DNA of 32,531 nt from an uncultured Actinomycetes bacterium (GTDB lineage: Bacteria; Actinomycetota; Actinomycetes; S36-B12): positions 1 through 32,531 of the forward strand of contig CAJBZP010000011.1 of assembly GCA_903960135.1 (NCBI GenBank), in the 5' to 3' direction. The notes beneath the pieces were generated by a model. That model ran no database searches and had not been told where the DNA came from. It saw nothing but the letters and a program-made list of their open reading frames with translations. Numbering within the stretch: position 1 is the stretch's first letter; the number at the start of each line of letters is the position of its first letter. This document shows, piece by piece, positions 1-32,531 of this stretch. Both the position numbers and the translations under genes were made by a program.

Positions 1-324
1 GTGAAAACTCCCGACGACCTTGATGCCGCCTGGGCGATAATCGCTGAGCATGGCACGGTTTCCGCGATCAGTGCCCAGCCGACCTGGCGCCTACTCATCG
101 CCCCCGTCAAAGGTACGTTCAAGCAATTACTGCACACCCCGGTCGGTGATGCGCTGGCTCCCGGCGCAGTTATCGGACTCGTTGACACCTTGCGCGATCG
201 CACCGATGTTCTGGCCCCCCATGGTGGGGTGGTCGTTGAGTGGTTGGTCCATGACGGTGATCCGGTCTCACCGGGCCAACCGTTGGTCCGCTTGCATCCG
301 GTTGCTCAAGAGGCCACCGGATGA
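1..324 (+). CDS. Biotinyl/lipoyl-domain protein lacking the biotinylated lysine (BCCP-like), possibly 5' partial
   Basis: The 107-residue product is essentially one biotinyl/lipoyl attachment domain (about residues 32-100). An ungapped match to bacterial AccB runs from GTF (38-40) through GDALAPG (49-55) to APHGGVV (72-78) and DGDPVSPGQPL (85-95). Where AccB has the EAMK tetrapeptide, this protein has D-T-L-R at residues 62-65, so the biotin-accepting Lys is Arg65. It cannot be biotinylated in the normal way. It could be a structural subunit or regulator of acetyl-CoA carboxylase, or a decayed BCCP. It begins with GTG at the first base of the window, so an upstream start cannot be excluded. 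Its stop overlaps the fabH start in an ATGA, which shows translational coupling and membership of the fatty-acid operon. No biotin carboxylase or genuine carrier is visible in the window. Confidence 0.75.
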   Translation: MKTPDDLDAAWAIIAEHGTVSAISAQPTWRLLIAPVKGTFKQLLHTPVGDALAPGAVIGLVDTLRDRTDVLAPHGGVVVEWLVHDGDPVSPGQPLVRLHPVAQEATG

Positions 325-1325
325 CCGCGGTGATCACCCCGACCACCGGGGCCAAGTACGCAAAAATCATGGCCGTCGGCAGTTACCGACCCGAACGAAT
401 TGTCACGAACGCCGAAATCTGCGAGCACATTGACTCCTCCGATGAGTGGATCCGTGAGCGTTCGGGCATTATCGAACGTCGCTATGCCGCCCCTGATGAA
501 TCAGTTGTCGATATGGGAACCGCAGCCGCCGCCCTCGCATTAAGTAGATCCGGGGTCGCGCCAAGTGAGATCGGCATGATCCTCACCGCCAACGTCACCC
601 ACCCCTATCCGACACCGGCGGCGGCGGCCGAGATCGCCTACCGCATCGGCGCGATCAACGCCGGCGCATTGGATATTGCCGCGGCCTGCGCCGGCTTTTG
701 CTACGGCGTCGGGATTGCCAATGATCTGATTTGTGGCGGCACAGCCAAATACGTCATCGTCATCGGGGTGGAGAAACTATCCGACTGGGTGAACCCAAGT
801 GATCGCGGTAGCGCATTCATTTTTGCCGACGGCGCCGGTGCCGTCGTTATCGGGCCATCGGATCACCCGGCCATCGGCCCGACCATCTGGGGATCCGACG
901 GTGCGCAAAAAGATGCAATAACAATGACCCAATCCTTAATCGACTACCGAAATAACGGTGGCGAGATGTTCCCCGCATTGGCAATGCAAGGCCAGCAGGT
1001 CTTTCGCTGGGCCGTCAGCGAAATGCCCAAGGTGGCGATGCGGGCACTTGCCGCCGCCGGTGTCGAACTTACAGATCTTGCTGCCTTTATCCCGCACCAA
1101 GCGAATATGCGCATCACCGACGCCCTGGCCAAGGCCCTGAAGCTGCCCGCCAACTTGCCTATTGCCCGCGATATCGCCTACACCGGCAATACATCGGCGG
1201 CTTCAATACCCCTAGCGATGGATAGAATGCTGACCGCCGGTGAGATCCCAAGCGGCGGCGCAGCACTATTGATCGGGTTTGGCGCTGGCTTAGCCTACGC
1301 AGCGCAGGTTGTCCTCCTCCCCTAG
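321..1325 (+). CDS. fabH: 3-oxoacyl-ACP synthase III (KAS III)
   Basis: This 334-residue thiolase-fold condensing enzyme starts type II fatty-acid synthesis by condensing an acyl-CoA primer with malonyl-ACP in the cytoplasm. The full Cys-His-Asn triad is visible: Cys123 in AAACAGF, His259 in FIPHQAN and Asn290 in GNTSAAS. The length is normal for FabH. The ATG overlaps the stop of the preceding biotinyl-domain gene (ATGA), so the start is well fixed. It is followed by acpP and fabF, the usual actinobacterial fab order; fabD, normally just upstream, would lie outside the window. Primer preference (straight or branched) cannot be read from the sequence by eye. Confidence 0.96.
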   Translation: MTAVITPTTGAKYAKIMAVGSYRPERIVTNAEICEHIDSSDEWIRERSGIIERRYAAPDESVVDMGTAAAALALSRSGVAPSEIGMILTANVTHPYPTPAAAAEIAYRIGAINAGALDIAAACAGFCYGVGIANDLICGGTAKYVIVIGVEKLSDWVNPSDRGSAFIFADGAGAVVIGPSDHPAIGPTIWGSDGAQKDAITMTQSLIDYRNNGGEMFPALAMQGQQVFRWAVSEMPKVAMRALAAAGVELTDLAAFIPHQANMRITDALAKALKLPANLPIARDIAYTGNTSAASIPLAMDRMLTAGEIPSGGAALLIGFGAGLAYAAQVVLLP

Positions 1326-1396
1326 TTTTACCTGCCGAATAGCACCCAGATAACACCCAGTTAACAAGAAGGCACCACCAACATGAAGGGAACTAC

Positions 1397-1633
1397 ATGA
1401 GCCAGCAAATCCTCGAGGGCCTTGCCGCCATCGTGAACGAAGTAGCCGGAGTCCCGGTTGCCGATGTTCAACTCGACAAGTCATTCATTGATGACCTTGA
1501 TATCGATTCACTCTCAATGGTCGAGGTTGTCATCGCTGCCGAAGACAAGTGGGGCGTGAAAATTCCCGACAGCGAGGTTAAGAACCTCAAGACCGTCGGC
1601 GACGCTGTCAACTTCATTTCAAGCAACTCCTAG
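1397..1633 (+). CDS. acpP: Acyl carrier protein
   Basis: This 78-residue acidic helical protein carries the growing acyl chain of fatty-acid synthesis on a 4'-phosphopantetheine arm. The attachment motif D-I-D-S-L is present, with Ser38 as the modified residue, followed by the conserved MVEVV helix. Length and composition are typical of ACP. An AAGGGA ribosome-binding site lies about 6 bases before the ATG. It sits between fabH (71 bp upstream) and fabF (118 bp downstream). The downstream gap is unusually long for this operon and holds a GC-rich hairpin and a tandem hexamer repeat. Confidence 0.96.
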   Translation: MSQQILEGLAAIVNEVAGVPVADVQLDKSFIDDLDIDSLSMVEVVIAAEDKWGVKIPDSEVKNLKTVGDAVNFISSNS

Positions 1634-1640
1634 TCGCGGT

Positions 1641-1671
1641 GCCGCGGGGTAGCCAGCTGCCGCCCCGCGGC
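1641..1671 (+). other. GC-rich hairpin after acpP
   Basis: Perfect 9-bp inverted repeat (gccgcgggg at 1641-1649 pairing with ccccgcggc at 1663-1671) with a 13-base loop, starting 7 bases after the acpP stop. There is no T-tract, so it is not a classical intrinsic terminator. It could be an attenuator, or a 3' stabiliser that keeps acpP mRNA more abundant than fabF mRNA. The role is inferred. Confidence 0.55.
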
Positions 1672-1693
1672 GCGCCGATTAGCAGAGCCCGGC

Positions 1694-1735
1694 ACCTGTA
1701 CCTATTACCTGTACCTGTACCTATACCTATACCTA
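1694..1735. repeat. Tandem hexamer repeat (acctgt/acctat)
   Basis: About seven near-identical hexamers, four acctat-type including a partial last copy and three acctgt, with one extra T after the second unit. They end 6 bases before the AGGAG ribosome-binding site of fabF. The array looks like a slippage-prone simple repeat in the fabF leader. The pyrimidine-rich units carry repeated TAT/TGTA steps unlike the surrounding GC-rich coding DNA. Confidence 0.85.
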
Positions 1736-1751
1736 AGCGAGGAGACCAACC

Positions 1752-2984
1752 ATGACCCGTCAAGTAGTCATCACCGGCCTCGGGATGACCACCCCTGTTG
1801 GCGGCGATGTTGAGACCACCTGGCGCGCGATCCTTGCCGGCAAACCGGGCATTGTCCTAATTGACGAGCCTTGGACCCACGATCAACCATCGAAAATCGC
1901 CGGCATTATGGCCATCGACCCGGCAAGTTGCCTGGCCCCGCATGAAGCCCGAAAACTTGATCGCTCGCAGCAGGCCGCGATTGTTGCCGCGCGCGAAGCC
2001 TGGGCGGATGCTGGTGCACCCGAGATCGACCCCGACCGCCTCGGCGCGGTAGTGGCAACCGGCATGGGTGGCCTGATCTCCCTGATCAACTCCTACGACG
2101 TCCTGCTTGAACGCGGCGCATCACGAATTTCACCGCATATGGTCACGATGATCATGCCCAATGGCTCGGCGGCCCACGTGGGCCTAGAAATCGGGGCGCG
2201 GGCCGGAGTGCATACCCCGGTAAGCGCCTGCGCCTCTGGGGCCGAAGCCGTTTCCTATGCGGCGCGGATGATCCAACAGGGCCGGGCCGATGTCGTGGTG
2301 GCGGGCGGTACCGAAGCCGTTATCCATCCCATCACCATGGCCGGCTTCGCCGCTATGCGAGCACTGTCGACCCGCAATGACGATCCAGCGGCCGCCTCCC
2401 GCCCTTATGACATTGATCGCGACGGCTTCGTGATGGGTGAAGGTGCGGGCATCATGGTTCTTGAGTCGGCAGAGTTCGCTGCCGCGCGCGGAGCGAAGAT
2501 CTACGGAGTCTATGGCGGCTCCGGGCTCACTTCGGATGGTCACCACATCGCCCAGCCGGATCCCGAGGGCCGCGGGGCCGCCCGGGCGATCGCCGAAGCA
2601 CTTAGTGATGCCGGCCTTAGCGCCAGTGACATCGTGCACGTTAACGCTCATGCCACGTCGACCCCCCAAGGTGATATCGCCGAAAGCACCGCGATCGTGG
2701 GTGCTCTTGGTTCGCATACCGAAAATGTTGCGGTCACCGGAACTAAATCCATGACGGGACATCTACTCGGTGGTGCCGGGGCCGTTGAATCCATCTTCAC
2801 GGTGCTCGCGCTGCGCGATCGGCTCGTGCCGCCGACAGCCAATCTGCATAATCTAGATCCGCAAATCAATCTCGACATCGTGGCCGGTGTGCCGCGGCCG
2901 CTACCCGCAGGCGATATCGCAGCGCTGAATAATTCATTTGGTTTCGGTGGCCATGATGTGGCCCTAGTTTTCCGGAGTGCCTGA
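1752..2984 (+). CDS. fabF: 3-oxoacyl-ACP synthase II (KAS II)
   Basis: This 410-residue elongating condensing enzyme of type II fatty-acid synthesis joins malonyl-ACP to acyl-ACP. The Cys-His-His triad is clear: Cys160 in VSACASG, His300 in NAHATSTPQGD and His337 in MTGHLLGGAGA. The GFGGH motif near the C-terminus is also present. Length is normal. An AGGAG site lies 8 bases before the ATG. Its 3' end carries the GGAG ribosome-binding site of the next gene, so fabF and the carboxyltransferase are tightly coupled. KAS I versus KAS II specificity is not certain from sequence alone; FabF is the usual actinobacterial annotation. Confidence 0.95.
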   Translation: MTRQVVITGLGMTTPVGGDVETTWRAILAGKPGIVLIDEPWTHDQPSKIAGIMAIDPASCLAPHEARKLDRSQQAAIVAAREAWADAGAPEIDPDRLGAVVATGMGGLISLINSYDVLLERGASRISPHMVTMIMPNGSAAHVGLEIGARAGVHTPVSACASGAEAVSYAARMIQQGRADVVVAGGTEAVIHPITMAGFAAMRALSTRNDDPAAASRPYDIDRDGFVMGEGAGIMVLESAEFAAARGAKIYGVYGGSGLTSDGHHIAQPDPEGRGAARAIAEALSDAGLSASDIVHVNAHATSTPQGDIAESTAIVGALGSHTENVAVTGTKSMTGHLLGGAGAVESIFTVLALRDRLVPPTANLHNLDPQINLDIVAGVPRPLPAGDIAALNNSFGFGGHDVALVFRSA

Positions 2985-2985
2985 C

Positions 2986-4383
2986 ATGACCGAAGCCGCC
3001 GTTGCCATTGATCCACGCGCACCCAGGGCCCGGCTGGCCAACTTCTTTGACGATGGCCAGTTCGTCACAATCACCCCCGAGGATGACCGGGGGGTACTAG
3101 CAGCTGTTGGCCGGGCAAATGGCGCCAATGTCGTCGCCTTCATCACCGACCCAACCGTGCAGGGTGGGGCGATGGGCAGCGATGGCTGCCGTGCGATCGT
3201 CACCGCATACGACCGTGCATTTGCTGATTCGGCGCCCATCATCGGCATCTGGCACTCCGGTGGTGCACGCCTGCGCGAGGGCGTAGCGAGCCTTGATGGC
3301 GTCGGCCGGGTGTTCGCAGCAATGACCAGAGCCTCGGGCAAAGTCCCGCAAATCTCCGTGGTCCTTGGCCCAGCAGCAGGTGGCGCGGCCTATGGGCCGG
3401 CCTTGACCGACATTGTGATCTTGGCGCCCGCGGGGCGTATTTTCGTTACCGGTCCTGAGGTAGTTCGCTCGGTTACCGGCGAGGACGTTGACATGGAAAG
3501 CCTCGGCGGCCCAGAGCCCCATGGCCGCCGAAGTGGTGTCGTACACATTGTTGCCGACAGTGAACAAGATGCCCTCGATCACGCGCGCACCTTGGCCGCA
3601 CTCCTTGGTCATCAGGGTTCACTCAACCTCGATGCCATCGAAGATGTTGACCTTGGCGCGCTCCTGCCCGAGTCGGCGCGTCGGGCCTATGACGTCCATC
3701 CACTTATCGAAGGCTTCGTCGATGCCGGCAGCTTCGAGGAGTTGCATGCCCGGTGGGCCCCGAATATCGCCGTTGGCCTCGGGCGCCTTGGTGGGCGCAC
3801 CGTTGGAGTCGTGGCGAATAACCCGATGCGTCTTGGTGGGTGCTTGGACTCATCAAGTGCGGAAAAAGCCGCACGTTTCGTGCGCATGTGCGATGCCTTC
3901 GCTGTGCCACTTATTGTGCTCGTCGACGTTCCCGGCTACCTGCCTGGCCTAGGCCAAGAATGGGAAGGGGTTGTTCGTCGCGGTGCGAAACTACTTCACG
4001 CATTCGCGGAGTGCGTGGTGCCCAGGGTCACCGTAGTAACCCGCAAGGCATATGGCGGTGCTTTCGTTGCGATGAATTCATCCTCCCTTGGCGCCACCCG
4101 GGTATTCGCCTGGCCAAGTGCCGAAGTTGCGGTGATGGGTTCGGTTGCCGCAATTCGCGTACTGCACCGCCGCCGACTTGCCGATGTGCCCGAAGATGCC
4201 CGCGCCCAAGTTGAACTCGAACTTGCCGCCGAGCATGAAGTTATCTCCGGTGGCATTACTAAAGCACTGGAGCTGAAGGTGGTCGATGAAGTCGTCGAAC
4301 CAAGCCTTACTCGACGGGCGGTTGCGAAAATCATCCTTGACACCCCCGGGGTACGCGGCCTGCACGGCAATATCCCGCTTTGA
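2986..4383 (+). CDS. Acyl-CoA (acetyl-CoA) carboxylase carboxyltransferase, beta subunit type
   Basis: This 465-residue protein is of the AccD/PccB family, with fused N- and C-terminal crotonase-fold halves. It transfers carboxyl from carboxybiotin to acyl-CoA, giving malonyl-CoA for fatty-acid synthesis. Landmarks are the N-half SGGARLREG and AAGGAAYGPALTD stretches and the C-half DVPGYLPG, RKAYGGAF and WPSAEVAVMG motifs. An ATG at 2986 is preferred because GGAG at 2974-2977 stands 8 bases upstream; an alternative GTG at 2977 would overlap that site and extend the product by three residues. It is the last gene of the fab operon, which argues for acetyl-CoA rather than propionyl-CoA as the main substrate. 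The matching biotin carboxylase/carrier subunit is not in the window. Confidence 0.9.
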   Translation: MTEAAVAIDPRAPRARLANFFDDGQFVTITPEDDRGVLAAVGRANGANVVAFITDPTVQGGAMGSDGCRAIVTAYDRAFADSAPIIGIWHSGGARLREGVASLDGVGRVFAAMTRASGKVPQISVVLGPAAGGAAYGPALTDIVILAPAGRIFVTGPEVVRSVTGEDVDMESLGGPEPHGRRSGVVHIVADSEQDALDHARTLAALLGHQGSLNLDAIEDVDLGALLPESARRAYDVHPLIEGFVDAGSFEELHARWAPNIAVGLGRLGGRTVGVVANNPMRLGGCLDSSSAEKAARFVRMCDAFAVPLIVLVDVPGYLPGLGQEWEGVVRRGAKLLHAFAECVVPRVTVVTRKAYGGAFVAMNSSSLGATRVFAWPSAEVAVMGSVAAIRVLHRRRLADVPEDARAQVELELAAEHEVISGGITKALELKVVDEVVEPSLTRRAVAKIILDTPGVRGLHGNIPL

Positions 4384-4426
4384 GTTGAGCCCCGTTGGCC
4401 TTAGCCCCGTTGAGTGCAACAACTCA
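4384..4426. other. Convergent gap between accD-type gene and cydC
   Basis: Forty bases separate the two convergent stop codons. The gap contains a direct repeat agccccgttg (4388-4397 and 4403-4412) and a short hairpin TGAGT-gcaaca-ACTCA (4411-4426) that overlaps the cydC stop. A weak bidirectional terminator is possible, but no T-tract is seen. Confidence 0.35.
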
Positions 4427-6217
4427 CCACCCAACAAGGGGTTGGTGGGGTGCCGGCGCGCCACGACCAATTGGCAGCTGCGAAATGAGGGCGTGGACCG
4501 CAAGATCCTCCTGCTCACTGGCCAACTGCTCCGCAAACCAGCCACCGCCGGCAGTTAATTCCGTCACCGTGCCACGTTCGTGAACCCGACCATTTCGCAG
4601 GACGATGACATTGTCCGCCAAGTGCAGGCTGCTTAGCCGGTGGGTTATCACTATCGTCGTGAAGCCGGCCAAGGCATCGAACATGGTCCGCTCAAGGTCT
4701 TGAGCAGTTTCGCTGTCCAAGTGCTCCGTTGGTTCATCAAGAACTACGATCGGCCGCGGCTGAACCAGGAAGCGCGCTAATGCCAGACGCTGCGCCTCAC
4801 CCCCGGAGATCGACATTCCGAAGGTTCCAACCTGGGTCTGTAATTTCTTCGGCAGCCCTCGAACCCAATCGGCAAGTTGGGCCTGCTCCAGTGCTAGCCA
4901 TATCGCCTGTTCCTCAATCTCGCGGCCCAGTCGGATATTTTCAGCAATTGTCGTATCGAAAATATGAGCCTGCTGCGAAAGAACGCTGATATGTTCGCGA
5001 AGGTCGTCGCCGCCGACGTCGCGAATTTCAATATCCCCGAGACGAGCAGAGCCCTGATACGACAAGAAGCCCATCAAGCAGGCCGCAAGGGTGGATTTAC
5101 CGGAGCCGCTTGGCCCCACGACTGCTAACCGGCGCCCGGCTACTAGGTCAAAGCTGATGCCACTAAGAACCTGCACCGTGCTCCAACTTGCCGACAGGTC
5201 ACTTAGTGAAATATCCGATGGCTGCGTGCCAAGTCTTGCGGGATTCACGGGATCAACCACCGGATCCGGTGAGTCCATTACCCCCGCGATGCGATCGGCC
5301 GAGCCCTTTAATCGCTGGAAAGCTAGCGCCGATCCGGGCAACGTCGCCAGCACATCGATGAGGGCAAGTGGCAACAAAGCAACCACGGCAAGCCAAACTG
5401 GTTCGATGCGGCCGCTCACGACCGCCGGGATAGCGATCACGAGCGTTGCGCAAACGGCCAGACCTTGGAGCACCGTGGCAGTGCCACCACCGATGCCCAG
5501 TGCAAATGACTCGCGTCGCGATAGTTCGGTGACGGAGTCATCAATGGCGTGTGCTCGGGTCGTCGTATCGATAATGCGCCCATTGGCGCTTAAATCAGCG
5601 CATCCATGCAGGGCGGTAACTACAACACTGGCGAGTTCCGCCTTGCGCGGTGCCAGCAGGCGCTCAGCCCGCCGAGTGGTGCGACCAATGATCAGCGGGG
5701 CCACGATCAGCGCAAGCACGACAACCACACCTAGCAGGAGTCCTACCCCCGGCAGCAACCATGCCAGGAAGGCAACCGTTACTACCGAAACGAAGGTCGC
5801 TTGTGCCCACGGCAACACAATCCGCAGCGGTAGATCCAGCGCTGCATCCACATCTAGTACCAAGCGATTTAGCAGGTCACCCTTGGTGAATCGTCCAAGC
5901 CCGACCGGCGCCAGCCGTTCAAGGCGCTCATAGACTCGAACCCTTAATTCGGTTAATCCTCGAAAAGCAGCGTCATGGCCCACCAGTCGCTCCGCATAGC
6001 GCAAGAAGGCACGTCCCAAAGCGAAGGTTCGCACAAGTACCGCGGCTACGGTCAAGGTGAGAACCGGCGGGTACTCCGAAGCTTGGGCGATTAGCCATGC
6101 AGCGGTCCCAAGCAGGGCTACCGCGCACAAGGAAGCCAAGCCCCCGAGTAGGCCGGCCAAGGCCAACTCCTTACGCTGGGCCGCCATCGCCTGCCAAAGG
6201 CGCTTGATCGGGCTCAC
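4424..6217 (-). CDS. cydC: Cysteine/glutathione-type ABC exporter subunit CydC (bd oxidase assembly)
   Basis: This 597-residue half-transporter has an N-terminal six-helix membrane domain (about residues 15-310) and a C-terminal ATPase domain. The ATPase shows Walker A GPSGSGKST, signature SISGGEAQ and Walker B IVVLDEPTEHLD. CydC pairs with CydD to export reduced thiols, a step needed for assembly of cytochrome bd. The GTG start overlaps the cydD stop in GTGA, so the two are translated in step. It is the last gene of cydABDC. Substrate assignment follows the family. In an actinobacterium the physiological thiol may differ from the glutathione and cysteine of enteric bacteria. Confidence 0.92.
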   Translation of the reverse strand: MSPIKRLWQAMAAQRKELALAGLLGGLASLCAVALLGTAAWLIAQASEYPPVLTLTVAAVLVRTFALGRAFLRYAERLVGHDAAFRGLTELRVRVYERLERLAPVGLGRFTKGDLLNRLVLDVDAALDLPLRIVLPWAQATFVSVVTVAFLAWLLPGVGLLLGVVVVLALIVAPLIIGRTTRRAERLLAPRKAELASVVVTALHGCADLSANGRIIDTTTRAHAIDDSVTELSRRESFALGIGGGTATVLQGLAVCATLVIAIPAVVSGRIEPVWLAVVALLPLALIDVLATLPGSALAFQRLKGSADRIAGVMDSPDPVVDPVNPARLGTQPSDISLSDLSASWSTVQVLSGISFDLVAGRRLAVVGPSGSGKSTLAACLMGFLSYQGSARLGDIEIRDVGGDDLREHISVLSQQAHIFDTTIAENIRLGREIEEQAIWLALEQAQLADWVRGLPKKLQTQVGTFGMSISGGEAQRLALARFLVQPRPIVVLDEPTEHLDSETAQDLERTMFDALAGFTTIVITHRLSSLHLADNVIVLRNGRVHERGTVTELTAGGGWFAEQLASEQEDLAVHALISQLPIGRGAPAPHQPLVGW

Positions 6218-7968
6218 CAGCCGGCCCCCGTTATCGCCGTGGTATTCGGTGCGCCGTTCGAAGCGGTCGCCAGCGTGATCTTGACCCCATCAGCGCCGAT
6301 GCGCACTATTTGATCTGCGATCAAGATCAGCGCCGGGCGGTGCGCAACGATGATCACCACACAGCCGCGCTGCGCGGCCGCCTGAACGGCGCGCACCACC
6401 GCGACTTCGCTCATCCCATCAAGTGCTGCCGTTGGTTCATCCAGGAACAGGAATTGGGGCGAGCGCACCAACGCCCGGGCCAAGGCGATGCGCTGCAATT
6501 GACCAACCGAGAGGCCCCCGAAGTCGGCATGGATCGGCGTTTCGAGTTGACCCGGCAACTCCCGAATTTCAGCGGCCACCCCGGCTTCGGTCAGTGCCGA
6601 CCAAATCTGTTCATCGCTGGCACTCGATTGACCCAGACGCACCGCGCCAGCGATTGTCACGGTCGGATCCGAACCGGCGCCGATCAGGTGCGCTCGCTGC
6701 GGGACCCAACCAATCCGCGCCCGCCACGCGGCCTGATCCAGTTCTGCAAGGTTGATCGGCTCACAGCCACCAGCAAGCGCATTGGTTAGGCGCACCTGTC
6801 CGGCCGTCGGTGCCAGGAAACCCATCAAGGCCGCAAGTAGCGAGGTCTTCCCGCCCCCCGACCGCCCCACCAGGGCGGTGACGGTGCCTGGCTGGGCGAT
6901 AAAAGTCGTTGGCGCAAGCGCATCGCTAGCTCGCTCGGGGTATCGGATCTGGAGGTCTGCCACCTCCAGCGCCAGGCCGGCGGGGATATCGGTTCTAGTG
7001 CCCGCGATCGGCGCAGGAGTCTCCAAGAGGGTGAACATGCGGTCGGCCGCCCCCAACCCTTCGGCCGCTGCGTGAAAATGCTGGCCAACTAGCCGTAAGG
7101 GCAAATAGGCCTCGGGGGCCAAGATCAGGATGAACAATGCGACCGAATAGCTCATCTGCTGCTCGGCAAGTCGCAGCCCAACCGAAACGGCAACCAGTGC
7201 AACCGACAAGGTCGCCAGTAACTCAAGGGCTAAGGACGAAAGAAAGGAAACGCGCAGCACCCCCATCGTCGTACTTCGATAGCGATCACCGATAGCTCGG
7301 ATGGCTTCCGCCTGCGCCTTGGACCGGCCAAAGATTTTCAACGTTGGCAGGCCGGCGATGAGATCCAAGAAATGCCCCGACAACTGTGCCAGCGTCTGCC
7401 ATTGGCGATCCACGCTCGAGCGCGTATACAAACCGATTAGGACCATGAATAACGGGATCAGCGGGATAGTTATCGCGACTATCAACGTGGAGAGCAGATC
7501 TTGGCCAATCATCGTCACCAAAATTGCAATGGGCACGATCACCGCAAGCACCAACTGCGGCAAGTAGCGCGCGTAATAACCATCGAGGGCGTCAACCCCG
7601 CGGGTGATCAAGGTGGCGACTTCGCCGGGATCCGAACCGGCCGGGCCAAGTGGGCCAAGTTCTAGAACATGAGCCAGTGTTGCTTCACGCAACTCTTGCT
7701 TGGCTTTGGCTGAGGACCTAAATGCCGCTACCTCGGCCGCCCAAGCCAAGAGGGCGCGCAGGGCAAAAACCCCGGTTAACACCAAAACAGCCGGGGCAAT
7801 CTCCGCCCAGCCCATGCCGTCAGCGGTCACGTTTACAATCACCGACGACAACAATCGGGCCTGAGTGATTATCAAAATCGCGGTGAATACCCCGAGCACG
7901 ACCGTCAAAATGATGAATCCGCGCGTACTGCGGGCATAACGCAGTAGGCGCGGATCCAACGGCTTCAC
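6214..7968 (-). CDS. cydD: ABC exporter subunit CydD (bd oxidase assembly)
   Basis: This 584-residue half-transporter has a membrane domain over about residues 15-310 and an ATPase domain with Walker A GRSGGGKT, signature LSVGQLQR and Walker B FLFLDEPTAALD. The signature reads LSVGQ rather than LSGGQ, a form I believe is common in CydD. It forms the heterodimer with CydC. The start is a GTG 21 bases after the cydB stop, with only a weak ribosome-binding site, consistent with translation from the upstream genes. The order cydA-cydB-cydD-cydC is the usual actinobacterial one. Confidence 0.92.
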   Translation of the reverse strand: MKPLDPRLLRYARSTRGFIILTVVLGVFTAILIITQARLLSSVIVNVTADGMGWAEIAPAVLVLTGVFALRALLAWAAEVAAFRSSAKAKQELREATLAHVLELGPLGPAGSDPGEVATLITRGVDALDGYYARYLPQLVLAVIVPIAILVTMIGQDLLSTLIVAITIPLIPLFMVLIGLYTRSSVDRQWQTLAQLSGHFLDLIAGLPTLKIFGRSKAQAEAIRAIGDRYRSTTMGVLRVSFLSSLALELLATLSVALVAVSVGLRLAEQQMSYSVALFILILAPEAYLPLRLVGQHFHAAAEGLGAADRMFTLLETPAPIAGTRTDIPAGLALEVADLQIRYPERASDALAPTTFIAQPGTVTALVGRSGGGKTSLLAALMGFLAPTAGQVRLTNALAGGCEPINLAELDQAAWRARIGWVPQRAHLIGAGSDPTVTIAGAVRLGQSSASDEQIWSALTEAGVAAEIRELPGQLETPIHADFGGLSVGQLQRIALARALVRSPQFLFLDEPTAALDGMSEVAVVRAVQAAAQRGCVVIIVAHRPALILIADQIVRIGADGVKITLATASNGAPNTTAITGAGW

Positions 7969-7989
7969 GGTGTCATTGTGCCTGTTTCG

Positions 7990-9069
7990 CTAGCTAGCGT
8001 TGGCAGCGAACCGATCATCCGCGCGTCCCGACATTGCAGACGCCGGAATCATCGAGGTGCTGATTCGCTTGCGGAAGACCCAGTACGTCCAGCCTTGGTA
8101 GATGAGCACGATCGGGGTCATGATGACCGCGACGAATGTCATTACCGTCAGCGTGTAGGACTGGCTCGACGCGTTGTACACCGTCAGGTTGTATGCGGCG
8201 TCGATACTGCTCGGCATGACGTTCGGGAACAACCCGACAAATAATGCCGTCACGGCCAACGCAATGGTGCCAGCACTGAACAAGAACGCCCAACCATCAC
8301 GCTGCTTCAACAGTGCGAATAAACCGCTGAGCCAAAGCACCGCCGCGATGAGCGCGATCGGCAAGGTGATCAGCACCCGACCGCTGAAGGCCTGGGCCCA
8401 CAGCAGCGCAGCTACCGCGAACACCGCGGCCACTAGGCCCAGCCGCAGTGCCACCTTGCGGGAGGCCTCGCGGACTTCACCGGAAGTCTTCAGCGATAAG
8501 AAGATGGCACCGTGCGTAGCGAAGACTGTCAATGTCATCAATCCGACCACCAAGGCGAACGGGTTCAGCAGGTCAAAGAACGACCCGACATAGTTGAAAC
8601 TGCCAGCATCAAGTGGGTTTGCACTGCCCGCAAGGGGTGCAATCTTGGAGCCACCGACGATGTTGCCGAAGGCCACCCCGAAGAGCAGTGCAGGCAAAGC
8701 GGAACCCACGACGATCGCCCGGTCCCAGTTCTTCTGCCAGCGGGCGGTGTCGTGCTTGCCCCGGTATTCAAAGGCCACGCCGCGCAGAATTAGGGCTAGC
8801 AAGACCAGGAACAGTGCAAGGTAGTAGCCACTGAACATCGTGGCGTACCAGAGCGGGAAGGCCGCGAAGGTGGCTCCACCAGCGGTGAGGAGCCAGACTT
8901 CGTTGCCATCCCAGACCGGGCCGATGGTGTTGATCATTACCCGGCGGCGTAGATCGTCCGTGCCGATTACCGGGAGCAGCATTCCGACACCGAGGTCAAA
9001 ACCATCGAGGACGAAGTAGCCGATCCATAGCACTGCGACGAGGATGAACCAGAAAGTTACGAGATCCAT
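7990..9069 (-). CDS. cydB: Cytochrome bd quinol oxidase subunit II
   Basis: This 359-residue polytopic membrane protein carries the conserved subunit II signature near the N-terminus: FVLDGFDLGVG (about residues 19-29) and GPVWDGNEVWLL (about 50-61). About eight to nine hydrophobic helices follow, which fits the family. With CydA it oxidises quinol and reduces oxygen to water with high affinity. It lies 15 bases after cydA and in the same operon. Confidence 0.95.
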   Translation of the reverse strand: MDLVTFWFILVAVLWIGYFVLDGFDLGVGMLLPVIGTDDLRRRVMINTIGPVWDGNEVWLLTAGGATFAAFPLWYATMFSGYYLALFLVLLALILRGVAFEYRGKHDTARWQKNWDRAIVVGSALPALLFGVAFGNIVGGSKIAPLAGSANPLDAGSFNYVGSFFDLLNPFALVVGLMTLTVFATHGAIFLSLKTSGEVREASRKVALRLGLVAAVFAVAALLWAQAFSGRVLITLPIALIAAVLWLSGLFALLKQRDGWAFLFSAGTIALAVTALFVGLFPNVMPSSIDAAYNLTVYNASSQSYTLTVMTFVAVIMTPIVLIYQGWTYWVFRKRISTSMIPASAMSGRADDRFAANAS

Positions 9070-9084
9070 GATGCTTCCTTATCC

Positions 9085-10491
9085 TCAGTATGCGAAGTAC
9101 AGCTGCTTGTCGGCATCTTTCTTGGCGTCATCGAAGGGGTCTTCGTCGACGTCCTCGGGAGCTCCGGCCTTGATGTAACGAAGGAGCAAGATCACCTCGA
9201 CTACCGCAAGTGCGGCATAAACCAAGGTGAACCCGATTAGCGATATCCAGACCTCAAGTGGGCTCACCAGCGGTGACACCGCGTCTGCGGTCTTTTGGGC
9301 ACCGAAGACGATCCACGGCTGCCGGCCCATTTCGGTGAAGATCCAGCCGGCTGAAATACCGGCCAGTGGCGCTAGGACGATCAAGGAGCTAACCACCGAG
9401 AACGCCTTGCCCTTAGGCGTGCGTCCACCGCGGAAGCGCCACAGTGCCCAGAGCGCGTAGAGCGCAGCGAGCATGCCCAGGCCGATCATCAGCCGGAAGC
9501 CCCAGTAGCTGACCGGGACATATGGTGCGTAGTTTCCCGGGCCGTATTGCTGCTCGTACTGCGCCTGAATGTTGTTAATACCCTCAACCGTGCCGTCAAA
9601 TGACCCGGTTGCCATGAACGAAAGCAAGCCTGGCACCTCAATCAGGTGGGTGGCTTCGCTACCCGACAAGTTGCCGACGGACAAAACCGAAAATGGTGCA
9701 CTTGACGAGGTTTCATACAAGCCTTCAGCCGCGGCCATCTTCATCGGTTGCTGCTGCACCATGATCTTGGCATCCATGTCACCGGTGATGGAAACAACCA
9801 CCGCCGCCACGAGCACCACCCAGGCCCCGGCCTTGGCCGCAGCCCTAAAGACCTCAACCTGACGACCCTTCATCAAGAAGTACGCGCCAACCGCTGCCAC
9901 GCCAGCGCCAGCCACCATGAACGAAGAAGAAATCGTGTGCGCGAAAGCGATTAACGAGGTGTTCTGGAAGAGCACCGCACTGATGTCGTTGAGTACCGCA
10001 CGGCCGGTCTCTGGGTTGATTTCATAGCCAACCGGATGCTGCATCCACGCATTTGCCGCGAGAATGAAGAAAGCAGAGATCAATGTGCCGGTGGCCGCGG
10101 CCCAAATTGTCGCTAAGTGCAACTTTTTCGGAAGTCGGTCCCAGCCGAATATCCACAGGCCCAAGAAGGTGGACTCAAGGAAGAACGCGAGTAGCGCCTC
10201 CATCGCCAGCGGTGCGCCGAAGACGTCACCGACAAAGCGCGAGTACTCCGACCAGTTCATGCCGAACTGGAACTCCTGCACGATTCCGGTGACTACGCCC
10301 ATCGCGAAGTTGATCAGGAATAGCTTCCCGAAGAACTTCGTGAGCTTTAAGTACTTGGGATTGCGGGTGCGGTACCAGGCCGTCTGAAACCCAACAACGA
10401 ACCAGACTGTCCCCAAGGTCAGCGGCACGAAGAGGAAGTGATAGACGGTGGTGATACCGAATTGCCATCTGGCGAGATCTAGTGCCCCCAT
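9085..10491 (-). CDS. cydA: Cytochrome bd quinol oxidase subunit I
   Basis: This 468-residue membrane protein is the haem-carrying subunit of the bd oxidase. Candidate haem ligands are His18 (in TVYHFLF), His185 (in AFAHTIS) and Met335 (in GFRLMIG). The quinol-site region QQPMKMAAAEGLYE (247-260) and the GRQPW motif (389-393) are both present. The overall length indicates the short Q-loop form common in Gram-positive and actinobacterial enzymes, not the long enterobacterial form. It is the first gene of cydABDC; a CRP-like site and an AT-rich -10-like element lie about 140-180 bases upstream. Confidence 0.95.
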   Translation of the reverse strand: MGALDLARWQFGITTVYHFLFVPLTLGTVWFVVGFQTAWYRTRNPKYLKLTKFFGKLFLINFAMGVVTGIVQEFQFGMNWSEYSRFVGDVFGAPLAMEALLAFFLESTFLGLWIFGWDRLPKKLHLATIWAAATGTLISAFFILAANAWMQHPVGYEINPETGRAVLNDISAVLFQNTSLIAFAHTISSSFMVAGAGVAAVGAYFLMKGRQVEVFRAAAKAGAWVVLVAAVVVSITGDMDAKIMVQQQPMKMAAAEGLYETSSSAPFSVLSVGNLSGSEATHLIEVPGLLSFMATGSFDGTVEGINNIQAQYEQQYGPGNYAPYVPVSYWGFRLMIGLGMLAALYALWALWRFRGGRTPKGKAFSVVSSLIVLAPLAGISAGWIFTEMGRQPWIVFGAQKTADAVSPLVSPLEVWISLIGFTLVYAALAVVEVILLLRYIKAGAPEDVDEDPFDDAKKDADKQLYFAY

Positions 10492-10582
10492 GATGAGCGC
10501 CCTTACTTTTGTATGCGCGGCTCACCCGCGCAGCGAGTCTGATTACGCCTCCAATCATGGCCAATGGGAATCCAATTCGTGA

Positions 10583-10602
10583 CCGGCATGAGTCCATGCT
10601 GG
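10583..10602. promoter_or_regulatory. Imperfect palindrome in the cydA leader
   Basis: CCGGCATG at 10583-10590 and CATGCTGG at 10595-10602 form an inverted repeat with one mismatch around a 4-base centre. It lies between the presumed cydA promoter and the cydA start, so it could be a protein operator or an mRNA hairpin. No specific regulator can be assigned. Confidence 0.4.
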
Positions 10603-10634
10603 CCGGGACTAAAGTCACCAGTTTTGTTCGCGAA

Positions 10635-10669
10635 TTATTAACTCCAAAGCAATCGTGACGACGGTCACA
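10635..10669 (-). promoter_or_regulatory. Candidate CRP/GlxR operator and cydA promoter
   Basis: On the minus strand TGTGA-CCGTCG-TCACG (10654-10669) matches the CRP/GlxR consensus TGTGA-N6-TCACA at 9 of 10 defined positions. TAATAA (10635-10640) follows downstream as a candidate -10, and no good -35 is seen, as expected of an activator-dependent promoter. The operator overlaps the stop codon of the DUF3145 gene. In Mycobacterium smegmatis a CRP protein is known to activate cydAB, which makes the same logic likely here. Confidence 0.6.
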
Positions 10670-11216
10670 CCACCGCGTGCAAGACCCGAACGGTCGACCC
10701 TTCGTGGGCGCACCGAAATGGCTCCAACTCCTCATCCCAAGGCCCGCCGATTAAGCGTGCTACCTCATCGGCCAAGCCCCCGGCGACATCGGCCTGGGCC
10801 AAAGCGCTGCGTAGTCGATTCTCCGAGACCATGACATCGCCATTGCCCCCGATGTCAGCCCGGAACAAACCTAGGTTCGGGGTGGCGGCAAACCGTTCGC
10901 CACTGCGCCCAGGTGATGGATCCTCGGTGACCTCATGGCGCACCTGCGAAAAGGCTAGAAGTGCGCTGGCAATCTTGGCCCCGCTGCCGACCGGGCCGGA
11001 CCAGAGAATTTCACAGCGCACCGCACCTGGCTCAATGGGCTGATCGGCCCAGTCAACGGCAACGGGCTTGCCGAATACCCGTGCCAAGGCCCACTCCAGG
11101 TGCGGGCTTACCGCCCGGGCACAGGAATGAATGAAGATGACGCCATGCGCCGAGCCCCCTGCCTCCGGCAGCCCAGTTGCCGCGCCGCCGTTACTCACCG
11201 TGACGTGAACGGTCAT
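10665..11216 (-). CDS. DUF3145 family protein
   Basis: This 183-residue soluble protein matches the DUF3145 family, which to my knowledge is restricted to actinobacteria and has no known function. Recognisable blocks are GVIFIHSCARAVSPHLEWAL, VTEDPSPGRSGERF, and the C-terminal GGPWDEELEPFR and VRVLHAVV. The ATG at 11216 was chosen because AGGAGG lies 5 bases upstream; an open frame continues to 11345 but that extension is low-complexity and Arg/Gly-rich. It is divergent from bioY, and its leader contains a strong hairpin next to the ribosome-binding site. It points the same way as cydA but is 173 bases upstream with its own regulatory gap. Confidence 0.88.
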   Translation of the reverse strand: MTVHVTVSNGGAATGLPEAGGSAHGVIFIHSCARAVSPHLEWALARVFGKPVAVDWADQPIEPGAVRCEILWSGPVGSGAKIASALLAFSQVRHEVTEDPSPGRSGERFAATPNLGLFRADIGGNGDVMVSENRLRSALAQADVAGGLADEVARLIGGPWDEELEPFRCAHEGSTVRVLHAVV

Positions 11217-11224
11217 CGTGCCTC

Positions 11225-11264
11225 CTTGGTTTCGAGTTCGCCTTCCCCAGCGCCTCGAACCAAG
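11225..11264 (-). promoter_or_regulatory. Hairpin abutting the DUF3145 ribosome-binding site
   Basis: CTTGGTTTCGAG (11225-11236) pairs with CTCGAACCAAG (11254-11264) apart from one bulged base, with a 17-base loop. In the minus-strand transcript the 3' arm runs into the AGGAGG site at 11221-11226, so folding could limit ribosome access. Function is inferred from position only. Confidence 0.5.
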
Positions 11265-11365
11265 CCACCCGAATCTAGTTGCCGACCCGGCACACCCCCA
11301 AAGGGTAACCCGATAAGGTTCTTCTACCGCGAACGGCTCGCGCACCTATAGTTCTCGGAGGCACC

Positions 11366-11974
11366 ATGGCTCTCGCCGCCCCCCAACCAGGAGTCCAACC
11401 ACTGGTCCAACTCAGGGTCCTAGCGGACGTTGTACCCCGTACCTGGGTCCGCCAGCTTGCCCTGATTGGTGGCGCCGCCGTATTCGTCGGGCTGAGCGCC
11501 CAAATCGCCATCCCGCTGCCCTTTACCCCCGTACCGCTCACCCTGCAGACCTTCGCGGTGCTGCTTTCGGCCGCGGCGCTGGGCTCACTGCGCGGCGCCC
11601 TAGCCATGTTGGTCTACGCCCTCGTCGGGATGGCCGGCGTGCCGTGGTTTGCTCAGGGCTCTTCGGGCTTCACCGCCCCAAGTTTCGGCTACATCGTGGG
11701 CTTCATTATCGCCGCCCTGGTCGTCGGCCGAATCGCCGAGCGCGGTGCCACTCGCACGGCGGTCCGATCCGCTGGCTTGATGATCGTCGGCAACCTGGTG
11801 ATCTACGCGGTAGGTGTCACCTGGCTGAAGTTCGCCATCGGCGCGGACTGGGCCACCGCCATCGCCTTGGGCGCCACCCCATTCTTAATCGGCGATGCGA
11901 TCAAGATCGCCGCAGCCGCCGGTCTACTGCCCCTAACTTGGCGTGGCCTTCGTAAGGCGGGGTTGAGCCAATAG
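11366..11974 (+). CDS. bioY: Biotin ECF transporter S component
   Basis: This 202-residue hydrophobic protein fits the BioY family, the substrate-binding membrane subunit of energy-coupling-factor biotin transporters. Family features include PLPFTPVPLTLQTFAVLL near residues 51-68, the AALGSLRGALA stretch, then VPWF and SFGYIVGF in the middle, and about six membrane helices. GGAGG 6 bases before the ATG supports the start. No ECF ATPase (BioM) or T protein (BioN) is adjacent, so it either works alone or shares an ECF module encoded elsewhere. Biotin uptake would serve the acyl-CoA carboxylase that feeds the fatty-acid operon. It is convergent with the PLP decarboxylase after a 20-base gap. Confidence 0.92.
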   Translation: MALAAPQPGVQPLVQLRVLADVVPRTWVRQLALIGGAAVFVGLSAQIAIPLPFTPVPLTLQTFAVLLSAAALGSLRGALAMLVYALVGMAGVPWFAQGSSGFTAPSFGYIVGFIIAALVVGRIAERGATRTAVRSAGLMIVGNLVIYAVGVTWLKFAIGADWATAIALGATPFLIGDAIKIAAAAGLLPLTWRGLRKAGLSQ

Positions 11975-11994
11975 CCTGAAGATGGGGCGCTGCC

Positions 11995-13410
11995 CTACTG
12001 AAGCGTCGCCAGTACCTCGTCCACCATCGCGGTGGTGGTACCCGGATGTAAGAACACCAAACGCCCGATAGTTTCGCCGCGCCAAGCACTGTGGGTGACA
12101 AAAGCCGTCTGGTCGCGCAGCAACCGGTGGCCCCAAGCCTCGTAATCAGCGTGGGTCCAGCCCAACCGGCGAAAAAGGACCACCGATAAGTCCGGCTCGC
12201 GGAGCAACTCCAGTTGCTCCGAGTTTCGAATTAGCTCAACCGCATACTTCGTCATTGCCAGCGAGTAGTCGACGGCATCTCGGTAGGCGTCAAGGCCGTT
12301 AACCGCCAGGGAGAACCACAGGGCCATCCCCCGAGCCCGCCGAGTCAGGTGGTACGCCAGATCACTCGGGTTGAAGTCATCATCATCTTCGTGAATTACG
12401 TCAAGGTAGGACGCATTTTGAGTGTGCACTGCCTTTGCTAGCCGTGGCTGCCGGTAGATCAGCGCAGCGGAGTCAAATGGCGCAAACCACCACTTGTGCG
12501 GATCCATGACAATTGAGTCGGCAAGTTCAATGCCGTCATAACGGTGGCGCAATTGCCTGGACAACATGCCGGCCCCACCGTAGGCACCGTCAACATGGAA
12601 CCACCAGTCATGTTCTTTGGCGACTTGTGCAGCTCCGGCCAAATCATCAATGATCCCGGCATTTGTGGTGCCCGCAGTTGCCACGATGGCCACGACTTCG
12701 CCGACGTCTGGGTTGCCCGCAAGTGCCGCGCGAATATTGGCCTCGGTCATCCGTCCATCCAAAGTCGACACGACCAGTGCATCCATCGAGACGATATTCA
12801 AGGCGCTTTTAATTGATGAATGTGCCTGGTCACTAACCACCACCCGCATACGCATCTCAGGGAGGCCAGCTTCGATTCTCCGGTACCGCGCGGTATCGCG
12901 CGCAACTACCAAAGCCGAAAGATTTCCGGCAGAGCCACCTGACACGAAAACTCCACCCGCCGACTCGGGCAGACCAGCGACATCCGCCAGAACGCGCAGC
13001 GCCTGGTTTTCGGCCATGACGGCACCGGCGGCCTCCAGCCAGGAGCAGCCTTGTAGAGAAGCGGCGGAGACCACCATGTCAAAGAGCAATGCCGCTTTCG
13101 TCGGCGCGGCCGGAATAAAAGCGAAAAACCGCGGACTATCAGATGACAAGACGGTCTCGGCAAGATGATCGACATAGATATCTAGTACTTCCTTGGCCGG
13201 CCGGGGGCCGTCGCCGATGAGCCCGGCCATGACACCTTCAAGTTGCCGACGATCCCCGAGGCCATCTACGGAGGTGTCGGCCATGGCTAAGCGTTCCTTG
13301 ACATAGTCAGTCATCAATTCGGTCATTTCTGAATCGAAGACATGCATGCGGTTGGCACCGGGTGGGAACGCTGGCACCGGGACTACCGGGTTAGTTATTT
13401 CAGCCGACAC
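11995..13410 (-). CDS. Group II pyridoxal-phosphate-dependent decarboxylase, substrate unknown
   Basis: The 471-residue product belongs to the glutamate/aromatic-amino-acid/diaminobutyrate decarboxylase family (fold type I). The PLP lysine is Lys306 in DPHKWWF. His197 in DQAHSS is the residue expected to stack on the cofactor, and Asp274 in HVDGAYGG the one expected to bind the pyridine nitrogen. The GTG at 13410 is favoured because AGGG lies 7 bases upstream; the frame is open to 13557 but that would overlap the MMPL gene. The product is probably an amine made from an amino acid, but the substrate (tryptophan, tyrosine, glutamate, diaminobutyrate or other) cannot be decided by eye. It lies 89 bases downstream of the MMPL gene and is convergent with bioY. 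Confidence 0.85.
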   Translation of the reverse strand: MSAEITNPVVPVPAFPPGANRMHVFDSEMTELMTDYVKERLAMADTSVDGLGDRRQLEGVMAGLIGDGPRPAKEVLDIYVDHLAETVLSSDSPRFFAFIPAAPTKAALLFDMVVSAASLQGCSWLEAAGAVMAENQALRVLADVAGLPESAGGVFVSGGSAGNLSALVVARDTARYRRIEAGLPEMRMRVVVSDQAHSSIKSALNIVSMDALVVSTLDGRMTEANIRAALAGNPDVGEVVAIVATAGTTNAGIIDDLAGAAQVAKEHDWWFHVDGAYGGAGMLSRQLRHRYDGIELADSIVMDPHKWWFAPFDSAALIYRQPRLAKAVHTQNASYLDVIHEDDDDFNPSDLAYHLTRRARGMALWFSLAVNGLDAYRDAVDYSLAMTKYAVELIRNSEQLELLREPDLSVVLFRRLGWTHADYEAWGHRLLRDQTAFVTHSAWRGETIGRLVFLHPGTTTAMVDEVLATLQ

Positions 13411-13499
13411 GTGGTGGCCCTTCCGTTCGCCGTGGCTAAAACACACGGTGGGCACGCCGTCAGTCCATCTGCCAGCAGGCGCCAAATGGAGTCTAGCGA

Positions 13500-15668
13500 T
13501 CAGTGCTCTGCTAAGCCGAAGCGCTCGTACACCCGGCGCAGTGGCGCAGGGGCCCACCAGTTGGTGCGGCCGGCAATCCGCATAAATGCCGGCACCAGCA
13601 GCAGTCGCACGATGGTGGCATCGAGTAGGATCGCCACGGTCACCCCGACTCCCAAGATTTTGATATTTGTCACCGAAGCCGGGATGAATGCCGCAAAGTT
13701 GACAGCCAATAAAACTGCGGCAGCGGTGATGATGCCAGCAGATCGCTGGAGTCCTAGGGCAACCGATGCGGTGTTATCGCCGCTACGGTCGTACTCCTCC
13801 TTGATCCGGGAAAGCAAGAACACCTCGTAGTCCATCGACAGCCCGAACGCAACTATCGCAGTCAAAACTACCGTTGACGTATCGATCGTGCCGGTATTGA
13901 CGAAGTCACCCACCAGCCAGGCCAGATGGCCATCTTGGAAAATCCAGACCATCACACCGATGGCGGCCGACAGACTCAAAATATTTAGAATTATCGCCTT
14001 GATCGGCAGCAAGATACTGCCGGTGAACATGAAAAGCAGTAGCAGCACTGTTACCAGCACCCAACCCAAGGCCCAGGGCAATACCTGCAAAATCCCCCGC
14101 TGTGAATCTGTGTACTGCGCCGCGAACCCACCGACTAGCACCTGCGCACTTGGTGCCGGGACGGCGCGCAACGCAGCGATCACTACTTCAGCTGCTGGGC
14201 TGCGCGGCCGTTCGGTTGATGTAGCAATCAATCTGACATAACCGTCTGAGGTCAAGGCGGTGCGGCCGGTCGGATCACCGACCCGCGCTCCACCCTCGAA
14301 CAGGCCAGCGGGTGAATCCACGCCTTCGATGGTTGCGACCAGCGAGAGGTCAGCCGCGTAATCTGCAATCGCCTCGGCATCGACATCGGCCGGCACCATT
14401 ACGTCAATGGGCGCGCCCCCCAACCCCGGGAAGTCCTCGGTGATTGCCGCTGAATCCAGCACCGAATAGTTGTCACGTGGCAGCGCCCGCTCATCAATCT
14501 GACCGAACTTGGCTCCGAGTGCGGGCCAAGCCAAGAGCATCAAAACCGCGATACTGCCGATCGCGACCGGCCAAGGCCTGCGCATGATCGCCGTGGCCAA
14601 GGTGGCCCAGCGGGCGCCGCGATTTGGCCTATCAACCGACCTTCGAATACGCAATGAATTTATGCGCGGGCCGACTAGCCCAAGAACCGCCGGCAGCACG
14701 ATCACCGCGCCGATCACCGCGAATGCCACTACTGAGATACCGCCATAGGCGAATGAGCGCAGGAAGAACTGCGGGAAGAAGAGCATTGCGGCCAAGGTCA
14801 AGGCCACCGTTAGTCCGGAGAAGACCACGGTTCGGCCCGCGCTGGCAACGGTGCGAGCTACCGCGGCGCCTACCTCCCGACCGCTCGCCAATTCCTCGCG
14901 AAAGCGGCTTACAACAAGTAGCGAATAGTCGATACCTAGGCCAAGACCCAGACCGGTGACCAAGTTAAGTGCGAAAACTGATACATCAGTTTGGTATGTG
15001 AGTAGATACAGAATGAAGAAACTACCGAAAATTGAGGCCAAACCCACCAGTAATGGCATCCCTGCCGCGACCAAACTACCAAAAACGATCAGCAGCAAAA
15101 TGGTCGTCAGCGGAATGGCGATGGCCTCCGACCTTGCCAAGTCAGAACTGATCTGCCCGGTGATCGCCTGGCTGACCACCGATGATCCACCGAGGTAAAC
15201 CTGGGTCGCACCAAGGTCAACGGCTGCAACGACTTGCTTCACCTCATCGGTGATGTCGCTCGCAGCGACTGTGCTACTTGGTTCGTAGGTAACCAGCAAG
15301 ACGGCCCCATTACCGTCCGAACTGGTCAGACTCGGGCTGGGTGTCAGCCAGTAGGAAGTAACTCGCTTAACGCCACCGATCGCAGCAAGCTTGGTGGTTA
15401 GCGACTTGCCCATGGCTGCGAAACTTGGATCATCCGCTGGCACCGCCCCCTTGAGGGCAACAACAAGATCGGCATCGGGCGAGTCGAATTCGGTTTGGAG
15501 GATTTGAGTCACCGCCGCGGAATCGGATCCGGGATCATTAAATCCACCGCTATCTAGTTTCGGTAGCACCCGAAAACCGAAGACCGCAAGAAAGACGATG
15601 CCAATCAAAGCCGCAATGAAAACCAGTCGACGCCGGCGATAAACTGCCGCGCCCAGCCGCTCAAACAC
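13500..15668 (-). CDS. MMPL/RND-family membrane transporter
   Basis: This protein of about 722 residues has the MMPL layout: one helix, a large extracytoplasmic loop, five helices, then the same pattern again. The paired motifs GLGIDYSLLVVSRFREE and GLSMDYEVFLLSRIKEE each contain the Asp-Tyr pair of proton-driven RND/MMPL pumps. Relatives in actinobacteria export lipids or drugs; the cargo here is unknown. The start is uncertain: GTG at 15668 gives the typical FERLG N-terminus, TTG at 15680 has a better ribosome-binding site (AAAGG), and the frame is open to 15710. It is divergent from the S51 peptidase. Confidence 0.88.
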   Translation of the reverse strand: MFERLGAAVYRRRRLVFIAALIGIVFLAVFGFRVLPKLDSGGFNDPGSDSAAVTQILQTEFDSPDADLVVALKGAVPADDPSFAAMGKSLTTKLAAIGGVKRVTSYWLTPSPSLTSSDGNGAVLLVTYEPSSTVAASDITDEVKQVVAAVDLGATQVYLGGSSVVSQAITGQISSDLARSEAIAIPLTTILLLIVFGSLVAAGMPLLVGLASIFGSFFILYLLTYQTDVSVFALNLVTGLGLGLGIDYSLLVVSRFREELASGREVGAAVARTVASAGRTVVFSGLTVALTLAAMLFFPQFFLRSFAYGGISVVAFAVIGAVIVLPAVLGLVGPRINSLRIRRSVDRPNRGARWATLATAIMRRPWPVAIGSIAVLMLLAWPALGAKFGQIDERALPRDNYSVLDSAAITEDFPGLGGAPIDVMVPADVDAEAIADYAADLSLVATIEGVDSPAGLFEGGARVGDPTGRTALTSDGYVRLIATSTERPRSPAAEVVIAALRAVPAPSAQVLVGGFAAQYTDSQRGILQVLPWALGWVLVTVLLLLFMFTGSILLPIKAIILNILSLSAAIGVMVWIFQDGHLAWLVGDFVNTGTIDTSTVVLTAIVAFGLSMDYEVFLLSRIKEEYDRSGDNTASVALGLQRSAGIITAAAVLLAVNFAAFIPASVTNIKILGVGVTVAILLDATIVRLLLVPAFMRIAGRTNWWAPAPLRRVYERFGLAEH

Positions 15669-15762
15669 CGCCAACCCCAATCCGGTGCCTTTGCAACCTG
15701 GGCCCACCACACCTGTCTATGCAACACTCTACGGACACCAGCGCAGCAAAGGACATCTTAAA

Positions 15763-16518
15763 TTGACCCCTAATCGGATATTGGCTAGCAGCGGCGGGTT
15801 CGTCACCACCCCCGGGCTTTGGGGGGTGCTTCGCCCTGGTGGCATCATGCTGGAAGCGCTGCGCCTAAGTGGTAAGGATCGACCACGTGTTTGTCTGGTT
15901 CTTACCGCCAGCGGGGATAGCCCCGAATATCTAGCAGGCATGTACTCAGCGCTCGCCGAGGTCAATTGCGATGTTGACCACCTTGCACTCTTCCCCCAGC
16001 CGAACCGCGTCGTTGGCGAAGCGATCGCCAGAGCAGATGTGGTTTGGGTCGGCGGGGGCAGCGTCGCGAATCTACTCGCCCTTTGGCAGCTGCACGGAGT
16101 CGACGATGCGATGCGCGCAGCCTGGCACCGCGGAACCATCTTGGCGGGGGTCAGCGCAGGCTCAATTTGCTGGCACGCGGGCGGGCCCACTGACTCATTT
16201 GGCTCGCAACTGCAAGTCGTCACGAATGGCCTTGGCCTGCTCCCATATGGCAACGGCGTGCACTACGACTCCGAAGCCGGCCGCCGCCCCCTTTTACATG
16301 AACTGGTCAAGGCAAAAACGCTGCCCACTTCATACGCAACCGATGACGGCATCGCGATTTTGTACGAGGGTACCGAGCCTGTTGCGGTTATCGCCGATAC
16401 TCCCGGGGCTGCAGGAACCGGGGCTGCAGGAACCGGGCCAGCCGCCTACCGCGTTGAGCTCGTCGATGGGAAAGTAATCGAAACTAGGCTCGAGGTCGGG
16501 CCAATTACCTTGAGTTAG
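15763..16518 (+). CDS. Peptidase S51 (peptidase E-like) family protein
   Basis: This 251-residue protein shows the S51 serine-peptidase pattern: GGF near the start, PRVCLVLTASGDS, VWVGGGSVANLLALW, the nucleophile elbow GVSAGSICW, TDSFG, GNGVHYDSE, RRPLLHEL and YATDDGIAI. The family includes aspartyl dipeptidases and cyanophycinase-like enzymes that act on Asp-containing peptides. A TTG at 15763 is proposed as start because AAAGGA lies 8 bases upstream and homologues begin just before the GG motif; the frame is open from an ATG at 15685 that would overlap the divergent MMPL gene. A 15-base tandem duplication near the 3' end adds an extra GAAGT repeat. The 3' end overlaps the convergent small membrane gene by 14 bases. 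Confidence 0.85.
   Translation: MTPNRILASSGGFVTTPGLWGVLRPGGIMLEALRLSGKDRPRVCLVLTASGDSPEYLAGMYSALAEVNCDVDHLALFPQPNRVVGEAIARADVVWVGGGSVANLLALWQLHGVDDAMRAAWHRGTILAGVSAGSICWHAGGPTDSFGSQLQVVTNGLGLLPYGNGVHYDSEAGRRPLLHELVKAKTLPTSYATDDGIAILYEGTEPVAVIADTPGAAGTGAAGTGPAAYRVELVDGKVIETRLEVGPITLS
16405..16434. repeat. 15-bp tandem duplication inside the S51 peptidase gene
   Basis: The unit ggggctgcaggaacc occurs twice in direct succession (16405-16419 and 16420-16434), in frame, and encodes Gly-Ala-Ala-Gly-Thr-type repeats in a surface loop before the last strand. Confidence 0.9.
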
Positions 16519-16714
16519 TCCGCTTGGTGCCTTTTAATCCTCGCAACAGCACTGCAAGACCAAGAATGATGACGACACCGCCCATGTAGGTCCAGAAGAT
16601 TTCACCGGTCATCGGGCTACCCTTGAGCGCGCCGAGCCCTTGGAAGAACCAGACAATGCCAACCAGCATGACGATCACGCCACCGGACACCACCCAAAGA
16701 TTTTGCTTCTTCAT
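16505..16714 (-). CDS. Small two-helix membrane protein, function unknown
   Basis: This 69-residue protein has two predicted membrane helices (about residues 7-27 and 42-60), a short connecting loop with LKGSPMTGE, and a basic C-terminus. The layout recalls a widespread uncharacterised actinobacterial small integral membrane protein. An AGGAG lies about 11 bases before the ATG at 16714. The open frame extends upstream to 16840, but that would overlap hutG. It follows hutG by 13 bases and may be cotranscribed with it, though nothing in it points to histidine metabolism. Confidence 0.7.
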   Translation of the reverse strand: MKKQNLWVVSGGVIVMLVGIVWFFQGLGALKGSPMTGEIFWTYMGGVVIILGLAVLLRGLKGTKRTNSR

Positions 16715-16727
16715 GCTCGCAAGACTC

Positions 16728-17645
16728 CTAACTCGTGCGTACGCATACTCCGGCAGCGGCTTCCAGCACCAATAACGCTGCCAGACGCACGGTGCGCGCA
16801 TCTGGTGCATCGATCGTGGCATCAACCTCGGTGATATCAAGGGACGACACGCGAGGGTCGGCCGCTACCAAGAACGCTGCCTGTCGCAATTCGTCGGCGC
16901 TGATCCCACCCGGCGCGGCGGCCGGGCAGGCCGGTACCACGGAACGATCACAGACATCAACATCTAGATCGACGTGGATCGGGCCGCCGCCAGCCCCGGC
17001 AATGGCCAGCGCCGTCGAAATTACATCAGCCATCGACCTAGTGCGAAGGGATGCGCGAGTGATGACCGTGATGCCCAAATCGCGTGCGCGCGCCGCGTAC
17101 TCCGGCGAGTTCGAGTAGTCGGCAATCCCGATCTGCACCACCCGGGCCCCCGCTAGCCCAGCTTCAATCAACCGGCGAACTGGCGAGCCGTTGGTTTCGC
17201 CATCGCGCAAATCATGATGTGCATCAAGGGTTATCAAGCCCGCCTGTGAAATCTTTTCACCCCACACCCCGAGGGCCACCGAATAGGTGATGGAGTTATC
17301 GCCGCCGAGTGCGATCAGGAAACCAAGATTTGGCTGCGCATGCGCAAGGCGGGTCATCACCCGCTTTTCGCCGGCCGGCCCGTCCGGCTCCTCGATATCT
17401 CCGGCGTCTACCAACCGCATAGTTGCGAGGTCAACCCCGTGTTCCGCCGAATAGGTGGAGTAGCGAAGAAGCGCCGCACGAACGGCTGCTGGCGTTGCGT
17501 GGGCACCCGTCGCGCTGATCGAGGTACGCCACGCTGGCACCCCGATCAAGGTTAGATCCGCAGCGCTTTCATCGGCCGACGAAAAAAGGTGGCCGGCCCG
17601 CGGCCAGCGCGGATCATTCGGAAGCGTCGTCGAGCTCATGCCCAC
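16728..17645 (-). CDS. hutG: Formimidoylglutamase (arginase/ureohydrolase family)
   Basis: This 305-residue ureohydrolase is predicted to hydrolyse N-formimino-L-glutamate to glutamate and formamide, the last step of histidine degradation. Manganese-binding motifs are visible: DAHHD (141-145) and DVDVCD (228-233), followed by PACPAAAPGG (238-247). The first motif reads GGDNS (114-118), so the usual His ligand is Asn117. The Hut role rests on context: the gene follows an IclR regulator by 7 bases and is divergent from hutUIH, which supply its substrate. The start is GTG 17645 or ATG 17639; the ribosome-binding site AAGG fits the GTG slightly better. An agmatinase-type activity is the main alternative. 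Confidence 0.83.
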   Translation of the reverse strand: MGMSSTTLPNDPRWPRAGHLFSSADESAADLTLIGVPAWRTSISATGAHATPAAVRAALLRYSTYSAEHGVDLATMRLVDAGDIEEPDGPAGEKRVMTRLAHAQPNLGFLIALGGDNSITYSVALGVWGEKISQAGLITLDAHHDLRDGETNGSPVRRLIEAGLAGARVVQIGIADYSNSPEYAARARDLGITVITRASLRTRSMADVISTALAIAGAGGGPIHVDLDVDVCDRSVVPACPAAAPGGISADELRQAAFLVAADPRVSSLDITEVDATIDAPDARTVRLAALLVLEAAAGVCVRTS

Positions 17646-17652
17646 TTCGCCT

Positions 17653-18438
17653 TCATACCGCGCCTTCCTTCATTCCCATTCGCCGCGAGAGTTCGACGGC
17701 CGCTCGAATGGCGGCAGCCGCAAGCCTAGAGTGTTGCGCGCGGGAAGCGACTTTATCGGGGAACGTGACCCCAATCGACGCGACCGGACGATGATTGTGG
17801 TCGCGTACGGCCACGGCTACCGAGGAGAACCCGGCGGTCACCATCCCCCGCTCCTGCGCATAGCCAAGGGCCCGTTCCTCCTGAAGGAGGCGGCGTAACT
17901 GCGGTAATGACATCGGGCCGACCCCGGTGCGATCGACGAAGGCGCTTTGGTTCGGGAACAGGGCGCGCACCTGGGCTGCCGGCAGGTACGCCAGCACGGC
18001 CCGCCCCGACGCCGTCAATGAAGCTGGTAACCGAACCCCAACTTCAGCCACGATGGTGATCGGGCGTTTAGTTGATTCCTTTAACAGGTAAAGGGTTTCC
18101 CGGCCATGCAGGACACCAAGATGTGCGGCCAATGGGGTGGTGCTCCCGGCCTCCGCAACCAGCCGCGCCAATAATGGTCGAGCCAAACGCTCCAATGGCT
18201 CGTGGCGCAGGTAGGCGGCCCCGATTTCAAATGCGGTCACCCCAAGGCCCCACCGGCGCTCCTCCGGGAAATGCACCACGAAGCCTTCTTGCTCCATAGC
18301 CGCAAGTAGGTGATAGGTCGAGGAGCGCGGCAGCCCAAGTGCCGCCCCGAGCGCCCCCGCTGTCATCGGGCCGGGGGCCTGGGCCAGTGCCCGAAGTGCC
18401 CCCATGGCCCGGGTTGCTGCTGGTGCGTTCCCGGCCAC
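17653..18438 (-). CDS. hutR: IclR-family regulator of histidine utilisation
   Basis: This 261-residue protein has an N-terminal IclR winged helix-turn-helix (about residues 5-60, with [15 protein letters not shown] as recognition region) and a C-terminal IclR effector domain (about 75-255, with [13 protein letters not shown]). GGAG lies 5 bases before the GTG start. It stands at the head of hutG and is divergent from hutUIH. In Corynebacterium the hut genes are controlled by an IclR-type activator, HutR. A close match to that regulator's recorded operator lies just upstream of this gene, so HutR is a well-supported assignment by analogy. The effector is probably histidine or urocanate, but this is not shown. 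Confidence 0.85.
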
Positions 18439-18450
18439 CTGACTCCAAAA

Positions 18451-18464
18451 TCTCGTATTTCAGA
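18451..18464. promoter_or_regulatory. Candidate HutR operator between hutR and hutU
   Basis: Minus strand TCTGAAATACGAGA matches TCTGwwATwCCAGA, the HutR motif I recall from Corynebacterium resistens, at 13 of 14 positions. It starts 12 bases upstream of hutR. An AAGATA (18478-18483) placed as a -10 for hutU would put the site near -33 of the divergent promoter, a position compatible with activation. Confidence 0.65.
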
Positions 18465-18518
18465 CACTGCCCGGGCCAAGATAGCGCGCGCGGGCACCGA
18501 CCGGAGTCCAATTGCCCT

Positions 18519-20204
18519 ATGAACCCATCATTTGTCAGCGGCCCCCGCCCGGTGCGCGCCGCAACCGGCACCACCTTGACCGCCCGCGGCTGGCAGCAAG
18601 AGGCCGCCCTGCGAATGCTGCACAACAACCTCGACCCCGATGTCGCAGAGCACCCCGATGAGCTCGTTGTCTACGGCGGTACCGGCAAGGCGGCCCGAAA
18701 CTGGGCCAGCTTCGATGCATTGGTACGCACACTGACAAATCTAAAAGCCGATGAGACCATGCTCGTGCAATCAGGTAAGCCGGTCGGCGTGATGCAAACC
18801 CACGAATGGGCACCGCGAGTTCTGATCGCGAACTCAAACCTCGTCGGCGACTGGGCCAACTGGCCGGAATTTCGCCGACTCGAGCATCTTGGCCTCACGA
18901 TGTATGGGCAGATGACCGCTGGTTCGTGGATCTACATCGGCACCCAAGGTATTTTGCAGGGCACGTACGAGACATTTGCTGCCGTGGCTGAGAAAAGATT
19001 CGGGGGCACCCTCGCGGGCACCCTCACAGTTACCGCCGGCTGCGGTGGCATGGGCGGCGCCCAGCCCCTCGCTGTCACGATGAATGAAGGTGTCTGCCTA
19101 GTCATCGATATCGACGGCACCCGCCTTCGGCGCCGAGTCGAGACCCGCTACCTCGACGAGATAGCCGTCAACCTCGATGACGCGATTGACCGTGCATTAG
19201 CGGCGAAGGCGCAGCGCAAGGCGCTATCGATTGGCCTGGTCGGTAATGCGGCCACCATCTTGCCTGAGTTGCTGCGCCGCGATGTTCCGATTGACATTGT
19301 CACCGACCAGACGTCAGCACATGACCCACTGTTCTATATTCCTGAGGATATTGATTTTGCCGACGCCCATGAGTATGCCGACAAGAAGCCGGACGAATTC
19401 ACCGAGCGCGCCCAGGCCTCAATGGCAAAGCATGTAGAAGCGATGGTTGGCTTCATGGATAAGGGCGCGGAAGTCTTTGACTACGGAAATTCGATTCGCG
19501 ATGAAGCCCGCAAAGGCGGGTACAAGCGCGCCTTCGCTTTCCCCGGTTTCATCCCGGCCTACATCCGGCCATTGTTCTGCGAAGGCAAAGGCCCATTTCG
19601 CTGGGTTGCGCTCTCTGGGGATCCGAAGGATATTCATCGCACTGACCGAGCCGTACTCGATCTGTTCCCCGATAACGACCACCTGCGCCGTTGGATCACC
19701 ATGGCCCAAGAACGCGTCGCCTTCCAAGGTCTACCCGCCCGAATCTGCTGGCTCGGTTACGGCGAGCGCGATAAAGCCGGCTTGGCCTTCAATGACCTCG
19801 TTGCCAGCGGTGAAGTTTCCGCACCGATTGTTATCGGCCGCGACCATCTTGATTGCGGGTCGGTGGCATCTCCTTACCGCGAAACCGAGTCAATGCTTGA
19901 CGGATCCGATGCGATCGCTGATTGGCCTCTGCTAAATGCCATGGTCAATATTTCATCGGGCGCCTCGTGGGTTTCTATTCACCACGGCGGCGGGGTTGGT
20001 ATCGGAAGGTCGATCCACGCCGGACAGGTCAGTGTCGCCGATGGCACCCCTCTCGCCGCCCAAAAGCTCGCACGCGTGCTGTCCAACGACCCTGGCATGG
20101 GAGTTATCCGCCACGTTGATGCGGGGTATGACCTCGCGGTCGACGTCGCCCACGAACGTCACGTGCATATTCCAATGCTCGACACCGAGCCGGACTCAGA
20201 GTAA
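18519..20204 (+). CDS. hutU: Urocanate hydratase (urocanase)
   Basis: This 561-residue enzyme converts urocanate to imidazolonepropionate using tightly bound NAD+. The family landmarks are [11 protein letters not shown] near residue 52, the NAD-binding glycine run GCGGMGGAQ (174-182), and Cys410 in [13 protein letters not shown], equivalent to the catalytic Cys of the Pseudomonas enzyme. The length matches the family when the ATG at 18519 is used; an open frame reaches back to 18339 but would run through the operator and hutR. The GGAG upstream is about 12 bases away, which is long. It is the first gene of hutU-hutI-hutH; hutI starts 5 bases after its stop. Confidence 0.95.
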
Positions 20205-20209
20205 ACAGC

Positions 20210-21388
20210 GTGGCGGCTACCGCACTGGTAAATATCGGCACCCTTGTCACCAATGATGCGACCTTGGGTAACGGCACCCTCGGTGTCATCGAAAATGCAG
20301 CCTTGATTTTCGAAGGCGAACAAATCACGTGGGTGGGGCCCGCCACCGAGGCACCGATCGCCGACCAACGAATTGATCTGGCGGGCCGCGCAGTGCTCCC
20401 TGGTTTCGTCGATAGTCATGCCCACCTGATGTTCGCCGGTGACCGCTCCGCCGAGTTCGCCGCTCGGATGGCCGGTAGTCCCTACCACGCAGGGGGCATC
20501 AGAAGCACGGTTGCAATGACACGCGCCGCATCTGATGCGCAATTACAAGAAAATCTCACGCGGTTAGTCAATGAGCTCTATTCAACGGGCATCACCACCT
20601 TTGAGACCAAGTCCGGGTACGGCCTCACGGTCGCCGACGAAAGTCGCGCCCTGGCTATCGCGAGCACAATTACGCCCGAGACGACCTACCTCGGTGCGCA
20701 CGTGGTGCCAGCCGAGTTCGCCGACGACCCGGCCGGCTACGTCGATTTGGTAACTCACGAAATGCTCACCGCTTGCGCTCCGCACGCCAAGTGGATAGAT
20801 GTCTTCTGTGACCGCGGCGCCTTCGACGGTGACCAAGCCCGGGCGATTCTTCGAGCCGGCATAGATCAGGGGTTAATGGCTCGCGTGCACGCCAACCAAT
20901 TACAGGCGGGCCCTGGGATTCAAGTCGCCGTCGAGATGAATGCCGCCTCGGCCGACCATTGCACCCACCTCACCGACACCGACATTGAGTTGCTCGCTGG
21001 TAGTAATACCGTTGCCACCCTCCTACCGGGAGCCGAGTTCGCCACCCGCTCCCCCTACCCCGATGCCAGGCGCCTACTTGATGCCGGGGCGACAGTGGCC
21101 ATCGCAACTGATTGCAACCCGGGGTCTAGCTACACCACCTCGATGCCATTTTGCATCGCGGTCGCGGTTCGCGATATGCACCTAACACCGGATGAAGCAG
21201 TGTGGTCAGCGACCTTAGGTGGCGCCCGGGCCCTGCGCCGAACCGATGTTGGCAGGCTCACCGTGGGTGCGCGGGCCGATATTCTCGCCCTCAATGCCCC
21301 CTCGCACGTGCACCTGGCCTACCGGCCGGGGGTGGACCTGACACATCAGGTCTGGGTCGGCGGCAGAGCGCATAGAGTCGCATCATGA
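20210..21388 (+). CDS. hutI: Imidazolonepropionase
   Basis: This 392-residue amidohydrolase opens the imidazolone ring to give N-formimino-L-glutamate. Metal and catalytic positions are in place: His70 and His72 in DSHAHLMF, His164 in GAHVVPAEF, His227 in RVHANQL, His250 in SADHCTH and Asp301 in ATDCNPGSS. It starts with GTG 5 bases after hutU, and its stop overlaps the hutH start in ATGA, so the three genes form one translationally coupled operon. Length is normal for HutI. Confidence 0.95.
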
Positions 21389-22890
21389 ATACGGTCTCGA
21401 TCGGCAACAGCGGCCTCACCATGGATGAGGTGATCGCCGTTGCCAGGGGGCAGGCCAGCATCACCATCGCTGCGGATGCACTGGCGGCGATGGCCCAAAG
21501 CCGAAAGCAAATCGAAGCCTTAGCCGAGGCGAGCACCCCGGTCTACGGGGTATCAACCGGCTTCGGCGCCCTCGCACAACGACATATTCCTGCGGAACTA
21601 CGCACCCAATTACAGCGTTCACTCATCCGATCGCATGCGGCCGGCACGGGGGCCCCAGTTGAGCGCGAAGTCGTGCGCGCCACCATGACGTTGCGCCTCA
21701 AAACTCTCGCATCAGGTCGCACCGGTGCGCGGCCCCTTGTGGCCCAAACCATGGCCGCCCTACTTAATGCCGGCATTACGCCGGTCGTATACGAGTACGG
21801 ATCACTCGGCTGCAGCGGTGATCTCGCCCCCCTTGCCCACTGTGCCCTCGTCTTGATGGGTGAAGGCGAGGCCACCGACGCAACTGGCGTAGAGCGCCCC
21901 GTAACTGAGTTACTCGCCGAAGCCGGCATCGAACCACTCGAGCTCCACGAGAAGGAAGGCCTAGCACTTATCAATGGCACCGATGGCATGCTCGGCATGC
22001 TCATCATGGCTATCGCAGACCTTGAACACCTGTGCGATATGGCCGACCTCGCCGCTGCGATGAGCGTTGAAGGCCTGCTGGGGACCGATGCAGTATTTCG
22101 CCCAGAACTGCATTTTCCGTTGCGCCCGCACCCGGGTCAAGCACTTAGTGCGGCCCGAATGTATGCGGCACTCGCGGGCTCGGGCATCGTGGCCTCCCAT
22201 CTGGAAAATGATGACCGCGTCCAGGACGCCTACTCACTTAGATGCGCGCCTCAGGTGACCGGTGCCGTGCGCGACACCATCACGCATGCCCGCACCGTCG
22301 CCGAACGCGAACTGCAGGCCCAGATTGATAACCCCGTCGTTCTGGGCGATGGCACCGTCTCAAGCAACGGGAACTTCCACGGTGCTCCGATTGGCTATGT
22401 CCTGGACTTCTTAGCAATCGCGGTTGCCGATCTTGGATCTATCTCCGAACGGCGCACCGACCGCATGCTCGATAAGAACCGCTCCCACGGCCTGCCACCA
22501 TTCTTGGCCGACGACCCCGGTGTTGACTCTGGCTTAATGATCGTGCAATACACCCAAGCCGGGTTGGTGTCGGAGAACAAAAGACTCGCGGTGCCGGCGA
22601 GTGTTGACTCCATCCCGAGCTCGGGAATGCAGGAGGACCACGTGTCAATGGGCTGGCATGCGGCGCGCAAACTACGCACCGCCGTTGAAAATCTCACCGC
22701 CATCATCGCAATAGAGATCATGACAGCAGCCCGCGCCATTGAGTTGCGAGCACCACTTGAGCCAGCACCACGAACCGCCCGAGTGATCGCCGAGCTACGT
22801 AAGAGCGTCCCAGGGCCCGGGCCCGATAGGTTCCTTGCACCAGAGATTGCAGCTACCGTGGCCTACGTGCGGACCGCCAACACAGCGTGA
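21385..22890 (+). CDS. hutH: Histidine ammonia-lyase
   Basis: This 501-residue enzyme removes ammonia from histidine to give urocanate. The electrophilic MIO cofactor would form from Cys143-Ser144-Gly145 in [14 protein letters not shown]; many homologues have Ala-Ser-Gly, and I believe the Cys form also occurs in actinobacterial enzymes. Tyr54 in VYGVSTGFG is the usual catalytic tyrosine. The conserved DNPVV and EDHVSMG-like segments are present further on. It is the last gene of the rightward hut operon, overlapping hutI by 4 bases, and converges with the TSUP gene after a 6-base gap. Confidence 0.95.
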
Positions 22891-22896
22891 ACCCGG

Positions 22897-23853
22897 TCAG
22901 CCACGATCGCTCTTGCCCGAAAGATCGGAAACAGCGCCCGGGTCGTCAAAGTCAGCAAGTGGCTGCTTAACCGGCCACCGAACCAGGACCACGATCAAAG
23001 CTACGACCAGCACCCCACCAGCGAGCACCTCTAGGCGGTTCACGACCGATACTGAAGCAAAGGACAGCACCCCCGCACCGAGTTGCTGAGCCAGAATGAA
23101 GAATGCCATCGCCAAGACAAACCAGCCGAATGCCTTGCGGAGTCGATCCGGATGAACCCGGCCCACAAAACTGCTGCCGACCAAGGCGCCGGCAACGGCC
23201 CCGGCGGTGATAACAAGCGTGACGAGCCAATTAATATGAATTGCGGGATTCCAGCTAACCAAGCCACCGTCACCGAACTTCACCGCGTAGCCCAAGAACC
23301 CCGCAACGGACTTCATCATCACGACTAGCAGTGAGGTGCCAACCGCCATCGGCATCGGCATCCCACCGAGTATCGCCAGGGCCGGCACCACCAAAAAGCC
23401 ACCACCGGCCCCCACTAGGCCGGTAACAAAACCCACCACGGCGCCATCCAGCAAGATCCTAAAGAGCGGCAATCCCGTGTGGTCCTTGGCCTTGATTTTC
23501 TTGCGAACCCGGATCATGGCGATCGCGGTGACCCCCATCATTACCGCAAAGGCCGCCATCAGCAGCGCACTTGGTAAGTGCACACCAATTTGGCCACCGA
23601 TAAACGCACCCACCATCCCGGCCCCACCAAAAATCAGCCCGGTACGCCAGCGCACTCGGTGCCCCCGTGCATGGCCGATTAGACCGAATGCGGATGTCAC
23701 GGCGACCACAAACAGGCTTGCGGCGATGGCGTCCTTGGTGTCGAACCCCATTACGTAGACCAGCAACGGGGTGGTCAGGATTGAGCCGCCGCCACCCAAA
23801 ATGCCCACCGCTAGACCAATGAAGATGGCCAAGGCCCCGGCTAATGCCAGCAT
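22897..23853 (-). CDS. TSUP (TauE/SafE) family membrane exporter
   Basis: This 318-residue membrane protein has two related halves, each starting with a glycine-rich helix: GILGGGGSILTTPLLVY near residue 18 and GLVGAGGGFLVVPALAI near residue 160. About eight helices and a hydrophilic tail follow this plan. TSUP proteins move sulfite, sulfoacetate, sulfate or other sulfur compounds. It is the last gene of the leftward sulfur operon, 50 bases after the soeA-like gene, which suggests export of surplus sulfite or of sulfate. AAGG lies about 9 bases before the ATG. Transport direction and substrate are inferred from neighbours. Confidence 0.87.
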   Translation of the reverse strand: MLALAGALAIFIGLAVGILGGGGSILTTPLLVYVMGFDTKDAIAASLFVVAVTSAFGLIGHARGHRVRWRTGLIFGGAGMVGAFIGGQIGVHLPSALLMAAFAVMMGVTAIAMIRVRKKIKAKDHTGLPLFRILLDGAVVGFVTGLVGAGGGFLVVPALAILGGMPMPMAVGTSLLVVMMKSVAGFLGYAVKFGDGGLVSWNPAIHINWLVTLVITAGAVAGALVGSSFVGRVHPDRLRKAFGWFVLAMAFFILAQQLGAGVLSFASVSVVNRLEVLAGGVLVVALIVVLVRWPVKQPLADFDDPGAVSDLSGKSDRG

Positions 23854-23903
23854 AAATTCATCGCCTTATCTGCTAGTCAACCCCTTGAGTGCTCGCGGAG
23901 CAA

Positions 23904-26798
23904 CTAACTATCCGGATTCGCATGGAATGCGCGACGTATCGGTTTCACCGGCCGCATCATGAACTCCGGTCGGCGCATCCCCGAAGCACTCGGCCCGGGC
24001 CGGGTCTTGGCGAGCCACTCTTGATAGACCTCGCGCGACCGCTTGGTGTCAACGACGACATCACCATATTGATCCTCGGGATGCGCTTTCTCGATCACGA
24101 CTTTCTGGTGCCAGCACTGCATCCCCGACCACGGATCCGGATGCACCGGGAACGCTAGGTTCTGGTGGACCCCCGGGTCATCCCAATTGATCCGCATTGA
24201 ATCCGGGTCGTCGCTTTCGAATGGCTTGACATGCTCCTTATAGCGCAGGCGCCAGCGGCCATCGTCCATTCGGCCGATATCTACCAGGCCCATCACCCAC
24301 CTGCTCCCCGCGTTCTCCGCGGTGCGCCAGCGGCCCATGTGGTGTGATAGCGCGACAACGCCGGGGCGAATCGCCTCGGTTGACCAGATTCGTGCAACGA
24401 AGTGGCCGATCTCGGTTGTCACTCGAACCATGTCGTCGGTCTTGAGGCCAATGCGCTCCGCATCAATACTGTTCATCCACATCGGATGCTTATTGGAAAT
24501 CTCGTTGAGATACTTCGCATTGCCAGACCGTGTATGAATCAGTGTCGGTAGCCGGAAAGTCGGAATCAACACCATCTCACCGTGGCTCGGATCGATCTGC
24601 GCCGCGGAAACATGTGACTCGATGTAGCCAGGAGTCGCATACTCGGGCCATCCGAAATCGACCATTGTTGACGAGAACAACTCGAGGCGACGCGATGGCG
24701 TCAGCCAGCCCGCGACTTCGCTGCCATCATCAAGGACGACACCGACCGAGCCGGCCTCACCGACCAGTGGCGGCGTTGACTCCATCGTTGTGGGCTTGCG
24801 GAGCACACCTTGTGCATCCGCGGTGGCACCGTCGCGCTCGGCCGCACTAAGTTTGCGCTCATCTTGCCGATACAGATCACTTGCAACTTCATAGGCGCCG
24901 TACTTGCGCATGAACTCCAGGGGCGTTAAGCCCATTGACGCTGCCTTCTCCGGCAACCCGGGCACCGTGTTCTCAAAGATCCAGGAGTAATACTCATCGA
25001 CCGTGATTTTTTCACCCGGACGACCCGGTGCCTCAAAGAACTTGCGGATACCAAGTGAGCCATCGGGGTCGATGCGCCAGGAGAGCTCGAACCAGAATTC
25101 GTTCTCTTCCCATACTTCACCGGGGTTAACATCGCGGGTGTCGGTGAACTTCGCACCCATCTTCTCCATGGCCACCCGCCGGACCGGTTGCCTAAAGCCC
25201 AGCCACTTGCCACCGTACTGCTCATAGGATTGGGTGTCATGGCGCTCAGTGCTATGGCCCATCGGCAGCACATAGTCGGCAAATGACGCAGTCTCTGACC
25301 AAGTGGGCGTTAGGGCCACATGACAACCGACCTTATCTTCATCGGTCAGTGCCTCGATCCACGAGAAACCGTCCGGGTTCGTCCAGATTGGGTTGTAAAC
25401 ACGGGAGAAGTAGACCTCTAGTTTGCCGCGCCCATCTTGCAGGAAGTGCGGCAACAGGATCGACATCTCATTGGTCGACAGCGGAAACTCCGCCGGCCAG
25501 AGCATCTTGTTCCACAGGTCATGGCCGCCGGGCATATCGGGGCCGTGCGGGATGATCTTGTTCCAGCCGTTGGGGCTGGTACCGCCCTTGGTGCCGACAC
25601 TTCCGGTCAAGACTGTTAGGAAGAATAGTGCGCGCGAGACCATCCAGCCGCCAAGGTTGCCCGCGGTCGCAGCACGCCAAACATGCGCCGCTAGCCGACC
25701 ATCGGACTTCGACACAATCTCCGCCAGTTCCGCGATCTGCGCGGCCGGGATTTTGCACTCCTGCGCGGCGTAGTCAAATGTGTATTTCTGATAGTCAGCC
25801 GTTAGGCGGGCCTTAAAAGCCTCGAAGTCCTCCGGGTCAACGTCCGGGTGCATATTGCGCAGGTAGTCGCGCCAGTTCACCCAGCGGTTTAGATAGTCCC
25901 AGGCAACTTTGTCAGTGCGCAGCAAATAAGACGCGATAGCCAATAGCATCGCCGCCTCACTGCCGGGCCATGGTGACATCCACATATCGGCATGCGCCGC
26001 CGTGTTAGACAACCGTGGGTCTACCACCACCAACGTGGCATCGCCGCGAGTCTTGGCCTCCATGATGCGCTGGGCATGGGGATTGAAATAGTGGCCGGCT
26101 TCCAGGTGGCTTGAAATCAGCAGGATTACCTTGGCATTTGCATAGTCTGGCGATGGTCGGTCGTAACCGCCCCACAGGCTGTAGCCAAGTCGCGCACCGG
26201 CTGAACACACATTGGTATGACTGTTATGGCCATCGACTCCCCAAGCAAGCAGTACTCGCTCGGCAAAGCCATCCTCACCCGGGCGACCGACGTGGTAGAT
26301 GACTTCGTCGCGTCGCTCTTCGATAATCGCCTTGCGGATTCGGCCAGCGACCTCATCTAGGGCCTCATCCCAAGAAACCCGCTCGAATTGGTTACTGCCG
26401 CGCGGGCCGACCCGCTTGAGTGGATAAAGAATCCGCTCGGGATCATTTATCTGATTGATAGTTGCCGGGCCTTTCGCGCAGTTGCGCCCACGCGAACCAG
26501 GATGGGCCGGGTTGCCTTCTACCTTTAGAACCTCGTTGGTCTCTTTATCGACATAGGCCAACAAACCACAGGCCGACTCGCAATTAAAGCAAGTAGTTGG
26601 CACCAGCGCATAGTGACGACCGACCTTGCGCGGGTGCGCCTTGGCGTCATACATGATGACGTCATCCCACTGGTCAACCGGTGGATAGTTGGAAAGGGTG
26701 TCGCGGACCCGAAGCCCATAGTGCTCGGGTTGGTCGTCGCCGACCGGTTGGGCCGCCGGGCCGACTGAAACCGAGCTTTTGTACTTACGCGAGCTCAT
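23904..26798 (-). CDS. soeA: SoeA-like molybdopterin oxidoreductase, catalytic subunit (candidate sulfite:quinone oxidoreductase)
   Basis: This 964-residue protein belongs to the complex iron-sulfur molybdoenzyme (DMSO reductase) family. An N-terminal [4Fe-4S] motif is formed by Cys70, Cys73, Cys77 and Cys107 (CFNCESAC and GRNCAKG). The molybdenum ligand is Cys198 in TNVCSAGA, as in SoeA, PsrA and PhsA. There is no twin-arginine signal at the N-terminus, so the enzyme should be cytoplasmic, as for SoeA and unlike periplasmic polysulfide, thiosulfate or tetrathionate reductases. The segments around HPGSRGRNCAKGPATI and YHVGRPGEDG closely resemble SoeA as I remember it from purple sulfur bacteria. 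Neighbours tusA, dsrE2-like and TSUP fit sulfur chemistry. A reductase acting on another sulfur or organic substrate remains possible. Confidence 0.78.
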   Translation of the reverse strand: MSSRKYKSSVSVGPAAQPVGDDQPEHYGLRVRDTLSNYPPVDQWDDVIMYDAKAHPRKVGRHYALVPTTCFNCESACGLLAYVDKETNEVLKVEGNPAHPGSRGRNCAKGPATINQINDPERILYPLKRVGPRGSNQFERVSWDEALDEVAGRIRKAIIEERRDEVIYHVGRPGEDGFAERVLLAWGVDGHNSHTNVCSAGARLGYSLWGGYDRPSPDYANAKVILLISSHLEAGHYFNPHAQRIMEAKTRGDATLVVVDPRLSNTAAHADMWMSPWPGSEAAMLLAIASYLLRTDKVAWDYLNRWVNWRDYLRNMHPDVDPEDFEAFKARLTADYQKYTFDYAAQECKIPAAQIAELAEIVSKSDGRLAAHVWRAATAGNLGGWMVSRALFFLTVLTGSVGTKGGTSPNGWNKIIPHGPDMPGGHDLWNKMLWPAEFPLSTNEMSILLPHFLQDGRGKLEVYFSRVYNPIWTNPDGFSWIEALTDEDKVGCHVALTPTWSETASFADYVLPMGHSTERHDTQSYEQYGGKWLGFRQPVRRVAMEKMGAKFTDTRDVNPGEVWEENEFWFELSWRIDPDGSLGIRKFFEAPGRPGEKITVDEYYSWIFENTVPGLPEKAASMGLTPLEFMRKYGAYEVASDLYRQDERKLSAAERDGATADAQGVLRKPTTMESTPPLVGEAGSVGVVLDDGSEVAGWLTPSRRLELFSSTMVDFGWPEYATPGYIESHVSAAQIDPSHGEMVLIPTFRLPTLIHTRSGNAKYLNEISNKHPMWMNSIDAERIGLKTDDMVRVTTEIGHFVARIWSTEAIRPGVVALSHHMGRWRTAENAGSRWVMGLVDIGRMDDGRWRLRYKEHVKPFESDDPDSMRINWDDPGVHQNLAFPVHPDPWSGMQCWHQKVVIEKAHPEDQYGDVVVDTKRSREVYQEWLAKTRPGPSASGMRRPEFMMRPVKPIRRAFHANPDS

Positions 26799-26835
26799 TA
26801 GTTATGTACTCCCTTTTCCCTTGTTGCAGTCACGA

Positions 26836-28353
26836 TCACGAAAGTGGAACATCCTGAGCGGCCTTTACGAAGACCGTCTCATGCGCCAAGAGCGCCACTT
26901 GGACGACAAGTCCGGCAATTACCCCAAACCAAAGAGACCCACCAAGTGCGACCGGGATCGCAAAGGCCGCTGCAACAACTGCCAGCGCGATCGAGCCACC
27001 CCAAAATGTTCGCGCATAGCGACCGTGGGTGATGCTGTGCGCGGCGACAGATGCATTTTGGGTTTGATGGCGCCCGCCAAATTCAACCGCAACGATCAAC
27101 AGATGCGCGAGAACTCCCGCAATCAGCGCCCAGCCCAGCCAACGGCTAACCGCCGGCTCGGGTGAAAGGACCGCTGCGGCGATCAGCAAAGCCCCTGCAC
27201 CTGTCATGACAGCTTGCGCCAATAGATGCCAAAACAGTGCAGGTGACTGCCAGAGGTCGCGGCCTTCGGCTTGGCCGAACAAGAATGCGGTGTAGCCAGC
27301 GACCATTACCGCGGCCGGAATCGCCGGCCAGGCCAGCCAATAGACGACTTCAGCCAGGCCAAAGACCCCGCCGAGAAAAGTCAACCCGGCAACCCCGGCG
27401 AAAATCCCGAGGAATACCGAACCCCAAACCAACCAAGACCGCGGATTCGGCTTGGTCAAGATGTAGTAGAAGCGCTTGGGCTGCTTGAGATCCCAAACCA
27501 AAAGCACCGCCGTTAAGCCGATGAAGACGGCCCCGATCAAGGGGGCGATGGTAGTAAGCAGCACCGAGCGGTCCGGAGAAGTCAAAATGAGCAGGGCTGC
27601 CAGGGCCACGGCACCGGCGGCTATCGACTTGGTCCAAAGGTAGGTCCACACTTTCCAGCCCCATGGCCTTGGGTGGGCGGTATTCAACGTGGTGCGCGCC
27701 TTGCTCACTGGATCACCCGGTAGGTCCGCGGCTGTCTCCAGCCGCAGCGGGTCGGCATCGGCCCAGAGGTAGGTACCGTCGACGGGCGCGGCCAGTGGGT
27801 CTAGCACCGTGCTATCAGCGCCCACGTAATAGACATTTGGCCGGGTGCCTTGCTCGGGTGTGCGCACGTTCACCGGGGTCAAACTCAAGAATTTACTGAT
27901 GCCACTAGCCGGATCCTCAATATCGCCGACCCAGATCGACTCGGTTGGGCAAACCACCACGCAGGCTGGCTCCAACCCCTGATCGATGCGGTGCGCGCAA
28001 AAATTGCACTTGGCTGCGGTATGAGTGTTCTCATCTATATAGATGGCGTCATAAGGGCAGGCCTGCTGGCAGCTCTTACAGCCAATGCACAAATCGCTAT
28101 CGAAATCGACGATGCCGTCGTCGCGCTTGAATAGCGATTGCGTCGGGCAGATAGTCACACATGGTGCATCGGTGCAGTGGTTGCATCGCATGACGCCCAT
28201 CTCGCGGGTCGTCGAAGGGTACTCACCCTTATCGACGTACTTCACCCAGGTGCGAAACTGTCCCAGCGGCACATTGTGCTCTGTCTTACAAGCCACCGTG
28301 CAGGCATGACAGCCGATGCAGGACCGCTGGTCGATCGCAAACCCATAACGCAT
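26836..28353 (-). CDS. Fused iron-sulfur (SoeB/DmsB-like) and NrfD/DmsC-like membrane subunit
   Basis: This 505-residue protein joins two subunits that are normally separate. Residues 1-140 hold sixteen Cys in four ferredoxin-type clusters: Cys12/15/18/22, 57/60/65/69, 89/92/95/99 and 116/119/131/135. Residues from about 240 form eight or so membrane helices of the NrfD/DmsC type, with DLKQPKRFYYILTKPNPRSWL near 290-310 as family signature. A linker of about 100 residues connects them. It should pass electrons between the catalytic subunit and the membrane quinone pool. It starts 4 bases after tusA and ends 37 bases before the soeA-like gene, so the fusion replaces soeB and soeC in the operon. 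No frameshift or lost stop is apparent in the linker. Confidence 0.85.
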   Translation of the reverse strand: MRYGFAIDQRSCIGCHACTVACKTEHNVPLGQFRTWVKYVDKGEYPSTTREMGVMRCNHCTDAPCVTICPTQSLFKRDDGIVDFDSDLCIGCKSCQQACPYDAIYIDENTHTAAKCNFCAHRIDQGLEPACVVVCPTESIWVGDIEDPASGISKFLSLTPVNVRTPEQGTRPNVYYVGADSTVLDPLAAPVDGTYLWADADPLRLETAADLPGDPVSKARTTLNTAHPRPWGWKVWTYLWTKSIAAGAVALAALLILTSPDRSVLLTTIAPLIGAVFIGLTAVLLVWDLKQPKRFYYILTKPNPRSWLVWGSVFLGIFAGVAGLTFLGGVFGLAEVVYWLAWPAIPAAVMVAGYTAFLFGQAEGRDLWQSPALFWHLLAQAVMTGAGALLIAAAVLSPEPAVSRWLGWALIAGVLAHLLIVAVEFGGRHQTQNASVAAHSITHGRYARTFWGGSIALAVVAAAFAIPVALGGSLWFGVIAGLVVQVALLAHETVFVKAAQDVPLS

Positions 28354-28357
28354 GTAG

Positions 28358-28588
28358 TTACTTCTTTCTGATAGTGAAAGTCAAAACTCCATCTGACTCC
28401 GAGGATGACACAATCTCGTTACCCGTCTGACTGGCCCAAGCTGGAATATCTGATCTCGCGCCCCCATCGGTAGCTTCAAGCCGCACTAGTTCACCTGACT
28501 GCATTTCCTTGGCAGCCTTGGCCACCAACAGCACCGGCATTGGGCACTTTTGCCCACGCGCATCAATAGTCCGATTCACATCGTCCAC
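28358..28588 (-). CDS. tusA: TusA-family sulfur carrier protein
   Basis: This 76-residue protein fits the TusA/SirA/YeeD family. The persulfide-carrying Cys15 lies in RGQKCPMPVL, followed by the TDGG and DIPAWASQTG motifs. It probably carries sulfane sulfur between a donor (rhodanese or DsrE2) and downstream oxidation or biosynthesis. GGAGG lies 7 bases before the GTG start. It is cotranscribed between the dsrE2-like gene and the fused soeBC-like gene. A role in tRNA thiolation is less likely given this context. Confidence 0.9.
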   Translation of the reverse strand: MDDVNRTIDARGQKCPMPVLLVAKAAKEMQSGELVRLEATDGGARSDIPAWASQTGNEIVSSSESDGVLTFTIRKK

Positions 28589-28614
28589 TTTTTACCTCCC
28601 CAGGTTATATAAGT

Positions 28615-29118
28615 CTAAATGAAAAGATTGATTTGGCTTTTCGACATGCGGGCTAGCGCGGTGGCCGCACCCGCGGGCTCACCCAATCCGTCGATCATCT
28701 GTTCAGGCTTGATACCAAGTAGATCCATGGTCATCTGACATGGCCACATATTCACTCCCATGTCCTGACACATCACGAAAAGATCCTCGGGCGGCAGCAG
28801 ATTATTTTTCTTCGCAACTTTGCGCATCATCCAGTGCCCCATGCCGCCCATTTCCATTTTCGAGAGCTTGGCTTTCTTCATCCCCGGGGCATTCATCCCG
28901 GCCAGCATTTTGGTCATCGCATCATGACCTGTGATCCGAACGTCATCTTTAACGAGTGGGAATAATCCCCAGAAAGTAAAGAAGACTGTTACGTCCATTC
29001 CATTTGCCGCAGCGGTCGAACTCAGAATCACCGTCGGCCATAACTTATCTAGGTCTCCACTGAAGGCGATGATTGTCATCGACTCAGGATTTTTGTCACT
29101 ATCCTTCTCGGCCATCAT
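28615..29118 (-). CDS. DsrE2-like (DsrE/F/H family) sulfurtransferase
   Basis: This 167-residue protein resembles the DsrE2 group of the DsrE/F/H fold. Conserved features include GHDAMTKML, the Met-rich segment SKMEMGGMGHWMM, and the pair Cys117 (FVMCQDMG) and Cys127 (PCQMTMDLLGI), the second being the position expected to carry persulfide. DsrE2 proteins are found with TusA and rhodanese in sulfur-oxidising prokaryotes, as here. The start is ATG 29118 (or the adjacent ATG 29115), after GAGAGGA. It is the first gene of the leftward operon and is divergent from the rhodanese-dioxygenase gene, across a gap that contains an AT-rich promoter zone. Confidence 0.83.
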   Translation of the reverse strand: MMAEKDSDKNPESMTIIAFSGDLDKLWPTVILSSTAAANGMDVTVFFTFWGLFPLVKDDVRITGHDAMTKMLAGMNAPGMKKAKLSKMEMGGMGHWMMRKVAKKNNLLPPEDLFVMCQDMGVNMWPCQMTMDLLGIKPEQMIDGLGEPAGAATALARMSKSQINLFI

Positions 29119-29199
29119 TGTGTCCTCTCCAAGGCGCCGTGAACGCAAACGTAGGGCCTGAGGCCTTGAAGGGCAAGCGTTTTGGCTACTCCGGAGAAA

Positions 29200-29284
29200 T
29201 AAAATTTATTAAGATATTTTCCGATTTTTTGTATATTTGGCAGATCAATCAGTATTAGAGTCTGCGCATATACACATTTGCGCA
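29200..29284. promoter_or_regulatory. Divergent sulfur-island promoter with paired TGCGCA palindromes
   Basis: The 29119-29297 gap is strongly AT-rich over 29199-29238, unlike the rest of the window. For the rightward gene TTGTAT (29229-29234) and TATTAG (29253-29258) are spaced 18 bases, fitting -35 and -10. Immediately downstream two copies of the self-complementary hexamer TGCGCA (29263-29268 and 29279-29284) stand 16 bases apart. The pair would sit at or just after the transcription start and is a candidate operator for the ArsR-type regulator. No clear leftward promoter was fixed, although the AT-rich core could serve both directions. Confidence 0.5.
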
Positions 29285-29297
29285 TTCTGGAGGCTAC

Positions 29298-30428
29298 ATG
29301 TCGCGCACGGTAACCAGCCAAGAGCTGTACGAGGAAATTGAGCACGGGTCGGTCCCGATGATCCTTGATGTGCGCAACCAAGATGAGTTTGCGGCCTGGC
29401 GGGTTGAGGGAAACAAGCCCGTTCCGACCCGAAATGTCCCTATTTGGCTGGCAGTTGAAGACATTGAGGCGTTGGCCAAGGAGATACCGGACAACACCGT
29501 CGTCATCTGTGCTCATGGCAACGGCAGTGACCTCCTGCTTGACATGCTCGCCGCCGAAGGAAGAAAGACACGCAATCTCACTGGCGGTACCCAAGCTTGG
29601 GCCGCACTTCTTATCGCCAAGGAATTGGATTGCTTGCCTATCGGGTTGGTAGGTTGGCAAATTCAGCGTCCGGCCAAAGCCTGCATCTCTTATGTCATTG
29701 GGGTTCCGGGCCAAGGCGCGATAGTTGTTGACCCAGCGCGATTTCTTGATACCTATCTGGAGCTTTCGCAAAGCCAAGGCATGACGATCAGGCATGTCAT
29801 TGATACCCACGTGCACGCCGATCATGTGACCGGCGGTCCGGCTCTGGCGCAATTGACCGGTGCCACCTACCACGTTCCGATTGAGGACACCGGCGGTAAA
29901 ACCCCGTTCCCGAATGAGCCCCTTGCTGATGGCGCGCGACTGGACCTTGGCGACATCACCATCGAAACATTGGCGATCAAGATGCCCGGGCACACCCCAG
30001 GCACCACCTGTGTGCACGTGCCCGGGAGTTTGCTCCTCACCGGCGACACGGTTTTCGTGCGCGGTGTAGGCCGGCCAGATCTCACCGGGAAGGCCGATGA
30101 GCTCGCTCGCGAGCTCTTCCATACAGTTCACGACCGGTTGCGTCCGTTGGATCCTGCGACGCGAGTCTTGCCTGCGCATTGGTCCACTGACGAGGAGATG
30201 GGCGCGGACGGGCTCGTTAGCACGGACCTTGAGTCGGTCTTCACCTCGCTTTTGATGCAGGAAGAAGACCTCACGGCCTTCGTGGAGGCAATCATTAGTT
30301 CGCTGCCGAGCGCGCCTGATATCTACGACACCATTCGTCTGGTTAATTCCGGCCAATCGGCAACCGATGAGGAAATCGAAATTCTTGAGATCGGGAAGAA
30401 TCAATGCGCTGCCTCCACCACGACATAA
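29298..30428 (+). CDS. Rhodanese-persulfide dioxygenase (ETHE1-like) fusion
   Basis: This 376-residue protein has an N-terminal rhodanese domain (about 5-112) with Cys71 in the loop CAHGNGS, and a C-terminal metallo-beta-lactamase domain (about 118-340). The second domain shows HVHADH (171-176), His232 in PGHTPGTTC, Asp250 in LTGDTVF and His294 in LPAHW. These are the ligands of the mononuclear-iron persulfide dioxygenases of the ETHE1/Blh/CstB group. The likely reaction is low-molecular-weight persulfide plus oxygen giving sulfite and thiol. GGAGG lies 4 bases before the ATG. In the fusions I know (CstB, bacterial PRF) rhodanese is C-terminal; here it is N-terminal. A glyoxalase II-like hydrolase is the alternative, but rhodanese and the operon argue against it. 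Confidence 0.85.
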   Translation: MSRTVTSQELYEEIEHGSVPMILDVRNQDEFAAWRVEGNKPVPTRNVPIWLAVEDIEALAKEIPDNTVVICAHGNGSDLLLDMLAAEGRKTRNLTGGTQAWAALLIAKELDCLPIGLVGWQIQRPAKACISYVIGVPGQGAIVVDPARFLDTYLELSQSQGMTIRHVIDTHVHADHVTGGPALAQLTGATYHVPIEDTGGKTPFPNEPLADGARLDLGDITIETLAIKMPGHTPGTTCVHVPGSLLLTGDTVFVRGVGRPDLTGKADELARELFHTVHDRLRPLDPATRVLPAHWSTDEEMGADGLVSTDLESVFTSLLMQEEDLTAFVEAIISSLPSAPDIYDTIRLVNSGQSATDEEIEILEIGKNQCAASTTT

Positions 30429-30449
30429 GCACCCCTGACTGGTATTAGC

Positions 30450-30470
30450 CCAACCGGTGAAGTAGGTTGG
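30450..30470. promoter_or_regulatory. Inverted repeat upstream of the ArsR gene
   Basis: CCAACC (30450-30455) and GGTTGG (30465-30470) form a perfect 6-bp inverted repeat with a 9-base centre, 29 bases before the ArsR-type start. It could be an autoregulatory operator or a short mRNA hairpin. Confidence 0.4.
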
Positions 30471-30499
30471 CGGAGTTCGCGCCATGGAGCTGGAGAAAA

Positions 30500-30859
30500 A
30501 TGGATAAGCAGACCTCGCTGGAGATTCACGAGTTGCACGCTCGGATCTGCAAAGCCATCGCCGACCCCAAGCGGCTGCTCATCATCACCGAGTTGCGCAA
30601 TGGGCCGATGACCGTCGGGGAATTATCCGAGGCACTCGAACTCGGACAGTCAAACACGAGTCAGCACCTGGCGATTCTGCGGGATCGCGGTGTGGTCGAC
30701 GCCAACAAAGAAGGGCTCAACGTCTACTACTCCCTTCGCAGTAAGAAAGTTGTTAAGGCTATTGATCTGTTGCGCGAATTTCTGGTGGAACAACTCGACT
30801 ACCAAGTGAAGATCGGGCGGGCCGCGGGCAAATCAGCCGTGACCAGCGGGCGTCGCTAG
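30500..30859 (+). CDS. ArsR/SmtB-family transcriptional regulator
   Basis: This 119-residue winged helix-turn-helix protein has the ArsR fold: ADPKRLLIITELRNGPMTVGEL, then the recognition helix with QSNTSQHLAILRDRGVV and the wing GLNVYYSL. GGAG lies 4 bases before the ATG at 30500; an upstream TTG at 30467 is in frame but poorly placed. It follows the rhodanese-dioxygenase gene by 71 bases and probably controls the sulfur island. Its only cysteine is Cys17, so it lacks the Cys pair used by the persulfide sensors BigR and SqrR and the CxC metal site of ArsR. The signal it senses is therefore unknown. Confidence 0.88.
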   Translation: MDKQTSLEIHELHARICKAIADPKRLLIITELRNGPMTVGELSEALELGQSNTSQHLAILRDRGVVDANKEGLNVYYSLRSKKVVKAIDLLREFLVEQLDYQVKIGRAAGKSAVTSGRR

Positions 30860-30875
30860 TCACAAACCTTGCTCG

Positions 30876-32234
30876 TTACCCGACATAGTGCTTATCGATG
30901 ATGCTGAAGACCTCGTCCAGAATGGCCAAGCCCTCTTTCGCTTCGGTTTCGGTCACGGTGCAAGGTGGGGCAACATGCATGCGGTTGTAGTTGATGAATG
31001 GCATCAGGCCGCGCTTCTTGCATTCGCCGACTAATTCGCCCATGGCCGGTGAGGCTGGGCCGTAACTCTTACCACCGTAGGGTGCAAGTGGCGCCCTCGT
31101 GGCCCGGTCGGTGACGAGATCCAATCCCCAGAACACCCCGAGGCCACGGACTTCACCGATGACGGGGTGGCGTTCTTGTAGTTCAGCAAGACCAGGGCCG
31201 AGCACTTTCTCGCCAATCATCGCGGCATTTTCAACAATGCCCTCCTCCTTCATGGCATCAAGGGTTCCGATGATGGATGCACAAGCCAAGGGATGCCCGG
31301 AGTAGGTGAGCCCGCCCGGGAATACGCGTTCATCGAAGGTGGCAGCAATGTGGTCGGCAATGATTACCCCACCTACTGGCACATAACCAGAGTTGGAGCC
31401 CTTCGCAAAGGTGACTAAATCCGGCACCACATCAAAATGCTGAAAGGCGAACCACTTGCCGGTTCTACCAAAGCCCGACATAACTTCATCGGTGATGAAG
31501 ACAATCCCGTATTTATCGCAGATTGCGCGCACACCTTGAAGGTAGCCAGGGGGCGGCACGAGGATCCCCGAGGTGCCAACTACCGACTCGATCAAGATAC
31601 AAGCGATGGTGTCTGGGCCCTCAAAAATGATCACCTGCTCGAGGTGCTCAAGTGCCCGCTGGCTCTCCTGCTCTGGGCTGGTTGACCAAAATGGCGTGCG
31701 GTAAAGATAAGGGCCGAAGAAGTGCACATGTTGCGAGGCGTATTCATTTGGCCAGCGGCGCGGATCCCCGGTAGCCGCAATTGCCGCCCCGGTATTGCCA
31801 TGGTAAGAGCGATAGAAAGAAAGAACCTTGTGCTTATGGGTGTGAATTCGTGCCATCCGAATGGCATTTTCGATTGCGTCAGCGCCACCGTTGGTGAAAA
31901 AGACCTTATTCAGATTAGGTGCGGCTAAATCGGTGATGCGCTGCGCGGCCCCATTGCGCGCATCATTGGCGTGCTGGGGCGCGATCGTTGAAAGTTTGGC
32001 GGCCTGATCTTGGATTGCCTTGACGACCTTAGGGTGCTGATGGCCCACATTGGTGAAAACTAATTGTGAGGAGAAATCAAGGAATCGGTTACCGTCATAG
32101 TCCCAGAAGTAACTTCCTTCGGCGCCGGCAACGCACATCGGGGCCAACGCACCCTGAGCGCTCCAGGAATGAAAGACGTGGGCGCGATCCATCTCAAGGA
32201 CGCGCTTACCCTCTTCTGGGTTAGGTTCGATCAT
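30876..32234 (-). CDS. Class III aminotransferase, probably taurine/omega-amino-acid type
   Basis: This 452-residue fold type I aminotransferase has the class III pattern FITDEVMSGFGRTGKWFAF with Asp249 for the pyridine nitrogen, and the PLP-binding Lys278 in TFAKGSNSGYVPVGG. The N-terminal AHVFHSWSAQ and C-terminal MHVAPPCTVTE resemble actinobacterial enzymes annotated as taurine:pyruvate or taurine:2-oxoglutarate aminotransferase, but this is recalled resemblance and not proof. Other omega-amino donors such as beta-alanine or GABA are possible. AGGAG 8 bases before the ATG at 32234 fixes the start, although the frame is open to 32390 inside the ABC gene. It follows an ABC ATPase of the sulfonate/taurine/nitrate type by 28 bases and converges with the ArsR gene. 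Confidence 0.82.
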   Translation of the reverse strand: MIEPNPEEGKRVLEMDRAHVFHSWSAQGALAPMCVAGAEGSYFWDYDGNRFLDFSSQLVFTNVGHQHPKVVKAIQDQAAKLSTIAPQHANDARNGAAQRITDLAAPNLNKVFFTNGGADAIENAIRMARIHTHKHKVLSFYRSYHGNTGAAIAATGDPRRWPNEYASQHVHFFGPYLYRTPFWSTSPEQESQRALEHLEQVIIFEGPDTIACILIESVVGTSGILVPPPGYLQGVRAICDKYGIVFITDEVMSGFGRTGKWFAFQHFDVVPDLVTFAKGSNSGYVPVGGVIIADHIAATFDERVFPGGLTYSGHPLACASIIGTLDAMKEEGIVENAAMIGEKVLGPGLAELQERHPVIGEVRGLGVFWGLDLVTDRATRAPLAPYGGKSYGPASPAMGELVGECKKRGLMPFINYNRMHVAPPCTVTETEAKEGLAILDEVFSIIDKHYVG

Positions 32235-32262
32235 TGGTCCGGCTCCTATTACTTGGGCACTA

Positions 32263-32531
32263 TTAGTGGCTGTGCTGGATGGCGTTGCGCACCCGCTCGC
32301 GCAACTCCAAGAAGGCCGGCAACGATCTGATTTCTTCCGCCGCGATGACCTCGCCGGGCTTGGAGAAAATAGCCGCCTCGTCGAAAACAATTTTGCCTGG
32401 GCGCGGACTCATGACGAGGACTCTTGAGCCAAGGAAAACGGCCTCATCGACACTATGGGTAATGAAAAGAATCGTCTTGCCGGTCTTGCGCCAGATATCA
32501 AGAAGTTCATTTTGGAGGCGCTCGCGCGTTA
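32263..32531 (-). CDS. ABC transporter ATP-binding protein (SsuB/TauB type), C-terminal part
   Basis: About 88 C-terminal residues are present; the 5' part lies beyond the window edge. The visible sequence runs from TRERLQNELLDIW through the H-loop FITHSVDEAVFLGSRV and VLVMSPRPGKI, a pattern typical of ATPases that power sulfonate, taurine, nitrate or pyrimidine uptake. It ends in a TAA (complement of 32263-32265) just ahead of the aminotransferase gene, and the two are very probably cotranscribed. Permease and binding-protein genes would be expected to the right of the window. The substrate cannot be deduced from this fragment alone. Confidence 0.8.
   Translation of the reverse strand, partial: TRERLQNELLDIWRKTGKTILFITHSVDEAVFLGSRVLVMSPRPGKIVFDEAAIFSKPGEVIAAEEIRSLPAFLELRERVRNAIQHSH

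Follow-up and report, generated by a model that had tools for sequence, protein, structure and literature searches.

A probable SoeABC-type sulfite:quinone oxidoreductase with a fused SoeBC subunit, adjoined by persulfide and taurine modules in a freshwater actinobacterium

The soeBC and soeA genes of a freshwater actinobacterium, a Candidatus Nanopelagicales genome, probably encode a cytoplasm-facing, SoeABC-type sulfite:quinone oxidoreductase that is fed by both a persulfide module and a taurine module. The window, i.e. the whole stretch of 32531 nucleotides analyzed here, is one complete contig (C11) of the 2.32-Mb host assembly. It contains a leftward operon of dsrE2, tusA, fused soeBC, soeA and a TSUP gene, with intergenic gaps of 4 to 50 bp, which is divergent from the genes for a rhodanese-persulfide dioxygenase (Rhd-PDO) and an ArsR-type regulator. 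The features are:

22897..23853, minus strand: TSUP (TauE/SafE) permease, probable sulfite/sulfate exporter (PF01925, 162 bits)
23904..26798, minus strand: SoeA-like Mo-bisMGD catalytic subunit, 964 aa (PF04879, PF00384, PF01568)
26836..28353, minus strand: SoeB-SoeC fusion, four-cluster ferredoxin plus NrfD membrane domain (Fer4 and NrfD Pfam matches)
28358..28588, minus strand: TusA sulfur carrier, 4 bp upstream of soeBC (PF01206, 81 bits)
28615..29148, minus strand: DsrE2-like sulfur carrier (PF13686, 159 bits; NF047629, 86 bits, below the cut-off of 210)
29253..29271, minus strand: candidate ArsR-type operator in the divergent gap, one mismatch to the consensus ATATGCGCAnACGCTAATA
29298..30428, plus strand: rhodanese plus persulfide dioxygenase fusion, Rhd-PDO (PF00581, PF00753)
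30467..30859, plus strand: ArsR/SmtB-type regulator with one conserved Cys (NF033788, 86 bits)
30876..32390, minus strand: class III aminotransferase, probable taurine:2-oxoglutarate aminotransferase, Toa (match to 6jix)
32263..32531, minus strand: TauB-like ABC ATPase, 3' end only, truncated by the contig end (assigned from the sequence and the complete tau operon at the corresponding site in G007 and L051)

The seven genes from TSUP to arsR described in the first-pass annotation were all recovered by sequence and Pfam/NCBIfam profiles, in the order and on the strands claimed; six of them lie inside the span it had given (23904–30859), whereas the TSUP gene lies outside. Homology places the start of DsrE2 near 29118 rather than at the ORF start, and the true start of Toa inside its ORF. 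Promoter and terminator scans gave no signal above chance level, and an Rfam search gave no match.

In an alignment of 31 homologs, the N-terminal [4Fe-4S] cysteines of SoeA (Cys70, 73, 77 and 107) and Cys198, which aligns with the Mo ligand of PsrA, are invariant. A hydrophobic N-terminal segment is absent in 124 of 125 SoeA homologs; in the exceptional one the segment lies upstream of a plausible start, and none has a convincing signal segment. The ferredoxin part of SoeBC has 16 invariant cysteines in four groups, fitting four [4Fe-4S] clusters, and the NrfD domain has 8 predicted transmembrane helices with the N terminus positive-inside. In 120 homologs, a mean of about 15.2 Lys+Arg residues is found in the loops on the N-terminal side vs 1.2 on the opposite side, the per-residue contrast being smaller (about 0.14 vs 0.06) because the opposite-side loops are short. 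From this bias, the Fe-S domain, and hence SoeA, is predicted to face the cytoplasm. The missing Tat signal and the predicted orientation thus support the cytoplasmic, quinone-linked SoeABC-type complex that the first-pass annotation had proposed. In a structure model of SoeBC of modest confidence (mean pLDDT 72), the first part matches PsrB and the second part matches PsrC and ActC of complex III. SoeB and SoeC are fused in all aligned loci of this SoeA lineage and, since the architecture is otherwise kept, the fusion is taken as a variant of SoeABC.

SoeABC, PDO-rhodanese fusions and taurine dissimilation are each already known. With the SoeABC of Allochromatium vinosum, Aquifex aeolicus and Ruegeria pomeroyi, the island complex shares a Mo-bisMGD SoeA without Tat signal, a four-cluster ferredoxin, an NrfD anchor and, as predicted here, a cytoplasmic face. 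It differs in that B and C are separate subunits in those organisms but one fused protein in the island, and in that the island version is found in Actinomycetota, accompanied in many loci by Mrp/ApbC and coupled to PDO modules. A 2021 survey reported SoeC from Proteobacteria, Clostridia and Aquificae only (PMC8076601). In R. pomeroyi, soeCBA adjoins pta and tauR (PMC4334477).

The molybdoenzyme could instead be a reductase, acting on thiosulfate, polysulfide, tetrathionate or sulfur in the opposite direction; its PsrABC-like architecture, its closest solved chains (PsrA and ArrA) and the grouping of bacterial SreA with SoeA (PMC10100899) would agree with this. However, SoeA falls well short of the NCBIfam cut-offs for the reductases: 163 vs 694 bits for PhsA, 121 vs 1750 for TtrA, 111 vs 1600 for ArrA and 169 vs 778 for the DMSO/selenate (DmsA) reductases. 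These scores favor the separation of SoeA from the reductase families assumed in the first-pass annotation. PsrABC and PhsABC share the three-part architecture with the island complex, and the SoeBC model matches the PsrB and PsrC folds, but the island complex lacks a Tat signal and is predicted to be oppositely oriented: SoeABC has been proposed to be cytoplasmic, whereas Psr, Ttr and Arr face outward (PMC8076601). Furthermore, the partner genes are predicted to yield sulfite, and the PDO module would need O2. Reduction is therefore highly improbable.

The evidence for sulfite comes from co-occurrence in 59 related genomes. SoeA was found in 22 of these (one weak match of 29% excluded), an Rhd-PDO ortholog in 14 and Xsc (sulfoacetaldehyde acetyltransferase) in 8, with all 14 and all 8 being among the SoeA-positive 22. 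One or both of Rhd-PDO and Xsc are present in 20 of the 22 SoeA genomes vs none of the 37 others; two genomes, the host (G000) and G007, have both. The two SoeA genomes having neither are G002, which is 79% complete and in which pta-tau-toa adjoins soe, and G040, which belongs to another family. Fisher tests of the co-occurrence with SoeA gave 2e-8, 1e-4 and 8e-14, values that overstate the evidence because the genomes are kin. Since two chemically unrelated pathways yield sulfite and SoeA accompanies both, sulfite is likely the substrate of SoeA. Two statements of the first-pass annotation, that sulfite is the substrate and that Rhd-PDO is one source of it, are strengthened by these distributions. 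Other explanations for sulfite oxidation were also considered. An indirect APS route was rejected, as aprA gave no match over the cut-off in the host genome. A PF00174 protein (YedY/SorA superfamily) is found in genomes both with and without SoeA and so does not account for the distribution.

Rhd-PDO has the residues expected of a persulfide dioxygenase. Cys71 in the rhodanese domain, HxHADH, H232, D250, H294, GRPDL and the C-terminal Cys370 are invariant in 16 homologs; the iron ligands and the GRxD motif of persulfide dioxygenases are thus present, GRPDL being ETHE1-like. Among solved structures, the PDO-type proteins 3tp9 and 3r2u and ETHE1 4chl matched at 50–99 bits, vs 45 bits at most for glyoxalase II, and a glyoxalase II identity of the MBL domain was rejected on these scores. 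TusA and DsrE2 are presumably sulfane-sulfur carriers, as judged from their families. An ETHE1-like domain joined to a sulfurtransferase domain is also found in CstB, BpPRF and Blh, but in the island fusion the rhodanese comes first and the PDO second, the C-terminal tail has an invariant Cys, the fusion is coupled to soeABC, and the ArsR lacks the second sensor Cys.

In the divergent gap we found a conserved ArsR-type operator candidate, ATATGCGCAnACGCTAATA, which the first-pass annotation had missed. Within the window it occurs at 29253–29271 with one mismatch, with no second match and none in 100 shuffles. When up to 3 mismatches were allowed in 2.57 Mb of sequence, 29 matches were obtained, and all 28 listed lie in the divergent gap, although many of the loci are the same genome counted twice, leaving about 20 independent cases. 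Nearly all persulfide-type loci have the candidate in their divergent gap, with diverged forms in the same gap of Rhodococcus, Nocardioides and Intrasporangium, and it is absent from loci of the same genus without the persulfide module. The most obvious protein to bind it is the neighbouring ArsR. The persulfide sensors SqrR, BigR, SoxR and sHdrR need two conserved cysteines (PMC12423496, PMC10451225), whereas the Rhd-PDO-linked ArsR homologs have a single invariant Cys.

The aminotransferase gene and the ABC ATPase gene at the edge of the window, also overlooked in the first-pass annotation, form, by homology, the last part of a taurine operon, xsc-pta-tauCAB-toa. Among solved structures, Toa is matched best by 6jix, a taurine:2-oxoglutarate aminotransferase, at 373 bits, with the second-best structure reaching 245. 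The island of G007 is about 99–100% identical to that of the host, and beyond Toa the G007 sequence runs through TauB, TauA, TauC, Pta and Xsc. The host itself has an Xsc (TIGR03457, 1033 bits; cut-off, 676) on contig C62, which carries xsc and the start of pta and is separate from the island contig. This is consistent with a contig break inside the taurine operon, and the arrangement in G007 suggests that xsc is physically linked to the island in the host as well. All parts of the known taurine dissimilation cluster (TauABC, Tpa/Toa, Xsc, Pta and TauE) adjoin the island in G007; the difference is that in relatives without the persulfide module they lie next to soeBC-soeA-TSUP and on the same strand. 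In the sister genomes L023 to L026, arsR, rhd-pdo, dsrE2 and tusA are missing and toa is followed by soeBC on one strand; L025 and L026 have about 22 bp between these two genes, L023 and L024 about 100 bp.

These sister genomes bear on the proposal that the island serves persulfide oxidation alone, with no relation to the adjoining taurine genes. Most family loci do have the persulfide module without Xsc, and the common operator candidate in the divergent gap fits such a dedicated role. We consider it improbable, as toa lies directly upstream of soeBC-soeA-TSUP in sister genomes without the persulfide module, SoeA is present in 8 of 8 Xsc genomes, and Xsc occurs in no genome without SoeA. The single closed route from persulfide to sulfate put forward in the first-pass annotation is disfavored by the same arrangement and by the adjoining taurine operon. 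It is also disfavored by the distribution of TSUP, which in counts made by hand from family loci lies beside SoeA in all 7 resolvable loci of the Xsc type vs 3 of 10 persulfide-only loci. Close relatives connect this predicted complex either to the oxidation of persulfide or to the degradation of taurine, and in some cases to the two together. In a quick SoeA tree, with the distant E. coli DmsA, YnfE/F and NapA as the only outgroups and without the Allochromatium, Ruegeria and Aquifex SoeA proteins, the host family adjoins Rhodococcus, and the Xsc-type SoeA of G021 is nested within the persulfide-type SoeA of the family. This placement indicates that the modules changed while SoeA stayed. It thus seems that a vertically inherited core has stayed while the modules around it were lost or swapped, in a direction that we infer.

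The order ArsR-RhdPDO/DsrE2-TusA-SoeBC-SoeA was found again in the host family, where several further genera have it, in cultured Rhodococcus, Intrasporangium and Nocardioides, and in two distant actinobacterial lineages, a recurrence far beyond chance. The conservation of the gene block in Actinomycetota that the first-pass annotation had proposed to look for was therefore found. Its statement that no locus with this combination had been described holds in that no describing paper was found, but the same block is present, with generic annotations, in the public sequence of plasmid pRHL3 of Rhodococcus jostii RHA1. In the open full-text papers, which were the scope of our search, no description was found of an actinobacterial fused SoeBC, of its coupling to Rhd-PDO, TusA and DsrE2, or of the module exchange.

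Fused SoeBC-SoeA is also present in Thermomicrobiota, Chloroflexota, Bacteroidota and haloarchaea, with an Mrp/ApbC gene in many loci. The neighbours of these distant SoeA genes include genes for CstB-like PDO-Rhd proteins, Xsc with SauS (acylating sulfoacetaldehyde dehydrogenase; NF047625, over the cut-off), probable SuyAB pairs, and TusA-DsrE-HdrCB. Among 61 well-flanked loci (at least 5 kb on each side), 42 have a sulfite-source or Hdr gene within 10 kb of SoeA, as judged by simple similarity thresholds that are permissive for the PDO-Rhd class; a recognised sulfite source is missing in about a third. One haloarchaeal plasmid carries SauS, Xsc, Pta, SoeBC, SoeA and Mrp within 17 kb. No linked SoeABC was found in the regions examined of Xsc-bearing proteobacterial plasmids.

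From the genes present, their arrangement, conservation and co-occurrence, together with the predicted orientation and the operator motif, we infer activities, a carrier relay, regulation and export as follows. TusA, DsrE2 and the rhodanese domain would gather sulfane sulfur, and the dioxygenase domain would convert persulfide and O2 to sulfite. Taurine would enter via TauABC, and Toa, Xsc and Pta would turn it into acetyl-CoA and sulfite. SoeA would then oxidise the sulfite, the electrons reaching quinone by way of the Fe-S clusters, and TSUP may export sulfite or sulfate. The ArsR-type protein, acting on one operator in the divergent gap, may control both transcripts. It is possible, though rather unlikely, that the island serves chiefly to detoxify sulfite and reactive sulfur without meaningful energy gain. 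ArsR control and a TSUP exporter would suit a stress response and PDO itself conserves no energy, but a quinone-linked NrfD complex would pass electrons to respiration regardless and the taurine operon is catabolic. Moreover, detoxification concerns the purpose of the island rather than its chemistry, and is compatible with a sulfite:quinone oxidoreductase fed by the persulfide and taurine modules.

No established Soe-type enzyme for sulfite oxidation in Actinomycetota was found in the open papers searched. On balance, we favor the broader view, with some reservation, that fused SoeBC-SoeA represents a distinct lineage of sulfite:quinone oxidoreductases in Actinomycetota, Chloroflexota, Thermomicrobiota, Bacteroidota and haloarchaea, serving as an interchangeable hub for persulfide, taurine, sulfoacetate, sulfolactate and Hdr modules and giving freshwater actinobacteria energy from organic and inorganic sulfur. 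The neighbours of SoeA genes may offer a route to new sulfite-releasing enzymes, and the presence or absence of the persulfide module within one genus provides a natural test of how a respiratory enzyme is rewired. If the proposed function is correct, genes annotated as 'molybdopterin oxidoreductase' in Rhodococcus, Nocardioides, Amycolatopsis and others would gain a testable function, and freshwater Nanopelagicales would turn the sulfur of taurine and persulfide into sulfate, with the electrons going to respiration.

The rhodanese-persulfide dioxygenase fusion of the window (Rhd-PDO, 29298-30428, forward strand) ends in a conserved GxNxC tail with an invariant cysteine (residue 370), and this tail is reminiscent, by analogy, of a swinging arm carrying persulfide. 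The persulfide/sulfite island is adjoined by histidine degradation genes (16728-22890: hutU, hutI and hutH, with genes for an arginase-family hydrolase and a regulator); the same hut genes adjoin SoeA, the catalytic subunit of the predicted sulfite:quinone oxidoreductase, at locus L048. At L082, a record titled Bifidobacterium breve, SoeA is 94% identical to that of the window and the gene order is that of the window's host genus; the species label looks wrong.

Outside the Nanopelagicales, many actinobacteria carry a gene for an Mrp/NBP35 (ApbC-like) ATPase directly after SoeA, as at L122:14835-16004, and haloarchaea do so too. This ATPase is possibly a dedicated Fe-S maturation factor. No gene of this type adjoins SoeA in the window.

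In Amycolatopsis alkalitolerans (L066:13995-19399), SoeBC-SoeA-Mrp is followed by two ArsR genes, TusA, DsrE and HdrC/HdrB-like genes, which suggests an sHdr-type source of sulfite. In Actinomadura, SoeBC-SoeA-Mrp is divergent from a class I fumarase/tartrate-dehydratase-like pair (L116:6820-8326 and L062:5655-7206), accompanied by genes for a TSUP permease and for an NMT1-like ABC transporter. This pair could be an unrecognised sulfite-releasing lyase, for which we would guess a sulfosuccinate-type substrate.
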